From IMG/VR virus record IMGVR_UViG_3300012931_000001, positions 1 to 64,000 of that record: a stretch of DNA of 64,000 bases; one strand, 5' to 3'. Position 1 is the stretch's first letter. Each line of letters opens with the position of its first letter. Source of the stretch: a virus. A program made the position numbers and the translations under genes. This document shows, piece after piece, positions 1-64,000 of the stretch. The notes under the pieces were generated by a model. It saw only the letters and a program-made list of their open reading frames with translations. It made no database searches and was not told the DNA's origin.

Positions 1-3000
1 GCCAAGCGTGTTTGCGGTGTCTTCGGACATAGACGACACGGAGGCGGAGATGCCGGTAAGGTCGGAATCGGAAGATGATGTGTCAAACCCAGCCGAGCTT
101 AGCGTACTCATCCATGCACTTAATTCTGAATCTATTGTTCCAGCCAATCCGCCCATGTATGATTGGATGCTGGTAAGTTCACCTGCGGTCATGCTTTCTC
201 CACCTGGTCCAGTTGTACTGTATGCGTCTGTAATCATTTGAAATAACGGAGCTAATCTTGCCTCGACAACTTTTGCCAAGATTGATTTAACCACCATCTC
301 GTCAATCATTTCGTCGAATTTCTCGCTTAAGGCATCAAACGTGTCTTCAGTTGACAGGTACGCGTCATACCATGCGTCAGCGAAAGCAGTGGCGGCGTCG
401 GCGACATTAGAATACCCAGTCATCTCCTGCATGAAATCTTCTTGCAGTTGCACGATGTCGTCATAGTACCCCTCTATAGCTGTCTCCGATTCCTCTATTG
501 CGTCCTCATCTCTATTTGTCCACAAGTTGTTGTCATGCGCCTTCGCTTCTTCTATGGCAATTTTCTCTTTTTCGTATGCAATCAGTTTTTTTGTCGCTTC
601 AATCTGAGCATTTATATTTTTGGTATAATCGGTTCCGACGAGTCGCCCTTCCGCGTCTGCCAGATTATTTATTTTTTCTTCCGTATCCTCGATTAGGTCA
701 TTTAACTCTTTTATCCTATCGTTGCTTTTTTTGTTTGAGAAATAATTGATCGCAGCGGCGGCCAGTCCAATTGCGGCGGCTATTGCGATAAATGGTGCAA
801 GGAGCGCAAGCAGGGGTGCTAATGATGCCCAAATAGACGCAGCTAATGCCCAGAACGACGTTGTTGCAACACCGTTTACAAGTATTTCGCCCCCTTTGAC
901 CGTTATATTAGCAGCCGTCAGCATCGTATTCAGAGCCATCAAAGAATTCACCACCTCGAATGCAGTGCCCATTAACTCAAATCCTTTATTGAAATCCTCT
1001 ATGAACTTATTGGTATCGTCACTAAACGTGATGCCAAATGTTTCAGCTAAATCACCAGCAAGTGACACTATCTTTTTTATGGGGTTTATAACCGAATTAA
1101 ATGCGTCGCCAATCCCGGCTACAGACTCCTGTAGTTTGTCAGAAGCGGAGATCAGGTCATTCTGAGCGGCTTCGTATTCGGGAGACAATGGCTGTACGCT
1201 GTATAACTGGACGTCAAGTAGCGCCTGTTTATATTCAGCCAACGCCACATTCCACGCTTCAAACGGATTTGCCTGTTCCTTCTGGTCGGTGATTTTTTTC
1301 ATTAATTCACCGATAGTCTTTAGCGTTTCTGGTGTTTGTCCAAGCTCCCTCCTTATTTTATCCAAATCAGCATACAGGCTATCTAGCGTCGCTCCACCAA
1401 CGCGCCCAAGATCCTCAAACGCCTTGATATATCTATCCGTCTTTTGCAGGTCATCAAGTCCTATCTTTGCGATTTCACCGGTGCCTTTTGTTGTGGCGGC
1501 CTGTTCATAGGTTGTTTTTTGTTCTGGCGACAGGTTTGGATTATTCCGTATCTCTTGGATCTTCTTCTCGGTTTCCGCAACTATTTTCACCTTCTTTTGT
1601 TCGGAAGTCATAAAATCATCCAGCCCGGAGTAGATTTCTTCGAGTTGTTTCTTCTCGTAATCAACCATGGCGTCAAGCATCTTCTGTGCCGACTTGCGCG
1701 TGTCTTCCGGCATTTTGTTTATGGCAGTTTGCACGGCGTTCACGTCAGTCATATCCACGCCAAGCCCATAATCAACCACTCCTTTTTCTTTTCCGTAGTC
1801 AATTTGCATACTCTTAGATAACGCCGTTTGTATTCCGGTCCGCATATCCCCGACCGTCATCCCCATCGCTTTCGTCAGTTTTTCAGCCGCTTCTTTCGAT
1901 CCTGTAAGGCTGAACATTTTTTCGTAGAAATCATTGGCGCGCTGGGTCTGCTCGATCTGGTCGGCCAAGACGTCAAGGTTGGTTTTGATGATCATGGAAA
2001 TGGCGTCAAAGCTCGTATCGGCCTGCCTTAGGAACGCATTACGACCTTCGTCAGCCGCGTCCGTTCCGAGTTTTTTGAATCCAGCGATGGTCGTTGAATA
2101 TGCTGCGTCCATACTTTTTTCATCGAAAGCGAGTGCGAGTCCTGACTTGAGTTCAGGGACACCTTTTATGTCTATAGCTTTATTCTGTCCGCCATACAAC
2201 TTCGTGACCTCGGCTTTCGCAGCCTCATCGCCCATCTGCTTGCGAAGTTCGTTGTATTTCTTGTAAGCCTCCTCGACGAGTTTCATCTGCCCGGACAAGG
2301 CTGCGATACGCGGGTCGGTCTTTTGGGCAGCAGGCTTTTCCTCGCCCCCTCCGTATAATTTATTGAGTATAGTCTCTTGTCGCACCAATTCTTTTAACCC
2401 CGGAATGGCATCCTTGTTCGCTAAGTTTTTTGCGTTTACCTGATTGGTGTATTTTTTTAGGAGTTCGGTGTTGCTTTTTAAATTCTCTTGATTTTCTTCA
2501 TATAGCTTGTCTTCGTCCGCGTTATTTTTGGAGGCGTCGGTTTCTTGTTCCGGTATCGCCGTTAATTTATATTTTTTAAGTAGAGAGTTGTAATATTCAG
2601 CGTCCGTATTTGTCTTCGTTCCCCCGTTGTCTTTATATGGGATCCGATACGCCTTATTGATTACATTATTCAATAAAAATTGCCCTTTTTTATCAATCTC
2701 CGAAAATGCGCTAAAATACATGTCTTTTGCGGTAGCTAAATCAATATGTAACTGATCGAGTTGCTTCTTGCTTACGCCAAGTCCGCTCTTGCTTCTGTCT
2801 AAGATCAATTTATCAACATCTCTTATTGAGTTGTCAAGGAAGGTTATGAGTTTCTTTGAATCATCCTTAAATATGCCAATAGAGAACTGGGCGGACATGA
2901 TACTGGACATCAACCCGTCCCATGCGTCTTTATCCGCTCCTGGTTTTAATGCGTTTTTGTTTTCCGCCGCTTTTGAGTATATCCCAGATAGCGCTTTTGA

Positions 3001-6000
3001 GTACTCGTCAAGCGAAAGGCTTCCGTCTTTCAGCCCTGTATTCGCAGTCTCTAATTGTTTTTTTAAATCAGACGTATAAAGCGCTTGCACCGTAGACATT
3101 TTTGTCATCTTGACACTGATCTTATCGATTGCGTTAGATAAGTCCGTTGCGTTATCGACGACATCCTCGTTCGTCCAAGTGCCTCCAGTATACCATTTGC
3201 TGCCGGTTCCTTTCTGTGCAGCTGTCATTGATGGTGTGTATTTTCCACCATTCGCTGTAGCTGTCTTTATTTCCTCCCAAATATCACGAATCTCAGCCAA
3301 CTTTGACGCCTCGGTTGTTAACTTTTCCAGCCTCGCCTCAACAAGTGGTTTTAACGCTTCATTCTTTTCAATTATCTGTTGAAGTGCGGCGCGCGCAGAG
3401 GTGATGGCTTTTTCATCAGCCCCAGTAGCCACCCCTTTTTCAACCGTTTCGCGGATCTTTTCATAAGCATCCTTCATCTCGTTGGCGTATTCTTTCGTCG
3501 CCTTTGATGATGCGTCTAATTGGTCGCTGTATTTTTTATTTTGGGCTGCTGCTTTTGACCATATTCCGATTATTGCGCTAATTGCGACGATGACCGCAGT
3601 GTACGGATTAAACAACATGGCCTTGGTTGTCGCCCATATAGAAGCCGCCAGTCCCTTCAATGCCGATCCGGCAAGCGCAGCGACGCGCATAAACCCGGCC
3701 CACCTCCCAGAATATGCCACAGTGGCCGCGGCTCCTGCTATTTCTGCATTTGTAACAAGTCCTATCTTTACCAACGTTGCGGCCTGCGCCTTATCCAGTT
3801 TCCCGCTCTGTGCCAACAGCAAGGCTCTTGTCCTGTATTGCTGCATGGTGGAGTCGGATAGTTGATCTGATGTGATTTTCACACCGCCTTGTGACGCTAT
3901 CAATCCATTTAGCGCCGTACTATACTGAATTGACTGAACATTCGTCAACCTTCTCGCTCTTGCCAGCTCTATCTCGGCGGCAGTTATTTTACCAGTCGAG
4001 ATCATGGCGAGTTCCTGCGCGGCGTTCGTCTTTCCAAGATAGACAAGGCGTAATGCGTTGGCCTCCGTAAGCTTTCCGGATGTCAGTAGCTCCGCCATCT
4101 GCACGTCGGATATTTCCCGTCCGATCCTGACCCGCGCTTGTTCCATAGGAATCAACGCCATATACCTGCTCTGGGTTCGGAGCATAGCCGCATCCTTAGC
4201 ATTTTGGGACTGGATACTTGAAATCATCATGGCATTATTCTTGCCCATCGCCGCCGTATTCAGCGCAATAGCCAGCTTATATGCCCCAAAAACAACTACC
4301 CCGCTTCCGATCACATCCAGCACGGCCTCCCAGTTATTGGCAAAATCCTTTATCGCATTGATCCCGCCTTTCAGCATACCCATCTGTGAGTTGCCCATCT
4401 GCATGAACATCTTGTCGAAAGCGTCACGCAAGTTGGACATGGAACCTTTGAGCGTCTGGGACTGGATCTGCTGCATATTGTAGAACGTACCCCCGGCGTC
4501 GGTCATATCCTCGAAAATCTGCTTGACCATCTCGAATGGGATGGCCCGTTTCCGCATCAGGTCGAATACTTCTCCGGTGGTCGTTGCTTTTCCGTTCAGG
4601 ATCGTGAATTTATCCGCAAGTAGCTGAACCAGAGGTATTCCAGCTTCCGTAAATTGCCGCAATTCCTGGCCCCTTAACACTGAGGCAGCTCTAACTTGAC
4701 CATAAGCTAATATAAGCCGAGACATATCCACGCCAAGGCCGGCCGAGATGTCGGCCAACCGCTTCGTGGTGTCGTAGAGTTGGTCCGTCTCGATCCGGTA
4801 AGCGGCGAGCTGTTTCGTGTAGGTTATAAGTTCCTTGATCTGGAACGGGGACTGAAGACCAAGTTCGATCATCTGCGAGAACAGCTTGTCGGCTTTCGGT
4901 TTGTCCTGGATGATCGCGGCCAAAGCGACACGCTGCATTTCGAACTCGGCGGTGGTCTTGACGATGTTACTTGCGAGGCGGTAGGCCCCAAGGACGGAGA
5001 TGTAGGAATTGACCATTTGAGGCAAGCCGTTCAGCAGGCCGCGTTGCGACTTGTAAGCAGCATTTTGATTGTTAAGACTTTTTACGGCATTATCAGTAGC
5101 TCTATTAGCAGAATCTTGAACTTTTGCCGCATTTTTTATAGTCCCAGCAGCTTGCCCAGCCGCCGTTGTTAATTTTTGATATTGCGCTATTAATGCCTGA
5201 CCCTTTGTGCCTGTCCTATCATTTAGTGATAGCGAATTCCATTGCTTGTTCAGTGCCGAAAATTGAGCCGACAGCGCACCGGATGGAACTTTTAATGATG
5301 CGAGTTTTGTCTGGAGGTTTGAAATTAGCGAATCCGCTTCCTTTATTTGCTTATCATCCATATTCAACTTTGACTTCATGGTTGAAATCTGGTTGATTTT
5401 TGCGTTAATCTGGGATAGGGTTGCTTCTGGTTTTTTTAATATCTGGTCGTATGTAGCCCATAGCTGCGTTTGACGCGACAAGTTGGTATTAATTTTATCT
5501 TGTATGGATAAATTTTGATTATTCAGGTCGATTTCTTTTCGAGCCGATTCAACAGGGGTGGCCTTTAGTTTTTCTTGATTCACCGCCGAGAGTGATGATC
5601 TGTACCTATCCATTGCCGCCGATATTTCAGAATATATCGCAGCCTCATCTTTTGTCCCCATCGCCGAAACAGAAACGCTGGTCGTCGGAATTACCTGACC
5701 AGCCTGTACGCTCGCCCTCGCTCTGATTCGCGCATTTATTTTATCAAGTTCAGATTCGAGTTTTTTATATGCGGCGATAGTTTCGTTTACTTTTTTCTCT
5801 TCGCTTGTTGCTTTTAGTGCGGATTCCTGTTTTCCGTACATGTTTCTGATTCTATCTTTGACCGCGAGTAGTTTTTCGTTTGCAATAACAGCCTCCGCAC
5901 TACCCTCCTTCTCTGCGTTGATAAACCGCTGAAGTTCGTCGCGCATCGTTTTAAGATTTAATCCAGTCGGATTTTTCCCGCCAATAGATAGTATATCCTT

Positions 6001-6399
6001 TAATGGCAACGCGGCATTAGACACTGATATTATTTCCCCCTTTAACTCTCTTGACTTTTGAATAAGCGACTCTATCTCCTTCTTGTTGTCTGCAACCGGC
6101 AACCCAAACGCTTGCCCAGTCATCCCAATCATTTCATTTTTGATAGCCTGCAATGAACCTTCAAGAGCCTCCACCTCTTTTCGCGTCTTCGCAACGCCAG
6201 ACCCGGTCATTTTAGACATCTCGCCAAGTACTTTTATAAGCGCGTCGCCGTCAATATTAATTTTTGCCGTCAATGGTTTAGCGTCAAGGATTTTCTGCAA
6301 CGCCGGCTCCTTGGCCGTCCATTCCTTTTGGAAATGGGATACGTCAATATCCAAGTGCATCGGAAAAATCAAATCTTCACTACCCTCTTGTTTTGCCAT
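1..6399 (-). CDS. Tail tape measure protein (C-terminus outside window)
   Basis: An open frame of 2133 codons runs from an ATG at 6399 to the left edge without a stop, so the C-terminus is missing. Tape measure proteins set tail length and sit inside the tail tube. The size, the long helical and coiled-coil N-terminal third (about residues 60-350), alternating amphipathic helices, and hydrophobic segments near residues 925-950 and 1845-1885 fit this family, as does the position directly downstream of the two tail-chaperone frames. The start overlaps the end of the chaperone extension by 20 bases, suggesting coupled translation. No peptidase or lysozyme motif is visible in the part present. 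Confidence 0.9.
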   Translation of the reverse strand, partial: MAKQEGSEDLIFPMHLDIDVSHFQKEWTAKEPALQKILDAKPLTAKINIDGDALIKVLGEMSKMTGSGVAKTRKEVEALEGSLQAIKNEMIGMTGQAFGLPVADNKKEIESLIQKSRELKGEIISVSNAALPLKDILSIGGKNPTGLNLKTMRDELQRFINAEKEGSAEAVIANEKLLAVKDRIRNMYGKQESALKATSEEKKVNETIAAYKKLESELDKINARIRARASVQAGQVIPTTSVSVSAMGTKDEAAIYSEISAAMDRYRSSLSAVNQEKLKATPVESARKEIDLNNQNLSIQDKINTNLSRQTQLWATYDQILKKPEATLSQINAKINQISTMKSKLNMDDKQIKEADSLISNLQTKLASLKVPSGALSAQFSALNKQWNSLSLNDRTGTKGQALIAQYQKLTTAAGQAAGTIKNAAKVQDSANRATDNAVKSLNNQNAAYKSQRGLLNGLPQMVNSYISVLGAYRLASNIVKTTAEFEMQRVALAAIIQDKPKADKLFSQMIELGLQSPFQIKELITYTKQLAAYRIETDQLYDTTKRLADISAGLGVDMSRLILAYGQVRAASVLRGQELRQFTEAGIPLVQLLADKFTILNGKATTTGEVFDLMRKRAIPFEMVKQIFEDMTDAGGTFYNMQQIQSQTLKGSMSNLRDAFDKMFMQMGNSQMGMLKGGINAIKDFANNWEAVLDVIGSGVVVFGAYKLAIALNTAAMGKNNAMMISSIQSQNAKDAAMLRTQSRYMALIPMEQARVRIGREISDVQMAELLTSGKLTEANALRLVYLGKTNAAQELAMISTGKITAAEIELARARRLTNVQSIQYSTALNGLIASQGGVKITSDQLSDSTMQQYRTRALLLAQSGKLDKAQAATLVKIGLVTNAEIAGAAATVAYSGRWAGFMRVAALAGSALKGLAASIWATTKAMLFNPYTAVIVAISAIIGIWSKAAAQNKKYSDQLDASSKATKEYANEMKDAYEKIRETVEKGVATGADEKAITSARAALQQIIEKNEALKPLVEARLEKLTTEASKLAEIRDIWEEIKTATANGGKYTPSMTAAQKGTGSKWYTGGTWTNEDVVDNATDLSNAIDKISVKMTKMSTVQALYTSDLKKQLETANTGLKDGSLSLDEYSKALSGIYSKAAENKNALKPGADKDAWDGLMSSIMSAQFSIGIFKDDSKKLITFLDNSIRDVDKLILDRSKSGLGVSKKQLDQLHIDLATAKDMYFSAFSEIDKKGQFLLNNVINKAYRIPYKDNGGTKTNTDAEYYNSLLKKYKLTAIPEQETDASKNNADEDKLYEENQENLKSNTELLKKYTNQVNAKNLANKDAIPGLKELVRQETILNKLYGGGEEKPAAQKTDPRIAALSGQMKLVEEAYKKYNELRKQMGDEAAKAEVTKLYGGQNKAIDIKGVPELKSGLALAFDEKSMDAAYSTTIAGFKKLGTDAADEGRNAFLRQADTSFDAISMIIKTNLDVLADQIEQTQRANDFYEKMFSLTGSKEAAEKLTKAMGMTVGDMRTGIQTALSKSMQIDYGKEKGVVDYGLGVDMTDVNAVQTAINKMPEDTRKSAQKMLDAMVDYEKKQLEEIYSGLDDFMTSEQKKVKIVAETEKKIQEIRNNPNLSPEQKTTYEQAATTKGTGEIAKIGLDDLQKTDRYIKAFEDLGRVGGATLDSLYADLDKIRRELGQTPETLKTIGELMKKITDQKEQANPFEAWNVALAEYKQALLDVQLYSVQPLSPEYEAAQNDLISASDKLQESVAGIGDAFNSVINPIKKIVSLAGDLAETFGITFSDDTNKFIEDFNKGFELMGTAFEVVNSLMALNTMLTAANITVKGGEILVNGVATTSFWALAASIWASLAPLLALLAPFIAIAAAIGLAAAAINYFSNKKSNDRIKELNDLIEDTEEKINNLADAEGRLVGTDYTKNINAQIEATKKLIAYEKEKIAIEEAKAHDNNLWTNRDEDAIEESETAIEGYYDDIVQLQEDFMQEMTGYSNVADAATAFADAWYDAYLSTEDTFDALSEKFDEMIDEMVVKSILAKVVEARLAPLFQMITDAYSTTGPGGESMTAGELTSIQSYMGGLAGTIDSELSAWMSTLSSAGFDTSSSDSDLTGISASVSSMSEDTANTLG

Positions 6400-7146
6400 C
6401 TTCGTTTAATTTTTCGCGTATCCGTTGTGCTTTTTGTTCGTCAGTCTCCATGATCTTTGATCCAAAACCAAAATCATCAAGCATTTCGTTAAATTCATCA
6501 TCTGGCATCTCCGGGTTATTTTCTTCCATGTTCGGATCAGGAGGTATGGTTCCTTTCTTTCGTAGCCCACTCTTATCCAAAAGCATGATTGTTTGTTTGG
6601 CTATACTATCGACCCACCAATATCTATATGTCGTATATAGAGTCACTGCTCCGTAGAGTTCAATTATTATTTGGTTTCTGCTTCCGAGCTCAGTTCTTGA
6701 CGAATAGTTTGCGTATTTATCTCCGACATCCTCTTGATTATCCTGTTGTTTTCCTGAAGGGATGCCGTAAATTGAAAAAAAAGGCTCACATCATTTAATG
6801 ATGAAAACTCCTTATAAACAGCTATTAATTCAGATAGCGCGTATTTTCTATGAATATACCTCCAGTGTATCCAGTGAAAAAACTTAACCTTAAACCAACT
6901 ATGTAAAATCAGTAGAGACACATACTTTGGGATTACTGTTCTGTTTTTAGAAAGGTTTACCAGTAATTCTTTTGTCTCCGTAGACTCAGATAGTTTTGTA
7001 TATCTTTCCGCTACATATCTATCAGCCAAATCCGCCACTGCGTTTGTCATTGGGTGCAAGCGAAGCTCTTTATTTCTAATCTTAAATAATCTAGGCTCGT
7101 TGTTTTCTAGTGCGCGCAATCTTAAATTATCCTCGGTGGTTGCCAT
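6380..7146 (-). CDS. Tail assembly chaperone, -1 frameshift fusion (gpGT-like)
   Basis: The second frame (6380-6646 if begun at its own GTG) stays open upstream to a TGA at 6793-6791, so it overlaps the first chaperone frame by about 120 bases. A -1 shift at T_TTT_TTT (6781-6775) would join roughly the first 124 residues of the short product to a long extension that continues through MTLYTTYRYW and an acidic segment rich in P, D and E to the stop at 6380. This is the lambda gpG/gpGT arrangement, where the extension recruits the tape measure protein. The alternative is a separate GTG-started 88-residue protein. The fusion is inferred from the DNA and has not been shown. Confidence 0.6.
6667..7146 (-). 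CDS. Tail assembly chaperone, unshifted product (gpG-like)
   Basis: A 159-residue protein between the tail tube and tape measure genes, the usual place of the lambda gpG-type tail assembly chaperone, which coats the tape measure during tail assembly. The ATG at 7146 (MATTEDN) is preferred over an upstream in-frame ATG at 7173, because that one lies inside a terminator hairpin. No motif identifies the family; the call rests on position, size and the overlapping second frame. Near its end the gene carries a run of eight T (minus strand, 6782-6775) that forms a slippery heptamer. Confidence 0.7.
   Translation of the reverse strand: MATTEDNLRLRALENNEPRLFKIRNKELRLHPMTNAVADLADRYVAERYTKLSESTETKELLVNLSKNRTVIPKYVSLLILHSWFKVKFFHWIHWRYIHRKYALSELIAVYKEFSSLNDVSLFFQFTASLQENNRIIKRMSEINTQTIRQELSSEAETK
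6775..6781 (-). other. Slippery heptamer for -1 ribosomal frameshift
   Basis: On the minus strand the codons CTT TTT TTT CAA contain T_TTT_TTT in the zero-frame phase required for X_XXY_YYZ slippage. It lies only 10 bases after the TGA that closes the -1 frame upstream, so the shifted frame opens just before this heptamer. Confidence 0.6.
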
Positions 7147-7165
7147 TTTTTTTATTTTTTTGTTT

Positions 7166-7205
7166 AAAAACAAGAAAAGGCAGGCTTATTTCACCCGCCT
7201 TTTCT
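7166..7205 (-). terminator. Terminator between tail tube and chaperone genes
   Basis: Perfect nine-base arms AGAAAAGGC and GCCTTTTCT (7205-7197 and 7181-7173 on the minus strand) followed by TGTTTTT. It lies 18 bases past the tail-tube stop. It probably limits readthrough so that abundant tail tube and scarce tape measure and chaperones are made from one operon. Confidence 0.65.
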
Positions 7206-7222
7206 ATGCATTTATCGCAATA

Positions 7223-7816
7223 TTACGCTGTATAATTTGGCGTTGTTGCGCGTATAATCATCAACTGCTTCAGGTTGGTAGTCGAGATTGATTGAGCTTC
7301 AAATGATAGCTTTAATCCAACTCCGCTGTCCTGCGAAATCAGAGAGGCCGTCACTTGGCATTTAGGGAAGAAGATCGCGGTTTTCTTTTGCTTATCAAAC
7401 ACAGCCACAGGCATGATTTGAGTGTAGAAATTACCATCCACCCCAACGATGTCAGATGAAGTAAGCCAAGTGGAAGAGCTCAAGGAGGCGTCAGTAATAG
7501 ACACACCACCCAAGAACTTCGTAGTTAGTGCTTTATTTAGCCTAATACATACAGCTTCAAAAGAATTCGTGCCGCCTTCGGCGTAAGAAGCTTCAACGTT
7601 ACCATCTTCGTCCTTAATCTGCGTGATCTCAGGTTCGTCACCGGTCCAAGCCGCCGTACCATTGTACAGTGGACGTACTTTCATCGCGTTTGCGAATGAG
7701 GATACTTTTGCGGTTTCGTAAGCGGTGTCAGTAATCGCGTCGAAAACCACCAGTTCACCCAGCATGGAGAAGCATCCACCGACACTTGCATCCAAATTAG
7801 AAATAGTATTTGCCAT
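7223..7816 (-). CDS. Probable major tail tube protein
   Basis: A 197-residue protein without membrane segments, rich in T, S, V and A and predicted mostly beta, lying upstream of a terminator and the tail chaperones. In siphophage gene order this slot is the major tail tube protein, which polymerises into the tail shaft. I see no single diagnostic motif. The N-terminus (MANTISNLDASVG) is followed by alternating beta-type segments. Confidence comes mainly from position, size and the strong terminator following it. Confidence 0.6.
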   Translation of the reverse strand: MANTISNLDASVGGCFSMLGELVVFDAITDTAYETAKVSSFANAMKVRPLYNGTAAWTGDEPEITQIKDEDGNVEASYAEGGTNSFEAVCIRLNKALTTKFLGGVSITDASLSSSTWLTSSDIVGVDGNFYTQIMPVAVFDKQKKTAIFFPKCQVTASLISQDSGVGLKLSFEAQSISTTNLKQLMIIRATTPNYTA

Positions 7817-7819
7817 TTT

Positions 7820-8239
7820 TTAATAATTTATGTAACAATTCACGTTGATAATTTTTGTTGAATATCCCGAGACTAAACTTTTTCCGTCATACACAACCGG
7901 GTTTACGGCCAGTTCGTAGGCGAAAGAGTCTTGTCCGAAGGTTGTTGTTGTCGTATCCTCAAACAGTGACTGAAATTTACCGATAACAAGGTTTGATTTT
8001 ATCTGGTTCACAGCTCCGGTCGTCAGCAGCTTTGTGTATATTGAGACAGAAAGCACACATGATGCCTGCGCGAACTTCTCGGCGTTCGTCTTGATTCCAC
8101 CATTTGGCTCTATCAGGATAAAGCTATCCGGGAGCCCGGAACTCGTAAGTCCGCCATTGACGTATATCGAAGCGTCACAACCTGCTGTCGCCATCAGGTT
8201 TTTAAGCGGGGTCGATGCGTCTATGTTCAGTGCTACCAT
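7820..8239 (-). CDS. Probable tail terminator or tail completion protein
   Basis: A 139-residue beta-rich protein three bases upstream of the probable tail tube gene. Tail terminator proteins (lambda gpU, HK97 gp10-neighbour type) are about this size and map between connector proteins and the tube gene. Sequence alone does not identify it. The G-x-D-S-F-A-Y-E-L segment followed by a strand-rich C-terminus fits such folds but is not specific. Confidence 0.4.
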   Translation of the reverse strand: MVALNIDASTPLKNLMATAGCDASIYVNGGLTSSGLPDSFILIEPNGGIKTNAEKFAQASCVLSVSIYTKLLTTGAVNQIKSNLVIGKFQSLFEDTTTTTFGQDSFAYELAVNPVVYDGKSLVSGYSTKIINVNCYINY

Positions 8240-8242
8240 GTT

Positions 8243-8776
8243 TCAAAATGTTGCAAAACGCGATTTATGCGCTTTTGGTTTAAAATTTCCAGACAATATC
8301 TGGTTTGCGTGAGCAACAACGATTTGATTAACGAGATCCGACAACTCATCAGCATAGTCATCAAAATAACCGATATGGGCTGTATGAACTTCATTTAACC
8401 ATTTTGCATAAGGCTGCGCGGCGTATAGGACAATCCATACCCCTTTGCTAAATTTAGATGCTCCAAAATTAAGGGCCAATGCTAATTGCTCCCTTCCCCT
8501 GTAGTATCCTCCGCTCCAGACTTGCAGCTCATTTCTAACTAAATCTCGCTCAGACCTAAACACAGTCACGACTCCGTCTATGTAGATAGCCACCGCTGTG
8601 GCCTCCCTTGCGTTTCCGGTGTCAAGTGGATAATAAACCTCGTCGATCTGCTCCATTATCAGATTAGCGATAGAGGCTAATCCGTCATATATAGCATCGG
8701 TCAGAAGCGGCCTGTTTCTCTTTCCATTGATACGCTTATCAATCACCGCTACATTATGTTGCGTAAATGCGCTCAT
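8243..8776 (-). CDS. Probable neck or tail-completion protein (gp10-like)
   Basis: A 177-residue protein with an N-terminal helical part, a central VWSGGYYRGR segment and a C-terminal helix. By order (connector, head closure, this gene, tail terminator, tube) it corresponds to the HK97 gp10-type neck or tail-completion protein. The stop-to-start distance to the upstream head-closure gene is zero. No catalytic motif is visible. Confidence 0.45.
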   Translation of the reverse strand: MSAFTQHNVAVIDKRINGKRNRPLLTDAIYDGLASIANLIMEQIDEVYYPLDTGNAREATAVAIYIDGVVTVFRSERDLVRNELQVWSGGYYRGREQLALALNFGASKFSKGVWIVLYAAQPYAKWLNEVHTAHIGYFDDYADELSDLVNQIVVAHANQILSGNFKPKAHKSRFATF

Positions 8777-9127
8777 TTACTCGTCTTGGTTTTGTTTCAG
8801 CCAGATTGTCGTACCTTCCATTCCAGTCCATGCGCAGGGATCGTAATTTTTGATTGTACCTGTCGATATTCTCCCTGAGAATCCAGTCACGGTAACGATG
8901 TCGTTGACCTTGAACGGGATGTCGTAAACGGGGATTATCAGTTTCGGTGCGCTCTTGAATTCCAGACCTTGCAGCGTGGTATCGCCGGACGTGTTCAGGT
9001 TGAAGCCGCATTTTCCGGAATACAGGGTGTCGAACATTTCCTCCCCGGTACTCGCGTTGACAGAGCCATTGGCCCTGTTTATCACGCAAGTATCAGGATA
9101 GAATATGTCGTCATCCACGTATGTCAT
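8777..9127 (-). CDS. Probable head closure protein
   Basis: A 116-residue, strand-rich small protein in the position of SPP1 gp16-like head closure proteins, which seal the connector after packaging. Four-base overlap with the upstream connector gene points to translational coupling. The G-F-S-G-R-I-S-T-G-T motif and the final IWLKQ strand fit a small beta-barrel. The call is by position and fold impression. Confidence 0.5.
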   Translation of the reverse strand: MTYVDDDIFYPDTCVINRANGSVNASTGEEMFDTLYSGKCGFNLNTSGDTTLQGLEFKSAPKLIIPVYDIPFKVNDIVTVTGFSGRISTGTIKNYDPCAWTGMEGTTIWLKQNQDE

Positions 9128-9489
9128 TTCCAGAGGTATGATGCGTCGTAAACCATGCTTTCATTCGGAGTTGTCACTCCCCACTTGGCCCGCAGTGATT
9201 CTGCCCGCAGCCTCCATGCAGCGCGGTCGGATTCGGTCGCGCTGTATGAGGATGAGGATACGCTTCGGTTGTCAATCTTTACCGAGCTTCCGCCACCGGA
9301 AACGAATCCGGCTGCGGCTTCCCACATCATGGCCTCCATCAGGTCGCGGTTTTGCTCCGAGACCGTGCTCGCCAATACCCCTGACTCCACGCCATACCTC
9401 AAAAGCGCCCTCTCGATGGTGTCATCGGAGAAGTTGTAATTCGAGATTATGGATTGCAGATACTGGTTTATGGTCAGTGTAGATGCCAT
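9124..9489 (-). CDS. Probable head-tail connector (adaptor) protein
   Basis: A 121-residue, mainly helical protein directly after the capsid gene. Small helical adaptors (HK97 gp6 or SPP1 gp15 type) sit at this place and bind the portal ring. Helices at residues 5-20, 40-60 and 85-105 surround a Ser/Gly-rich loop. No diagnostic motif. It overlaps the head closure gene by four bases. Confidence 0.5.
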   Translation of the reverse strand: MASTLTINQYLQSIISNYNFSDDTIERALLRYGVESGVLASTVSEQNRDLMEAMMWEAAAGFVSGGGSSVKIDNRSVSSSSYSATESDRAAWRLRAESLRAKWGVTTPNESMVYDASYLWK

Positions 9490-9501
9490 GATTGGTTCGG
9501 T

Positions 9502-10683
9502 TTAGGATGCGCCGTATGGATGCAAATACCACATATACTGCGGTTTGTCAGGAACGACCAATGTGGTCATTTCTGTCTCAAACTGCTGAATCTTGCGCTG
9601 AGGCTGGGATGTTACGGTCAGCAACAGGCGCCCACCATAATAAGAGGCGGTCGAGTCGGCACCCGGAGCAGGAAATGGTTGTACAGTGTGTATCTCACCA
9701 AGGCTTCCGTCAGGCACAAGCACGATGACGTTGGCATCAAAGGCGCGGATCTGCGTTTCAGTCAACACCCCTTTTGCCGTTAATGCTTCTCCGTTCACGA
9801 TGCTATCGATGATTTTGAAAGGACAGTCAAGGATTTCTCCGAGCTTGTTCATTCGTTCCTTGTACGGAAGCATCGCAGCAGCAGCGGATTGGGAGGCAGC
9901 ATCCGCAAGCGGATAAAGATATGCGCCGACTTTAGCGAGAACCTTGCTATGGTTAGCTACTTGCTTTGCGTACAGTTTGTCGATTTCAAAATGTTTTGCC
10001 GCAATACCTTTGTCTTCAGCCGCGTCAATCATTGTTTGAAAATCGGAAACCGGATCGCAAGAACTGCCTTCGCTCGAATAGACACCGCTTGTATTAACTG
10101 TCCACCAACGGGCATTCCCCGTCTTGGTTGTGATATTCCCAAGCGGAATATGCGATGCGAAAGTGTCTTTGATCCCGCGAGGGTTATTCGCATTGGTCAA
10201 TTCCAATTTTCCGGCTGATACGATCTGGTGACGCTGATAGGTCACGGACATCGTGTGCCCACCGATCAGGTAGTCAAGCTTGTTGAAAAGTTCAGTGATG
10301 GCGTTTTCGAGGGCGGCGTTACCGGAACCTCCGTACATTTTATTGATTATTTCCTGCTTACGCCAAGAGTCCTCATCATAAAACTGTACTTTTTTCTGGC
10401 GCGGTATTTTGCCGGTTGACAAGGTGAAACCTTTGGTTCCGTCCGGAATCACATCTGCCTGAGTGGGCACATAGGTGGCCATCTTGTACAGGTTTAATTC
10501 CTTCTGGATCTGCTCGTAGGTGAAATCGAGCTGCATTGCCGGGGCAAACGCGAATCCGTCCCATTGGGCCAAATTATATTTGTTCGCCATTACATTGTCC
10601 AAGAATCCCTGGAGTTTTGCGGAGCTGCTCGCACCCAGTGCGCCAGCTATGAGGTCATAGACCCCTGTTGAATAGGTATTCAT
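9502..10683 (-). CDS. Major capsid protein
   Basis: A 393-residue protein flanked by scaffold and decoration-type genes on one side and connector genes on the other. Length, a central helix-rich spine region (residues 225-300) and beta-rich ends fit an HK97-fold or lambda gpE-like major capsid protein. No protease cleavage signature is obvious. It is in the same operon as the scaffold-like and decoration genes, four bases from the latter. Confidence 0.75.
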   Translation of the reverse strand: MNTYSTGVYDLIAGALGASSSAKLQGFLDNVMANKYNLAQWDGFAFAPAMQLDFTYEQIQKELNLYKMATYVPTQADVIPDGTKGFTLSTGKIPRQKKVQFYDEDSWRKQEIINKMYGGSGNAALENAITELFNKLDYLIGGHTMSVTYQRHQIVSAGKLELTNANNPRGIKDTFASHIPLGNITTKTGNARWWTVNTSGVYSSEGSSCDPVSDFQTMIDAAEDKGIAAKHFEIDKLYAKQVANHSKVLAKVGAYLYPLADAASQSAAAAMLPYKERMNKLGEILDCPFKIIDSIVNGEALTAKGVLTETQIRAFDANVIVLVPDGSLGEIHTVQPFPAPGADSTASYYGGRLLLTVTSQPQRKIQQFETEMTTLVVPDKPQYMWYLHPYGAS

Positions 10684-10686
10684 GGA

Positions 10687-11331
10687 TTACAGTTCTTTAC
10701 GGAATTTCACATTTGGCAATAGCGCACGGATATTTGCAGGAACGGTCGGTATCCGATCCTCCAGTACGACACCTTCATCAACAAGGGTGAGGTGTCCGCA
10801 AATTCCGCCGGTTCCAATAGGAAGATCATGCAATAACAGTCCGTTTGCGGGAGCCTTCATTGATTTTCCTGATCCAGCCTCTACGGCCAAAACAAGATAA
10901 TCGCCAGCCGAGGCTGCACCAATAGCGTTTGCGGCAATACTGATGTTGTAATTCAAGGATGCGTCGATAGCAACCGCCGAGTTTACAGCAGCCTTTCCAG
11001 TCGTTCCAGATGCCGGGTTCACCATAAAGATATGGCTCGTGGTCGGAACGGTTCCGAGATTACCGAGTTTTACCGTTATATTGGTATCAGCAGTGGAGAT
11101 GTCAGTCACAACTTCAAATACCTCCAGTGGGGTTTGCAGTCCTCCGATAGAGGCTTGATAGCATGGTGTTCCAGCCGGGATCACAGTGTCCGCAACGAGA
11201 TATTCCGCTGCGAGCTGACCCCCTCCGGGTAGCACGCCAATCTGAACTTGTGGCATCCATACAGGGGTCATTCCCCCGAAAGATTGCGAACCAGACGCAT
11301 TAACGTCGAATCCGCCCAAGTATAAGCTCAT
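10687..11331 (-). CDS. Capsid decoration or head-fibre-like protein
   Basis: A 214-residue protein rich in G, A, T, V and S, predicted beta-stranded, located between scaffold-like and capsid genes. The repeated strand and turn pattern and location fit a capsid decoration protein or the head-fibre proteins annotated in Bacteroidetes phages. The exact family cannot be settled from the sequence. Decoration proteins bind the outer capsid surface and stabilise it. Confidence 0.5.
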   Translation of the reverse strand: MSLYLGGFDVNASGSQSFGGMTPVWMPQVQIGVLPGGGQLAAEYLVADTVIPAGTPCYQASIGGLQTPLEVFEVVTDISTADTNITVKLGNLGTVPTTSHIFMVNPASGTTGKAAVNSAVAIDASLNYNISIAANAIGAASAGDYLVLAVEAGSGKSMKAPANGLLLHDLPIGTGGICGHLTLVDEGVVLEDRIPTVPANIRALLPNVKFRKEL

Positions 11332-11356
11332 TTTTTTTAGTTTTAAATTAATAATA

Positions 11357-12055
11357 TCAGTTTATTTTTGCTGATTCTTGGGTTGGAAGTTTTCCGAGGT
11401 TCTGCAAGATTTTATTTGCCGCTGCAAATTGCGCCGCATCCGATCCTGTAGCCCCGCCTGACTGCTCTGCAGGGACATAAGGGGAATCAACCCCCGCAAT
11501 CTTCGCCAGATCGTCAAACTCAGCCTTCATTGCCGTTGTGATGTCTTCTACCCTTGAATCCTTCCCGACTTGGGACTTCACCGTCGTGAAAACGCGATCC
11601 TTAATCATCTTCACCCTCTCATTTGAAAGATCGGGTTTGTTTTTTTCAAGGAATGCGTTCTGCGCTTGCGTGAAGATGCTTTCGGTCGTTCGCTGCGTGT
11701 CAATTTCGCCAAGTTTTGAAGTGAATGGCTCAATTGACTCTTTGAAAATCGCTCTTACGTCTTCTGCTGTCAATCCGCCTGTAGGTGTTACTGGTGGAGT
11801 TGTTGGCGGTGCGGTCGGTTTCGGGTTTTTAGCTTCCCAGTCTTTGACAAAATCAGATTGTTCCTTAATAAGGTTTCCGTTTGCGGTCACAAACATAGGC
11901 TCGGCATTCTTTAAAAAGTCTGCGAGTTCAGTTTCTTCACCAGCGAACGCCATAGCATTCACAATCATTTCATCAACGCTCCGGTCGCTGAGTTTTCGGG
12001 TGCTTCCCAGTTTTGCCACGATTTTTTCGCGGACTTGCTCTTTTGTAAATTTCAT
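11357..12055 (-). CDS. Scaffold-like capsid assembly protein
   Basis: A 232-residue hydrophilic protein: helical N-terminal part, a proline/threonine linker near residues 80-95 (PTAPPTTPPV), then charged amphipathic helices. This is typical of phage scaffolding proteins that template the procapsid and map just upstream of the capsid gene. The ATG at 12055 (MKFTKEQ) is chosen; an upstream frame extension reads into the terminator hairpin at 12081-12123. Confidence 0.6.
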   Translation of the reverse strand: MKFTKEQVREKIVAKLGSTRKLSDRSVDEMIVNAMAFAGEETELADFLKNAEPMFVTANGNLIKEQSDFVKDWEAKNPKPTAPPTTPPVTPTGGLTAEDVRAIFKESIEPFTSKLGEIDTQRTTESIFTQAQNAFLEKNKPDLSNERVKMIKDRVFTTVKSQVGKDSRVEDITTAMKAEFDDLAKIAGVDSPYVPAEQSGGATGSDAAQFAAANKILQNLGKLPTQESAKIN

Positions 12056-12080
12056 AGTGTTTCTATAAATTTGGTTAAAA

Positions 12081-12123
12081 TAAAAAAGCCCAGAATACAA
12101 AGCGTGTTTCGCTTGTTTTCTGG
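12081..12123 (-). terminator. Terminator just upstream of the scaffold-like gene
   Basis: Minus-strand stem CCAGAAaACAAGCG with CGCTTTGTaTTCTGG, then GC and TTTTTTATTTT. It is a strong intrinsic terminator only 26 bases before the ATG at 12055, with no clear promoter in between. Regulated readthrough may therefore control the capsid operon. Confidence 0.7.
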
Positions 12124-12159
12124 ACTCTATGGTCTCTGTGGCCTATAAGGCCTTTATGT

Positions 12160-12189
12160 TTTTAAAAAACTCACCCCATAAAAGGGTGT
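12160..12189 (-). terminator. Terminator after the Com-like gene
   Basis: CACCC and GGGGTG arms on the minus strand directly followed by AGTTTTTT, eight bases past the stop of the zinc-ribbon gene. It is the first of two tandem terminators in front of the capsid operon. Confidence 0.55.
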
Positions 12190-12196
12190 CTGGATT

Positions 12197-12370
12197 TTAT
12201 TCTCCTGATTTTATCGTTATTAAATTCATTTCCCCACAATGTCTGCAATAAATGGAAAGAATGACAGAACCGGTTACGGAAATTGCGGCCACAGGTAGTT
12301 TCTTGCCGCATTTACAGCACACCTCTTGGCCCTTGCCTTGTCGTTCAATTCCTTTTTCTGAATGTTCCAT
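12197..12370 (-). CDS. Small zinc-ribbon protein, Com-like
   Basis: A 57-residue protein (ATG at 12370) with a single four-cysteine zinc ribbon: C-x2-C-G-K, an 18-residue spacer with a hydrophobic strand, then C-x2-C-G-E-M-N. The layout resembles Com of phage Mu, an RNA-binding activator of mom translation, but no Mom-like gene is recognisable in the window. A promoter with good -33 and -7 boxes lies just upstream, so this is the first gene of the leftward structural block. An RNA- or DNA-binding regulator is plausible; the function is not established. Confidence 0.5.
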   Translation of the reverse strand: MEHSEKGIERQGKGQEVCCKCGKKLPVAAISVTGSVILSIYCRHCGEMNLITIKSGE

Positions 12371-12385
12371 CGGTAAAATTTGCAT

Positions 12386-12417
12386 CAAATATAAACAATT
12401 AATATTCACCTTGCAAT
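12386..12417 (-). promoter_or_regulatory. Promoter for Com-like gene and structural block
   Basis: Minus-strand -7 box TATATTTG (12393-12386) with ATTG (12417-12414) exactly 20 bases upstream, matching the Bacteroides TTTG-N20-TAnnTTTG pattern except for one base. The ATG at 12370 follows about 16 bases after the -7 box. Confidence 0.6.
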
Positions 12418-12425
12418 ATTTTCCC

Positions 12426-12433
12426 TATATTTG
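12426..12433 (+). promoter_or_regulatory. Candidate -7 box for the large terminase gene
   Basis: TATATTTG lies 20 bases before the terminase ATG. No TTTG box is present at the expected -33 spacing, so this promoter is weaker or needs an activator. It is back-to-back with the minus-strand promoter at 12386-12417. Confidence 0.4.
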
Positions 12434-12453
12434 TGTTAAAAATATTACCACCC

Positions 12454-14142
12454 ATGCTGAAATTGAAACAGGAACGGGTCGCTTGGCCTGCAAAATATCC
12501 GAAAGTGGAGAGGAAAGAGCCAACGATAGATGAGGAAGGCTGGGTAAAAGTGGATGGTAAACTGCTCAGAAAGGGCGTGGATATTATTCCACAGGAGGGG
12601 CTGCAAACCGAGATGATAACGGAAAACGTCGATATACAGCTACTCGGGGGAGACCCCGGGGCGGGGAAAAGCTACGGAATACTCTTAGCCGCATTGGACG
12701 GAATAGATAGACCCGGATACGGCGCGCTAATAGTGAAAAAACAACTCGTCGCAACAAAAGGCGGGGCCGGTGGTATAATCGAAGACGCTAAGAGGATCTA
12801 TATACCTTTCGCTGATTGTGAGTTTAGAGAGTCTGACAATCCGACTTTTTCATTTCCGGGATGGGGCACAGCGGTCACGTTTACCCATGCAAATTTCTCA
12901 GGAGAAAGCTCGAAATCCCTGACGGACGCACAGGAAAAATTCAAAAATTTTCAAATTTCCCATTTGTATGTAGATGAAGCAACCGACCATTCGTGGAAGG
13001 TTGTCAGTTATTTATTGAGCAGAAATAGGGACAACTCGGGTGTCCCTCCAAAAATGATATTGACGTTCAATACGAATAGCGACCACTGGACAAGACAACT
13101 AATAGATTGGTGGATAGACGAACATGGCAATGTCATTCCAGAAAGAATCGGCGTTGTTAGATACTGTCATATCCAAGGAGATAGCGTCAGGGATATTGTA
13201 TGGGGAAGCACAAGGGAAGAAGTCGTCAGGCTGTGCGGGATCAAAATTAGGCAGGACTTGTCTGATTTCGGGATGTCCGCCGAGCAGTTGGTAATGTCGG
13301 TAATTTTCCGTCCAAGTGGAATGCTTGACAACAAGATACTGCTTTCCTCCACCAAAGGAAGGCACGCAGCGAATATCTTCAACCTTGGAGGTACAGAAAC
13401 AGGCAAGTTGTATCATAACAACTGGAACCAGGAAGTTGAAGGCGTCGCAACCGTATCCCGCCAGATGATAAAAAATATGTGGGGGAACCCTACAATCGAC
13501 GGAAGACAGATGTACGCCTCCCTTGATGTGGCGGGTGGCGGAGACAACTGTGTTATGGTTATATGGAAAGAATTGACGATCGTCGCCATCGAAAATTTTG
13601 ACGGGGATTACAAACAGTTGGAGCAGTGGATTTCCGTTATACTACGGCAATACGGGGTTCCGATAGAAAATATGGCGTTTGACGCAACCGGATCTGGTTC
13701 ATATCTGAAATCGTATACTAACGGTCGGGCTATAACCGCCAATGCTCGGGCAATCCAAGAGGTTGACGAGGCGGGGAATCCCGTCCTGATGGAGCAGTTC
13801 TATAATATCCGCTCTCAGTTGATGGGTAAAATGCAATACCTGATGGAAACCGGCCAAATCTCCTGCTTGGTGGACATGCACAGATTATACCCGCATGGCA
13901 GTAAAAAAACACCAAAGGAGCTGATAGAAATCCTGTACGTAGAGGCCGACGAATTCCGGAGGACGACAAAAAACAATAAATTTTATTTCAAACTGAAGAC
14001 CGAGTTCAAGGAAAGATACGGGTATTCTCCTGATTACTGGGATGCAATATTATATCGAGCAATATTTGAGTTGGAAAGCAAAAGCCGGAAGGAGATTGAG
14101 CAGGAACTTACTATTGCTGATTATGCAGCGCTATGGGGATGA
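12454..14142 (+). CDS. terL: Terminase large subunit
   Basis: A 562-residue packaging motor. The N-terminal ATPase has a Walker A GGDPGAGKS at residues 65-73 and a Walker B/coupling segment LYVDEATD at 171-178. The C-terminal RNase H-like nuclease has Asp residues in SLDVAGGGD (about 354) and FDATGSG (about 410), ending with DYWDAILYR. It couples ATP hydrolysis to DNA translocation at the portal and cuts concatemers. The ATG at 12454 is preferred over an in-frame GTG at 12433, which lies inside the -7 box. The gene stands alone on the plus strand, opposite to all other virion genes in the window. Confidence 0.93.
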   Translation: MLKLKQERVAWPAKYPKVERKEPTIDEEGWVKVDGKLLRKGVDIIPQEGLQTEMITENVDIQLLGGDPGAGKSYGILLAALDGIDRPGYGALIVKKQLVATKGGAGGIIEDAKRIYIPFADCEFRESDNPTFSFPGWGTAVTFTHANFSGESSKSLTDAQEKFKNFQISHLYVDEATDHSWKVVSYLLSRNRDNSGVPPKMILTFNTNSDHWTRQLIDWWIDEHGNVIPERIGVVRYCHIQGDSVRDIVWGSTREEVVRLCGIKIRQDLSDFGMSAEQLVMSVIFRPSGMLDNKILLSSTKGRHAANIFNLGGTETGKLYHNNWNQEVEGVATVSRQMIKNMWGNPTIDGRQMYASLDVAGGGDNCVMVIWKELTIVAIENFDGDYKQLEQWISVILRQYGVPIENMAFDATGSGSYLKSYTNGRAITANARAIQEVDEAGNPVLMEQFYNIRSQLMGKMQYLMETGQISCLVDMHRLYPHGSKKTPKELIEILYVEADEFRRTTKNNKFYFKLKTEFKERYGYSPDYWDAILYRAIFELESKSRKEIEQELTIADYAALWG

Positions 14143-14152
14143 GTCTCCCTAA

Positions 14153-14794
14153 TTACTCGCTAAACGCATCCTCGATGCTCCATTTAAGTTTATAGAGTCT
14201 ACAGTATGTTCTTGGGTATTTTATACCAAGAAACTCCGTCCACTGTTTTAGCGTCTTTGTCTCTCCCCTGAACTCTATGTTTAAATTTCTTCTGGTATTA
14301 TTTGCCTGAGCCTTCGTATCGACCCATCGGCAATTTTCTGGACAATAGCCTTTCGAGTTATCAATCCTGTCTATAGTTAAAGAGTCCGTGTACATATTCT
14401 CCATAGCCCACTCATAAAATCGACTAAAACCATCGACTTCATTCCATTCATCGCAAACCGTTATACCTCTTCCTCCGTAGTTTTTATAAGCCTCTCCAAT
14501 TTCGCGTTTAGCACGATCACGCATAGCCCTCCATATTCTATAAATCCTTTCATTGCTCTTCCCGTGTGTGGTTAACGAGTCTAATAATTTAGCCTTATGC
14601 ACGCAACCGCAACTCGTAGTGTGTCCAGATGTAATATGATAACCTTGGCTGATTACTTCTTCTGACCCGCAGTCGCATCGGCAAAGCCAAAATGCTCGAC
14701 CTCCGTCATCTCTGCCGAAGAATTTAATAACAGTTAGCATCCCAAATTTTTGCCCAGTCAAATCTCGCCTTAACCCTCTAACCGATCTTGCCAT
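14153..14794 (-). CDS. HNH homing-type endonuclease with zinc-finger N-terminus
   Basis: A 213-residue protein of the common phage HNH family. It has an N-terminal module with C-x-C-D-C-G and S-C-G-C (residues 30-65), then RIYRIW, YGGRGI-V-CDEW, and the core LTIDRIDNSKGYCPENCRW (about 137-155), followed by a C-terminal DNA-binding tail with LKQWTEFLGI. Such enzymes nick or cut DNA and often behave as selfish free-standing genes. It faces terL tail to tail at 10 bases and lies between terL and its likely terminator, which suggests recent insertion. Confidence 0.8.
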   Translation of the reverse strand: MARSVRGLRRDLTGQKFGMLTVIKFFGRDDGGRAFWLCRCDCGSEEVISQGYHITSGHTTSCGCVHKAKLLDSLTTHGKSNERIYRIWRAMRDRAKREIGEAYKNYGGRGITVCDEWNEVDGFSRFYEWAMENMYTDSLTIDRIDNSKGYCPENCRWVDTKAQANNTRRNLNIEFRGETKTLKQWTEFLGIKYPRTYCRLYKLKWSIEDAFSE

Positions 14795-14811
14795 AGTTTT
14801 TTAATTTAAAT

Positions 14812-14871
14812 AAGCCTAACGGTTCAGGAGTAGCGGTCCATCCCCGTAGGCTTAAAATACTATTTTTTTTT
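14812..14871 (+). terminator. Terminator on the plus strand, probably of terL
   Basis: Plus-strand arms AAGCCTAACGG and CCGTAGGCTT (14812-14822, 14844-14853) followed by AAAATACTA and a run of about nine T. Its orientation fits the terminase transcript, although the HNH gene now lies in between. Confidence 0.5.
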
Positions 14872-14904
14872 ATATACGTCCCGCTACGGCATATATTTTT
14901 TTTG

Positions 14905-14942
14905 TTTTGATAAAACCGCCCCCGCTTCACAGAGGGGACGGC
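14905..14942 (-). terminator. Terminator of the portal-tRNA operon
   Basis: Minus-strand CCGTCCCC and GGGGGCGG arms (14941-14934 and 14923-14916) with TTTTATC after the stem. It lies downstream of the three minus-strand tRNA genes. Confidence 0.6.
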
Positions 14943-15170
14943 TGTTTACGTTAACCTAAAACAAAATATATCGACACTGAGCAGTTCTGATGGTATGCGT
15001 TCGTGTACTGTTTTAAATTTAAGCCGCCACTAAGGACTTACCGTTCTTTTTACGCCTCAATCGGAGAACCAATTTTCGTCACCAACTTGTGATGCCGTCC
15101 GATAATCTTGTTCGCAAATACACTTAAATAAATCCGTCAAACATGGCGGCTTCTCGCCTTTGATGAGTTG

Positions 15171-15243
15171 TGGAGCGAAAGGGATTCAAACCCTTGACCT
15201 CCTGCTTGCAAAACAGGCGCTCTATCGGCTGAGCTACCACCCC
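15171..15243 (-). tRNA. tRNA-Ala (TGC)
   Basis: A full 73-base cloverleaf: acceptor GGGGTGG with TCGCTCC, including the G3-U70 pair typical of tRNA-Ala; D arm GCTC/GAGC; anticodon stem CCTGT/GCAGG with loop TTTGCAA giving anticodon TGC; T arm AAGGG-TTTGAAT-CCCTT. No encoded CCA. Confidence 0.85.
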
Positions 15244-15326
15244 AATGAGCCGGTATAAATACATTCAGTCAAATTCCCGGCAGCCACCATCTTCTTTAGT
15301 GGTCTTTTGCTTTTAAATAAAGGTTG

Positions 15327-15401
15327 TGGAGAATAAAGGGTTCGAACCTCCAACCTCATTGCCATCAAGACAATACGCTCTACCAACTGAGCTAATTCCC
15401 C
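15327..15401 (-). tRNA. tRNA with enlarged anticodon arm, identity uncertain
   Basis: A 75-base cloverleaf with intact acceptor (GGGGAAT/ATTCTCC), D arm (GCTC/GAGC) and T arm with TTCGAAC loop. The anticodon arm is two bases too long: either a five-pair stem with a nine-base loop TCTTGATGG, or a six-pair stem with loop CTTGATG. The first would place GAT (Ile) near the loop centre, the second TGA (Ser), but the long variable arm of tRNA-Ser is missing. The body resembles Bacteroidetes tRNA-Ala and tRNA-Ile. Confidence 0.65.
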
Positions 15402-15495
15402 TGTTTGCCGTCTTTCCGAACTGTCATACATGAGCCGCGATTTTACTCGTCCTCGTTCCTAACCTCTGTAAGCGAGCTGATTCGAACAGCATTCG

Positions 15496-15569
15496 TGGGC
15501 GCATACGGAATCGAACCGCAAACCTTGACTGTATAAGAGTCCTGCTCTAACCTATTGAGCTATATGCCC
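15496..15569 (-). tRNA. tRNA-Ile (TAT)
   Basis: A 74-base cloverleaf: acceptor GGGCATA with TGCGCCC (one mismatch), D arm GCTC/GAGC, anticodon stem closing loop CTTATAC with anticodon TAT, and T arm with TTCGATT loop. It would read AUA, which the phage genes use often. Confidence 0.8.
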
Positions 15570-15833
15570 GTTTTTCAAAAAGAAGTGTAGGCGTGTGGCG
15601 ACGCCTCGTTTTTAACTTGCCAATAGCCCTGTACGTTTATCACCCGGCTCTTGGACTTGCCTGCATCTTCTGAAACGTCTGAAGGCACCATTTCAATTAC
15701 CGACAAGCTCACTCCTTTAAGAATTACAAAGATACGGCGCGTTTTTGAATTATCCAAACATTTTGGAGAAAAAGTTTAGAGTTTTTGTTCAATTATTTTA
15801 TGCAGCCACATTCTCTGCTCGATCCTATCTAAC

Positions 15834-16172
15834 TTAAACCCGAGATCCGAGAGTCCGCGAGTATAAACATCGCGGCGCCTTCCGTCGTCCCATGATATGC
15901 TGGATTTTCCCCTTGCCGTCATTACCGTCAAGGAAATGTTTCACGCAGGATTTTGCCCATAATAAGGATTTTATTCCATCCTTTCCGGTCTGCTTCATGT
16001 ATGAGTACCCATTCTTGCGCTTGTTTACCCATAGAACTATCGTCCAATATATCAGATTGCTATATTCTTCGGGAGTTATGATGAGGCGCATGATCTGTCC
16101 GCAGGAGTTTTTGCTTTTATAGGTCAAAATTCCGGCAGGACTGACTTCTACGGATATTTCGTAGGCTTCCAT
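15834..16172 (-). CDS. Uncharacterised protein
   Basis: 112 residues, starting one base after the stop of the upstream glycosyltransferase gene, so translated from the same message. It has a strand-rich N-terminal half (EISVEVSPAG, LTYKSK) and a basic C-terminal tail (about residues 85-112, K/R-rich). No motif recognised. It is the last protein gene before the tRNA genes. Confidence 0.6.
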   Translation of the reverse strand: MEAYEISVEVSPAGILTYKSKNSCGQIMRLIITPEEYSNLIYWTIVLWVNKRKNGYSYMKQTGKDGIKSLLWAKSCVKHFLDGNDGKGKIQHIMGRRKAPRCLYSRTLGSRV

Positions 16173-16173
16173 T

Positions 16174-17595
16174 TTATTTAGTAAATTCTACCTCAATCTT
16201 ATTCTTCCTTATCTTATGCGGAACCCTGACGTATGTTTGCCGTTCATCAAACCGCAGATAGTAATCGATCATTTCGTCAATTTCCTGCTTCGGAAAGAAG
16301 TCGCGCGAGGACCAGTTGTTTATCTTCTTGCGAATGTCTGACCGAATCCAACTCCAATGATGCATCGTGACAAACTCTTTTGAGAATGTCATAGTGAAGT
16401 CGGTATCCATTCTCCGGGTCGGGTCAGACGGGTGTTTAAACGGGATGTCATATTTGAACCGCTGCGAAGTGGATACAAGCAAAGGGACGACCCTTGGGAT
16501 GCTAAAACAGTCGTCCAGTAGTTTGCAATTCTTGAACTTGTAGTAATTTTCGTAATAACAGTAAACGGCCTGCGGAAGCCATTCCCGTACCACAGCCTTG
16601 GCCCTGGAAAATTGGTCAGCCTTGTAGAATTCGTCAGAGTCGCAAATAAGCGCATAGCCGATCCCGCGCGATTGGAAGTATGCAAGTCCTTGGTTACGCC
16701 TGACCGTTTCCTGCTCACGAACAGGCAGGTGTGCCATATACGGGAAAGCTACCTCGGCGTCCACCAGTCCTTCCGCAAGTAGCGCCTGTATCTCGGCTTT
16801 GTCTAATGGGCCAATGGGTTCGCCAAGGTAGCTTGTTTCTGAAGTGAGTAATGCAATCTCATCAACATGCGGGCGAAGCTCTGCGATAATCGTCCGCAGA
16901 TGCTCCGTGCCCTCGTAAGTAATAATGCCCATTCCGACTTTTATCTTTTCATCCCAATCAGGTAGCGTTGCAGCCCACGCTCGCATCTGCAGGTTTGCTT
17001 CATTATTTGAAAACCCAGACTCTTTCGGATGAAAAACCCACACAGCATCATCAACGATATTTTTCAGTCCACGATCTCTTGCTCGTTTACATAGATACTT
17101 ATCCGTGCCCCATCCTATCCGATTAAGTTCAAGCGGAACCGAGAACCCCAGGGTTGTCCTAAACATCTGGAACCACCCCTCAAAATAAGGTACTTCCCTG
17201 AAGTTCCCGGTATTTCTGCAATAACCATAAGAATGAGATCGCCCTGAACTATGGCATGATGGCTGATAATTTCCAATACTCGGATTTATCGCCACGGCTT
17301 TCATGCGCTCAATCAAAAAGGCTGCTGCTTGGTCCGTAATCTGTACATCTGAAGTGATGATGCAGCACCATTCATAAGGCCCTGCTTTCGCCTTTTTTAC
17401 AGCCTCGTTCCACATTCCCCCGTAATAGATATTTTCAAAATGAATTGCCACTGGGCATGGCGGCTCGGAGCCTGAATCAAAAATGTACGTTCGGAAGTAC
17501 GGCTCAAAAATAGACCTTAATCGCTGCGCGTTTTCGTTGTGGTTGTAGTTGAAAATGGTGACGACAATTCTTTTGGGTGATTGCTGGTGGTTCAT
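16174..17595 (-). CDS. Two-domain glycosyltransferase (GT-A type)
   Basis: 473 residues from the ATG at 17595 (MNHQQSPKR); the frame extends further upstream but into the neighbouring gene. The first GT-A-like domain (1-235) has a family-2 style N-terminus, a SDV acid motif in CCIITSDVQ and the acceptor-side motif GWGTDKYLCKRA. The second (about 240-473) starts VGMGIITYEG and has a clear DxD in LICDSDEFY, with a helical C-terminal extension. Such enzymes transfer sugars from nucleotide-sugars. The substrate is unknown; phage structural proteins, phage DNA or host surface glycans are possible. It lies in the portal-tRNA operon, separate from the other sugar genes at 37.7-41.8 kb. Confidence 0.75.
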   Translation of the reverse strand: MNHQQSPKRIVVTIFNYNHNENAQRLRSIFEPYFRTYIFDSGSEPPCPVAIHFENIYYGGMWNEAVKKAKAGPYEWCCIITSDVQITDQAAAFLIERMKAVAINPSIGNYQPSCHSSGRSHSYGYCRNTGNFREVPYFEGWFQMFRTTLGFSVPLELNRIGWGTDKYLCKRARDRGLKNIVDDAVWVFHPKESGFSNNEANLQMRAWAATLPDWDEKIKVGMGIITYEGTEHLRTIIAELRPHVDEIALLTSETSYLGEPIGPLDKAEIQALLAEGLVDAEVAFPYMAHLPVREQETVRRNQGLAYFQSRGIGYALICDSDEFYKADQFSRAKAVVREWLPQAVYCYYENYYKFKNCKLLDDCFSIPRVVPLLVSTSQRFKYDIPFKHPSDPTRRMDTDFTMTFSKEFVTMHHWSWIRSDIRKKINNWSSRDFFPKQEIDEMIDYYLRFDERQTYVRVPHKIRKNKIEVEFTK

Positions 17596-17605
17596 AAAAT
17601 ATATT

Positions 17606-17869
17606 TTAGTGCTGCATATTAATGGGCTTTCCATCGGTTGATGCAACGGTGTATCTTTGGTCAACCGGAGGCCAATGAGTTGTAATCTGATTGTATGTCG
17701 GATAACCATCAGGCCAAGTGTTTGGCTTATTTTGCGCAATAGCTATTAGTCCAAAAAATTTTTCCAGCTCAATGTGCATCCTGACGATTTCTTTTTTCGT
17801 CAGCTTCATATACATGGAGAATTTTTCTTCGTCGGTCATTTCGACAACTCGACTGTAATTTATGTTCAT
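17606..17869 (-). CDS. Uncharacterised protein
   Basis: 87 residues. A helical first half (TDEEKFSMYMKLTKKEIVRMHIELEKFFGL) is followed by a Pro/Tyr/Trp-rich tail. No family recognised. It sits three bases after the next upstream gene and 10 before the glycosyltransferase. Confidence 0.6.
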   Translation of the reverse strand: MNINYSRVVEMTDEEKFSMYMKLTKKEIVRMHIELEKFFGLIAIAQNKPNTWPDGYPTYNQITTHWPPVDQRYTVASTDGKPINMQH

Positions 17870-17872
17870 ATT

Positions 17873-18166
17873 TTATTCTACAAAGTGTTGAGTAATATCA
17901 TATTGAGGTTTATCTGATTCAAAATAATCATCTTTAATTATATGCTCGGCTACCCAGTTATTCACTATACCATCCCCTTTTTGGATCGCATCAGCCTTTT
18001 CCTCAAATACGCCTTCGATGGTAGAATCGCAATCGTATCCTAGGCACACAGATAAAACAAATACACACCGGTGTGATCCAATTGTTATTATGGGAACCCC
18101 TTTTGTTATTCCAGAGGGTTTGTTTAATTGCTGCGTCAGCATTACATGTCTATGTTTTTTTTGCAA
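17873..18166 (-). CDS. Uncharacterised protein
   Basis: 97 residues from ATG 18166; an internal ATG at 18142 (MLTQQL) is an alternative start. The middle holds a hydrophobic strand segment (HRCVFVLSVCLGYDCD) and the C-terminal half is acidic. No family recognised. Confidence 0.5.
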   Translation of the reverse strand: MQKKHRHVMLTQQLNKPSGITKGVPIITIGSHRCVFVLSVCLGYDCDSTIEGVFEEKADAIQKGDGIVNNWVAEHIIKDDYFESDKPQYDITQHFVE

Positions 18167-18207
18167 AGTAAATAAATTAATCTTACATATTCAAATATAC
18201 TAATGCA

Positions 18208-18555
18208 TTATGGATAATCTAAACATACGACTCGTTTTTTGTATAATCCAAAATTAATAGGTTTTGTTTCGCCCCCTCTTACATCTTTTAAGTATTCTAA
18301 TTCTTCGCTTGTTGCATCCCTATCCAATGGCTCGCAATATTTTTGAATTTGTATTAATCCAAATAAAGAACAAAATAACGAAGGTGCTACTTTGTTTAAA
18401 AATTCAGGCATATTTTTAAACATTTTACAGTAATTCCGTTCAGACCAATTTGAATAACAACCATTTAAAAAATTCAAATGGTTACAAGTGAAGTTTGGTA
18501 TCTTAATCGCGTATATTTTAAGCCTAAATACTATTCTTGTTGCCCCTTTTTTCAT
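18208..18555 (-). CDS. Uncharacterised protein
   Basis: 115 residues, AT-rich and Cys/Asn/Phe-rich in the first half, with an acidic helix (ATSEELEYLKDVRGG) near residue 85. Base use is more AT-rich than the portal gene next to it, suggesting separate acquisition. No family recognised. Confidence 0.5.
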   Translation of the reverse strand: MKKGATRIVFRLKIYAIKIPNFTCNHLNFLNGCYSNWSERNYCKMFKNMPEFLNKVAPSLFCSLFGLIQIQKYCEPLDRDATSEELEYLKDVRGGETKPINFGLYKKRVVCLDYP

Positions 18556-18632
18556 ATATAGTTACAATTTTATTTCTACTTGTAGTCTGTAAACCTAAAT
18601 CCTTTCCTCTTTAGTTCCTATAGATTCTTGGA

Positions 18633-20192
18633 TTATTTAGCTTGATTGTTCGCTCCCTCCCCAGAATCTCCAGCCTCCTCCACGACAGTTGGATCGCTGG
18701 CCGCTGTCCGTTTAGCCTCAGCGTCTTTTACGGCTTCTTCTTTTGCGGCGGCCTCCTCGGCCTCTTTTCTCAGTCGCTCAATCTCCATCGGATTATTAAA
18801 CGGGATTTCTCCGGCGCCGGTTTCGACCGAAGTCAGTCCGGCGTTTTTGGACATACAGATGTTCGTAATTTCCTCCGTGATATTTTTCGGCACATACGGT
18901 TCAAGCAGGTATGTCATCTTTATTTTATTGAACTCGGAATCATTCTCGATTTTCGCAACCAATTCCTTGAATATCGAAATTAGGCGCATGAATGCTGGTC
19001 GCAATTCGGCAATCATGTTAGTACTCCATTGAACTTCGCGCCAGTATAGGTTGCGAATAAACGCGCCTGTGTTCTCCCCGGCTTTCAGTTCCTTTGGCTC
19101 GATAACCACGATACCCAACGTCTCCCAGAGCAGGTCGAGGTTTTTTTCCAAGTCTACGGTAAATGTATTGCTCGCGTCGGCAGGTTGCAGTATCTCAGCC
19201 TTTGCGTCGGTGGATTTTGCGGCGATGGTCTTCCCCATCTGCCCGACAGGCGGCAGGTTTAGAACTCCACCTGCGACGAAAAGAATCTGGTATGCAAAAT
19301 ACTTGTTGTTTTCGCCGAGGTCGGAGAGTATGCGTTCGACCCGTTCGATGCCGTCTTGACCCGGTCCCCAAACGACATCCGGTATCCGCCAGTACATGAC
19401 GGGGCATTGCGTTCCTCCGTGCGCTACATGACTTGTGTGCGTGAATCCATCCTCGGATTCGTCAAGGTTCTTTCCTTTCAGTATTTTAACGGCCTTATCC
19501 ACGAATTTCTGGAACTTTCCGGAAAAATCCTTCTGTATCCAAACGTCAATATATGTCGGCCCGTAAATTTCGACCGTCGTGACTCCTGCGACTTTCAACA
19601 TCCGGACAAAGACGTCTTTTCCATCCTCGTCCTTGGTCATGCAAAATACGTCGCCTTTTTCGTAGGAGAACACCTTGTATTGTACCACTCCGTTTTCGGC
19701 TGACAAGTAGATGGCTGCGTCGGCTGTCCCGAACAGAGCGCGCCCCCATGAGTTCAGCGCGTCGGTCATCCCTGCCATAGACCAATGACTCCTCAGCAAC
19801 GATACGCGATCGTCATTTTTCGGCTCCTTGCCCTCCGGCCCGAACCACATCTCGTTTCCGAACGTGTGCGTGACCTTGTGACGCAGGACGCCTTCCTGAA
19901 ATCCGACGGCGACTCGCTCCACGTCATCCCATCCGTCAGCGACGTTCACTTGGGAGGCGGCGTCGTAACGGAACTTCTGCCGCATGGATCGGTAAGTGCA
20001 ACTGTTGATTTTGTGGGCGGTAGGGATGAGTTCGTTCAGGAAATCCGATTGCTTGAGCTTATAGACGGTTCCGTTGTCGAAAACCATCTCCTCCGTATCA
20101 AGGGAGGAGCCTGCTTCCACCCTTGGGATGACGGTTCCCGGGGCGCGGCGCGTCCATACAGGTTTTTGCAGATAATCCCTGATTTTTGTCAT
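18633..20192 (-). CDS. Portal protein
   Basis: 519 residues from ATG 20192 (MTKIRDYLQK). Length, a mixed N-terminal region, a central stem-type helical region (about residues 300-410, including the R-N-L-Y-W-R-E segment), and an Ala/Glu-rich C-terminal tail (residues 470-519) fit a phage portal, the twelve-subunit ring through which DNA is packaged. It is the only large unassigned virion-type gene suited to the role. It is first in its leftward operon, behind a consensus promoter, and about 8 kb from the capsid gene, which is unusual. Confidence 0.7.
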   Translation of the reverse strand: MTKIRDYLQKPVWTRRAPGTVIPRVEAGSSLDTEEMVFDNGTVYKLKQSDFLNELIPTAHKINSCTYRSMRQKFRYDAASQVNVADGWDDVERVAVGFQEGVLRHKVTHTFGNEMWFGPEGKEPKNDDRVSLLRSHWSMAGMTDALNSWGRALFGTADAAIYLSAENGVVQYKVFSYEKGDVFCMTKDEDGKDVFVRMLKVAGVTTVEIYGPTYIDVWIQKDFSGKFQKFVDKAVKILKGKNLDESEDGFTHTSHVAHGGTQCPVMYWRIPDVVWGPGQDGIERVERILSDLGENNKYFAYQILFVAGGVLNLPPVGQMGKTIAAKSTDAKAEILQPADASNTFTVDLEKNLDLLWETLGIVVIEPKELKAGENTGAFIRNLYWREVQWSTNMIAELRPAFMRLISIFKELVAKIENDSEFNKIKMTYLLEPYVPKNITEEITNICMSKNAGLTSVETGAGEIPFNNPMEIERLRKEAEEAAAKEEAVKDAEAKRTAASDPTVVEEAGDSGEGANNQAK

Positions 20193-20211
20193 ATCGGAGG
20201 TGAAATTATGG

Positions 20212-20243
20212 CAAATATAATCGTAAAAAATAACAAATGCAAA
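20212..20243 (-). promoter_or_regulatory. Promoter for the portal operon
   Basis: TTTG (20243-20240), exactly 20 bases, then TATATTTG (20219-20212) on the minus strand: a complete match to the Bacteroides primary sigma factor consensus. It is divergent from the early rightward promoter. Confidence 0.75.
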
Positions 20244-20259
20244 AAATAAATGGGAAAAT

Positions 20260-20275
20260 GTTTGGATATACAAGT
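20260..20275. promoter_or_regulatory. Operator-like site matching the origin-region palindrome
   Basis: Thirteen of 16 bases equal the perfect palindrome found twice at 47117-47132 and 47180-47195; the right half ATATACAAGT is identical. The site covers the -33 TTTG of the early rightward promoter, as an operator would. Confidence 0.5.
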
Positions 20276-20292
20276 GTTAAGTGTTACATTTG
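20261..20292 (+). promoter_or_regulatory. Early rightward promoter
   Basis: TTTG (20261-20264), 20 bases, TACATTTG (20285-20292): a full match to TTTG-N20-TAnnTTTG. It drives the 20.3-30.4 kb operon; the first ATG is at 20327. Confidence 0.75.
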
Positions 20293-20326
20293 TGGTGTTG
20301 AATTTATAAACTTAATACTTTGATTT

Positions 20327-20677
20327 ATGGAAAAAGAAAAAGGTGAAAAAATGGTCACAATTACGCTGAGTGAATACGAGCAGCTAAAAAAGTATGCGGA
20401 AAAATTTAAAAATGCGGATGTTATAATGGAGCCGGCTTACTTCGAAGGGTGCGGAATAAAACTTGTTAATGTCAACATTTGCATTGCTGACGAGGGGCCA
20501 TCCTTTATGAGGGCAAAAGATCTATTTGAGATAATGAAATCTCAGACAAACTTGCAAGCATCCGAACTTAAGAGTAAAGATGTGGAAATAAACAACCTAC
20601 GATCCGAGAACCGAAATATCCAATCCATGTCATGGTTCGATTTCAAGGTTTACAAACACAATAAAAAATTCAAATAA
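20327..20677 (+). CDS. Uncharacterised protein, first gene of the early operon
   Basis: 116 residues. It begins with a charged segment and a strand-plus-helix motif (MVTITLSEYEQLKKYAEKF) and has a coiled-coil stretch at about 75-100. The ITLSEYEQL segment resembles N-terminal parts of small phage proteins of unknown role. First after the promoter at 20261; its stop overlaps the next start by one base. Confidence 0.65.
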   Translation: MEKEKGEKMVTITLSEYEQLKKYAEKFKNADVIMEPAYFEGCGIKLVNVNICIADEGPSFMRAKDLFEIMKSQTNLQASELKSKDVEINNLRSENRNIQSMSWFDFKVYKHNKKFK

Positions 20678-20928
20678 TGCTACCGGATGCATATCCAATT
20701 ACATGTTACCGAGGGCAATTTGATCCGAATATTAAGGATTATTCAGGGTCGGAAGAAAGAGTGGATATTATCTCAACAGGGCACGGGGATGACTTTTCCC
20801 TTTATTCCGCATTAAAAACGGCTGGAATCATCCCTATAAATACAGACCCAAGGGTGGATAACACATACTGGGGTAGAATTAAAATATTAAATGAAAATGT
20901 AGCTACTAAAATTTTAATAAAAAAATAA
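20677..20928 (+). CDS. Uncharacterised protein
   Basis: 83 residues, coupled to the previous gene (TAATG overlap). Acidic, with an Asp/Ser-rich centre and a strand-rich C-terminus. No family recognised. Confidence 0.55.
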   Translation: MLPDAYPITCYRGQFDPNIKDYSGSEERVDIISTGHGDDFSLYSALKTAGIIPINTDPRVDNTYWGRIKILNENVATKILIKK

Positions 20929-20930
20929 TT

Positions 20931-21074
20931 ATGAAAACAAACAAATCTTTAAGGTATTTAGGTTCGGCTATACTTGTTATATCACTTGTCTCTGCGTGGT
21001 GCTTCTATGACTGGAAACTTGCTATAATACTTTTCCTTGCTTTAGCCGGAAATAACTTAGAACAAAACCACTAA
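20931..21074 (+). CDS. Small membrane protein
   Basis: 47 residues with a basic N-terminus (MKTNKSLRY) and two short hydrophobic stretches (LGSAILVISLVSAW and LAIILFLALAG), probably one hairpin or a single long membrane segment. Role unknown. Confidence 0.5.
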   Translation: MKTNKSLRYLGSAILVISLVSAWCFYDWKLAIILFLALAGNNLEQNH

Positions 21075-21089
21075 GCCAAAAATAAAAGA

Positions 21090-21296
21090 ATGAATAAACC
21101 AACCATCGATCAATTATTCGTCGATAAGGAGAACGCAAAAATGCAGATAGGTGAAATTTTGTCAATCCTTGGAGCGAAATATCCAGGATTCAGAATTGAG
21201 TGTACGAGTTATACAGAAGAATATTACTCTGAAGGCGGACAAACAATTGCCGTAGCCTATGTGGTTGACATAAAAATGGAATCTAAAGATAAATAA
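21090..21296 (+). CDS. Uncharacterised protein
   Basis: 68 residues: an N-terminal helix, then an alpha/beta pattern ending in a strand (IAVAYVVDIKME). It looks like a small compact domain. No family recognised. Confidence 0.55.
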   Translation: MNKPTIDQLFVDKENAKMQIGEILSILGAKYPGFRIECTSYTEEYYSEGGQTIAVAYVVDIKMESKDK

Positions 21297-21308
21297 TAAT
21301 TGAATAGT

Positions 21309-21479
21309 ATGGACGGAAACAAGTGCGAAAATTGCGGATGCGGAGAATACAAGGAGGTCTCAGAAACCTATTTCGAAGTTATCAATCCAAATGGAGAATT
21401 CGTAAAAGGATACTGCGGGGTCGTTAGCGTTCAAAAAAACAAGAACTATTATGCGGTGCCCAATGTGTGGGCACGTTAA
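21309..21479 (+). CDS. Small cysteine-motif protein
   Basis: 56 residues with an N-terminal C-x2-C-G-C-G motif (residues 6-11) and one more Cys at the centre; a half zinc ribbon or metal-binding knuckle. No family recognised. Confidence 0.5.
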   Translation: MDGNKCENCGCGEYKEVSETYFEVINPNGEFVKGYCGVVSVQKNKNYYAVPNVWAR

Positions 21480-21515
21480 AGGACAGAAAATTATATCACT
21501 TTAAAATCAAGTAGA

Positions 21516-22040
21516 ATGAAAAGCAAATGGATTGAATTTATCGAATGGGCAATACCGAATGCGGAAGAAAGAGAAGCGTTCCGAGTATATGTAAAAAATG
21601 CGGTTACAGGGGTGAAAAACGAGAAGGCGCTAATACTGCTTGGGTCTGGCATGAATGGGAAAAGCGTGCTGGCGCGTATTCTTTGCTCTGTAATTAGTGA
21701 CACCAAGACTTATGACCCATGTTTCTGCGAGGATTCAGACAATTTTGAAGACATTAGTAAAAATAAACTTATTTTTATTGACGGATATGATGGGCATTCA
21801 TACTGCGGATTATTACAAAATATGATTAACGGAAGTCCTGTGATGTGCAGAATGGATGATGGAGTCTATAATACCACCTGGCCCGATGTGATAGTTGTCG
21901 CAAATAGTATAAAGTCCGAGGGTCTACTCCGCCGGTGTTCCGTCACCAATATGCCAAATGTCCCAGAAGCCCCCAATCCAAATTTGGTTGCCGAATTAAT
22001 GGAATGCGCAGACGAAATAAGAGACTATTTTCTCAACTAA
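21516..22040 (+). CDS. Compact SF3-like ATPase
   Basis: 174 residues, essentially only an ATPase core: Walker A GSGMNGKS at 43-50, Walker B KLIFIDGYDG at about 83-92, a sensor-type Asn in IVVANS (about 127-132) and a basic pair LLRRCSV as a candidate arginine finger. This matches superfamily 3 helicases (viral D5 and P4 alpha type) but is far shorter than the 450-500 residues usual for them, lacking the N-terminal D5 part. A full-length SF3 helicase is at 35858-37315. It could be a stand-alone helicase core, a modulator of the large one, or an initiator. Confidence 0.7.
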   Translation: MKSKWIEFIEWAIPNAEEREAFRVYVKNAVTGVKNEKALILLGSGMNGKSVLARILCSVISDTKTYDPCFCEDSDNFEDISKNKLIFIDGYDGHSYCGLLQNMINGSPVMCRMDDGVYNTTWPDVIVVANSIKSEGLLRRCSVTNMPNVPEAPNPNLVAELMECADEIRDYFLN

Positions 22041-22051
22041 AATAAAAAACT

Positions 22052-22492
22052 ATGTCATTATTTAAAAAGAAAAACGAAGTAACGCTCGACCTGAAACTCG
22101 GTAAAGAGGTCGTCTATCGCGTGACGATCACCAAAACCTACGTGCAGATCGAATCCGCATCGAAAGACTGGCAGGTACAGTATTCTCTCGCCACAATGGA
22201 GGCGGGTCTGGTCAATTCGTTCATAGTAAACGCAGATTTATCAGGATTAACAGCGTGGGTGCGTATCCAATCAATGATGCGCGTAGAGGTTCGGTACTTA
22301 ACTTTGTCGGAATATCGTGTTAAGCGATTCATTGAGCTGTTCCCAAAAAAATGTGCGGAAATCGAAGCTGCGGTTAAGTCCGGACAAAAGAAACAATCCG
22401 ATGCCGAGATTTTGGCCGAGGAAAAAGTGCTGTCGGAAAAGACAGCGGAAAGCATAAAAGAATTGGAAACGATTAAAAAGAAGAAGAAATGA
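22052..22492 (+). CDS. Uncharacterised protein
   Basis: 146 residues. A strand-rich N-terminal domain (residues 8-90) is followed by a lysine/glutamate helical tail ending KKKKK. The tail suggests nucleic-acid contact. No family recognised. Overlaps the next gene by four bases. Confidence 0.6.
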   Translation: MSLFKKKNEVTLDLKLGKEVVYRVTITKTYVQIESASKDWQVQYSLATMEAGLVNSFIVNADLSGLTAWVRIQSMMRVEVRYLTLSEYRVKRFIELFPKKCAEIEAAVKSGQKKQSDAEILAEEKVLSEKTAESIKELETIKKKKK

Positions 22493-22953
22493 GCAAACAA
22501 AATATTATTGAGAAAATCAAGAATCTACTGATTTCAAATTCCCGCAGCGATGGGTTTCATTGGATGATTGAAGATGATGTTTACGACAAGGTCGCTACGG
22601 AAATTGCTAATATTTATCCGGATATAAATTCGGCGATTGAATTGGTGGCCGATGAAAGAAGGCGGCAGATTGAAGCGGAGGGATGGAGTTTAGAAGCAGA
22701 TACCCTCGATAATAAAAATGAGGAGCTCGCCTTGGCCGCAGCATGTTATTCCTTGCCAGATAGAAATAGATTTGTTGCGAATAGGTCTATGGGTGGGAAT
22801 AGCGTCACTCCAGATTTTTGGCCGTGGCTTAAAGCGTGGTGGAAACCTACTCCTAATGATCGAATCCGTGAACTTGTAAAAGCGGGTGCGTTGATCGTTG
22901 CTGAAATCGAACGTCTGCAAAGAATAGAGGAAATTAAAAATAAAAAGAAATGA
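22489..22953 (+). CDS. Conserved phage protein (ERRRQ-EGW type)
   Basis: 154 residues with ELVADERRRQIEAEGW near residue 45 and WWKPTPNDRIRELVKAGALIVAEIERL near the end. The pattern of E-R-x-R-Q, E-G-W, N-x-E-L-A-x-A-A and W-W-x-P occurs in a widespread phage family of unknown function, sometimes compared with MazG-like or dNTP hydrolases. The acidic helices would suit metal binding but no activity is shown. Confidence 0.6.
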   Translation: MSKQNIIEKIKNLLISNSRSDGFHWMIEDDVYDKVATEIANIYPDINSAIELVADERRRQIEAEGWSLEADTLDNKNEELALAAACYSLPDRNRFVANRSMGGNSVTPDFWPWLKAWWKPTPNDRIRELVKAGALIVAEIERLQRIEEIKNKKK

Positions 22954-23120
22954 AAACAATTTACGATTTGGAATTACACGAAACAATGACAGTCGAGGGC
23001 TGCATGGTGGTTATGAGGGTTGCAAGCGGGTGGCTCTACGATATTTGGGATTATGAAAACCAACAATATAAGCAGGGTGTATTTGTTCCATTTGACAATA
23101 ACTTTGCAATCAAGTCATGA
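22950..23120 (+). CDS. Uncharacterised small protein
   Basis: 56 residues, coupled to both neighbours by four-base overlaps. Beta-rich with several aromatic residues (WLYDIWDYENQQY). No family recognised. Confidence 0.55.
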   Translation: MKTIYDLELHETMTVEGCMVVMRVASGWLYDIWDYENQQYKQGVFVPFDNNFAIKS

Positions 23121-23305
23121 CCCGCACAGAATTAGCAGCAGAATTGAACCGGCTCGCCAAGGATGGTGAATTGGTTTCGGTCGAAGGGTTTCGGTACGCG
23201 AATCACATCTCGCGCACTACGGCATCGAAAAGATTGTCGGATGAAAACATCTGGCTCAGGGTGTATATTGAGGATCGGGTATTTTACTTAAAAAACAAAG
23301 AATAA
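23117..23305 (+). CDS. Small HTH-like protein
   Basis: 62 residues reading like a short winged or MerR-type helix-turn-helix: helix at 3-15, ISRTTASKRLSDENIW as recognition helix region, then strands RVYIEDRVFYL. It may be a transcription or excision factor; not confirmed. Confidence 0.5.
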   Translation: MTRTELAAELNRLAKDGELVSVEGFRYANHISRTTASKRLSDENIWLRVYIEDRVFYLKNKE

Positions 23306-23307
23306 TT

Positions 23308-23838
23308 ATGACACACTACAGAACAGGAGGCAAGCTAACTCATTGTGGATGTGAGATTTTACCACAAGGTAACGATATAGAATATCTCGTTATCCGCGAA
23401 ATTAAATTCAAGGCCGAGGAAGAAGTTGGAGGTCGCACAGAAAAAGGAGTCTGGGTCGCATATTTTGAGCCAAACCCCTACACAAATCTGCCGATGATCC
23501 TCAATTCGACCAATAGAAAAAGGCTCTTCAAGCTATCCGGAAACGAGAATATCGACGAACTCAAAAACTACCCCGTCCGTCTGACAAAGGAAAAATGCAA
23601 GGACGCAACGGATGGCGGAGAAACCGTCGGGCTGCGCATATCGAAAATTCCAGCAAAAAAACAGACCGTCGCCCCAAAAGCAAAACCAACCTTGACCGAC
23701 GAAAAATTCGACAGTGCGGTTGAGTTTCTGAAAACCAAATCTATGGATGATTTGCGCGCTCATTACGTGATCTCAGAGGAGATGGAAAAACGGCTGATGG
23801 AAAAAGGGGAGGATTTAACGCAGGAGGTGAAGGAATGA
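23308..23838 (+). CDS. Uncharacterised protein near recombination genes
   Basis: 176 residues. An N-terminal beta domain with C-G-C (residues 13-15) and a strand-rich core, a Lys/Pro linker (about 108-120) and a helical C-terminus. It lies upstream of the YqaJ-type exonuclease and may be linked to DNA recombination by position only. Confidence 0.55.
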   Translation: MTHYRTGGKLTHCGCEILPQGNDIEYLVIREIKFKAEEEVGGRTEKGVWVAYFEPNPYTNLPMILNSTNRKRLFKLSGNENIDELKNYPVRLTKEKCKDATDGGETVGLRISKIPAKKQTVAPKAKPTLTDEKFDSAVEFLKTKSMDDLRAHYVISEEMEKRLMEKGEDLTQEVKE

Positions 23839-24107
23839 AATACTTAATCATACCAATATGCCGCATTGTCACCCTTCCGGTTGTGGTCGCTATTTCGCTG
23901 TTTGCACTTATTGGGTATCTTCTTGTCTCATTATGGAATTGTAATTTTGAACCACTATTGTGGCTTATCGAGGATGACGGCGTAAGTGATAAATTTTGGA
24001 GATCAGATGAATATAGGATGTCCGGAGGAAAGGTTGGGTACTGCTACAAGACGTTCTGGCATTATTTAGTATATAAGAAGACCTACGGAAATGAAAAAGC
24101 CATTTAA
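23835..24107 (+). CDS. Membrane protein
   Basis: 90 residues with one strong membrane segment near residues 10-35 (VVVAISLFALIGYLLVSL) and an aromatic-rich soluble tail. Role unknown; early membrane proteins often act in superinfection exclusion (inference). Confidence 0.5.
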   Translation: MKYLIIPICRIVTLPVVVAISLFALIGYLLVSLWNCNFEPLLWLIEDDGVSDKFWRSDEYRMSGGKVGYCYKTFWHYLVYKKTYGNEKAI

Positions 24108-24309
24108 AATATCGTCGCAATCGCTCTGTAATTTTACAGAGGCTGGAGTTCCATTTGCCACAATGCTCGCCGCCAGTCTCGGTATATCCATTGCTGAACT
24201 TCAGGAGAAAATCAAGAACGGAGAAATATATGTCGTTTGCAAGAAAAAATCACCATTTAAAAAATTTATATCATGGATAAAACGAAGGGGTCGATCGAAG
24301 AGCGCGTAG
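24091..24309 (+). CDS. Uncharacterised small basic protein
   Basis: 72 residues overlapping the previous gene by 17 bases. A helix-turn-helix-like centre (FATMLAASLGISIAELQEKI) is followed by a strongly basic tail (SWIKRRGRSKSA). It may bind DNA. Confidence 0.5.
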   Translation: MKKPFKISSQSLCNFTEAGVPFATMLAASLGISIAELQEKIKNGEIYVVCKKKSPFKKFISWIKRRGRSKSA

Positions 24310-24407
24310 AGATACTCGAAAAACAGCGCAAATACTTTATAGTAAAGGCGGGCATAAATAGCAAGATTGTAAAAAATCTAACTGAAAAAATAAAAAACTT
24401 GAAATAA
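24273..24407 (+). CDS. Small coiled-coil protein
   Basis: 44 residues, K/E-rich helical throughout (SIEERVEILEKQ). It overlaps the previous gene by 37 bases in another frame. Short but with typical A-rich leader before its ATG. Confidence 0.4.
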   Translation: MDKTKGSIEERVEILEKQRKYFIVKAGINSKIVKNLTEKIKNLK

Positions 24408-24429
24408 AATAACTTTAATCAAAAATGAC

Positions 24430-24567
24430 ATGTGTAGAGATAAATCAAGGCTCAGTGGCGCGGTTAAGTGTATTTATTCCCTAACGGATAGTAAAATGTT
24501 CTGGCTTATATTTGGATTGGTGTTGATTGGTTTCTTCATTGGCGCTTGTTTTATATTAAAAAACTAA
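24430..24567 (+). CDS. Small single-span membrane protein
   Basis: 45 residues: basic N-terminus and one membrane helix (MFWLIFGLVLIGFFIGAC) at 23-40. An internal ATG at 24496 would give only the membrane segment. Role unknown. Confidence 0.4.
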   Translation: MCRDKSRLSGAVKCIYSLTDSKMFWLIFGLVLIGFFIGACFILKN

Positions 24568-24580
24568 AATTATTTATATC

Positions 24581-25390
24581 ATGGATGAAAAAGAACGTCC
24601 GAGAATGGACGAAAAAGAACGCCTCTGGCATATTAAAAAGATAGGTAAATTCTCAGCAAGTTGCGCAAAAGACTTAATGTCGGCAAGCGGAAAATGGATT
24701 GAAGGGAATATTGACTACCTCTATGAAATACAGCAACAGCGATTGACCGATGAGCCCGAGCCGCCCATTTTTGCCCGTCCAATGCAATTAGGGACGGAAA
24801 ATGAGCCATACGCTATCGGATGGGCGGAAGAAAATTACCCAGACATGATAATCTTGAATTGCGACAAGGATTTCACGGAAAAGATTTTCGAGGAAACGGA
24901 TTTCAATTACGGGGCAAGTCCTGATGCGTTTATCATGTGTCCTGACTTTGAGGCTATTGAAAAGCCACTATCCTATAATGTCGAATTTAAAAACCTGATC
25001 CAAGCTCTTCTTGAGGTGAAGTGCGTTATCGGTCGCAAAATGACCAATCGTTATTTCTCCCCAACGCTTCCGTTTGAGGAAAAGCGGATGATGGCGTTAA
25101 AGGAACACGGTTGGCAGATGGCCGGGCAGTTGTTGGCCTACCCGTATATTCATAAAATATACCTTCTGAAGTATCTTCCTCAACTTGAAGACCTTCAGAT
25201 AGAGTTATGCAGCCCGACGGGAAATCTACGGGGAATATTCGACCCTGCGCGAGGCCTGATGTTTGAATATTCACGCGTGGAACTTTCCATGATGATCGGG
25301 CAGGTCGAGCAGCGCGTCCGTTTTGCCGATGCGTATTTGAAATCAGGGAAGGATTTGGAAAAAATAAATGAAATAAAAACAAATGTATGA
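24581..25390 (+). CDS. YqaJ-like viral recombinase exonuclease
   Basis: 269 residues of the lambda-exonuclease/YqaJ PD-(D/E)xK type. An N-terminal GKFSAS-x-A-x2-L segment (about 22-32) is followed by MQLGTENEPYA, the catalytic Asp in YGASPDAF (about 111-117), the E-x-K in LLEVKC (about 144-149) and GWQMAGQLLAY. Such enzymes chew 5' strands for single-strand annealing recombination. The N-terminal DEKER segment is duplicated (MDEKERPRMDEKERL). A partner annealing protein is not obvious; the coiled-coil gene at 25980 is in the usual place. Confidence 0.8.
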   Translation: MDEKERPRMDEKERLWHIKKIGKFSASCAKDLMSASGKWIEGNIDYLYEIQQQRLTDEPEPPIFARPMQLGTENEPYAIGWAEENYPDMIILNCDKDFTEKIFEETDFNYGASPDAFIMCPDFEAIEKPLSYNVEFKNLIQALLEVKCVIGRKMTNRYFSPTLPFEEKRMMALKEHGWQMAGQLLAYPYIHKIYLLKYLPQLEDLQIELCSPTGNLRGIFDPARGLMFEYSRVELSMMIGQVEQRVRFADAYLKSGKDLEKINEIKTNV

Positions 25391-25812
25391 TACAGGCAAG
25401 AGAGCTTAGACTTGGGAATTATATCAATAATCTATTTGGCCCTGATTTTTATTTTAGGGTTGATGAAATAAGGCCAGAACAAGGGTTTTGGCTTCTAATA
25501 CAATATAAAGATTTTAACTACGAATGCCCTTTTAGGAGTGATTCATCTCTTGAGCTAAGATCGAATCAAGCGTCACCAATAAGCCTAACCCACAGACTAC
25601 TGACGGAATCGTGTGGATTTATATGTCAAGATATAGGGCAGTATTCGCATGAAAAATTAAATAGGGTGGTTCTTGATATAAATACACAAATAAATGAAAA
25701 TTCACCAGATAGTGATGACGATATTGTCTATTTGAGCATACCAAAAAGCCTTCACCAGCTTCAAAATCTTTATTATGCCTTAACTGGCGAAGAATTAAAA
25801 ATAAACTTTTAA
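25387..25812 (+). CDS. Conserved Bacteroidetes phage protein
   Basis: 141 residues of a pattern common in Bacteroides phages: an N-terminal ARELRLGNYI, a central SPISLTHRLLTESCGF and a C-terminal LHQLQNLYYALTGEEL. Function unknown. Overlaps the exonuclease stop by four bases. Confidence 0.65.
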   Translation: MIQARELRLGNYINNLFGPDFYFRVDEIRPEQGFWLLIQYKDFNYECPFRSDSSLELRSNQASPISLTHRLLTESCGFICQDIGQYSHEKLNRVVLDINTQINENSPDSDDDIVYLSIPKSLHQLQNLYYALTGEELKINF

Positions 25813-25815
25813 AAA

Positions 25816-25983
25816 ATGAGCGAAAAAAGTCCAGAAGGAATGAGCCCGTTTATAGCAGTCCTTAATTATCTCGGGAGCGACGAGTACGCAGAGCGAGTTA
25901 AGGCTGAGGCCGACAAGTATTATTCGCATCCCTCTGTTCTTGCTCAAGTGGAAAAACAAAATAAAATCTTAGAAAAATTATGA
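25816..25983 (+). CDS. Uncharacterised small protein
   Basis: 55 residues, charged and helical, four-base stop/start overlap with the following large gene. No family recognised. Confidence 0.5.
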   Translation: MSEKSPEGMSPFIAVLNYLGSDEYAERVKAEADKYYSHPSVLAQVEKQNKILEKL

Positions 25984-27425
25984 ATCAAAAAGAAACCACC
26001 GAAGTAGCCGTAGTAATACTGCCCGAAGAAGTGCAAACCCTCGCTCTCCGCGTATCGGATGAAAAGCGCGAAGAAGTGACCAACACCCTTAGCCAGATAT
26101 TCGCTGGAACAGCGGATTGGAAAAACCAAGTCGAGGCTATCGTCGTCAATGATCCATTTGACAAAATGGGTATGAATCTTGCAAAAACCGCCCGCCTTAA
26201 CGCGAAAAATGCCCGTCTTGCAGCAGAGAAACTAATTGACCAGAAACGCGATGAAGTTCAAGTGCAGATGCTTTCGTTTCAAACCGAGGATAAACTATGG
26301 TTGAAAGCAAAGCAGACCATGCAGATCCTTTTCAAGGAAATCGAGACGATGGCCGAGTATAAGGAAAAAACCGCCGAACGTCACGAAGCGGAGCAGCTGG
26401 AATTACGCACTCAGACCCGCTTGGCGAAAGTGGTAACTGTTAACCCGGAAATAACACGTACCGAAATCGAGTTTATGTCGGAGGCTTCATTTGAAGTGTT
26501 CTATAACGGACTTGTCGCGTCAAAAAAGCAAAAGGAAGAGGAGGCTGCCGCTGAACTGAAAAAGCAGGAAGAGGTTAAGCTTCGCAAACAGCGTGATGAT
26601 GATCGGTTTAAGGTTTTTGCTGGTACGGGGCTTATCTTTACCAATGGGGTGTTCGCTAACGCAGAGGTGAAATATGATTTATCCGAGCTTTGCGAACTCG
26701 ATAATGAAACGTTTGCGTTGAAGGTGCAAGAAGCTACCGATAAAGTGGCTGAATGCAAGGCCGCAGAAATCAAAGAGCAGGAAAGGTTGCGTATAATCGC
26801 CAAGCAGAAAGAAAAGGAATTAGCCGAAGAAAAGGAAAAGGCTGAGCAGGAGCGCAAAAAACAGGAAGATATTCGGAAAAAGGAGACGGAGGAAAAAAAC
26901 ACCCGGTTTGAGGCGAGGAAAAATATAATGATTGGCTTGGGTTTTGAATATTTCGAGGATGCCGAATATAATTTCTCGCTAAAAGGTGTTTGGTCATGTT
27001 TTTATGAGCAGATATATAATCCTTCCGATAAGGAGTTCGAGGCATATATTTCGGATATTAAAAATGCCATTGTCCGTAATGCTGAAAAAGCAAAACAGGA
27101 TGAAGTAATCGCTAAGCAAAAAGCGGAGGCCAGACAGCTCGAAATCGAAGCCGCTAAAAAACAGGCCGAATTAGAAGCTGAACTCGCAGCCCGTAAAAAG
27201 CAGGAAGCGGAGGCCAAGGCCGCAGAGCAGGCGGAAATCGCTGCGCAGGAAAAAGCGCGTCAAGCTGCACTGCTGGCTCCAAGGAAGGAGAAACTGACGA
27301 CATGGATTGACGGACTTTCGCTCAACGCTCCGGCTGGATGCGAAGAGGATGTGCTCGTCGGGGATATACTGATTAAATTCAGCGGGTTCAAGAAGTGGGC
27401 TAAATCGGAGGTGGAAAAATTATAA
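25980..27425 (+). CDS. Large coiled-coil protein beside the exonuclease
   Basis: 481 residues, dominated by Lys/Glu/Ala heptad stretches (about 180-215, 265-310, 370-430) that separate two small globular repeats around FKVFAGTGLIFTNGVF and FEARKNIMIGLGFEYF. The N-terminal part (residues 60-140) resembles DUF1351-like phage proteins found next to recombination genes. It may assist recombination or ssDNA handling; evidence is positional. The two GLGF/GTGL-type repeats suggest an internal duplication. Confidence 0.55.
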   Translation: MNQKETTEVAVVILPEEVQTLALRVSDEKREEVTNTLSQIFAGTADWKNQVEAIVVNDPFDKMGMNLAKTARLNAKNARLAAEKLIDQKRDEVQVQMLSFQTEDKLWLKAKQTMQILFKEIETMAEYKEKTAERHEAEQLELRTQTRLAKVVTVNPEITRTEIEFMSEASFEVFYNGLVASKKQKEEEAAAELKKQEEVKLRKQRDDDRFKVFAGTGLIFTNGVFANAEVKYDLSELCELDNETFALKVQEATDKVAECKAAEIKEQERLRIIAKQKEKELAEEKEKAEQERKKQEDIRKKETEEKNTRFEARKNIMIGLGFEYFEDAEYNFSLKGVWSCFYEQIYNPSDKEFEAYISDIKNAIVRNAEKAKQDEVIAKQKAEARQLEIEAAKKQAELEAELAARKKQEAEAKAAEQAEIAAQEKARQAALLAPRKEKLTTWIDGLSLNAPAGCEEDVLVGDILIKFSGFKKWAKSEVEKL

Positions 27426-27429
27426 GAAT

Positions 27430-27624
27430 ATGGTGTTCCAGAATAACGACCAAGATTATCCGCCCGGCGACAACGAAAAATATTCCGACTGCGAGGATTG
27501 CGGCGGAACTGGACGAATAGAGGATGATGATATTTGTCCGTCTTGTCTTGGTGTCGGATTTACTGAAAACGAAAATGAACCAGATTGGGATAACATAAGA
27601 GACGAACGCAATGAAACACTTTAG
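27430..27624 (+). CDS. DnaJ-type zinc-knuckle protein
   Basis: 64 residues with C-x2-C-G-G-T-G and C-x2-C-L-G-V-G, the CxxCxGxG repeat of DnaJ zinc fingers, in an acidic context. Probably binds one zinc and a protein partner; no J domain present. Confidence 0.55.
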   Translation: MVFQNNDQDYPPGDNEKYSDCEDCGGTGRIEDDDICPSCLGVGFTENENEPDWDNIRDERNETL

Positions 27625-28225
27625 TGACGACCTAATTGTAAAGCACCTGTCCCGTGTCGGCGAATACATGTACCGCAAAGGATTGCGCGATGCTGCTGAA
27701 TCAACCGACATCACTCCGGTCACAGAGTTGATAGAGCTGGACGATGCAAAGCAAACGCTTCGGTTCCTTTACGACGAAGGCGGGGTCGCGATGCAGAAGG
27801 ATTTCTACTGCGACCTCTTGTGCGTCGTTTCAAGGCGCATAGGGGCACTCGCGGTCAGGGAGGCACTGATTGACCACAGCTATCCGAAAAGTGTCTGGCG
27901 TGGCACACCTATGCTGATGAACGCCATGTATAGGGTCGGATTGAGGGACGGGCGCGGACTGGACCAATATGAAGCCAATAGTCTGTTCGAGTCGGTCGGA
28001 AGCGGAGACAAACACAAGCGTATCGGAGCCAGCAATATTTCCACCTCGAAATTCATCGACGAAATGAAGCTGGAACTCAGCCGTATCGAAAGTGAGTGTC
28101 AAAGTTATACCGGATCGGCGGATGCCGGCGCGCTCAGGACTTTCATTTCATCAACGATCGAGCAAAAACGACTCAGAGAAGAAATGGAAAGGGAAGACTA
28201 CTTTTTAAATCTCAGGGACTTATGA
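27611..28225 (+). CDS. Uncharacterised protein
   Basis: 204 residues, largely helical, with a Cys pair in FYCDLLCVVSRR and a charged C-terminal coiled coil (about 170-200). Overlaps both neighbours. No family recognised. Confidence 0.55.
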   Translation: MKHFSDDLIVKHLSRVGEYMYRKGLRDAAESTDITPVTELIELDDAKQTLRFLYDEGGVAMQKDFYCDLLCVVSRRIGALAVREALIDHSYPKSVWRGTPMLMNAMYRVGLRDGRGLDQYEANSLFESVGSGDKHKRIGASNISTSKFIDEMKLELSRIESECQSYTGSADAGALRTFISSTIEQKRLREEMEREDYFLNLRDL

Positions 28226-28527
28226 CACTTGAACACAATCTGTCAGACTGCAAGAACCGGGGTATGCTTATACCGTTCGGCTTGTATAAAAATTCATTCC
28301 TGCATGAGGTGAGCCCCGGCGAGATACTCGAAACAATGGATGACCCACCTGTTCGGATACGGGTCCTTGCCATTTCTGTCGTACAGGCAAAAAGTGAGTC
28401 GACGAATGCCATATCCATGCTCCTGTATGGGCAGCCGATTGAGTCCATCATGGACATCATGCGCCGGAACTGGAAGCACGAGGTCGGGCAAGACTCATTG
28501 TTCCTGCTTACATACGACATCGCATGA
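28222..28527 (+). CDS. Uncharacterised protein
   Basis: 101 residues from ATG 28222; a longer frame upstream would run inside the preceding gene. A mixed alpha/beta protein with VRIRVLAISVVQ strands. No family recognised. Confidence 0.5.
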   Translation: MTLEHNLSDCKNRGMLIPFGLYKNSFLHEVSPGEILETMDDPPVRIRVLAISVVQAKSESTNAISMLLYGQPIESIMDIMRRNWKHEVGQDSLFLLTYDIA

Positions 28528-28814
28528 TAACCGTAAAACATAAATTCCAGCCACGGATGTTCGTTCCGTGGTCGTCCATATCCGGGAACATTGCTTTTAT
28601 GCACGGCGAAGACAAGGAGATCGAGACCGCAGACGGAATCGCGTGTGCGGTAAAAAAATATACGGAAATTCACATCCTGTCGCAAGAAGCGACCGAGCTG
28701 GTATCCGAATTATACGACATGCAGGTCATGTCGTTTTTGAGGCTGTGGTACAAGAAATGTCCGTGGCTGAGCGAGATGTGGTTTGTTTATCTGGAACTTA
28801 AAAAAAATGAGTAA
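28524..28814 (+). CDS. Uncharacterised protein
   Basis: 96 residues; strand-rich N-terminus, helical C-terminus with W/F/Y. It precedes and overlaps the SF2 helicase by eight bases. No family recognised. Confidence 0.5.
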   Translation: MITVKHKFQPRMFVPWSSISGNIAFMHGEDKEIETADGIACAVKKYTEIHILSQEATELVSELYDMQVMSFLRLWYKKCPWLSEMWFVYLELKKNE

Positions 28815-30372
28815 CCCTCTAACCCCTCTCCTTCTCCGCCCATACCAGCAGCGTATCATCGAGGCGACCACCCAATCTATGTTAAAAAACAATAGGCGGG
28901 GTGATCGCCATATTGGGGTGTACGCTCCTTGCGGATCCGGCAAGAGCGTGTTGGCCGCATTTATGGCTCAAAACTCTGCAATAAAAGGAAACAGGACGCT
29001 TATTCTTACGCACAGGGCAGAGATTTTAAAGCAGAATTTTTTCAAGATGGAAATGCTTAGGCTTGACGTTTCGTTTATCAACGCGAACGTGACGAAAATT
29101 CCAACATCACAGATTGTGTGCGCGATGGTTCAAACGCTTCGGTCGAGATGTGAAAGCGAAAGGCGGGCTGAGGAGTATATCGAGTTCATCGGATCGTTCG
29201 ATTTTATCATCATCGATGAGGCGCATCGCGCAGAACATGATATGATGTTTAAATATTTTAAAAAAAACGCGTGGGTCGTCGGGCTTTCGGCGACTTGGCT
29301 TAGGTCTGGAAACCAGAAGCAGTTGCGTGATTTTTATTTTGATATTGTCGCTCCGGTAACGCCATCTGAACTGATTGGCTTAGGCCACATCCTTCCGTCG
29401 GAAAATTATATTTTCGATGCCCCAAAACTCGATGATGTTGCAGTGGATTATTCATCTGGGGATTATAATCAAAAACAATTGCAGTCAAGGTTTGCTAAAC
29501 CTGAGCGTTATTCTGGAATTATCGAAAATTACAAAAGGATCTGCCCTGGTAAAAAGGTAATTATTTTCACTACCGGATCACTTCATTGTATTGGGTTGAC
29601 TAAAGAATTCTGCGATGCTGGTATAAAAGCCAAGTATCTTTTGTCTGAACGAAACCCTGATACTGACGCACGGTACTCAGGGGAACGCAGCGTTGTGTTA
29701 AATGAATTAAAGAGTGGTGACATAACGGCTCTTATCTCGGTCGAGATGATTTCAACGGGGCTTGATATGCCTGAACTTGAAGCCGTGATACTTGACTATT
29801 CCACCCAGTCATACACTAAGTATCAGCAATCGGTGAATAGGCCATGCCGTCCGTTTGGAGGGCAAAAATCGTTTTTTGTTTTGGATTTCGGCTCTAACGT
29901 ACAAATCTACGGGAAGCCTGAAGCGGATCCTATAATGTCGCTATTTCATAAAGTTGGGGGAGGAGGGGTGGCGCCATCGAAAGTCTGCCCAGATGACCGC
30001 CAAGATAGCGAAGGCCGTACTGGATGCGGTCGGATATGGCCAATCTCGACGATGATTTGCCCTCGGTGCGGTTTTACGTGGCTGACCGATAAGCAACAGT
30101 ATGAAGTAACCCTTACAAAGATGGTTGAGAATATTGATTATGCGAATGAGACCATTCCGCAATTCTGTGCCAGGATGAAACTAAGAGGATGGGAGAATAA
30201 ATGGATACTTCAGAATATCTGCAAAAAGAATAAGGATAACCAGAAGAAAGCATTTCTTGAAGCAATAAAAGTACTCAGGGGGAAGAATGGCGAAATGATA
30301 AGCCCGTGGTACTGGAAGACATTCAGCGCGATATATTTAAAGGAAAAAAAGGGGGAAGAGCCGCAAACCTAA
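28807..30372 (+). CDS. SF2 DEAH-type helicase with zinc finger
   Basis: 521 residues from ATG 28807 (MSNPLTPL). RecA domain 1: RPYQQ, Walker A APCGSGKS at 40-47, LTHR, DEAH at about 138-141 and motif III LSAT. Domain 2: VIIFTTGS, MISTGLDMPELEAVI (motif V) and QSVNRPCRP (motif VI-like). A C-terminal zinc finger of four Cys (C-P-D, C-G, C-P-R-C-G; about 395-425) follows. Acts in DNA unwinding or branch processing in phage replication or recombination. It is last in the early operon and overlaps the HNH gene end by four bases. Confidence 0.85.
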   Translation: MSNPLTPLLLRPYQQRIIEATTQSMLKNNRRGDRHIGVYAPCGSGKSVLAAFMAQNSAIKGNRTLILTHRAEILKQNFFKMEMLRLDVSFINANVTKIPTSQIVCAMVQTLRSRCESERRAEEYIEFIGSFDFIIIDEAHRAEHDMMFKYFKKNAWVVGLSATWLRSGNQKQLRDFYFDIVAPVTPSELIGLGHILPSENYIFDAPKLDDVAVDYSSGDYNQKQLQSRFAKPERYSGIIENYKRICPGKKVIIFTTGSLHCIGLTKEFCDAGIKAKYLLSERNPDTDARYSGERSVVLNELKSGDITALISVEMISTGLDMPELEAVILDYSTQSYTKYQQSVNRPCRPFGGQKSFFVLDFGSNVQIYGKPEADPIMSLFHKVGGGGVAPSKVCPDDRQDSEGRTGCGRIWPISTMICPRCGFTWLTDKQQYEVTLTKMVENIDYANETIPQFCARMKLRGWENKWILQNICKKNKDNQKKAFLEAIKVLRGKNGEMISPWYWKTFSAIYLKEKKGEEPQT

Positions 30373-30911
30373 ACTACATTTTTTCGTAATACACTTAACG
30401 CGCTTTGGTAAGCAATCGAGGCTAGCTCTTCTGATAAAAATGTTCCGATATATCTAGTTTTTCCATTAATATAGATAGTAGAAATCCACCCACCCCCACC
30501 GCTTTGTTTAGAAACACCAATATACTTGGATGTAAATAAATGATTATTTTTTCTATAGCAAATGGATGAGTTTTCCCTCTGTGTTACTATTTCTATATTA
30601 TCAATGGTATTTTTTAATTTATCTCCATTTATATGGTTTATCACTAGCTGGTATCCACACGGTTTGTGGTTTAAAAAGGCCATTGCCATTAATTGATGAA
30701 TTGAAAAATTTTTATGCTTCTTCTCTTTACATAAAACAACATAATAGTACCCACGACTATCGAGGCACTGCTTTAAAATCCTCTCACCTACAGGCTGAAT
30801 CCCATAAGTATTTCTCACTACAACCCTTGCAATGCTTTTTACATTTGAAAAATTACTTATCTCATACAGTCCTTCATACCCAGGTATATCTTTCCAAACT
30901 TCTTCTTCCAT
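30369..30911 (-). CDS. NUMOD4-HNH endonuclease with AP2-like tail
   Basis: 180 residues from ATG 30911. An N-terminal NUMOD4-like EVWKDIPGYEGLYEISNFSNVKS, the HNH core VINHINGDKLKNTIDNIEIVT (about 98-118), and a C-terminal AP2-like beta sheet (WISTIYINGKTRYIGTF) typical of phage homing endonucleases. It cuts DNA at a recognition site and spreads as a selfish gene. It stands at the end of two converging operons. Confidence 0.85.
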   Translation of the reverse strand: MEEEVWKDIPGYEGLYEISNFSNVKSIARVVVRNTYGIQPVGERILKQCLDSRGYYYVVLCKEKKHKNFSIHQLMAMAFLNHKPCGYQLVINHINGDKLKNTIDNIEIVTQRENSSICYRKNNHLFTSKYIGVSKQSGGGGWISTIYINGKTRYIGTFLSEELASIAYQSALSVLRKNVV

Positions 30912-31052
30912 AACAATAAAAACGCCCCCAATCAAATCATCGGGGTTCGACTACCGAATCAATGAAAGAGGGCTTAAAAGGTTAATTGCTATTGTCGAAC
31001 CGCAATTTATTCTACAAAGATAGCAAGTATTTACGACAGAAAAAATATATTA

Positions 31053-31508
31053 CTATTCTTTTTCTTCTTTCACTTCATACTTCACAACGCTCAGTATCGG
31101 CGTCTCCTCGATCTTCACAACTTCATAGTCGCTTAATGTTCCCTTCATGCCGTCTTCGAGCCTGTCACGTGCTGATTCCAGATCAGATGCCTGCACGAGC
31201 ATGGTTGAGGCTGTGCGCTTCTCTTTGCCCTTCTCTGCGTCGAGAACCACGAACACGACCTTGGCCTTATAGAACTTGTCGCCCTCTGCATTCTCAAAGA
31301 TTTCACAGAACTTAGTGCGCTTCAACGCGGATACCGTGAACTCACCGGTGATGTAGGGCTTTGCGACTTCAATAGTCCTCGCCTCCGCCTCTGCGAAGCT
31401 CATTGCGTCAATCAGGTAAACGTCGGTCTGACGTTTTTGTTTGCCATCATCCGTGCCGATCCGGTCATACTGGATACGGGATTCAAAAAAACAGTTAAAT
31501 GCAATCAT
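31053..31508 (-). CDS. DUF4494-like phage protein
   Basis: 151 residues: the strand-rich N-terminus with YLIDAMSFAEAEART and the middle KAKVVFVVLD resemble the DUF4494 family seen beside SSB-like genes in Bacteroidetes phages. Function unknown. Last gene of the leftward replication operon before the HNH gene. Confidence 0.6.
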   Translation of the reverse strand: MIAFNCFFESRIQYDRIGTDDGKQKRQTDVYLIDAMSFAEAEARTIEVAKPYITGEFTVSALKRTKFCEIFENAEGDKFYKAKVVFVVLDAEKGKEKRTASTMLVQASDLESARDRLEDGMKGTLSDYEVVKIEETPILSVVKYEVKEEKE

Positions 31509-31533
31509 TTTTTTAGTTTATGTTAATTAATTA

Positions 31534-31914
31534 CTAAAAAGGAAGCTTATCTGATTCCGGTTGCGGAGGAAATGGGTTTGATTCCGTATTTCCCTGCGGT
31601 GCTTGCGGTTTTTGTCCGATCGGTTCGTTGTCCATGCGATCGGATTCGACAGACCACGCATTATTTTCACCAAATACACGGGTTTCTTGCGTGGCGGGGT
31701 CAAGCCATTCATTCGTCCTCATGCTAAACTTGATCTTTACAATCTCACCCTCGTTCGGGGTCGCTGCGTTTTTACCAAGTTTGAACATCGCCGATTGCGG
31801 ATATTGACCGTCAGTTTCCTCAACCCAAATTTCGGTAGAAGTCCAACTGCCGCTTCCGTCTTTTTTTGTACCAGTCTTTGTGAAAATCTTCTTCACTCGT
31901 CCAATAAATTCCAT
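31534..31914 (-). CDS. ssb: Single-stranded DNA-binding protein (DUF3127-like)
   Basis: 126 residues: one OB-type domain (residues 1-85; FIGRVKKIF, STEIWVEETD, EIVKIKFSM) and a disordered Gln/Pro tail ending in DKLPF, like the DDLPF protein-binding tip of bacterial SSB. The family is a DUF3127-type SSB found in Bacteroidetes. It protects single strands in replication and recombination and is in the same operon as primase and helicase. Confidence 0.7.
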   Translation of the reverse strand: MEFIGRVKKIFTKTGTKKDGSGSWTSTEIWVEETDGQYPQSAMFKLGKNAATPNEGEIVKIKFSMRTNEWLDPATQETRVFGENNAWSVESDRMDNEPIGQKPQAPQGNTESNPFPPQPESDKLPF

Positions 31915-31972
31915 ACTTTTTTTGTTTTATTTTTCCCTACTTACGGCATCGGGTTTCCGTTTTTGTTATAAA

Positions 31973-32416
31973 TTAATTTTCTAAATAGAAGATGTCACTG
32001 CTTGGCTTCCAGAATTTTTCATCAAAACACGACCGAAGTCCTTCTACAAGATCTCCGCGATTATAAGCATTATTTTCTTTTAAAAATACGCCAAAAAACT
32101 CCGAAATAAACAATACAGAACCCTCTTCCTTTGTGCTATCCATAATCAAAGGAAATTTAGAAAACGATGCCCCGGCCTCATTAAAAAGAATAATATCATC
32201 GTTATTATTCCGAATAGATACCCTCCCCTTAAAATAATCATCAAACGCCACCCCGTCATTTTTTAATAATGGAGCGTAGGAGGCCATTCCATTTGTGAAA
32301 ATAATGGCGCCTGATTTTCCAATAAACCATGCGACTCGATCCGGATAAAAGCTGTGACCGATGAGAGCGTTTCGTTTAAAAACGTCAACCCCGATGTTTC
32401 CAATACTTACGTCCAT
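31973..32416 (-). CDS. Uncharacterised protein
   Basis: 147 residues, beta-rich with a regular strand and turn pattern (VAWFIGKSGAIIFTNG). No family recognised. Confidence 0.55.
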   Translation of the reverse strand: MDVSIGNIGVDVFKRNALIGHSFYPDRVAWFIGKSGAIIFTNGMASYAPLLKNDGVAFDDYFKGRVSIRNNNDDIILFNEAGASFSKFPLIMDSTKEEGSVLFISEFFGVFLKENNAYNRGDLVEGLRSCFDEKFWKPSSDIFYLEN

Positions 32417-32440
32417 ATTTTTTTTGTTTTTTTGTTTTTC

Positions 32441-32683
32441 CTACTCTTGAAGATTTTCGGATTTCTCTTTTTCCAGATAGTATTCCCTTATGGCAATCCA
32501 GTCAATTTCCTCGCCAGTGAATGGGCTAAACCTGAATACTATAAAATCGTTAACCATTTTTAGGTTGCAGTATTGCAGCATCGTTATTTTCGACCTTTTC
32601 GAGTGTATTTCAAGTTCGGAAAGTGCCACAAGGGCTTGATAACTCTCGCAAATGACCATCCCTACGGTAAGTTGTTTATTCAT
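32441..32683 (-). CDS. Uncharacterised protein
   Basis: 80 residues, one helical and one strand-rich half, acidic C-terminus. No family recognised. Confidence 0.5.
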   Translation of the reverse strand: MNKQLTVGMVICESYQALVALSELEIHSKRSKITMLQYCNLKMVNDFIVFRFSPFTGEEIDWIAIREYYLEKEKSENLQE

Positions 32684-32748
32684 CTTCTTTTTTTGTTGTT
32701 GGTTTAATTTATTTTGTGTTTGGAGATTGGTCGGGCGGGCGTTTAAAT

Positions 32749-33381
32749 TTACTCCCCATCCTGTTTTTCCTTTCTACTTAGTTGCGTTTTGTAATCAAAA
32801 AATATCCCATTTTCGTTGGCATATTTTTTATAGTTGCAAATCTCGCATTCGTCAACACACTCTTTTTCGCAAAAAGCCTTATACCTGCATGGGCTATCAC
32901 ATATTTCAGGAAGGTAACGGCGAGGAGGCTCCGATGTCTTATTCATTTGAATATCCTTCATCATTTTTGTCATTATCGTCTTGAAGGCGTCCTGGTAATT
33001 CGCATTGTTCTGGTCCGACAAAATCCCCTGCAAATCCTTCATCACGTTCGGGATCATGTCGGCGAGCTGCTCGTCGATGCTTTTTTCGACCACCGGCTCG
33101 ACTTCGATTCCAAGTTCTTCCTCGGTGAACTCGTCCGGGAAATACCATTTTCGCAACTGCATTTTTCGCTGCTCAAGGTATTCCTTTCCATCGGATGAAC
33201 TCATCAGGGCGTTCGCCTTTTGTGACATCTTCGCGGGGGATTCGGTGGACATGAAGACCATCGCGTACAGCGCGGAAGCATATTCGCCTGTCGTTATGGT
33301 CAGGTCAAGGAAGAACTTGTGCCGGGGTTTCAGTTGCCAATGCTTATCATCCGGTGGCTGGGGTAGTTTGAGAGTTTTCAT
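32749..33381 (-). CDS. Protein with C-terminal cysteine cluster; possible small terminase
   Basis: 210 residues. The first half (HWQLKPRHKFFLDL, SQKANALMSSSDGKEYLEQRKMQL) has the helix and tail pattern of some small terminase subunits, which bind pac sites. The C-terminal third has a six-cysteine cluster (C-x3-C, C-x3-C, C-x2-C) that would bind zinc or iron-sulfur. Position in the replication operon argues against a terminase, yet no other small terminase candidate stands out. Confidence 0.45.
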   Translation of the reverse strand: MKTLKLPQPPDDKHWQLKPRHKFFLDLTITTGEYASALYAMVFMSTESPAKMSQKANALMSSSDGKEYLEQRKMQLRKWYFPDEFTEEELGIEVEPVVEKSIDEQLADMIPNVMKDLQGILSDQNNANYQDAFKTIMTKMMKDIQMNKTSEPPRRYLPEICDSPCRYKAFCEKECVDECEICNYKKYANENGIFFDYKTQLSRKEKQDGE

Positions 33382-33530
33382 TTTTCTTTATGTTTATGTT
33401 TATGCACAAAAATGCGCAATAATCGGATGGCATTCAATAGCTTCAAGTTTTTGCATGGAGTGATAGCATTAGTCACGACTATGATGCAGCGCAGAAGCAT
33501 GGCGTAGTCGGAGTTGGAGATTTGTTTCAT
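33378..33530 (-). CDS. Small basic protein between two coupled genes
   Basis: 50 residues with four-base overlaps on both sides, so clearly an expressed operon member. Hydrophobic first half (LLRCIIVVTNAI), basic His/Lys C-terminus (VHKHKHKHKEK-like). Role unknown. Confidence 0.5.
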   Translation of the reverse strand: MKQISNSDYAMLLRCIIVVTNAITPCKNLKLLNAIRLLRIFVHKHKHKEK

Positions 33531-34171
33531 AGGTTGAGTAGATATTCCGTATACTGGGTTGCAATTGCATTCGCAATACCTTTGAAGGTTTTTGATCTCG
33601 CTTTTCTTCTTTCTTCTTTTGGTAGTTTAAGCGTTTCAAAATGCAATTTCCCATCCGTCCTACCAGATTTGTGCATTATAATATTTGGTTCGACAATATT
33701 TGTATATTTAAGTTTCGGAAGACTTTTAAGCCAAAGGCATGTCCCCTTCCGTTCCGCGTCTCCAAAATGATATGGATGTATAATCTGGTCTGGCTTCCTA
33801 TATCTTGTGCTCATTATCCCGATAGGGTTCTCTATGGCAATATGTTTTATGTTCGCATTCGCCAGATTCATAAAAAACTCAACCGCTTTTTCCCTATCAT
33901 CATGTATGGTTGGGAACCGCTCCGAATATTCAGGTTTATAGTATTTATTTGCAGCCACGGTTAATCTGGTACATTCAGGATGCGCAATCATTAAATCCCA
34001 CCCATCATTTATAACCTCGAAAACATCCCGCTGTATATGCCACTCCGGATGTCCACCGCTGCACGGGAGCAGATCGCAGCTATACGCCTCTATTCCTAAT
34101 TTGCGAAACTCAATACATACAGCCTGAGATTCCTCGCACGCCACCAAGACCCTGATTTCTTCTTTTTTCAT
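33527..34171 (-). CDS. Cytosine-C5 DNA methyltransferase-like protein
   Basis: 214 residues from ATG 34171. An N-terminal SAM-site segment RVLVACEESQAVCIEF with a following DLLPCSGG, and the motif HPECT at about 75-79 in the place of the PPCQ or HPPCT catalytic motif, with the Cys kept. A later IENPIGIMSTRYRKPDQIIHPY resembles the ENPxG and downstream motifs of phage DNA cytosine methyltransferases. It may methylate phage DNA to evade restriction. The E for P replacement next to the catalytic Cys is unusual and may alter activity. Confidence 0.65.
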   Translation of the reverse strand: MKKEEIRVLVACEESQAVCIEFRKLGIEAYSCDLLPCSGGHPEWHIQRDVFEVINDGWDLMIAHPECTRLTVAANKYYKPEYSERFPTIHDDREKAVEFFMNLANANIKHIAIENPIGIMSTRYRKPDQIIHPYHFGDAERKGTCLWLKSLPKLKYTNIVEPNIIMHKSGRTDGKLHFETLKLPKEERRKARSKTFKGIANAIATQYTEYLLNL

Positions 34172-34172
34172 A

Positions 34173-34589
34173 TTATATAAATTTATTTCTATCCCACACA
34201 AAAGACCCTGTCTTAACCTTTTCCAGATACGCCAAGACTTTGCGCGGGTCAATCCATACGGGGCGTCCTTGGATGATTGATTTGAACTGCTCGAAGTCGT
34301 CACAGAAACCGCCGCAGTCACAAACTTCAAGGATCCATTTTGCCTGGTTTGTGACGCGCGAAACCGTGTGGCTTTCACCCGGATATTTCATTTCGATCCC
34401 AATCAATCCCCGCCCTTTCGGCTCATATTTCAGTAGGTCAGAAACTCCGACGGTCATTCCGAGAGAGTTCTTCGCCCCGGTGTTTGCGCCCTCGTTAAAA
34501 GTGGCCCAAAGAAAGTGAATATCTTGATACCACTCGTTTCTGTACCATTTCACACATTCTGCTTGTAATCTACCTTCGGGTTGTGCCAC
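34173..34589 (-). CDS. VRR-NUC type nuclease
   Basis: 138 residues of the PD-(D/E)xK fold: E-x2-LQAE at the N-terminus (residues 5-11), GVSDLL as the catalytic Asp segment, and IGIEMKYPG as E-x-K, then QAKWI. This fits VRR-NUC nucleases such as phage Holliday junction resolvases, which cut branched DNA. It is next to the DNA methyltransferase and primase. Confidence 0.75.
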   Translation of the reverse strand: MAQPEGRLQAECVKWYRNEWYQDIHFLWATFNEGANTGAKNSLGMTVGVSDLLKYEPKGRGLIGIEMKYPGESHTVSRVTNQAKWILEVCDCGGFCDDFEQFKSIIQGRPVWIDPRKVLAYLEKVKTGSFVWDRNKFI

Positions 34590-34592
34590 AGT

Positions 34593-34886
34593 TTATTTTA
34601 TTTCTAATAAAATAAGAACGGCTGTTCGATAAACTAATCTCTTTGCAGTCAAGTATAAATTTCCAAAATCTGGCCTGCTCATCACATTTTTAGCCCACCA
34701 TTGGAAGTCTTCCTGCTTGTCAAGGAAATCAGTTACATATCTGGCTGATATATTTTTAGGCTCAGGTAGGTTTCCGTTATTTACGAGCCTGCAAATCTCG
34801 ACGCTCATCCAGTTGTCAATACTTTCGTCCCACGCTGAGTGTGATTCATCAATATTATACTTTTTAAAAAGCTCTTGCTTTGTCAT
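34593..34886 (-). CDS. Uncharacterised protein
   Basis: 97 residues, all helical, Trp and Asp-rich. Sits between the primase-like gene and the VRR-NUC gene. No family recognised. Confidence 0.5.
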   Translation of the reverse strand: MTKQELFKKYNIDESHSAWDESIDNWMSVEICRLVNNGNLPEPKNISARYVTDFLDKQEDFQWWAKNVMSRPDFGNLYLTAKRLVYRTAVLILLEIK

Positions 34887-34893
34887 TTTTTTT

Positions 34894-35856
34894 TTATTTT
34901 CTTATTAAATAATCCAAAACCAAATCACCCATATCCGCCTTCGCTCCGCACTCCCAGCCATGATAATTTTTCCACCAGCGGGAACATTGCCCGGGATACC
35001 TCTTATTCCATTCTTCCCACGCATCTATATCCGACAGTATCGTCCAGTCCGGTTGCACCCAGCTTTTCGGCATGTTATTTTTCCCACCAGTTGCCAAGAA
35101 AATATGCTTTCCAAAATAAGCGGCGCAGACTACAGCGGTCTTCTCTGCCTCGACCACAAAAATCCGTTCGCCATCCTTCCTGTCTTTCAGTAAATGCTCC
35201 CCGAAAAGACACCGGTTGGAGAAACCCTTTCCTTTTTTGAACCTTCGTCCGCCGCCGTATTCGTGGTCTCGATGCCCATCGAGTCCGTACAGCATCAGCT
35301 TGTCATGGCAAACACCCTTGCTGTTAACATACCAAAATTGTGTCATATTAGAACTTTCCGCTGACCCTGCGATTTTAAACGGATAGCAGCCGACCAGATA
35401 TTTACGTAAATAAAACTCGGCTTTTTCCTTCCCGAATGTCGCAGCCATGAATAGCGAAAAATTATCCTTGACCTGAAGGCGCTTTTCGTAACTCTGTTCC
35501 ATAAATACGCGCGGGACGAATTTCGACTCGACCACCAGTTCTATCGTATCCGGCACTTCAAATACCGCACCGCCCAGAGCCAGCAGTTTTTGCCTGGCCT
35601 CGACCGGCGTGCGGCATCCTCCGTATTTTTGCATCCACGCGAAAAGCGTCAGGTATTCTCCGCCCTGCTCAAAAACCTGTACCCCGTCATCGACCATCCT
35701 GCATACCAGCTTGTCCCAGCGGTTCGAGTACGCCCCGTCGATATGGCGTGAGGCGAACCAGCGCGGACCTTTGCGGATCATCGGCATCGACATTATCTGC
35801 GGAAGTATCGAAAATACTTTCGCGTAGTCTATTCGGGTTTGTTCAAATTTGCCCAT
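34894..35856 (-). CDS. Primase with Toprim core (DUF6371-like)
   Basis: 320 residues from ATG 35856; longer frames upstream overlap the helicase gene. The C-terminal region carries Toprim marks: IFVVEAEKTAVVCA (catalytic Glu), LATGGKNN and ILSDIDAW (D-x-D). The middle resembles the DUF6371 domain seen in Bacteroidetes primase-like proteins. Synthesises RNA primers for replication. Stop of the helicase and start of this gene are adjacent (one base), consistent with a primase-helicase pair. Confidence 0.7.
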   Translation of the reverse strand: MGKFEQTRIDYAKVFSILPQIMSMPMIRKGPRWFASRHIDGAYSNRWDKLVCRMVDDGVQVFEQGGEYLTLFAWMQKYGGCRTPVEARQKLLALGGAVFEVPDTIELVVESKFVPRVFMEQSYEKRLQVKDNFSLFMAATFGKEKAEFYLRKYLVGCYPFKIAGSAESSNMTQFWYVNSKGVCHDKLMLYGLDGHRDHEYGGGRRFKKGKGFSNRCLFGEHLLKDRKDGERIFVVEAEKTAVVCAAYFGKHIFLATGGKNNMPKSWVQPDWTILSDIDAWEEWNKRYPGQCSRWWKNYHGWECGAKADMGDLVLDYLIRK

Positions 35857-35857
35857 A

Positions 35858-37315
35858 TCAAAAAGGTAATTCCTGTTCTTCTTCCGTAAATACACCCAAT
35901 CCGGTTTCCTTCTCTGGTTCTCCGATTTCATCCCCATCGTTGAAATCGATCTTATAAAACGACCAGCCAGTGCTTTTCTTGCCAAAAATCCGAAGTGTCG
36001 GTTCATATGTAAAATTCTCTTGTCGTATATCATCGAAAAAATTATTCTTGGATTTCGGGGTGTTCCGCCAGCTGGTGCAATATTCGACGTAATTAGAGAA
36101 TAAGTCTACCGAGTGCATGCAATCCCTATGCCCAGCCTGCCCAGGCTTCAGCCTTCCTACCCACCCTTTTTCTTCAAGGAACGACAGGACGCTACTGGAA
36201 TGCTGTCTCATTTTTCTATTCGCATCTTCCATCTTTTCCGATTCGGTAAATTGCCCATGTGATTTTACCAGCCTTTCCCGCCCCTCCATTATCCAATTCA
36301 GAATTCCAGATGCCTCGGTCCTTAATTTCAGTTCCACGTATCCATCAGCGGACTTCCCCTCAAATGTCTTTTCAAAACGGACAATCTTATATCTCCTCCA
36401 GTTCCCATTCGTCGAGTCGGTCGTAACCGGGACCTTGTTTATGCTCGCCATCATCAGCGGCATCTCCCTTGCCGTGAACGGAGCCATTCCGATGGGTCGA
36501 GCCATGATTGGATCATAGGATGTTATCGCCTTAAATTGCCCCCCAGAAAAGTCCTTGTCTCCCATATCTGAGACGTTGTTCAATAATTTACCGTTTGCCA
36601 CAGCCGTGTTGTAATTTGCATCATTGGTGGTACAAAGCTGTGGAAAGGAAAAGTTCGTATAATTTTCTTGCCCAATAACGTAATTTATAGTATCTCCGAG
36701 TACCGTTTTCCCATTTGCCCCCGTTCCGTAGAGAAACATGGCGACCGCTACTTTCATATCAGCTCTGTCGATAAACATCAGCCCAAAAAATTCCTGCAAT
36801 ACCTTTATTGAATCCTCGTCGGATATGACTTCGGTCAAAAATTTTCGCCACTCAGGGCATTTCGCTTTTGGGTCATAGCCGTGCGGAATGTGCGTTCTCG
36901 TCATCCACTCCGGTCCATGCTCGTGCGATTTCATGTCGTTAAGCGTCAGCACGCAGTTATTGAAGGATATTATACTTTTCGACGGCTCAAACGACTTCAT
37001 TTTGCGCGACCGGTATATACGCTTAAAAATAGACTCAATGCTTTTCATTTGATATGGTATACCAATCTCAAGCTCCTCAAGCAGCCCGCAAATTAAATCA
37101 TATACATTATTGCTACTTAATTTCTCGTACTTTATTCCGTTGTATATAAATAATGTTTCCTCTCCTTTTCTGATTCCATTCTCCGATGCAACCCTTGCAA
37201 TTTCAATAGCAATCTTACCCTCTATCACCACATCCACCTTGGTGTGTTCAGCCCCAAGGCCGCCAAGGGTGGAGAGGGCTTGGGATAGCCTTCCTATTAC
37301 ATGGTCCATTTCCAT
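35858..37315 (-). CDS. SF3 helicase (D5/P4-alpha type)
   Basis: 485 residues. A D5-like N-terminal part, then the superfamily 3 ATPase: Walker A GTGANGKT at 197-204, an acidic motif DMGDKDFSGGQFKAITS, a sensor Asn in MASINKVP and the Arg-containing NWRRYKIVRFE, ending with a C-terminal winged domain (about 380-450). Drives unwinding at the replication fork with the primase downstream. The final acidic tail (EEEQELPF) mimics SSB tips. The only full-size helicase in the leftward operon. Confidence 0.85.
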   Translation of the reverse strand: MEMDHVIGRLSQALSTLGGLGAEHTKVDVVIEGKIAIEIARVASENGIRKGEETLFIYNGIKYEKLSSNNVYDLICGLLEELEIGIPYQMKSIESIFKRIYRSRKMKSFEPSKSIISFNNCVLTLNDMKSHEHGPEWMTRTHIPHGYDPKAKCPEWRKFLTEVISDEDSIKVLQEFFGLMFIDRADMKVAVAMFLYGTGANGKTVLGDTINYVIGQENYTNFSFPQLCTTNDANYNTAVANGKLLNNVSDMGDKDFSGGQFKAITSYDPIMARPIGMAPFTAREMPLMMASINKVPVTTDSTNGNWRRYKIVRFEKTFEGKSADGYVELKLRTEASGILNWIMEGRERLVKSHGQFTESEKMEDANRKMRQHSSSVLSFLEEKGWVGRLKPGQAGHRDCMHSVDLFSNYVEYCTSWRNTPKSKNNFFDDIRQENFTYEPTLRIFGKKSTGWSFYKIDFNDGDEIGEPEKETGLGVFTEEEQELPF

Positions 37316-37318
37316 GGA

Positions 37319-37612
37319 TTATTCCTCCGATGTTTCCGATTCTCTTCCTTGTTCTGATTCCGCTACGGCTTCCGGTTCCAGTTCAGGCCCGGCAGATTCC
37401 GTCGAAGCTATCTCTGCCCTCAAAACGGTGAATCCGTCAGCAAGGCGATACAGCAGTACCCCCCTGGAACTGTCCCTGATCGCGCGAGGCTCGCTGCCCT
37501 TCGTCCAAAGACGTATGGTTTCTGGATGTTTCCCCACCAACTTGCAAAACTGGGAAAGGGAATACCATTTGTATCCGTCGAATTCGGCGGTGTGGATTGC
37601 TATTTCTTCCAT
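37319..37612 (-). CDS. Helix-turn-helix DNA-binding protein
   Basis: 97 residues from ATG 37612. The segment YSLSQFCKLVGKHPETIRLW is a MerR/excisionase-like winged helix; the C-terminal third is acidic and Ser/Glu-rich. It is directly upstream of the SF3 helicase and is a candidate origin-binding or regulatory protein. A -7 box TATATTTG (37644-37637) lies in front, without a matching -33 box. Confidence 0.6.
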   Translation of the reverse strand: MEEIAIHTAEFDGYKWYSLSQFCKLVGKHPETIRLWTKGSEPRAIRDSSRGVLLYRLADGFTVLRAEIASTESAGPELEPEAVAESEQGRESETSEE

Positions 37613-37636
37613 TTTCAAATTATTTATTTTCAAAAG

Positions 37637-37644
37637 CAAATATA
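37637..37644 (-). promoter_or_regulatory. Candidate -7 box before the HTH-helicase-primase genes
   Basis: TATATTTG on the minus strand 25 bases before the ATG at 37612. No TTTG at the 20-base spacing. It would give the replication genes a promoter separate from the upstream sugar cassette. Confidence 0.35.
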
Positions 37645-37684
37645 ATACAATTAATCCAAAATGTGCGGCTATTGTCCAATTATT

Positions 37685-38524
37685 TTAAATTTTTGACAAT
37701 TTCCAGTCAGTCGGGTAATAATCGTCATTTCCGTACCTTTCTTGGAATGCATCCGATATATTTCTCCCGCAATGTACGGCCTCCCCATCCATTATATTCT
37801 TGACATACCACATCTGCCACCACGAGAATGTGGAGCTACCGCCAATGAAATAGTCGCAGCTTGCACCAAGTACGAACTGATCCATAGGGTCTGAGTGGTA
37901 CATCGGGCCGTGCAGGTGAGTATTGTTCGGCTCCGGGTAAAAGAACGGCTGGTCGTGAAAATAAGAGCGGCACCACGCGATGTCGTCGGAAAACACCACG
38001 ACCTTGCTGTTCTTTTTCCATGAAGGATAAAACTTGCCAAGCGTTTCAAAATACCACGTCTCTGGTATCTGATAAAAAACCTCGTGCCCGACAAAATCTC
38101 CACGACGGATTCCAAGCCCGACAAGCTGGGCTTCCTTGAACCCATCATATTTATCAAGGGTCGATTCTACGGCGTCGCGGCTAAACTGGAACTTTTCTTT
38201 CACTATTCCGACGTCAAACCACTTCTCGGATTGCAGAAAGCAAGTCAGATCAAAATTTATAACCTTATTTCGATTGCTGCGAAAAAACTCATACATGTAA
38301 TTTTTCGCTGTATCAGAATATCCCGGCCCCGGTGCCTGAAAAAGCAGGTCGTACTCGGTATCGGTAGTCAGTTTCGGCGGATGCGCAAGATATTTCCATA
38401 GAAAATATTTAGCCGGCATCTCCACCTCATGCCCGGTCGCCTCGGCCACGCTCACGATGGTCGCGTACACAAAAAGCCAGTTCCCGAGTCGTGTGTGCTG
38501 CCCAAATTGGTTGCATCGTATCAT
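37685..38524 (-). CDS. GT11-like alpha-1,2-fucosyltransferase
   Basis: 279 residues with family GT11 marks: N-terminal LGNWLFVYA (the LGNQLFQYA pattern), the nucleotide-sugar motif GIRRGDF at 138-144, and FIGGSSTFSWW at 226-236 (the SNSTFSWW pattern). These enzymes transfer fucose from GDP-fucose to a galactose. The acceptor is unknown. It is the last gene in the sugar cassette, followed at 45 bases by the replication genes. Confidence 0.85.
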   Translation of the reverse strand: MIRCNQFGQHTRLGNWLFVYATIVSVAEATGHEVEMPAKYFLWKYLAHPPKLTTDTEYDLLFQAPGPGYSDTAKNYMYEFFRSNRNKVINFDLTCFLQSEKWFDVGIVKEKFQFSRDAVESTLDKYDGFKEAQLVGLGIRRGDFVGHEVFYQIPETWYFETLGKFYPSWKKNSKVVVFSDDIAWCRSYFHDQPFFYPEPNNTHLHGPMYHSDPMDQFVLGASCDYFIGGSSTFSWWQMWYVKNIMDGEAVHCGRNISDAFQERYGNDDYYPTDWKLSKI

Positions 38525-39255
38525 AGGAATCTCCTCCTATTTTTAAATCCATTTTGAAAATATTCCTCATGCGCAGCGTCTGGGAGTCCATAATGAAAAT
38601 TCCAACCTTTATGCTTGCTATCCTCGGCTATTCCGCGATCACGGATCTCGTGCTGCCTTGCAAGCCCCGTGTCCCAGTTCTGCCACTTAGTATGATACAG
38701 CGGATAATGGATTTCGCTCCATTTTGGCTGTACCACATCTCGCATCGTGGGTTGGCAGGTGTGGCTGCCAGGGGCAAAATTCATGTCGAGAACCGAAGGC
38801 GCGTGAAAAAGGACGCTCTTACAATACCCTTCGGATTCGATTCCCCAAAATTCATCCGGCTTGTCATCGTCCGCGCCAAAGAGTTCTACTCCTTGGCATT
38901 TACACAGGTTCCATTTTTCGCCGTCATTGCAATCAAGTAAATCTTGCTCTGTAATATCGATAAGTTCATCGCTGTCGCATACGATTATAAACATCGCATT
39001 AGACCTTTTCCATGCGTTGTTCCTTAAAGAAATCAAGGCAGATTCATCCATTTTTCCACCGGTATCAAATTGGCGAAACTTCACCTTGTTTATATCGCAT
39101 ACAAATCGCGTTTCATTACCATCCGTTGACATGTTATCATGAACGGTTATGTCGCACATGGGCACTCTTTCTCGATACCATTTAATAAAACGCTCGACGG
39201 TTGCCGGCTCGTTCCAGCTTGTTGTGAAAATTTCTAATAGTGGCCGCATAATCAA
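38521..39255 (-). CDS. GT-A glycosyltransferase
   Basis: 244 residues with a family-2-like N-terminus (LEIFTTSWNE), a DxD motif in VCDSDELID (about 95-103), and a Trp/His-rich C-terminus (YPLYHTKWQNW). Overlaps the fucosyltransferase start by four bases, so both are probably one functional unit. Substrate unknown. Confidence 0.75.
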   Translation of the reverse strand: MIMRPLLEIFTTSWNEPATVERFIKWYRERVPMCDITVHDNMSTDGNETRFVCDINKVKFRQFDTGGKMDESALISLRNNAWKRSNAMFIIVCDSDELIDITEQDLLDCNDGEKWNLCKCQGVELFGADDDKPDEFWGIESEGYCKSVLFHAPSVLDMNFAPGSHTCQPTMRDVVQPKWSEIHYPLYHTKWQNWDTGLARQHEIRDRGIAEDSKHKGWNFHYGLPDAAHEEYFQNGFKNRRRFL

Positions 39256-39611
39256 TCTTTTTTGGTTGTAATAAAATCAAGAATCTTTTTGTTTATTTCG
39301 CGCATATCAGCCAAGTGTGACTCTGTTGCTTGTAGTTTTCCAGTAATAAGATTTTCTTCCGGGGTTTTTATGCCCATGCTGTGTTGATTGTCAGATATAG
39401 CCTTAAAAAGATGCGCGGCAAATTCGGAAGGCAACGATAAAAACGGCTTCAAATACGAGGATCTAACGATACACGGGTCGATTAATGTTTCGATAAGTTT
39501 GCCCCTGTTTTGGGATATATTCTTCGATCCGTCCACGCAACGCTTTGTTACCCACACAGCTACACTTCTTGTGTTGAAATCATTCTGGATATGAATTTCG
39601 TACTGTTCCAT
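39252..39611 (-). CDS. Uncharacterised protein in the sugar cassette
   Basis: 119 residues; an N-terminal strand, central basic part, and a C-terminal helix. Overlaps the glycosyltransferase gene start by four bases. No family recognised. Confidence 0.5.
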   Translation of the reverse strand: MEQYEIHIQNDFNTRSVAVWVTKRCVDGSKNISQNRGKLIETLIDPCIVRSSYLKPFLSLPSEFAAHLFKAISDNQHSMGIKTPEENLITGKLQATESHLADMREINKKILDFITTKKD

Positions 39612-39613
39612 TT

Positions 39614-40174
39614 TCAATCTTTTTTAAACACAATCAAACAATCATCCCACCTGCCCTTTATATGGCGCAGATTCACTATCCAGCATTTTCCGCCATCCGG
39701 TGCCAAGGCGATCAGTTCCTCTTCGCGGCCTTCGGGAATATCCTCGATAATTAGGAATCCGCCAGGCTTGAGATAAGCGGGGAAGTTTTGAAGGGCGTAG
39801 ATTTGGTGTGATTTTTCATGACTTCCATCCTCGATTATAACGTCAAACATGCCATGCTTAAAAATCCTATCCCAATATTCTGGACTATAAGCATTAACCG
39901 TCCATAAATTCATATTATAAAACCAAGATGGGATATTACTTTCATTAACGCCAGTTCGGTCAACTATATCAATTCCGCATATATGCGCACTCTTCATGTA
40001 GTCTCGCATTAGGCGAATTGATCCGCCTTTGTAGACTCCAATCTCAAGGATATTCAACTCCGCATTCTCTTTCCCCGCAAATAATTCATCATAGAACGCT
40101 GCATACGAGTGGCCGGAGAACTTATCCGTGCAAAATAAAGCCGGATTCGACGCTTGTAATTCTGAAATGCGCAT
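39614..40174 (-). CDS. SAM-dependent methyltransferase, TylF/CmcI-like
   Basis: 186 residues, class I fold: LNILEIGVYKGGSIRLMRDY (motif I), ICGIDIVDR, FDVIIEDGSHEKSHQ (metal-site Asp and His), LKPGGFLIIEDI. This is the CmcI/TylF-type sugar O-methyltransferase pattern. In the cassette it may methylate a transferred sugar. Free-standing, no fusion. Confidence 0.7.
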   Translation of the reverse strand: MRISELQASNPALFCTDKFSGHSYAAFYDELFAGKENAELNILEIGVYKGGSIRLMRDYMKSAHICGIDIVDRTGVNESNIPSWFYNMNLWTVNAYSPEYWDRIFKHGMFDVIIEDGSHEKSHQIYALQNFPAYLKPGGFLIIEDIPEGREEELIALAPDGGKCWIVNLRHIKGRWDDCLIVFKKD

Positions 40175-40180
40175 AATTAT

Positions 40181-40441
40181 TTATTTAGTTGTTGTTTTTA
40201 TTAATTTAGGTAATTTCCCATTAGATATTATCCACTCATGTACAGCTTGCAATAACCCTCCTTCTCCAAAATCTGCCGTAATTGTGACCATCCCTATATC
40301 ATATAATCTTGAATTTTCGCTTACTAATGGGTGTATTATAACATCTCCAACCCCATGCATATCCACCTTAGTCCAATCCATAGACTCAAAAGCTTCGAGA
40401 CGCAGAACCCTATCCTCATTATTGATCGCTTCGTTTTTCAC
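40181..40441 (-). CDS. Uncharacterised protein
   Basis: 86 residues, mixed, with VDMHGVGDVIIHP and ITADFGEGG segments. Overlaps the upstream gene by four bases. No family recognised. Confidence 0.5.
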   Translation of the reverse strand: MKNEAINNEDRVLRLEAFESMDWTKVDMHGVGDVIIHPLVSENSRLYDIGMVTITADFGEGGLLQAVHEWIISNGKLPKLIKTTTK

Positions 40442-40650
40442 AATACCCCAGCCCGGTGTTTAATGATTGCTTCGATGATTTCATTGAAATCCACCGATTC
40501 GCATAGCCTGCCAGACGTGCATGAGACAAGGGCTACTCTATCCTCGTGGACAACCACAGCAAGTTTATCACTGTTTGATCGAAACGCGTTTTTATCGTGT
40601 TTTTCGAACCCAAGCGCCTTAATCAGCGCGATAAAAGATCTTTTTGTCAT
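40438..40650 (-). CDS. Uncharacterised small protein
   Basis: 70 residues: basic helix, then strands LAVVVHEDRVALVSC, and a C-terminal helix. A compact alpha/beta domain. No family recognised. Confidence 0.5.
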   Translation of the reverse strand: MTKRSFIALIKALGFEKHDKNAFRSNSDKLAVVVHEDRVALVSCTSGRLCESVDFNEIIEAIIKHRAGVL

Positions 40651-40664
40651 TTTTCTTATTTTAT

Positions 40665-41219
40665 TTAATCAATTTTAAAAACACCCATCCTATACAACGC
40701 CAGCACAATGTCAGCCTCATGGAAAGCATCGTCCGCCCCACGGTGTTTTTCGACGTACCCGTGATCCGTGCCGAAGAAATGATTATACGCCTCCTCAACT
40801 TTCGGCCATTTATAGCTTCCGTACTTTCCGGACAGTTGGCATATATCCGTTGACAAGAGCATCAGGCATGGTAGCTTTCTCGGAAACCTTACCCCGCGAC
40901 TTTCCAAGAAGTTGAAATCAAACGCCCGATTGTATGCGGTTGCCCCAAGTGGGTAAGCGTCAAGTATGGACTGGATTTCCGGGATCAATAGCGCAAGTTG
41001 CGGGGAGTTCTGGATCTCCTCGACGCTCATGTACCCATTCGTTACGATCCAACTTTCCTCGACTTCCTTGCGGGTGATCGGGCGCTCATGCACCACTTTG
41101 TCAAACAGGATCTTCTTTTCACCGGATTCAAGGTTGAGTGAGATGATCCCAACTTCGACAATCTTGCCACCCTTGCCTTGAAAATCCGTGGTCTCAATAT
41201 CTATTATAAGTATCTCCAT
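40665..41219 (-). CDS. DnaQ-like 3'-5' exonuclease (DEDDh)
   Basis: 184 residues with the DEDDh set: D7 and E9 in IIDIETTD, Asp in YNRAFDFNFLES (about 120-126), and H-x4-D in EKHRGADDAFHEAD near residue 160-166. It is a free-standing proofreading or repair exonuclease. No DNA polymerase is visible in the window, so it may act with the host polymerase. Confidence 0.8.
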   Translation of the reverse strand: MEILIIDIETTDFQGKGGKIVEVGIISLNLESGEKKILFDKVVHERPITRKEVEESWIVTNGYMSVEEIQNSPQLALLIPEIQSILDAYPLGATAYNRAFDFNFLESRGVRFPRKLPCLMLLSTDICQLSGKYGSYKWPKVEEAYNHFFGTDHGYVEKHRGADDAFHEADIVLALYRMGVFKID

Positions 41220-41224
41220 GTCAG

Positions 41225-41812
41225 TTAGTTATGAACGAATAGCGCGCGCGCTATATGATACGCCACCAACCCTCTCCGAGCGCATTCCTTTGCGCAGGAT
41301 TCAGCGTAGAACCCGTCGGCACTAAAATCGTCATGTGTAAATCCTACGAATTTTGAGATGTCGGCTCGGACTATAAAACATCCCATATCCAAACCACCTT
41401 CAAACAGTCGGCTGCGGTGGTATCCGTAGTTCAGATGCGAGTGAATTGTATCTGAATAGATAAATCCAGCATTCTCCTTTTTGGTCGCCTCCATCATTTG
41501 AGAAACAAATTGGGGACAATAATAGTTGTCTGAATTAGATAATAAGACCCAATCGTTTTCGTCTGCAACAAGCGAGTTTAAAAAATATCTGCGGTTGATA
41601 TGCCCGTATTTCCCATTCCGTTTTAATGTGCAAGTAAATTTTATACGGGGATCGTCTTTATACCGATCCATTATTTTATGTACAACTTTCGGCGCCGGCC
41701 CGTCGTGGACTATGAGCATCTCCCAGTTAGGGTTAGTCTGTAACAAGAAAGAACCTATGGATACCTCCAGTTCGTGGGTGTGATTGTATGTTACAAATAT
41801 TGATTTAAGCAT
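41225..41812 (-). CDS. Family 2 glycosyltransferase
   Basis: 195 residues: MLKSIFVTYNH N-terminus, MLIVHDGP, RRYFLNSLVADENDWVLLSNSDNYYCP with SNSDN as the D-x-D variant, and a C-terminal part DDFSADGFYAESCAKEC. A small GT-A enzyme. It lies upstream of the exonuclease, with the rest of the sugar cassette 3 kb downstream in the same operon. Confidence 0.75.
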   Translation of the reverse strand: MLKSIFVTYNHTHELEVSIGSFLLQTNPNWEMLIVHDGPAPKVVHKIMDRYKDDPRIKFTCTLKRNGKYGHINRRYFLNSLVADENDWVLLSNSDNYYCPQFVSQMMEATKKENAGFIYSDTIHSHLNYGYHRSRLFEGGLDMGCFIVRADISKFVGFTHDDFSADGFYAESCAKECARRGLVAYHIARALFVHN

Positions 41813-41814
41813 GG

Positions 41815-42096
41815 TTAAATTTTTTCGAATTCTTTTTCAAGTTTACATAATTCCCGCTCGTGAATGGACAGGAGGGTGCGCTTTGTTGCCTCAAGTATAA
41901 TTCTTACAGATTGGCCGAGCTGACTTGTCGGGTTTGCCGCCACGGATAGCTTCATGTCAGGTACGTCACGAGACGAGTATGCCTGTGCTATCGATATTTC
42001 ACCACCGCATTCCATTGAGAGCGAATTTATTATGTTTTTAAATACCCCTATTCTTTCATACAATTCATTTGCCGCTTTTAACTGTTCTTGTGTCAT
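41815..42096 (-). CDS. Uncharacterised helical protein
   Basis: 93 residues, two helices around a short Ser/Asp loop and a coiled-coil end (LCKLEKEFEKI). No family recognised. Confidence 0.5.
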   Translation of the reverse strand: MTQEQLKAANELYERIGVFKNIINSLSMECGGEISIAQAYSSRDVPDMKLSVAANPTSQLGQSVRIILEATKRTLLSIHERELCKLEKEFEKI

Positions 42097-42123
42097 TTTT
42101 CTTTAGTTTTTAGTTGAATACAT

Positions 42124-42294
42124 TTAATATTTCTCTGGTTTTTTAGCTAAAATAGTCAATACGAGCTCATTCTGTCCTATCCCACCGGAGTCGACTCTGA
42201 GTTCCGCATTAGGAAAAACGAGAGTCATTCCGTCCTCGCATTCAACTGTCAATTTTGGCCCGTCCCACGTAAGGCTGGTTACTTTTATTTCCAT
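42124..42294 (-). CDS. Uncharacterised small protein
   Basis: 56 residues, beta-rich (IKVTSLTWDGP, MTLVFPNAELRV). Its ATG is five bases after the upstream stop. No family recognised. Confidence 0.45.
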   Translation of the reverse strand: MEIKVTSLTWDGPKLTVECEDGMTLVFPNAELRVDSGGIGQNELVLTILAKKPEKY

Positions 42295-42299
42295 CTGTT

Positions 42300-42524
42300 T
42301 TATTTTATTTTCATCTCTGCCCGTCCGATATTTTCGTCCAATTTAAACTTCACCAGGTCGTTTGCAATTATTGACATCAGAATTGACCGATACGCGTCGT
42401 GTTTCCACTTTTCCATTTCAATTTTCCGAACAATAATTCCTCCGTCGGGTCCGTATTCGTTGATGACAAAATCCACCATACGCACGTCGTGTTGGTCGAG
42501 TTCTTTTGCTATTGCTAACTTCAT
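42300..42524 (-). CDS. Uncharacterised small protein
   Basis: 74 residues, alpha/beta; VDFVINEYGPDGGIIVRKIE in the centre. Four-base overlap with the upstream gene. No family recognised. Confidence 0.5.
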   Translation of the reverse strand: MKLAIAKELDQHDVRMVDFVINEYGPDGGIIVRKIEMEKWKHDAYRSILMSIIANDLVKFKLDENIGRAEMKIK

Positions 42525-43009
42525 TTCGTTAAATTTATTAAAAAATTCTGCACCATTTCCATCTCCGGATTTCTGAACGCGTGATCCACATAGCTACAAG
42601 GTTCGGCATAATGATATGAGTTGAGCCGAATGTGTTCCTCGCAGGCCTTTTCGGTAAAGAACGCGTTCTGATACTTGTATTCGTAATCAAAATTCATCTT
42701 CTGCCATCCGGCTTCCTCCATGATCTCTTCCTGTTCCCATGATTCGAGCGTTACAAATCGTGCAACAAACATATTATTATCATTGTTAAAATCGTTAATG
42801 GCATCCACCACTTCGGTTTCCGTTTCCAATATTATTCCATCCTTATACCAGCCTTCCGTGCCGCATCCCTCCGGTACTGCAATCCGTTCATTTGTCTGGA
42901 TCTGGAATAGGATTGGGTATGCGGTTCCTCGATTATCCTGCGCGTTCATGTTCTTAGAAATCTCGACAAGGGCGTCGTAGACGCTATCCTCAACTTGAAT
43001 TGTTTTCAT
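42521..43009 (-). CDS. Uncharacterised phage protein
   Basis: 162 residues, acidic, with a SYHYAEPCSYVDHAFRNPEMEMV C-terminal part; similar proteins occur in Bacteroides phages and elements. The segment NAFFTEKACEEHIRLNS resembles a common short signature there. Function unknown. Confidence 0.6.
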   Translation of the reverse strand: MKTIQVEDSVYDALVEISKNMNAQDNRGTAYPILFQIQTNERIAVPEGCGTEGWYKDGIILETETEVVDAINDFNNDNNMFVARFVTLESWEQEEIMEEAGWQKMNFDYEYKYQNAFFTEKACEEHIRLNSYHYAEPCSYVDHAFRNPEMEMVQNFLINLTK

Positions 43010-43356
43010 TTTGATTCAGGTTTAACCACCCGCAGGCGATATTCAACAACGCAGTCAGTTTCGGATTTCAAATTTCGGGTACACTCAACCATTCCCAATT
43101 CCTGAAGTTGCCGGATAATGTTTCCCGATATTTCCCGCGCCTGTCTGAAATTAAGTTCTTCGGGCGTATATTTGATTGCCTCCTCTCGCTTGATCCGAAC
43201 TTCGCCCCATAGATCTACAATTTCAAGACTGCGCTTCAAAAACATAGGGTCGGGTTGTCCACATCCTCCAGTCGTCTTCGGTTCATTCCAATCTTTTTCT
43301 ATCCCCAATATCTTGGCGATAAAGTTCATGATTTTTTTCTTAGTTTTCAGTTCCAT
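43006..43356 (-). CDS. Uncharacterised protein, wHTH-like
   Basis: 116 residues; the C-terminal half (QAREISGNIIRQLQELGMVE, then strands) reads as a winged helix. Overlaps the downstream gene by four bases. A DNA-binding role is possible. Confidence 0.5.
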   Translation of the reverse strand: MELKTKKKIMNFIAKILGIEKDWNEPKTTGGCGQPDPMFLKRSLEIVDLWGEVRIKREEAIKYTPEELNFRQAREISGNIIRQLQELGMVECTRNLKSETDCVVEYRLRVVKPESK

Positions 43357-43357
43357 T

Positions 43358-43543
43358 TTATTTATACGTTTTTCGAATCAATTCCTTACTCGCAAACCTC
43401 TCCATGCAATTATGGTTCGTGCATTTAAACTCTTTCGTTAGAAAATCATGCGGGTCGTAATAGGCTTTCTTCTGCCCACATATAGGGCAAGGCTGATAAA
43501 GTAGGGGTCCACCACCCCAACCGCTTCCTTCCGTCCTGCTCAT
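43358..43543 (-). CDS. Small zinc-finger protein
   Basis: 61 residues with C-P-I-C-G and C-T-N-H-N-C, a four-cysteine or CCHC-like knuckle with an aromatic YYDPHDF insert. Probably a nucleic-acid-binding or adaptor protein. Confidence 0.55.
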   Translation of the reverse strand: MSRTEGSGWGGGPLLYQPCPICGQKKAYYDPHDFLTKEFKCTNHNCMERFASKELIRKTYK

Positions 43544-43749
43544 TTGTCTACTTTTTTCAACGCCAAATTCACTACATCATATATCAATCTGGTAACTTCT
43601 ACTTCATAGCGGCCCATTATCACACGGTCTCCTTGTTTCACTTCCGGCTCGGTTGCGGCCCACGTTTTCGCCAAGCCCATCAATTCATACAGCACCGGTT
43701 CTCCGAATTTTTCGCGGATCTTATTCTTATTCAGAAGGGTATATCTCAT
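43540..43749 (-). CDS. Uncharacterised small protein
   Basis: 69 residues, basic N-terminus, then helix and two strands (DRVIMGRYEVEVTRLIY). No family recognised. Confidence 0.5.
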   Translation of the reverse strand: MRYTLLNKNKIREKFGEPVLYELMGLAKTWAATEPEVKQGDRVIMGRYEVEVTRLIYDVVNLALKKVDK

Positions 43750-43943
43750 TTCCCCACTATTTTAAATCCACGTTTTCCCGCATCCTCCATAACCATCGAC
43801 CCTTCCGGCGCCGTGGCAAAATTACTCAACGCTCCACATCCGGGTTCAGAGAAAAATAAGAATTCGCCACCCTGCCTGCGTATCGCTGCGGCCTCCAGTG
43901 CGATCACCATTTTGTTGGGTAAGATTATTGTGTAGCTTTTCAT
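43746..43943 (-). CDS. Uncharacterised small protein
   Basis: 65 residues from ATG 43943 (MKSYTIIL); a longer start at 43967 overlaps the upstream gene more. A strand-turn-helix pattern. No family recognised. Confidence 0.5.
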   Translation of the reverse strand: MKSYTIILPNKMVIALEAAAIRRQGGEFLFFSEPGCGALSNFATAPEGSMVMEDAGKRGFKIVGK

Positions 43944-43944
43944 G

Positions 43945-44343
43945 TCATTCAAATATAAATTCGCCAACAGCCATTTCTTTTATCTTCTTCAGCGCTTCTT
44001 TTGATGGAGCCACCCCGTCGCACATGATGGGCTCAACACCTTGAACGCAGTGTTGAATATTCTGTATTGCATCAGATAAAACACTTCCAATCATACGGCA
44101 AACCTCGCCGTTTGATCCGTATACAAACAGCTTGTTCGGATGGAATTTCCCACTAATCCACAAGGCTGCCGAATACGGCTTAAACTCGGAAAGTTGCATT
44201 TTTGCGTTGTCAATGTTTAGAACAACAACCCTTGCCTCGTGAAGGCTTTCATGGTGGCCGGATTTAGGATCAAAAACATAGACCGAGACCTTCTTAAATA
44301 TTTTCTCGACCGCTATTTTTTCAAACTTTCTCATGTCATTCAA
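43945..44343 (-). CDS. Uncharacterised protein
   Basis: 132 residues, alpha/beta, with strands VSVYVFDP, ARVVVLNIDN and a C-terminal acidic helix. ATGA overlap with the upstream large gene. No family recognised. Confidence 0.5.
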   Translation of the reverse strand: MNDMRKFEKIAVEKIFKKVSVYVFDPKSGHHESLHEARVVVLNIDNAKMQLSEFKPYSAALWISGKFHPNKLFVYGSNGEVCRMIGSVLSDAIQNIQHCVQGVEPIMCDGVAPSKEALKKIKEMAVGEFIFE

Positions 44344-46262
44344 ATTTTGTGCCTTTTCAGAAAGGCGGGTTTTACTTCGGAGTTGAAAAATTCGGTGGCT
44401 TCGGATTCGGTGCGGAAATAATTGCCAAGTTCGTAGTGGTACCCATCTAGCCTATCACGATAGTCCTTTCGAGGTCTCTGGAGTCCATCGGAATCAATAT
44501 AATAATATGATTCACCTTTATCCGCCCTCCATCTTTTCGTCTCCACCTGTTTCTTTTCGGCGTTCCATATTTTACCGTCTTTGTCAAGGGCAGAGATGAG
44601 CCGTTGGCGCTCAGGCGAGGTCGCTAGTCCACGGATGCCCGAAAATTCTCCACACGTAATAATACAGTCTTCATCAGTATATAAATTGCCATCTTCGCTA
44701 ATTGTGGCGTAAGGAAAAACACGGCCAGCCTGCTCTTTTTTGAATATTGTAATCCATCCATTATTTTGTGTGATTATATCCCCATCCTTCGGTTCCCATT
44801 TTTCCACTTTCGTCAACACCTTCTTCTTGGCGTTCCACTTGTATCCAGCCTCGACCATCTTTTCAAAAAATAGGCAGCGCTCTTCACGGGTGGCCAACCT
44901 GTAATCGAACCCAGTGAATATGCATGTACCAGTAAAAAACCTGCCACCATAAAGGAGGGCATAAGAATGAAGCGTATTCAGGAGCTGGTTTTTTCCTTTA
45001 TATATCAGGATCCCCCCGCCCTTCAGTTTCACCACGTCCCCATCGGTAGGGGCCCATGCTCCACCATTCGTGCTAAATAATATTCCAAATTCAAACATTT
45101 TTTTAGACTCATCTTTTGATAGTTTTTTTGGCTTAACTCCGCTAAGATCTTCCTCTATTTTATCAGCTATCGTTTGTCCGATGCTCTCCGCCGCGTAATT
45201 CTTGCATTTAGCACACGCCATTTTCTCCTCAATAGATCGTCTATCAATCGGCTTACTCAATACGGACCTAAAGTATTCGCTTAGAATATCAGTAGATGGT
45301 GTTTGGGTGGATTTATTTATCTTCACCACCTCCATCTTCACCACCTCTCCATCGGTAGGAGTCCAAGGTTTAGTCGCAGTCAGGGTGCTCATGTGTGCGC
45401 CCGCCATTTTGTCCAGGTTGTCGACCTGCATCCGCGCCGTCATTTTCGGTATGGACTTAATCGGGGCGTATATTCCCCCTTTTTTCACCGTATCTCCCGC
45501 TTCATGAGAATTAAGAACAGTCCAAAATCCCCTATCCCATACCGATGCTGTATTCGCTTTTTCCACCACCTCCATCTTCACCGCATCCCATCGGTATCCG
45601 GCTTTCTTAAGTTGGTTGAAAAATTCTCGGCGCTGTTTTTTGGTCGCAAGCCTCGGGGTGTGGGCAGCCATGATGGCGTCGGTTGAAATTCCGCCTCTGT
45701 AAGGCACCAATAGAACCTTTATGTTCCCCGCATTCGTGCGCTCTTTATATATATACGTCAATCCCTGCCCGTTGTCGCACACGTCGCCTTTTTTCGGTAC
45801 CCATTTCTTTTCGCCGATCTCCGCCGCATAAAACCATAAACACTCCACCTTTTCCGGTTCCGCCAGCGCAATATATCGATTCCCCTCCATCCTCATCACC
45901 ATTCTTTCCAATCCTGGATTATTTTCCGTGATCGGAGCATCCGACACCAGCATCATGCGCGGAAACTTATTATTGCTTTCCATATTTTTTTTTGGATACC
46001 TTTCAAAGAACGCGTCAAAGTTCCGATTAAATATCACATCCCTCCAAAACGCATCCCGTTCCGTCGTTGCCCACCAGTCAAAACCACCCGATAATCCGCC
46101 AGCGTGTCTCGTCTTTTCAAACACCCCGACATCCCTCTTTCCGATCTGTTTTTCCTGGTTTTCGAGCATTTTTTCGACGATTTCGTCTGGAAAGCCCTGT
46201 AGATCGCCCTTCCAGCCTTTTTTTTCTTCGTAATTTTTGCGGTTCTCGCGCGCTTGTTTCAT
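44340..46262 (-). CDS. Large protein with W-x-P-x-D-G-D repeats
   Basis: 640 residues. After a charged N-terminus there are four or more repeats of about 80-100 residues, each with a W/V-x-P-x-D/K-G-D start, a central strand with IYK or IFK, then RLAT-x-E-x-R plus an F-x-x-L-x-x-G-Y-x-W-x-A ending (clearest near 150-235, 400-495 and 495-585). The C-terminal WRADKGESYYYIDSDG part is a second domain. Such repeats are frequent in gut Bacteroidetes phages; function is unknown. It is first in the leftward replication operon, next to the origin-like region, so an origin or regulatory role is possible (inference). Confidence 0.65.
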   Translation of the reverse strand: MKQARENRKNYEEKKGWKGDLQGFPDEIVEKMLENQEKQIGKRDVGVFEKTRHAGGLSGGFDWWATTERDAFWRDVIFNRNFDAFFERYPKKNMESNNKFPRMMLVSDAPITENNPGLERMVMRMEGNRYIALAEPEKVECLWFYAAEIGEKKWVPKKGDVCDNGQGLTYIYKERTNAGNIKVLLVPYRGGISTDAIMAAHTPRLATKKQRREFFNQLKKAGYRWDAVKMEVVEKANTASVWDRGFWTVLNSHEAGDTVKKGGIYAPIKSIPKMTARMQVDNLDKMAGAHMSTLTATKPWTPTDGEVVKMEVVKINKSTQTPSTDILSEYFRSVLSKPIDRRSIEEKMACAKCKNYAAESIGQTIADKIEEDLSGVKPKKLSKDESKKMFEFGILFSTNGGAWAPTDGDVVKLKGGGILIYKGKNQLLNTLHSYALLYGGRFFTGTCIFTGFDYRLATREERCLFFEKMVEAGYKWNAKKKVLTKVEKWEPKDGDIITQNNGWITIFKKEQAGRVFPYATISEDGNLYTDEDCIITCGEFSGIRGLATSPERQRLISALDKDGKIWNAEKKQVETKRWRADKGESYYYIDSDGLQRPRKDYRDRLDGYHYELGNYFRTESEATEFFNSEVKPAFLKRHKI

Positions 46263-46459
46263 AAATAGTTTTTTTAATGTTAATTTATATAAGAAAAAAC
46301 CAAATGTAAATTGATTTTTTTTCTTTGTCGTTTGCTTTTTTAGGCTTCCATCTATTTTTCTGTCAAGTGGTTAACAATTATACCCCCGTTTAAGGTATGT
46401 AACCTGACACGACTTTTCCGAATACAAATCTACTCCAAAAATCCAAATAATCATAATAA

Positions 46460-46468
46460 TTATCCACA
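46460..46468 (+). promoter_or_regulatory. DnaA box
   Basis: TTATCCACA, the exact bacterial DnaA consensus, 24 bases before the first iteron. With the iterons it marks a probable replication origin using host DnaA. Confidence 0.6.
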
Positions 46469-46491
46469 TTATTTTGTTAAACAACGTTAAA

Positions 46492-46777
46492 TGCCGTTGT
46501 TTGCCGTGAAGTGCCGTTAGGTTGCCGTTAGGAAATTACCTCTTAACGGCCACAAAAAGGCACCCAACTCACTGTATTATACAAGGTTATAAATTAGTGC
46601 CGTTAATGCCGTTGTTTTTTTCGACCCTAAGGGCCCTAATGTGTGCGTGTGCGCGTGTGTATATCTTATATAAAATTTAACGGCATTAACGGCATTGTGT
46701 ATAAATGTCTATATATCAATACATTATCTGCCGTTAATTAATAATTTTCTAACGGCATAAAAACGGCATTAACGGCA
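46492..46777. repeat. TGCCGT iteron array, probable replication origin
   Basis: Thirteen TGCCGT/ACGGCA cores (one is ACGGCC). Forward copies start at 46492, 46502, 46512, 46523, 46598, 46607 and 46729; reverse copies end at 46551, 46685, 46694, 46757, 46768 and 46777. Many are spaced 9-11 bases, on one face of the helix. The left group is mostly forward and the right group mostly reverse, around a GT- and AT-rich stretch (46641-46679). This is the form of iteron origins bound by a Rep-type initiator. Confidence 0.65.
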
Positions 46778-47116
46778 GCGGATTTTTTTTGTGTACTTAT
46801 TTAGGAAATGGTAATGATTTGGTAAATTTGGTAACGTTGTGTTGAATATTTTCCATTACGAAATATCTGTAAAAAAATAAAAAAAAATTTGAGAGTCGCT
46901 TCCTTCTTTTTTCTCTTCTCTTTTTCCCGTCGGGGGACCCCTAACTACTTGATAATCAGATAGTTACAACCGTTTGTAACCTTAAACGGTCGTTTAAGGG
47001 TTCTAACTCGTTGATATGCGAAGTGGGTATCAATATAAATCAAAATTAAAGAATCGCATACCTGATTCTTGAAAAAAGTCATATTATTAACATTAATTTA
47101 ATTAACTAAATTCCAA

Positions 47117-47132
47117 ACTTGTATATACAAGT
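47117..47132. promoter_or_regulatory. 16-bp perfect palindrome, copy 1 (operator-like)
   Basis: ACTTGTATATACAAGT, perfectly palindromic. Identical copy 63 bases further right, and a 13/16 match at the early promoter at 20260-20275. Confidence 0.6.
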
Positions 47133-47179
47133 CAAATCCAACTATCTAATAATCAACACATTATATTTTCCTTCGTCCA

Positions 47180-47195
47180 ACTTGTATATACAAGT
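47180..47195. promoter_or_regulatory. 16-bp perfect palindrome, copy 2 (operator-like)
   Basis: Identical to the site at 47117-47132; 63 bases centre to centre is six helical turns, which suits two dimers binding cooperatively. A TATATTTG -7 box begins 43 bases downstream. Confidence 0.6.
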
Positions 47196-47812
47196 CAAAA
47201 GCCGACTATTTAACGTTTACTTTATATTGGCCTTATATATATTTGATTATCAGAGACTTATCTCAATTAATACATTTTAACGTTAATATTAATTTAACGC
47301 TTAACATAAAGTTTAAATAGAGTGTCAATGTGTTGATAATCATATAGTTAAAAATGGCCAAAAATCCGACTTTCATTTTTAGTTAAAATTGATGTTGCTG
47401 AAACATTGGATGTTAAATGATGTTAAAACTGGTAGAACTGGATGAAATTAGATACCAAATATTTTGGAGATAATACAAAGATTATGTACATTGCGTTCTG
47501 TTAGTTGTTCTTTGAGTTTCGGCCTGCTTTGCCCTTGCCATACCCGCGCGCGAGCGTGTGCCTGGTTGGATTGAAAGGCCGCTATTCTTAAGCCATTTTA
47601 GGCGATATGGTAACCCGTTTGTTCGGGCTGTACATTTGACGGTAAAAATCATTAGATTGGTTGCTTGCTGTATATCGCTGCTTATGAAATAGAATCTTTG
47701 ACGTGCTGGTGTTACTTTTACCCTGTTTACGCATTCGGGCAAATACCTGGTTTGCGGTAAAAATCGGATTTTAACGGGGTACAATTTTTCTTAACTTAAA
47801 AACACAAAAACT

Positions 47813-47971
47813 ATGAAACAATTTATTTTTAACGTTTATTTTATTGTTGATGACTACAGAATAGGCGAAAAAGTACTATTCGATGGATCAATTGAGGACT
47901 GTATGAAATACATACAAAAGGCTGGAAATAATGATGAGTTCTGTCTCATTTTCTCATGTAAATTAAACTGA
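47813..47971 (+). CDS. Small protein, first of the rightward island
   Basis: 52 residues (MKQFIFNVYFIVDD). Two strands then a helix and strand, with Cys at SIEDCMKYI and FSC. Preceded by AAACACAAAAACT, the common A-rich leader here. No family recognised. Confidence 0.5.
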   Translation: MKQFIFNVYFIVDDYRIGEKVLFDGSIEDCMKYIQKAGNNDEFCLIFSCKLN

Positions 47972-47986
47972 TTAAAACATACAACT

Positions 47987-48124
47987 ATGAAAACAACTGA
48001 TTTTGAAAAAAACGTATCTATGATGAATAGGGCTATATTAACTATTGTTAGATACAAAAAACTGTACCGATATATGGTTCAATTTTCCGACGGACGGTCT
48101 GAAAGTAGCTTTAGACGTTATTAA
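47987..48124 (+). CDS. Small basic protein
   Basis: 45 residues (MKTTDFEKN), helical start and basic C-terminal part (GRSESSFRRY). No family recognised. The following 105 bases form a strongly structured leader. Confidence 0.45.
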   Translation: MKTTDFEKNVSMMNRAILTIVRYKKLYRYMVQFSDGRSESSFRRY

Positions 48125-48136
48125 CCATTTCTTTTA

Positions 48137-48209
48137 CCCCTTATATAAGGCCTGCAAACAGGGCCTTATGTGTTGTACACGTATAAGGGGGCAACGTCCG
48201 ATATTGGAC
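48137..48209 (+). ncRNA. Three-way-junction leader RNA
   Basis: Outer stem CCCCTTAT/ATAAGGGG (48137-48144 with 48183-48190) encloses two abutting hairpins: 48145-48169 (ATAAGGCCTG with CAGGGCCTTAT) and 48170-48180 (GTGT/ACAC). A further GTCC/GGAC hairpin is at 48196-48209. The ATG at 48232 follows. The near gap-free junction suggests a folded regulatory RNA, ribosomal protein-like leader, or DNA structure. No known riboswitch motif recognised. Confidence 0.45.
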
Positions 48210-48231
48210 ACAATTTCAAAAACACAACAAA

Positions 48232-48813
48232 ATGAAGACAACATTTGATTATGCAAAATGGCTCAAAGAAAGGGCCGAAAAAGACGCTACTAAAACGGTT
48301 GATTTTAACGCGTTAACGAAAGTTGAAAAGATCAGCGCTCTGCTGTTTCTACTTGACAAGACGAAGGCCGATATGGCGGACGTGAAAATTGTGGGAATCG
48401 AAGAACGTGCTTTTGGTGAATGTAGTGCACAAGCCAAAGCGGCCGTACTGACTGAAGTGATTAAGAGGATGCAAGCGGGTGAATCTGTAGGCATACCGTC
48501 TGACAAAGATATTGTGTGCGTGCCTGTTAAGACGTCATTTGCAGCCGCTTCGATGAATGATCAAATTTCCTACTTGTCGGACCTATACTGCAAAGCAGTG
48601 GACGTGATAACCATTGATTTGCCAGCCGGCGAAGCGTGGGTAACTGGATTGACAAACCATATTGAGGCTGATTTTTTGGCCGATATTGCGGGGTACGATG
48701 AAGCCGATTATCAGGCATTTTTGGCCGATCTGGAAAATAGACGTAAACCGTTTAGCACGTTGACGCTTGTTGGCAAAACGGAAAAAGGCATATTAATTAC
48801 ACCCGAAAAGTAA
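48232..48813 (+). CDS. Uncharacterised protein behind the structured leader
   Basis: 193 residues, mostly helical N-terminal two thirds, with a strand VDVITIDLPAGEAWVTGL near residues 122-140, then an acidic helix (YDEADYQAFLADLENR). The N-terminus WLKERAEKDATKT is charged. No family recognised. A strong terminator follows, so this may be a separately regulated abundant product. Confidence 0.6.
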   Translation: MKTTFDYAKWLKERAEKDATKTVDFNALTKVEKISALLFLLDKTKADMADVKIVGIEERAFGECSAQAKAAVLTEVIKRMQAGESVGIPSDKDIVCVPVKTSFAAASMNDQISYLSDLYCKAVDVITIDLPAGEAWVTGLTNHIEADFLADIAGYDEADYQAFLADLENRRKPFSTLTLVGKTEKGILITPEK

Positions 48814-48836
48814 CACCAACAAAAACCGACCAAAAA

Positions 48837-48868
48837 CCCCTCTATCTGCAAAGGTAGGGGGATTTTTG
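48837..48868 (+). terminator. Terminator after the 193-residue gene
   Basis: CCCCT-C-TATC with GGTAGGGGG (48837-48861, one bulged base), then ATTTTTGC. It ends the message 24 bases past the stop. Confidence 0.6.
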
Positions 48869-48890
48869 CGTTTAAATAAAACGAAAGAAA

Positions 48891-49082
48891 ATGACATACT
48901 ATAAAGTTCCTGTAAAATTAGACCAAAAACGGCTTAAAAATGGTTGGTTTTTGGTTGCAAATGAATTGCTTACTGAAAAAGAGGCATGCAGACGTGGTGT
49001 CAACACCGAAAAGCTAAATCGGATTGAAATTTCACGGCGTAAAATTTACTGGTTTTTCGGAGTGAGGTTTGAAATTAAATAA
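48891..49082 (+). CDS. Uncharacterised small basic protein
   Basis: 63 residues, Lys/Arg-rich; helix TEKEACRRGVNTEKL then strands ISRRKIYWFFGVRF. The pattern KEACRRG resembles small phage translation- or modification-related proteins, not diagnostic. Confidence 0.5.
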   Translation: MTYYKVPVKLDQKRLKNGWFLVANELLTEKEACRRGVNTEKLNRIEISRRKIYWFFGVRFEIK

Positions 49083-49090
49083 ACACGAAA

Positions 49091-49357
49091 ATGAAAAAGA
49101 AACAATTTTCAGGAAAAGTCCAGGGTGAATATTTGGACATTGAGCGGATTAACAAAAATACCGCGCGGGTAAAACACAAAAACGGGGAACGAGTTTTTCT
49201 TTGCCCGGTAAATTTGCACCCCTTCAATCAGTGGTGCACAACTATGGAAATGAACAACAGAACGCCGTTTGATGAATTTGTTGATATGTACGAAAACTAT
49301 AATTGTACCGATAATAAGACGGGAAAATACGCCGCCTTTTACCGGGTGATTGAGTAA
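49091..49357 (+). CDS. Uncharacterised protein
   Basis: 88 residues; strand-rich basic N-terminal half, Cys at 37 and 49, acidic C-terminal half. No family recognised. Confidence 0.5.
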   Translation: MKKKQFSGKVQGEYLDIERINKNTARVKHKNGERVFLCPVNLHPFNQWCTTMEMNNRTPFDEFVDMYENYNCTDNKTGKYAAFYRVIE

Positions 49358-49364
49358 CAAATAG

Positions 49365-49411
49365 CCGTCGAAGTTTAGCTTTTTTTAGCCCGGTGGGTTT
49401 ACGGGCGACGG
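49365..49411 (+). other. Nested stem-loop leader
   Basis: CCGTCG/CGACGG outer arms (49365-49370, 49406-49411) enclose GCCCG/CGGGC (49388-49392, 49402-49406). It separates two small genes and may be a leader element for the next one. No T run, so not a terminator for plus-strand messages. Confidence 0.3.
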
Positions 49412-49445
49412 AACGACTTTAGTATTAACAAATAAAAATGTGATC

Positions 49446-49715
49446 ATGGATATTGATGAATATTTCCCGTACGACTTCGACGAATCCAAAAAGCCGGAGA
49501 CACTTGAGCATTGCATAGAAAGAGTAAATCGTTATTTCGGCGTAACTGATTGTCCGTATAATATAGATTTATTAAAACAAGTACTAGACGAACGAAGAAA
49601 TTTGAGGGTTTTCCTCCCGTCGTATTTTTGGAACAAACGGTACTACGAATTACTTGAAAACGCAACAACAAAAGGAAAATTAAATGATTGGGATCAGACA
49701 TCCACTATCAGATAG
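49446..49715 (+). CDS. Uncharacterised protein
   Basis: 89 residues from ATG 49446. Acidic N-terminus and helical body with NRYFGVTDCPYNIDLL. No family recognised. Confidence 0.5.
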   Translation: MDIDEYFPYDFDESKKPETLEHCIERVNRYFGVTDCPYNIDLLKQVLDERRNLRVFLPSYFWNKRYYELLENATTKGKLNDWDQTSTIR

Positions 49716-49755
49716 TTTGACGTAATGTTTTTTAAACGAATAAAAACGCAACAAA

Positions 49756-50037
49756 ATGAGATACGTACAATTTTTAACCATGAGCACCGGATATATTCAG
49801 GGCTCAATTCCGCCGCGATTTTCAGACGACAACCGGAAACCAATTGAATTATTGGGATCAGACGGCTGTTATCCTGCAGATGGACGATTCGGATTAAACC
49901 GAATAATTTTTGAGGCCGAAAAACGGGCAAACAATCTGAAAAATATCCACTCAATTGTTGGGTTCCAGATTATTCAGGCATTAAGTTTTCCACAAAACGG
50001 GAGGATTATTTATGAAGAAAATTATAGAAATAGATAG
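49756..50037 (+). CDS. Uncharacterised protein
   Basis: 93 residues: strand MRYVQFLTMSTGYIQG, a loop, then helix FEAEKRANNLKNIHS and strands. No family recognised. Confidence 0.5.
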   Translation: MRYVQFLTMSTGYIQGSIPPRFSDDNRKPIELLGSDGCYPADGRFGLNRIIFEAEKRANNLKNIHSIVGFQIIQALSFPQNGRIIYEENYRNR

Positions 50038-50230
50038 CCCGAGCGGAGTGAATTCAAAAAGGATGAACGAATTGGTTTTATCCTTTTTGAAGGCCGGAAT
50101 CAGATCGGACGAAATCATCCTTCAGATGAATTTCGTAGCGAACGAAGATGTTGTTAAACAGGTGATGCACGAATTTCACGTGCTGAAAAACAGGGCGGCA
50201 ATGTCACTGGATAAAAGATGGACAAAATGA
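50012..50230 (+). CDS. Uncharacterised helical protein
   Basis: 72 residues overlapping the previous gene by 26 bases. Helix-turn-helix-like part KAGIRSDEIILQMNF. No family recognised. Confidence 0.5.
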   Translation: MKKIIEIDSPSGVNSKRMNELVLSFLKAGIRSDEIILQMNFVANEDVVKQVMHEFHVLKNRAAMSLDKRWTK

Positions 50231-50490
50231 AGACAAAAACAAAAACGATAAGAGGCTGGGCAAATAAGTCTGACCTGTTGTTTAGCCAAAACTCTGGAAA
50301 TATCATATTTACCGAAAATTTTAGAGAATTGGAATCCCGACTCATTAAAGACGGGTATAAACAATTGAACATAGCGTTTGATACGCTCAGGGGTAAAAAC
50401 GCGACTGCAAAAGTCGTCGTAAAAGGCTGGCACTGGAGGGGATCATGGAGTGATCCGACTAAAGAAATTTATGCAATTTTTTATAAATAA
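50227..50490 (+). CDS. Uncharacterised protein
   Basis: 87 residues from the second ATG at 50227; the first ATG at 50218 overlaps the previous gene by 13 bases and is equally possible. Basic N-terminus, strand/helix body, Trp-rich end. No family recognised. Confidence 0.5.
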   Translation: MKTKTKTIRGWANKSDLLFSQNSGNIIFTENFRELESRLIKDGYKQLNIAFDTLRGKNATAKVVVKGWHWRGSWSDPTKEIYAIFYK

Positions 50491-50502
50491 AACAATAAAA
50501 AC

Positions 50503-50769
50503 ATGAAAAAAGTTGAATTTACATTAGCGCCGGATTTGGCGGCTGAATTTAAAAGTGTTGTCAAGGGATTAAATTTTGTAACCCCGAAATTATTAGGCTA
50601 TTGCCGGATAAAGAATGGAGTGGCCGAATTAACACGCGGAGAATTTTTAGGAAAGTATAGGTTTGGAGTCACGGTTGTTCGCTTTGGCGAGCACGATTTC
50701 GATGCCTGTAAAAGTTTTAATACCAGATTTGAGGCTGAAATTTACTGTGATACTTTAACCCACCGATGA
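50503..50769 (+). CDS. Uncharacterised protein
   Basis: 88 residues; alternating strands with a compact Gly/Phe pattern (YRFGVTVVRFGEHDF). No family recognised. A stem-loop with a 20-codon micro-frame follows. Confidence 0.5.
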   Translation: MKKVEFTLAPDLAAEFKSVVKGLNFVTPKLLGYCRIKNGVAELTRGEFLGKYRFGVTVVRFGEHDFDACKSFNTRFEAEIYCDTLTHR

Positions 50770-50839
50770 GCCCGCGAAAGTCGAGCGAAACCCTACTGAA
50801 CGGCGGGGCTTGGAATAAAAACAACTAAAAACACAGATT

Positions 50840-51088
50840 ATGACAAACGAAGAAATTTTAAGCGGCAATAAATTAATTGCTGAGTTTATGAGGTATGATA
50901 GAATAGACGGGTATATCCTGCTATTTCATATCTCTTGGGATTGGCTTATGCCGGTGATTGCCGAGATAACGAACCAATGCGAAGAGCCCGACGAATTGGA
51001 CGGTGTAAAATACGCCTTATTAACGGATAATATTTCCGAGGCATATATTTTTGTAGTAGATTATATAAATAGAATACATGAGCACTAA
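50840..51088 (+). CDS. Uncharacterised acidic protein
   Basis: 82 residues, acidic and helical, with WDWLMPVIAEITNQ. Small and strongly negative, as many anti-defence or DNA-mimic proteins are; no direct sign of such a role. Overlaps the next gene by 11 bases. Confidence 0.45.
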   Translation: MTNEEILSGNKLIAEFMRYDRIDGYILLFHISWDWLMPVIAEITNQCEEPDELDGVKYALLTDNISEAYIFVVDYINRIHEH

Positions 51089-51530
51089 CCTATTTTTCAC
51101 CGAACCAACCCCGGAACCACGCACAAAAATTCGTGTCAGCTTCCGGCAAGAAAAAAGCGGCGGCGACGTTTTCGCTGCATTTCTTGACACTTGGCCTATT
51201 CAGGGCTACGAACACACGGGGCAACATTGCGAATGTTCGCCTGACTGGATCCGAAAAACCAAACCCGCAAAAGATTATCGCGATTTGCTTGCGGAATTAG
51301 AGCGGATCGGGTATGATGTAACGGTTATGAAGATGTTTCCCAAGCCGAACCCGGATAAAATAACCTGCCCGAAATGCGGGGAAATATTCACTCCGAGCCG
51401 GACGGAATATGAACAATGGTGCCGGGATGAGGACAGGAATTTGCGCCTAAGTTTCGACGGTGCGGAAAACGTCAAGAGAATGAGTATAAAGGAGTGGGGA
51501 TTGAAAAACCATAAATGTAAGGCAAGATGA
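51078..51530 (+). CDS. Uncharacterised zinc-knuckle protein
   Basis: 150 residues; a folded beta part at 15-60 and CPKCGE at about 95-100 with Cys at 114 and near the C-terminus (HKCKAR), a zinc knuckle. No family recognised. Confidence 0.55.
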   Translation: MSTNLFFTEPTPEPRTKIRVSFRQEKSGGDVFAAFLDTWPIQGYEHTGQHCECSPDWIRKTKPAKDYRDLLAELERIGYDVTVMKMFPKPNPDKITCPKCGEIFTPSRTEYEQWCRDEDRNLRLSFDGAENVKRMSIKEWGLKNHKCKAR

Positions 51531-51790
51531 AACCATACAACGAAAAAAGAGTTGAGAAGTTATTCGCAGAATTACGCGAGTTTGGGTATATTGAATCGCA
51601 TTTATTCAAATGGTCGGCAGGAGATATTGATTCTTGCGCGCAGGATGCCGGCGTAAAATTACCGGAAATGACAGACGACAAAAAGGTTGAATTGCTGTCT
51701 GAAATTATCGAAGGAATTTCCGAGTCGGTAATCGAGGATATGAACGACGCGATTTGTATTGAATTATTTGAACGCTTTAAGACTGAATAA
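51527..51790 (+). CDS. Uncharacterised acidic helical protein
   Basis: 87 residues, strongly acidic in the second half (EIIEGISESVIEDMND). No family recognised. Four-base overlap with the previous gene. Confidence 0.5.
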   Translation: MKPYNEKRVEKLFAELREFGYIESHLFKWSAGDIDSCAQDAGVKLPEMTDDKKVELLSEIIEGISESVIEDMNDAICIELFERFKTE

Positions 51791-51791
51791 A

Positions 51792-51959
51792 ATGGTTAAA
51801 GTTTATTTTCGATCGCGAATGAAGGATACTTTGGTCGCGGTATTTGATGATGAATTTCTGTACGAATTGTGCCTGCCTGCTATGGAAAAGTACGCCGGAG
51901 AGCTTGGTGTCACTCTGAATGAGAGCGTAGATGAAACCTATTTATCCGACTTAAAATGA
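51792..51959 (+). CDS. Uncharacterised small protein
   Basis: 55 residues from ATG 51792 (MVKVYFRS). Strand MVKVYFRSRMKDTLVAVFDD and helix. No family recognised. Confidence 0.45.
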   Translation: MVKVYFRSRMKDTLVAVFDDEFLYELCLPAMEKYAGELGVTLNESVDETYLSDLK

Positions 51960-52174
51960 GAGGTAGACCAAAAGGCGCGCCGTCATCCCTATGCGGATGG
52001 GCGTTTCAAAACATGAAGGCAGGAGAATCCTTCCTCTGCCAGATTGCGAGCAAGGATGCGACTACGATCGCGTCGAATTATGGCAGGGTGATCACGACGG
52101 AGCGATTTGTCGCCTTGGACTGCATGAGTCAGAGTAAAATTGAACGGTATATTAAAATAACTTTTTTGAAATGA
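51956..52174 (+). CDS. Small protein with AT-hook-like N-terminus
   Basis: 72 residues beginning MRGRPKGAPSSLCGW; R-G-R-P-K is the AT-hook core, followed by a small domain with TTIASNYGRVITTERF, which could be helix-turn-helix. Likely nucleic-acid-binding. Confidence 0.5.
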   Translation: MRGRPKGAPSSLCGWAFQNMKAGESFLCQIASKDATTIASNYGRVITTERFVALDCMSQSKIERYIKITFLK

Positions 52175-52410
52175 AAAAAATTGAAAGCATCGACCAGTTT
52201 AAAACGCTGGCATTTGACGCGCCCATTGAATGCTTTGTCCGCATGGGCGCGGCAAGGAGCAGCAAGAATGTACAGTACCTTGGCAACGACCAATGGGAAA
52301 TCTACAACGGAATCGACGATTTTGACCAGAATTTGACCACTATCGAATTGTGGACAGAATCGAACATCGGAAAAGCCTTGGATCTAAAACAGTTATATTT
52401 ATACGACTAA
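52171..52410 (+). CDS. Uncharacterised protein
   Basis: 79 residues: helix, strand and acidic loops (NGIDDFDQNL). No family recognised. Four-base overlap with the previous gene. Confidence 0.5.
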   Translation: MKKIESIDQFKTLAFDAPIECFVRMGAARSSKNVQYLGNDQWEIYNGIDDFDQNLTTIELWTESNIGKALDLKQLYLYD

Positions 52411-52411
52411 A

Positions 52412-52618
52412 ATGATAATCAGAACAAAAACGCGCGCGGAATTCCAGGAATTTCACGCCAAGATGAAAAGCAAAGGTTATACGCAGATTAGCAACGCGAT
52501 ATTGCCGAACTGGATAGGCGGGGATAATTACGTGGAAATTGCGGACGACATGGGAGTGTTCGCGCTGTGCAGCCGGGAAAAGGCTGAGCGGGATGGATTT
52601 AGAAATTATAAGCCATGA
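52412..52618 (+). CDS. Uncharacterised small protein
   Basis: 68 residues; strand MIIRTKTRAEFQEF, Gly/Trp loop and C-terminal helix. No family recognised. Confidence 0.5.
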   Translation: MIIRTKTRAEFQEFHAKMKSKGYTQISNAILPNWIGGDNYVEIADDMGVFALCSREKAERDGFRNYKP

Positions 52619-52872
52619 AAACAAAAAAGAAAGACCGGCCCCAGGAGAATATGAGAAATTTTGTACCCGGTATTTATGCTAACGAAAACGGAGACCGCTT
52701 AAAGGTTACCGGTTTTGGATTTCTAAATGGATGGCCATTTGTTTCATGGTTTTGGACTAATATTCCGGGATCAGACAGGGGCGGTGGAACAGCCTTAGAT
52801 GGATTTGAAAAATTCATGGAGGATTTTAATCTTGTTAAGGAGTGCGATTTGCACTGCTATAAAAAGAAGTGA
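52615..52872 (+). CDS. Uncharacterised protein
   Basis: 85 residues; Lys-rich N-terminus, beta-rich domain with FGFLNGWPFVSWFW. No family recognised. Followed by a stem-loop CGGGGTG/CACCCCG (52887-52908). Confidence 0.5.
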   Translation: MKTKKKDRPQENMRNFVPGIYANENGDRLKVTGFGFLNGWPFVSWFWTNIPGSDRGGGTALDGFEKFMEDFNLVKECDLHCYKKK

Positions 52873-52912
52873 ATCTTAACAGGCGACGGGGTGCGCTATA
52901 TCACCCCGAATT

Positions 52913-52982
52913 TGCCCCAACAAAAAGGTCTTGGTTTAGTTGTGTTTTCCAAGGTGTCGGGTTCGATTCCTGGATGGGGTAC
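52913..52982 (+). tRNA. Degenerate tRNA-like sequence
   Basis: Acceptor-like pairs TGCCCCA/TGGGGTA, a CTTGG/CCAAG stem with a 14-base loop, and a T arm TCGGG-TTCGATT-CCTGG. The D arm is missing or merged; TTTTCCAAGG plus the T arm resembles the core of tRNA-Gly(TCC). Probably a decayed tRNA or tRNA-mimic, in the leader of the next gene. Confidence 0.35.
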
Positions 52983-53035
52983 TAAAAATACATAGTGCAG
53001 GGAAAAACCAAGCGGCCTGCACCCGCGAAAAAAAT

Positions 53036-53272
53036 ATGAAAACAACAACTGAAAACCCTAAAAACATCAACTCTACATTTGACGGACGCACTGCAAAGTA
53101 TGTCGCCGGAATCGCATCACCTGCGGTCTTTTATTGGTCTTCAAAAAGAGGAGACAAAACAAGGTTAAGGTTGTCACGCAAGAATAGCCGTAACTTTTCG
53201 GGCATCATTTTCAAGAATGGAAGTGAGCGCGCCGTAATGGTTACCGCTCAGGGCTATTGGTGGATTGGATAA
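53036..53272 (+). CDS. Uncharacterised small basic protein
   Basis: 78 residues from ATG 53036, the start after the tRNA-like sequence. Basic, strand-rich (KYVAGIASPAVFYW, KTRLRLSRKN). No family recognised. Confidence 0.45.
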   Translation: MKTTTENPKNINSTFDGRTAKYVAGIASPAVFYWSSKRGDKTRLRLSRKNSRNFSGIIFKNGSERAVMVTAQGYWWIG

Positions 53273-53283
53273 TATTTTCCACG

Positions 53284-53343
53284 CTGTGCTACCAGCTATA
53301 CGGGCGAACAATCAGACCACGGTGGAATTAATAAACAATATAA
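53284..53343 (+). repeat. Leader repeat, copy 1
   Basis: About 60 bases starting GCTGTGCTACC, containing CAATCAGACCA and GGAATTAATAAACAAT. A closely similar copy (about 85 percent identity by eye) stands before the next gene at 53606-53665. Probably a regulatory leader. Confidence 0.5.
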
Positions 53344-53354
53344 TTCTAAACAAA

Positions 53355-53597
53355 ATGAAAACCTTAGTAAAAAGAATCAGCGAAAAATTGAATAGTTTTG
53401 GATTGAACAATATCAACGAATCAACAACCGTTACTGTTGATTTAGAAACAAAAGAGGTGGATGTATTCGATACAGATGAGATTTCGTTTCAAGGCAAAGA
53501 ATCCTTCTGTGCAAATCAATTTATCTACGAAATACAAGATGATTGTTATGATGTTAATCTCGATGAAATCAAAAATCAGACGTGCGTCATTGAATAA
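53355..53597 (+). CDS. Uncharacterised protein behind leader repeat 1
   Basis: 80 residues from ATG 53355. Helical start (LVKRISEKLNSF), strands in the middle, acidic C-terminal half with Cys. No family recognised. Confidence 0.5.
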   Translation: MKTLVKRISEKLNSFGLNNINESTTVTVDLETKEVDVFDTDEISFQGKESFCANQFIYEIQDDCYDVNLDEIKNQTCVIE

Positions 53598-53605
53598 TTT
53601 CTCAG

Positions 53606-53665
53606 CTGTGCTACCGGCTTGACGGGCAAACAATCAGACCAATTTGGAATTAATAAACAATCTAA
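53606..53665 (+). repeat. Leader repeat, copy 2
   Basis: Second copy of the leader that precedes the gene at 53355, with the same order of blocks: GCTGTGCTACC, CAATCAGACCA, GGAATTAATAAACAAT. Confidence 0.5.
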
Positions 53666-53675
53666 AAATACGATA

Positions 53676-53879
53676 ATGAAAAATCTTGAAAGATTATCTA
53701 AAAAGGCTGCTGAATTCTGCTATTTAAGCGGTTTTGATGCAGACAAGGTACGTGAAGCGATGAAATCAAGTTCATTCGCTATTCAGATTTGCGAAAATAA
53801 ATCCGAAATGGACGAGGAGGGCGTCGATTATGCATATCCATATGTGATTTGGAACCCGTATAACTTTGATATTGATTAA
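53676..53879 (+). CDS. Uncharacterised protein behind leader repeat 2
   Basis: 67 residues from ATG 53676; helical N-terminus (LERLSKKAAEFCYLSGF), acidic and Tyr-rich C-terminus. No sequence similarity to the product behind leader 1 is apparent, so only the leader was duplicated. Confidence 0.5.
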   Translation: MKNLERLSKKAAEFCYLSGFDADKVREAMKSSSFAIQICENKSEMDEEGVDYAYPYVIWNPYNFDID

Positions 53880-53971
53880 CCCTTTTACACCCTCTGCCGC
53901 CTTTGAGCATTGCATCTGATTGCAGCAGGGGACAAAACAAACAAATTTACTAATTAAAAAAACGAACGATC

Positions 53972-54136
53972 ATGAAAAAATTTAGCGGAAAAGACGAAGC
54001 AATTAACGGCACCTGGTACCCGGCAACCGTTGAGGCTGACAATCTGAAAGAAGCGATCAAGAAACTGTATGTTGGTGAAAGAAAAAGCTACGGAACCGTT
54101 CAGGAAATCCGGGGACGTTTTTCAGAAGAATTATAA
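53972..54136 (+). CDS. Uncharacterised small protein
   Basis: 54 residues; strand GTWYPATVEADN, a Lys-rich helix and a basic C-terminal strand. No family recognised. Confidence 0.45.
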   Translation: MKKFSGKDEAINGTWYPATVEADNLKEAIKKLYVGERKSYGTVQEIRGRFSEEL

Positions 54137-54166
54137 ATCTTAATAAGTCCCGAAAGGGCGAAAATC

Positions 54167-54571
54167 ATGACAATAGTAGAAATTTTAAGATCATTTCAAA
54201 TTGCCTTGGAAAAGGCTGAGCCGTCACAAATATCAATTACATTTTCAAATCTTTGCGTTAACGACGCGAAAGATTTAATTTCGTTTCTACGGAATGAGAC
54301 CCCGCTTACCTTTGTCGAAAAATTTTCGACAAAAACAGGTAAAAAGGTCAAGTCCTTAAAAGCGGGGATGAGAGTAGATGTAAAAGCATCAGGAGGTAAC
54401 AGTTATGCAGATTACACGCTAGGAATTTCGCTTGGCAATGCAATCGGAAAGCCAATAATGGAATTTATCCCTAAAAAATATTTGGAAAAACGCTTGGATC
54501 ATTATAATTTGGGTCAATTTTCCGGGTATAATTATTTAAAAATTCACGAATGTTTTGATTTTCCAATATGA
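54167..54571 (+). CDS. Uncharacterised protein
   Basis: 134 residues; an N-terminal helix, strands ISITFSNL, and a Gly-rich central region. Its DNA carries a 23-base perfect inverted repeat at 54311-54333 (codons for FVEKFSTK). No family recognised. Confidence 0.5.
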   Translation: MTIVEILRSFQIALEKAEPSQISITFSNLCVNDAKDLISFLRNETPLTFVEKFSTKTGKKVKSLKAGMRVDVKASGGNSYADYTLGISLGNAIGKPIMEFIPKKYLEKRLDHYNLGQFSGYNYLKIHECFDFPI

Positions 54572-54747
54572 AAACATTCAAATTGACATACTTATATTGT
54601 GATAGTAAGGATGTCAAAATTGAGACTATCACGGCGAAATCTCACCGGGAGGCGGTCAAGTACAGAAACGATCAGTATCTAAACTGCCCGGACGCTTATA
54701 ATATCAGAATTACGGAAATAAAGAAGTCAGAGATCTTTTTGAGATAG
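54568..54747 (+). CDS. Uncharacterised small protein
   Basis: 59 residues; a strand-helix-strand pattern (FKLTYLYCD, SHREAVKYRN, YNIRITEIK). Four-base overlap with the previous gene. It may be a small regulatory fold; no family recognised. Confidence 0.5.
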   Translation: MKTFKLTYLYCDSKDVKIETITAKSHREAVKYRNDQYLNCPDAYNIRITEIKKSEIFLR

Positions 54748-54772
54748 AAAAATCTCTTAAAACCATAAAATT

Positions 54773-54904
54773 ATGAAAAAGCAAAAATTTTACGATTGGC
54801 TCTATCGTAACGATATTTCAGAGCCGGAATTTTACGTATATTTGGCAATGGCTGTTTTGGCGGTTATCTGGGTGATTAATTGGATATGTCATGGAATTGC
54901 ATGA
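54773..54904 (+). CDS. Small single-span membrane protein
   Basis: 43 residues; soluble start, then membrane segment FYVYLAMAVLAVIWVINWIC. Overlaps the next gene by 14 bases. Role unknown. Confidence 0.45.
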   Translation: MKKQKFYDWLYRNDISEPEFYVYLAMAVLAVIWVINWICHGIA

Positions 54905-55157
54905 ATTTCACCGCGACGTGATGCGACATCCGCAAATGTACGTCGTTTTCCGTGGCCCGGAATATGTTTGCGAAACTGACCACGTTGGGGCGTTCGCGAA
55001 TGACCCGAAATACAATGTCTGGGTGGATATGCGCCACGCAGCCCGGATGCGCCTATACGATTACCTGCTGAAAAAATGCGGGGTATTGGAGACGAAATAC
55101 GACCCGTTCGGCGGGGATAAGGAAATAGGAGTCAGTAAACCAATTTTAAACTTTTAA
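54891..55157 (+). CDS. Uncharacterised protein
   Basis: 88 residues, His/Met/Arg-rich (HRDVMRHPQMY) with strand and helix pattern. No family recognised. Confidence 0.5.
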   Translation: MELHEFHRDVMRHPQMYVVFRGPEYVCETDHVGAFANDPKYNVWVDMRHAARMRLYDYLLKKCGVLETKYDPFGGDKEIGVSKPILNF

Positions 55158-55160
55158 ATT

Positions 55161-55364
55161 ATGCAGACAATCAGATTTATTTCTTTGCACGGCACCGAAC
55201 TCTACGGAAAGGTCGGCGCGGAACAAAAAATCCGCAGGAATATTGTAAAGTTCGTCTATAAACTTGGCCGCATCTATGCGGTCGTGAACGGGTCGAGCGT
55301 GGATGAAATACAGGAAACGGAAGATTTCGGGGAATTTGTGAAAAGAGTGGGGGAGGCAATATGA
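55161..55364 (+). CDS. Uncharacterised small protein
   Basis: 67 residues; two strands, a basic helix (EQKIRRNIVKFVYKLG), and an acidic tail. No family recognised. Confidence 0.5.
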   Translation: MQTIRFISLHGTELYGKVGAEQKIRRNIVKFVYKLGRIYAVVNGSSVDEIQETEDFGEFVKRVGEAI

Positions 55365-55528
55365 AACGAAACTTTTGGATGTGGCTGTACCTGACCTTCG
55401 GGATCGACACGTCATGGCACCGGTACGAGTGGCGAAAAATTTGCCGCAGGAATCAGTGCGCATTGGATCACCGGCTTTTTGAGCTGGATTGCGAGAAAGA
55501 TGAGCTTTACGGAATTCATCCATTCTGA
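55361..55528 (+). CDS. Uncharacterised small basic protein
   Basis: 55 residues, Trp/Arg-rich N-terminus (MKRNFWMWLYLTFGI) that may be membrane-interacting, then a Cys/Arg pattern. Four-base overlap with the previous gene. Confidence 0.45.
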   Translation: MKRNFWMWLYLTFGIDTSWHRYEWRKICRRNQCALDHRLFELDCEKDELYGIHPF

Positions 55529-55530
55529 CC

Positions 55531-55602
55531 ATGTGGATAATAACCGTATTGCTCGTTTTTTGGGTTGTAATGAACGGATTTAATGAACTGTTTAGAAACT
55601 AA
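55531..55602 (+). CDS. Possible 23-residue membrane micropeptide
   Basis: ATG with frame MWIITVLLVFWVVMNGFNEL, a lone membrane segment. Too short for certainty, but several of these tiny hydrophobic frames occur in the operons here. Confidence 0.25.
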   Translation: MWIITVLLVFWVVMNGFNELFRN

Positions 55603-55605
55603 AAT

Positions 55606-55989
55606 ATGGCAGGAATTGATAAGACGTACATAGATGGGTGTGAGTACCGCCTGTACCGTGATTGGTGGATAACCAATTATGAAAAAATGAAAAAGGAACT
55701 CGGTGATTATATCTGGCTATACACGTTCGGTTTCTTTTATCCAAACGAACCGGATGAGTTTACGCCCGAATTTTTGGAGTCGCACACCAGGGATATTGAT
55801 TATTACTCACGAGTCAACGATTTTCCGATATGGAACACCTCCGAATCGACGGATAGATGGCTGGTTAAGAATTGCGAAATTGCGTCGTATCGGGCGTATT
55901 TGCTGAGTGCTTACTCCGCTAAATGGAAGGGATTCAAGGGTCAAAAATGGGTTCCGAAAAAGAATTATAAACCTAAATACGTAAGATGA
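55606..55989 (+). CDS. Uncharacterised protein
   Basis: 127 residues rich in Trp, Tyr and charged residues, mostly helical (EYRLYRDWWITNYEKMKKEL), basic C-terminus. No family recognised. Overlaps the next gene by four bases. Confidence 0.5.
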   Translation: MAGIDKTYIDGCEYRLYRDWWITNYEKMKKELGDYIWLYTFGFFYPNEPDEFTPEFLESHTRDIDYYSRVNDFPIWNTSESTDRWLVKNCEIASYRAYLLSAYSAKWKGFKGQKWVPKKNYKPKYVR

Positions 55990-56141
55990 TTATGTGGAAG
56001 ACTTTATTTATTATCGCGGTGATTACCGCTGTTATTCAATGGGCTTTGTACTCATTTTCCCCATCAGCGTTTATCCTGGCTCAAGCTGTCTTGTGGTCGA
56101 TATGGGCTGGATTTTGTGCTATTAAATTATTTGTAAAATGA
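55986..56141 (+). CDS. Small membrane protein
   Basis: 51 residues with two membrane segments (TLFIIAVITAVIQWAL and FILAQAVLWSIWAGFCA). Directly before the serine recombinase gene. Role unknown. Confidence 0.45.
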   Translation: MIMWKTLFIIAVITAVIQWALYSFSPSAFILAQAVLWSIWAGFCAIKLFVK

Positions 56142-56151
56142 TATACAAAAA

Positions 56152-56892
56152 ATGGCACGAGAATATATATCATGGATCAGAGTATCCACAAAAAGGCAGG
56201 GAATCAGTGCGCTTGGCCTTGACGCCCAGCGCGAAATAATCCAAACATCAATGGGTGGGATCACTCCGATTGCAGAGTTTAAGGATATATACACCGGAAC
56301 GATCCTGTCTAAATGTACGGAACTCAGAAAGGCCATCAATATGGCAAAAGGAGGTGGATACCTACTGGTTGTAGCCAAAGCCGACAGGTTCAGGACGGAC
56401 ATAGAGGCGCTACAGATCTTGGACGAAATGGGAGAAGAAAATATCCGCTTTTGCGATTCGCCGGGGAGCAGCAGGCTTATTTTGACCGTTCTTTTTGCAG
56501 TATATAGGCAGCAGGCTTACATCGGGAGAATAAACACGAAAAATGCGCTCAGGCAAATTCAGAAAAAGATAGACACAGGGGAGCCTCACTACTCGAAGGT
56601 GAGCAAAAATAGGGTAACGCAACTTGGGCGTCCTCGTGGGTTAAAAGCAAAGGAGGGCTGGGCGGATCAGTCCGTCGCGCAAAAAACAGCCAGCAAAGAC
56701 CGGATCGGATCAAACCCGATCAGGCGCAGACAGTGGCTGCTTATGTCGGAGTTGCGTAACCGTGGTGACTCACTGGTGGCGATCGCCGGAACGTTAAACG
56801 CCACCGGTGAGAGAACGCCAAGTGGACAGGACTGGACAAAAGGGTCGGTAAGTCATGCGCTGAATAAATGGAGTAAATATTTTGAAAAATAA
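56152..56892 (+). CDS. Serine recombinase (resolvase/invertase type)
   Basis: 246 residues. The catalytic N-terminal domain has Ser12 in YISWIRVSTKRQG, GLDAQREII, KADRFRTD (about 75-82), and the C-terminal part (residues 190-246; RQWLLMSELRNRGDSLVAIAGTLNATG) a helix-turn-helix. Acts by paired 2-bp staggered cuts and strand exchange. It is not the large integrase type (450-550 residues). It may resolve genome multimers, invert a segment, or act as an accessory element. No repressor or att site is evident. Confidence 0.8.
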   Translation: MAREYISWIRVSTKRQGISALGLDAQREIIQTSMGGITPIAEFKDIYTGTILSKCTELRKAINMAKGGGYLLVVAKADRFRTDIEALQILDEMGEENIRFCDSPGSSRLILTVLFAVYRQQAYIGRINTKNALRQIQKKIDTGEPHYSKVSKNRVTQLGRPRGLKAKEGWADQSVAQKTASKDRIGSNPIRRRQWLLMSELRNRGDSLVAIAGTLNATGERTPSGQDWTKGSVSHALNKWSKYFEK

Positions 56893-56902
56893 AACAAAAA
56901 TT

Positions 56903-57175
56903 ATGGAAAAAGTAAATTTCAATTGCACAGCGGAAGAGGCTGAGATTATCGAAAAAATTGCAGAAAGAGCCTGCGAAAAGTTTGACATCACGGATAAGGT
57001 GTCCCTTATAAGTAATGTTACGGCGACTCATTGCAACGGGAACAGATTACGGTTGCAGGAGTTCCTTGATTCTGACGACCTTGATTTTGTGCATGACATT
57101 GGCGGAATTATGGGGCACATTGACCAGAACACAGGGAAGTTAACTGACTGTTTTTTACCACTTTTTTCGGAATAG
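56903..57175 (+). CDS. Uncharacterised protein
   Basis: 90 residues from ATG 56903. Acidic, helical N-terminus (EEAEIIEKIAERACEKF), acidic LDSDDLDFVHDIGG centre. No family recognised. Confidence 0.5.
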   Translation: MEKVNFNCTAEEAEIIEKIAERACEKFDITDKVSLISNVTATHCNGNRLRLQEFLDSDDLDFVHDIGGIMGHIDQNTGKLTDCFLPLFSE

Positions 57176-57177
57176 CC

Positions 57178-57369
57178 ATGTACACCTCCAACCAATTTCC
57201 CGTCAAGCAGCGCGTCCGGGCATTAACCGGTCAGTTACTGTACTTCCCCTATGATGGACATCCCGGGCAGATATTGCTGTCCGGTGAGCCGTGGTGGAAG
57301 CTTGAACAAGAGAAAAAGCGGCTGATATGCCGTGGATACGACAGGAACAAATTCAAAAAAACATACTGA
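57178..57369 (+). CDS. Uncharacterised small protein
   Basis: 63 residues; strands around LTGQLLYFPYDGHPGQ, basic C-terminal end. No family recognised. Confidence 0.45.
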   Translation: MYTSNQFPVKQRVRALTGQLLYFPYDGHPGQILLSGEPWWKLEQEKKRLICRGYDRNKFKKTY

Positions 57370-57370
57370 A

Positions 57371-57769
57371 ATGCTACGAAAACTTTTAATCCTTGCGTCC
57401 ATCCTGTGCTGTTCGGCTTGCGGCGCTCAATTGAAGCCGAAAGTTATGGTTTCATACGCCCCATACGAGCGTTATCAGATCGGGACCTCCGAAGTCTTAG
57501 TGCTACCGCAAACGTCCGTGCGTTCGGGGGTATCGTACACTTGGCGTTTCCTGCTGGCCGATTTCGACAATACATTTTGGGTGAGCGACGGTCATGGGCT
57601 GGCATTCACCCCGACGCAGGCAAAATTTGAAGTGGGAATTGAGGCTCGACGAGGGGCGGTAAAATTAAGGCTGGAGCATACCTGCTGGCATCCGGTATCT
57701 TCATTTGAAACAGAGGTGTCAGGGATTTACGGAGGATGCACGAAGGTGAGTCTGAGTTATGGTTATTGA
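57371..57769 (+). CDS. Candidate lipoprotein
   Basis: 132 residues with a signal peptide MLRKLLILASILCCSACGA; the Cys at position 17 is the likely lipidation site (weak lipobox L-C-C-S-A-C). The mature part is beta-rich with W and Y and ends LSYGY, like small outer-membrane or periplasmic proteins. Phage lipoproteins often block superinfection at a receptor, so this is a candidate exclusion factor (inference). Two base pairs from the previous gene. Confidence 0.6.
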   Translation: MLRKLLILASILCCSACGAQLKPKVMVSYAPYERYQIGTSEVLVLPQTSVRSGVSYTWRFLLADFDNTFWVSDGHGLAFTPTQAKFEVGIEARRGAVKLRLEHTCWHPVSSFETEVSGIYGGCTKVSLSYGY

Positions 57770-57779
57770 TTATTTAAAA

Positions 57780-58373
57780 ATGAATAAAATGAGAAAGATA
57801 AATGGGCGCTACATAAAAGGTGCTGGCATTGCAGGATCGTGGAGCAAGGAAATATTAAACGATAGAACCCTCCTATCGCCAGCTGAATGGGTTTATAAAT
57901 ACCACAAAACCGCTGGGAATTATTTAACATTATGCCTCCTGTGTGATTTTCAACTTATACACGAAGATGATCTGATCTCTTTTTGCACTTGGTGTATCAA
58001 TCGGGTCATCAATATGGGAAGATACGGGGCAGAACTAAACTCGGATGTAATTAGGCTTGTGAAACGAAAGTCCAGGGGGTGTAAAATTGATCAGGAAGCG
58101 GACATCTTAAAAGAAAAAAGAAGAGAATTCGACAGGGACAGGGGTGGGTATATTGATGATGATAGCGCAAACCGATGTGTATATGACGCCTGCACTCTAT
58201 TGCTATCCTCAAAAATAGGCCATTTAGACATTGCTATTTTGTGCCAACAGGCAAAGGCTGTTAATGCGGCGTCGGTAGTGGGTTGCATCGGTTGGGACGA
58301 GGTGGCGTTTTCAGAAACCTTAAAAAGCGAGTGCTATGATCAATTGAGGGAATTACTTAAATATATATTATGA
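57780..58373 (+). CDS. Uncharacterised protein
   Basis: 197 residues from ATG 57780; an alternative ATG at 57759 overlaps the lipoprotein gene by 11 bases. Mostly helical, with Cys-rich segments (TLCLLCDFQL, FCTWCINRV) and a charged centre. No family recognised. Confidence 0.5.
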   Translation: MNKMRKINGRYIKGAGIAGSWSKEILNDRTLLSPAEWVYKYHKTAGNYLTLCLLCDFQLIHEDDLISFCTWCINRVINMGRYGAELNSDVIRLVKRKSRGCKIDQEADILKEKRREFDRDRGGYIDDDSANRCVYDACTLLLSSKIGHLDIAILCQQAKAVNAASVVGCIGWDEVAFSETLKSECYDQLRELLKYIL

Positions 58374-58825
58374 AAAGATGTTCAAAATGCGGTCAGCTTA
58401 AGCCATTAGAGGAGTTTGGAAAGGATAAAAAAAAGAAGGACGGGCATCGTTCATCCTGCAAGTCATGCTTTAAGTTGAGATGGGAGGAACTCGGAAGTAA
58501 GCACCATAGCGCTCAGGATCAGAGAGAGTGGAGGCACCGGATAAAAATTGAAAAATATGGAATCAATAAATGCTCTGTATGTGGGGTTAGCATAGAAGGC
58601 AAAACCCTAAACGCTCGATATTGCGACCTTCATAGAATCAAACATAACGAATTTTTGACGGCGAAGAAGCAGAGACTCGACGCCCTCCTTCTAAACGACC
58701 AATATATTAAGAAGCTGCTTATTGAGCATGATGGATTTACGAGAGAAATGATCAACAATGATATAATTGAAACAAAACGTCAAATTTTAAAAATTAAAAG
58801 ATTATGCAAAACATTAAAGAATTAA
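58370..58825 (+). CDS. Zinc-finger protein, HNH-like
   Basis: 151 residues with MKRCSKCGQ and CKSC (first zinc site, residues 4-34), then CSVCGVSIEGK, YCDLH as the second. The first half matches the N-terminal zinc module of many phage HNH and endonuclease VII proteins, but the catalytic His-Asn-His pattern is not evident. It may be a cut-down nuclease or a DNA-binding protein. Confidence 0.55.
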   Translation: MKRCSKCGQLKPLEEFGKDKKKKDGHRSSCKSCFKLRWEELGSKHHSAQDQREWRHRIKIEKYGINKCSVCGVSIEGKTLNARYCDLHRIKHNEFLTAKKQRLDALLLNDQYIKKLLIEHDGFTREMINNDIIETKRQILKIKRLCKTLKN

Positions 58826-58998
58826 GGAACAGTTTATCTCAGAATTACGAGCTGATGGTTGAAGGTAAAATGGAATTAAAAGTCGGCAAGCAGCTGGCAA
58901 ATACAGCAGGGAAGATGATCGGAACACTTAAGATTGAGTTGGAATACGCGCAAATGCGGGGGTCAAAAAAGAAAATAGACTTTTTAGAGTATGAGTAA
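58804..58998 (+). CDS. Uncharacterised helical protein
   Basis: 64 residues, helical with ELRNSLSQNYELMVEGK; overlaps the previous gene by 22 bases and ends the rightward island, converging on the lysis genes. No family recognised. Confidence 0.5.
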   Translation: MQNIKELRNSLSQNYELMVEGKMELKVGKQLANTAGKMIGTLKIELEYAQMRGSKKKIDFLEYE

Positions 58999-59010
58999 TT
59001 ATTGCCCCAC

Positions 59011-59628
59011 TTATTTCATAATCAAAATTCCCAACACCATCCCAAGTCCTCCGTAGATCCACTTCTCATTCCGGTGCCACCAGTTCGTCTGCCGGTTAAG
59101 CTCTTTTTTCAGCTGAGAGATGTTACCTTCTGCCGACTTATAATTTCCTTTTTCAAGCAAATAAAGTCCGCGATACTGCTCCGTTTTGGCCTTTTCGTTT
59201 TCCGTCAAGCCTTCCTGCTGTAAAACTTCCGCCTTCAAGCTGTCAGAAACTTGGGCGGATGCTTTTATGGCTGAATCAGCCTTGGCGATTATCAGCGCAC
59301 AATCATCCGGAGCGGAGGCTGTATCTCTGTAAAAAGCAGCCGCCAGCTCGTCTCTCTCTTTTTCAAGTCGCGAAACCTCCTTTTTCAGCGCCGATACCTT
59401 CTTCTGCCCGATTTTTTGTACGCTGTCGATGCGTAGGAGTTCAATGGCGGCACTTTCAGTCTTTAAAGAGTCTATCAGGTGTCTGCGCAGGGCCGCCTCA
59501 TCTACGGCCTCTATTACGGTATCGGAATGTTTGGACGAGCAAGAGTCGAGCGAACCGGAAAGGAAAAAAAATAGCCCGACCGCGACCAGAACGATCGCGA
59601 GCCAGTATTTTTTCAGGAAGGGGATCAT
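59011..59628 (-). CDS. Membrane-anchored coiled-coil protein, spanin-like
   Basis: 205 residues from ATG 59628. N-terminal membrane segment (about 8-28), then a long coiled coil (residues 70-180), and a C-terminal hydrophobic segment (about 187-204: YGGLGMVLGILIMK). The form suits an i-spanin or unimolecular spanin that fuses inner and outer membranes at lysis. No lipobox. It overlaps the holin-like gene by four bases. Confidence 0.55.
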   Translation of the reverse strand: MIPFLKKYWLAIVLVAVGLFFFLSGSLDSCSSKHSDTVIEAVDEAALRRHLIDSLKTESAAIELLRIDSVQKIGQKKVSALKKEVSRLEKERDELAAAFYRDTASAPDDCALIIAKADSAIKASAQVSDSLKAEVLQQEGLTENEKAKTEQYRGLYLLEKGNYKSAEGNISQLKKELNRQTNWWHRNEKWIYGGLGMVLGILIMK

Positions 59629-59840
59629 TTCTTTGTGAGTTGGGAAGTCCCGGCAATAGCCACGCAAATAGCGATTACGTAACCAAGAGCGGAAATAAGC
59701 TGCTCAGGTAAGTTCAGCGTCATGGCGGTATTGGCGACCAATACGGCGGCGGCGGAAGTACCGACGCTCACGGCGATTGTTTTCAGTTTCTTGAAAAATG
59801 CGGGAAGTTCGGCCTTCCAGCGTTCGATGATTGTGTTCAT
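59625..59840 (-). CDS. Holin-like membrane protein
   Basis: 71 residues: basic N-terminus with an amphipathic helix, then two membrane segments (residues 22-40 and 50-66) and a charged tail. Size and place beside the lysozyme fit a class II holin, which opens the inner membrane. Confidence 0.6.
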   Translation of the reverse strand: MNTIIERWKAELPAFFKKLKTIAVSVGTSAAAVLVANTAMTLNLPEQLISALGYVIAICVAIAGTSQLTKK

Positions 59841-59853
59841 AATTTTGTCTTTT

Positions 59854-60300
59854 TTATTGAAAATATAAATTACTTTCAGCTATCCTCCTTCGTGTCAAAC
59901 CAGCCAACACCTTTCCTCCAGCCCTGTTCCATTTCAGGAACTCAAACTTAATGGACGGATCAGATGGGTTTGCGTTGATCTTTTTAAGCAGCGTGGATTT
60001 TTTCAGGTTATTCCCACCCAGATTATAGGTGAACGAAACGAGAGCATCAAATTGGTCCTGATTTATTTGCGATTTCACCAGCACAGAAACGGTTTGCTCA
60101 AACGATTCGACATCGTGCTGCAGGTATTCGGACGCTTTTGACTCGGTGACGCACGGATCGAGCATTGTTACCCGTTTTCCGGATGGATAAACCGTCGTGC
60201 CGTAACCCACAGTTGCAACCCTGGCCGGGCATAGGTACGGTTTTGCCCGAAAACTCTCAAACTCCTTGATTAGGGAAATTCCTTTTTGTGATGTTTTCAT
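59854..60300 (-). CDS. Lysozyme (GH24 endolysin)
   Basis: 148 residues of T4/P21-like glycoside hydrolase 24. The catalytic set E15, C24 and T30 fits E-x8-D/C-x5-T, with Cys in place of Asp as in P21-type enzymes; GYGTT follows. It cuts the N-acetylmuramic to N-acetylglucosamine bond of peptidoglycan. No signal peptide, so release depends on the holin. Confidence 0.9.
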   Translation of the reverse strand: MKTSQKGISLIKEFESFRAKPYLCPARVATVGYGTTVYPSGKRVTMLDPCVTESKASEYLQHDVESFEQTVSVLVKSQINQDQFDALVSFTYNLGGNNLKKSTLLKKINANPSDPSIKFEFLKWNRAGGKVLAGLTRRRIAESNLYFQ

Positions 60301-60791
60301 TTTTTCACCTCTTTTATAAGTCGTTCATATTCCAACGCTATCGGGCAGGCCATCTTCGGTGTCTGGCAGGCTCCTTGCTGGGCGATCGCCTGCATGCTTA
60401 ATGCGTATAGCGCCTCGGACTCGCCCTGTGCCTTGGCTCTGATCTGTATCTCGTCCGTCAGCGCGCCGATTTTCCGGTCTTGCTTTTCGAGCCTCTGTTC
60501 AAAGTCGGCTTTCAGGTCTTTTATTTGCTTGGAAACTTCCGCCTCTCTCCTGGCCGAATTGTCGCGCTCACGGTTGAGCTCCTTTATCAGGTTGTCATTC
60601 AGCCCCTGGTATATTCCGATTGCTTTCCTTACGGCATCCAGCCCCGCGATGTCAACCCTTACCCCTGCCGTGTCCGCTTTGTATTCGGCTTCCCGTTTCG
60701 TCGCTTTCCTCGTTGAAAGCCAGATTATAAATCCAGTTAAGGTACCGCCTCCGAAAAGTCCGATGGCGAGATTCAGTAGATTGATTTCCAT
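60297..60791 (-). CDS. Membrane-anchored coiled-coil protein in lysis cassette
   Basis: 164 residues: membrane segment at 5-27 (LLNLAIGLFGGGTLTGFIIWL), a long coiled coil (residues 60-125), and a final part with two Cys in CQTPKMAC. Similar in form to i-spanins and to Rz-like proteins. It overlaps the lysozyme gene by four bases, which supports a lysis role. Confidence 0.5.
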   Translation of the reverse strand: MEINLLNLAIGLFGGGTLTGFIIWLSTRKATKREAEYKADTAGVRVDIAGLDAVRKAIGIYQGLNDNLIKELNRERDNSARREAEVSKQIKDLKADFEQRLEKQDRKIGALTDEIQIRAKAQGESEALYALSMQAIAQQGACQTPKMACPIALEYERLIKEVKK

Positions 60792-60853
60792 TGTTCAGTT
60801 CTATTTTTTGCATTAATGAAATTGCTTGGATCAGGTCGATGTAATCCTGCTCC

Positions 60854-61363
60854 CTAAATGTGTCGCACATTCCGCACCCTATTTTCATCCAGAATCTCAG
60901 AAGGACTCTTCTTGCTTGACCTTCCACCTTTTCGTTCATTGGCATAAATATAGGTTGCGATTATGATTCCGGTTACAGTTATGAATAAAACACCCCAAAT
61001 ATAAACATTAATTCTTTCATCTGCAACATAAATATAATGCAGTATTTTCCACGCCCTCAATGTTTCGAGAAGTAAGGCTGCCGACATAGACCACACGAGA
61101 ACCCGATGCCATTTGCAAAGCCCGAATTGCCATGATAGGATCAGGCATACCGGGACAGTAAAAAGAAGGTTCGATCCGGTCAGCGTGTAAATGTAACCGG
61201 AAAAACACCATAGATGCGACGCGCACCCGGCGGCGTCCAGTGCCAGAAGCACATTGAACACCACCGGGTACCATTTCACAAGATCCCTAAGCCATTTAAG
61301 GCTATTTTTTCGTAGGCCGGCCCGTTCCTCCGCCACCCTTCGGTTCGTCTTCATCGTCATCAA
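60854..61363 (-). CDS. Polytopic membrane protein, possible holin or antiholin
   Basis: 169 residues from ATG 61363 (a second ATG at 61354). Four membrane segments (about 32-48, 58-80, 90-105, 125-143) and a charged C-terminal tail. Lies between tail fibre and lysis genes, so a holin or antiholin is possible, but no family is recognised. Confidence 0.5.
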   Translation of the reverse strand: MMTMKTNRRVAEERAGLRKNSLKWLRDLVKWYPVVFNVLLALDAAGCASHLWCFSGYIYTLTGSNLLFTVPVCLILSWQFGLCKWHRVLVWSMSAALLLETLRAWKILHYIYVADERINVYIWGVLFITVTGIIIATYIYANERKGGRSSKKSPSEILDENRVRNVRHI

Positions 61364-61405
61364 TGTTCTTTTTCATAATAATTGTTTTTTTAAAAATAAT
61401 AAAAA

Positions 61406-64000
61406 TCACCAATCGTTATCATACTCGGCACCGAGCATTAACCCGTACCCTAATATTCCGGCCGTCTGAGCGGGATAAAGTAAATTATACAAATAAAAGC
61501 ATTCCCTTATGCACCCCCCGCTCAAAAGGGTGTCTAGCCCGCCGCAATAGAAATATATGTCGCTATTATCATTCGCGTTAATAAGTGTAAATTTTTTCCC
61601 GACCGATAACCCCGTAAATCTATACCTGTAGGTTCCAGACAGGACGCGAAAAATTACAAGATCAACAGGAAATCCGGCAGCCGTACCGCTAGTCCCGTAT
61701 AATGGCAGACTATAATACGTGTTACTGTTCGTGTCAGTTGCGCTTGTAAGGGTCGCTGAATAATACGGGCTACTCCCAATCCCGTTCACGTAATAAATAG
61801 CCGTCGAGCCGTCAACCACGACCGCGGTTCGTCTTGTTGATCCAAATACCCCGCGGCACCAAACGTCGCCAGTCCTGAACTTCCATGCGTTTCCTGACGA
61901 ATCGACTCCTTGGTGGGATAAATCGCCATGGAACATGAGCCCCTCGTCTCCAAGGACTATTTGAACAGAAGGGTCTTCATAGGCTTGCAAGCTTACGAAC
62001 GTACCGGTTACGGCGTCTAATTCTCCTGAGAATATTCCAGATGATGCGTTAATTGCTCCTTGTATCACGGCGTTTCTCGCAGTAATAATTCCAGTACTGC
62101 CATCTAATGTTAAATTTGGAACAAAAAGCGAACTATCCCAATTCGTACTTGCGTCACCGTTTATTGTCCCGGACTGCGAAATCATTTGCGCATCTTTGTA
62201 GATAAACTCTGCAATATTTGCGTTATCAGCCAAGAGTGTACCTGTTGCGATATTCTCGAAGCTGTTTAGCGCCTCCCAATTGGTGGTATCCGTGGATGGC
62301 GCCGTGCTGGACGTAAAAGTTCCGACGCTTGTTTTAACCGCATAATACACACCATTTGTGTATTTTACAACATCACGCTGAATACAGTTTCCTATATATG
62401 AGGTTCCGCTCACCCATGATCCTTTACGAATTTCAATAGAGTTAAACACCCTTGCGACCGAGATGGATATAGAATAAGTAACGCCTCCGTAGATGATTGA
62501 TACCGTAACATAGCCGACAGTTACGGTTGACAAAGTGAATCCAGTGAGATTCACCGTATAACTATAAGAGTCAGCGTGCGTGTCCGACCCGTAAGCCATA
62601 TTCGTGACGGTTTTTCCATATGACGTCCAGCTTGCATACGGAATAGCCGTTGTGCCGCTAAACAGTTTTACGCTGATTGCTTTTGTAAAAGCGTTAGTGG
62701 ATGGCGTAACAGATAGGCTCTGGCTTTCGCAATAGATTGAAACCGTTGCTGCTCCGGTTGCCCCCGCCGCTCCAGCCAAAGATTTAACCACCGTAAATCG
62801 TTGCGTTAAAACCTCTACACCTAATCCGTCAATATCCAGCGTTATGTCCGCGTAGGCGTTATTCGCTGTTATTGATTCAGCGTAGACCTTGATATATTCG
62901 GAACTGGAACCGAGTTCAGATAAGGCGGTCATACCTGCCACCGATATATCTATGCCTGTATCTATTAAATCGACAATATCAGATCCCCTATATACCCTAA
63001 CCTCGGTATAAGCCAAGTCCAACGCTTCGGATGTGTAAGTCCCGTCACTGGCGCACTGAATATTGTGCGCCGGATTACTCAATACCATCGTTAGAGCGTC
63101 GGAACCGTCAATAACTCTTGATATTGTCCCTGTGTCGTAATATGTTCCATCTGTATATTTACATGATAAGGTTGTAAACGTTGCCGACGCAGAGGTTATT
63201 GTTAACGTTGCACTATTTACTGACACATCTGTTGGAACTGTTGCGGAAAACGTACCCCCATCAACGCTAAACATCCACGCCATTGTGCCAACACTCCCCT
63301 GCGTTGAGGCGTTTACAGTGATTGTCGTTGGCGTCGTTGTCCCATCCTTTGCTTGTGATATAATATTGCTCGATGCGGTTACCGTTACGAGTTTCGCTGC
63401 CGTACCCGCTGTTCCGGTGGCTCCAGCCAAAGATTTTGCGATAGAAAAACGCTTCTCAATACCCCATGCCTCATCGGTGTCGTTTATAGTTATATCGGCG
63501 TAGCCAGAATCTATACTGGAGTCCATCGACGTAAGTTGAACGTCCGCCCCGTTTAGGGAGAATGTGAGCCCCGAGCTTGGCGAAACAGCCTCTATATAAT
63601 AATCACTTCCTATTGTCAATTCCGTCCCTCCCCTGAAAACTTTGACTGCCGTAACGGCTTTTGCCAGTTCTCCCGAATATAGGTTGCCCGAGCTGTCTGC
63701 CGAAACGGTGTGCGACTCGTTAGTTAACATTACTGATATTGCGCTACTTCCGTCTTCCGCCAGCGCAATAGACAAGGTGTCAGAAATAGAGCCGTCGGTC
63801 GCCTTTATTGAAAGCGTGTTAAACGTGACGTCCGCGGTGGAGATATTGACCGACAAGCCTGTTCTTGATAAGCCGGTAGGAACTGTGCTTGAAAAGTTAC
63901 CTCCGTCTACAGAATAGGTCCACGCTGATATAGATGTGTTTTCGCCCACCCCTACTACGCTAATAGCCGTTGGAGTACGAACCCCAAGCTCCGTTTCGAG
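61406..64000 (-). CDS. Tail fibre/central tail protein (N-terminus outside window)
   Basis: The frame is open to the right edge, so the N-terminus is missing; 864 C-terminal residues are present. Two Ig-like modules of about 215 residues each start with W-x-x-SVDGG-x-F and end in a KSLAGA-x-G-x-x-G collagen-like linker, followed by more divergent beta modules, a helical ENIATGTLLADNANIAEFIYKDA segment and a C-terminal beta head. Such repeat architecture fits a receptor-binding or host-specificity protein at the tail tip. The C-terminal Cys pair (YFYCGGL, GGCIREC) may lock the head. Confidence 0.75.
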   Translation of the reverse strand, partial: LETELGVRTPTAISVVGVGENTSISAWTYSVDGGNFSSTVPTGLSRTGLSVNISTADVTFNTLSIKATDGSISDTLSIALAEDGSSAISVMLTNESHTVSADSSGNLYSGELAKAVTAVKVFRGGTELTIGSDYYIEAVSPSSGLTFSLNGADVQLTSMDSSIDSGYADITINDTDEAWGIEKRFSIAKSLAGATGTAGTAAKLVTVTASSNIISQAKDGTTTPTTITVNASTQGSVGTMAWMFSVDGGTFSATVPTDVSVNSATLTITSASATFTTLSCKYTDGTYYDTGTISRVIDGSDALTMVLSNPAHNIQCASDGTYTSEALDLAYTEVRVYRGSDIVDLIDTGIDISVAGMTALSELGSSSEYIKVYAESITANNAYADITLDIDGLGVEVLTQRFTVVKSLAGAAGATGAATVSIYCESQSLSVTPSTNAFTKAISVKLFSGTTAIPYASWTSYGKTVTNMAYGSDTHADSYSYTVNLTGFTLSTVTVGYVTVSIIYGGVTYSISISVARVFNSIEIRKGSWVSGTSYIGNCIQRDVVKYTNGVYYAVKTSVGTFTSSTAPSTDTTNWEALNSFENIATGTLLADNANIAEFIYKDAQMISQSGTINGDASTNWDSSLFVPNLTLDGSTGIITARNAVIQGAINASSGIFSGELDAVTGTFVSLQAYEDPSVQIVLGDEGLMFHGDLSHQGVDSSGNAWKFRTGDVWCRGVFGSTRRTAVVVDGSTAIYYVNGIGSSPYYSATLTSATDTNSNTYYSLPLYGTSGTAAGFPVDLVIFRVLSGTYRYRFTGLSVGKKFTLINANDNSDIYFYCGGLDTLLSGGCIRECFYLYNLLYPAQTAGILGYGLMLGAEYDNDW

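Follow-up and report, generated by a model that had tools for sequence, protein, structure and literature searches.

What the short repeats between two divergent operons of this virus do, and which protein acts on them, is the question raised by the region at 46460–46777. The window, the 64,000-nucleotide stretch analysed here, comprises bases 1–64000 of a 71,215-bp virus record, whose ends carry an exact 123-bp direct terminal repeat, suggesting a probably complete assembly that closes into a circle. Genes for a major head protein, a large terminase, and a portal indicate that the virus is a tailed phage. Judged from its sequence, the region is very likely a phage replication origin of the P4/PICI (SF3-helicase iteron) type, best filed as a variant of that type with a flexible or Z-prone tract.

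Structure and setting of the iteron array

The region contains the following elements, with positions given in the window.

46460–46468, plus strand: exact DnaA box TTATCCACA, bounding the array on the left
46492–46528, plus strand: left outer iterons, four TGCCGT cores (46492, 46502, 46512, 46523) spaced 10/10/11
46545–46551, minus strand: degenerate iteron AACGGCC, read directly off the sequence
46598–46612, plus strand: left inner iteron pair TGCCGTTAATGCCGT, spacing 9 (46598/607)
46613–46679, unstranded: spacer of 67 bp between the converging inner pairs, counterpart of the ~90–120 bp inner gap in related arrays
46639–46664, unstranded: alternating purine/pyrimidine tract ATGTGTGCGTGTGCGCGTGTGTATAT, 26 nt, the longest of the genome
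46656–46680, unstranded: 88% AT segment, candidate melting site
46680–46694, minus strand: right inner iteron pair ACGGCATTAACGGCA, spacing 9 (46680/689)
46696–46704, minus strand: second DnaA-type box TTATACACA, of the TTATNCACA form
46729–46734, plus strand: lone iteron, oriented opposite to the rest of the right set
46752–46777, minus strand: right outer iterons, three cores (46752, 46763, 46772)

Twelve exact TGCCGT/ACGGCA cores, of 40 in the 64-kb window, lie within 46492–46777, and the remaining one of the thirteen cores counted in the preliminary description is degenerate (46545–46551). The order and orientation of the sites are >>>> < >> (67 bp) << > <<<, with seven sites to the left and six to the right of the spacer with its 88% AT segment, and two iteron sets thus flank a candidate melting region. 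Cores within groups are spaced 9–11 bp apart, about one helical turn, as described earlier; because the groups are approximately 17–68 bp apart, this phasing is local and not continuous. The best 8-mer cluster had a log10 p of −20.2, compared to −7.8 for the best of six Markov-resampled genomes, and the array is the strongest short-repeat cluster of the genome, far above chance.

The exact DnaA box reported for the region was confirmed at 46460–46468, and a second exact copy of TTATCCACA occurs at 55532. The whole record contains six boxes of the TTATNCACA form, two of them here (46460 and 46696), for which P was about 2e-4 when computed after the fact. The spacer contains a T-tract, GGGCCC, the alternating run, and the 88% AT segment, and the AT/GT-rich melting stretch described earlier is really two elements, namely the run at 46639–46664 and the AT segment at 46656–46680. 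The next longest alternating run in the genome is 15 nt, and a run reaching 25 was present in only 0.5% of 200 Markov-resampled genomes.

The array is intergenic: the leftward gene on one side starts at 46262, and the rightward operon on the other begins at approximately 48232, in agreement with the divergent-operon setting first proposed. Comparison of window positions 44300–48300 with phage records revealed no DNA match, and an Rfam scan of 46000–48300 returned none. The same intergenic region harbours two copies, ~60 bp apart, of a 16-bp palindrome, ACTTGTATATACAAGT (47117–47196), and TGATAATCA..ATAGTTA-like repeats near 46949, 47138, and 47330, which resemble operator elements of the rightward operon and are separate from the iterons. 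The cumulative GC skew, which had been expected to turn here, does turn at approximately 47 kb (minimum at 47305), but it turns with the gene strand everywhere; because its sign matches the gene strand in each of the seven blocks, the test is uninformative here, and GC skew was rejected as origin evidence. Elsewhere in the window, three tRNA genes (Ala, Ser, and Ile) lie on the minus strand at 15170–15569, and a protein encoded at 56152–56892 matches the DNA invertase/integrase families phrog_125 and phrog_95, suggesting that the phage may be temperate or have an invertible segment.

The candidate initiator and its neighbours

Two overlapping genes on the minus strand are of interest.

35858–37315, minus strand: P4-family SF3 helicase, 485 aa, proposed initiator (TIGR01613, D5_N, DUF5906, PDB 7ola)
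34894–36033, minus strand: DUF6371 protein, overlapping the helicase gene (DUF6371 match, weak PHROG 239 match, Toprim-like motifs)

The preliminary description left the initiator unknown and listed an HTH protein (37319), a large repeat protein (44340), and two SF3-like ATPases as candidates. One of these ATPases is indeed an SF3 helicase (35858–37315), whereas the other, the large helicase at 28783–30372, is an SF2/DEAD protein. The 640-aa repeat protein and the 106-aa HTH protein matched no Pfam, PHROG, or NCBIfam family, and the P4-family SF3 helicase, with a C-terminal region that binds origins in relatives, is preferred to both and can now be named as the candidate. No relatives of the 640-aa protein were found in viral contigs, and no RepA/RepE/TrfA-type initiator family was found among the proteins scanned, which cover the small genes in part.

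The helicase matched TIGR01613 ('phage/plasmid primase, P4 family') with an E value of 1e-42 and 146 bits (curated cut-off, 108.7) and contains D5_N and DUF5906 domains, and its family profile matched PDB 7ola ('DNA primase', 797 aa) with an E value of 7.8e-19 over positions 98–445. Residues ~400–460 presumably form an origin-binding winged helix; this C-terminal region aligns across relatives and also occurs as a standalone ORF in a related contig, G001. When iteron type was compared with winged-helix residues among 34 helicases, four columns sorted perfectly, two of which (423 and 425) lie in the presumed recognition helix, with locus L164 breaking the 423 rule. An AlphaFold model of the helicase built from two sequences had a pLDDT of 36, too low for use. 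The DUF6371 protein is probably a separate primase half, a role suggested by the weak PHROG 239 match and the Toprim-like motifs, and the two proteins are apparently a split form of the primase-helicase that is a single protein in P4. Their genes overlap by 176 bp (34894–37315), and three glycosyltransferase-like genes (37685–39255 and 41225–41812) belong to the same leftward operon as the replication genes. The array lies 9.2 kb upstream of the helicase gene, not adjoining it, and thus not at the position directly downstream of rep that marks the PICI/SaPI subtype. Such a distant initiator gene is not unusual, because the origin of P4 is located 2.3 kb from its alpha gene.

Recurrence of the array and the alternating tract in other phages

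Repeat clusters near related helicase genes were sought by an unsupervised scan with Markov-resampled genomes as the null. As a positive control, the scan of phage P4 returned GGTGAACA at 9310–9413, inside the annotated origin. Among 19 further loci, a set that leaves out P4 and the window and includes contig L045, itself found by its iterons, the top repeat cluster was 0–70 bp away from the helicase gene at 11 loci and no more than 700 bp away at 14; four of these 14 arrays (PF672P2, RcapNL, Pthi1, and AchV4) surpassed the null by at most two log units. No convincing array was found near the helicase gene in the other five (Dulem virus 40, phiC31, Vibrio 1.103, phi_270, and L138). In a wider search with proteobacterial helicases, an array directly followed the helicase gene in 85 of 86 loci, with near-fixed spacings of 9, 11, 20, 45, 9, ~100, 9, 9, 46, 11, and 20, and at least five copies of an 8-mer were present in 26 of 27 non-redundant loci, compared to 2 of 530 control windows. 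The earlier view that such origins are uncommon among tailed phages is thus wrong on these data, and the comparison with other phages supports the reading as an iteron replication origin well. The iteron sequence depends on the family (CCCAACAC, CCCTGCAC, TCAGACAG, CCCGCACA, or TGCCGTY), whereas the converging-pair layout is constant. Immediately behind its helicase gene, the distant contig L045 carries an array that matches that of the window in its TGCCGT core, converging layout, and orientation scheme and contains an alternating tract of 26 nt. In L170, L196, and other proteobacterial loci, the arrays are mixed, with spacer-proximal iterons of TGTGTAAGG and outer ones of TGTTGGGT, a pattern that would fit separate evolution of the inner and outer sites.

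The contig G001 (L004) is syntenic with the window phage, with 76% identity in the head protein and 47–48% in the helicase. It starts with a TTATACACA box upstream of the homologous operon, and the alternating run at 77–100, at 24 nt the longest of the contig, is equivalent to the window tract. No TGCCGT cluster was found in G001, whose iterons are not visible because the contig breaks just inside the homologous region, and a full array was thus not seen in close relatives. At 354–797, within several hundred bases of the presumed origin, G001 also carries a standalone 147-aa ORF, of which the final ~95 residues match the C-terminal part of the phage's own helicase, the part presumed to bind the origin; the ORF is possibly a copy-number regulator acting via heterodimers, and no counterpart was found in the window phage. 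The partial contigs of the more distant, MCP-based relatives G002–G004 contained no recognisable iteron array, and G004 has a short GACCAAAG repeat near its end. The helicase scan of genome contigs returned L138, without a clear array, as the sole relative, and 44 stretches of other viral contigs with TGCCGTTAATGCCGTT yielded no array. No G+C-containing array was recognised in the Parabacteroides phage-plasmid L283.

Within a locus, the longest alternating run lay inside the array in 24 of the 27 non-redundant cases, compared to the 7.5% expected by length. The tract bases vary between loci while the purine/pyrimidine pattern stays, and alternation reached 21.9 of 25 steps, compared to 19.8 ± 0.2 after column shuffling (0 of 1000 shuffles; 27 sequences, kinship uncontrolled). 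The tract is not universal, and the arrays of P4, Mcat4, and PF672P2 have no run of 12 or more. These patterns suggest that the alternating tract inside the array is a new and probably functional element. We further suggest, with slightly less than even confidence, that the P4-family SF3 origins of tailed phages share a conserved alternating tract between converging iteron pairs that may be kept for its physical behaviour (Z-DNA or easy kinking or melting at pyrimidine–purine steps) and not for its sequence, and that may be the site where two helicase hexamers first distort the duplex. The conserved tract thus provides a concrete, testable hypothesis for origin opening by SF3 helicases.

Alternative explanations, proposed mechanism, and known systems

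The sites may instead be operators, with a phage repressor or activator on the array controlling the two divergent operons. Repeated operators occur in many phage control regions, and the array does lie between divergent transcription units; however, 12–13 sites that face each other as two sets across a long spacer are unlike an operator, related phages have the array behind the 3′ end of a helicase gene and not at a promoter, and two operator-like copies of ACTTGTATATACAAGT lie nearer the rightward operon, which leaves this explanation unlikely. It is quite unlikely that the array is an iteron origin with another initiator, namely the 640-aa protein, the HTH protein, or host DnaA alone. The start of the 640-aa gene is 230 bp from the first iteron and two DnaA boxes are present, but the 640-aa and 106-aa proteins are without a known family, and arrays of the same layout follow P4-family helicases in many phages.

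Plasmid iteron arrays also act as centromeres, and the region might be a partition site for a ParB/ParR-type protein of a plasmid-like prophage. This is very improbable, given that the proteins scanned, which cover the small genes in part, revealed no partition gene and that recurrence beside helicase genes does not fit such a site. Packaging sites can hold repeats recognised by the small terminase, but the large terminase gene (12433–14142) is ~32 kb away, and a packaging start (pac/cos) site is the least credible of these explanations.

Returning to the replication origin of the P4/PICI type, we propose the following scenario. The presumed C-terminal winged helix of the helicase (35858–37315) would bind the TGCCGTTAA sites on one DNA face, and two hexamers would assemble face to face on the two iteron sets. 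The flexible tract and the AT segment would then open, the helicase would unwind outward, and the separate DUF6371 primase would make primers. Host DnaA may assist via the two boxes, though this is the weakest step and speculative. This design of start site, so far credited mainly to small phage satellites, is common in ordinary tailed phages, suggesting that satellites and tailed phages share a replication module. Because the arrays indicate the same design in many ordinary tailed phages, the origin position and initiator become predictable from sequence for a large class with an unannotated start. In the open-access literature, we found no description of such arrays in tailed phages with P4-family helicases; an earlier one is possible.

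The origin of P4 (annotated at 9086–9809, with type 1 repeats GGTGAACA in both orientations at 9310–9413) resembles the candidate origin of the window in its P4-family helicase, here proposed as initiator, in its 8-bp sites, which occur in both orientations and ~10 bp apart within groups, and in its location between divergent units, kilobases from the initiator gene. The winged-helix domain of P4 alpha binds the origin repeats (PMC4234260). P4 is a satellite, whereas the window phage is a full-size 71-kb tailed phage with primase and helicase in separate genes and not in one protein, and its array has another iteron, more sites, DnaA boxes, and the alternating purine/pyrimidine tract, which is absent from the P4 origin. 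Furthermore, the P4 replicon repeats its iteron in a second cis-acting region (crr), whereas no second TGCCGT cluster was found in the 71-kb record.

PICI origins always have two iteron sets around an AT-rich region, and pri-ori plasmids of PICIs are functional (PMC6092414). In both SaPI Rep, which apparently acts as two hexamers, and Cch2, it is the C-terminal domain that recognises the iterons (PMC7581432). The window array shares with PICI/SaPI origins with Rep (Pri-Rep) the two iteron sets flanking a melting region (PMC6092414, PMC7581432), and the C-terminal domain of the window helicase may have the same role in iteron recognition as that of Rep. PICIs are satellites with the origin directly 3′ of rep, whereas the window phage is a complete tailed phage with the candidate origin 9.2 kb upstream of the helicase gene, and the work on PICIs describes an AT-rich spacer and not an alternating tract.

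The arrays of Turba, Lodos, PG1, pAN, S1, H4907, and L045, which carry no origin annotation in their records, resemble the window array in their converging inner pairs ~9 bp apart and their spacer with an alternating tract. Arrays of proteobacterial phages lie immediately downstream of the helicase gene, whereas the window array does not, and their inner gap is ~90–120 bp, compared to 73 bp in the window. Their iterons also differ from those of the window, except in L045, which has the TGCCGT core.
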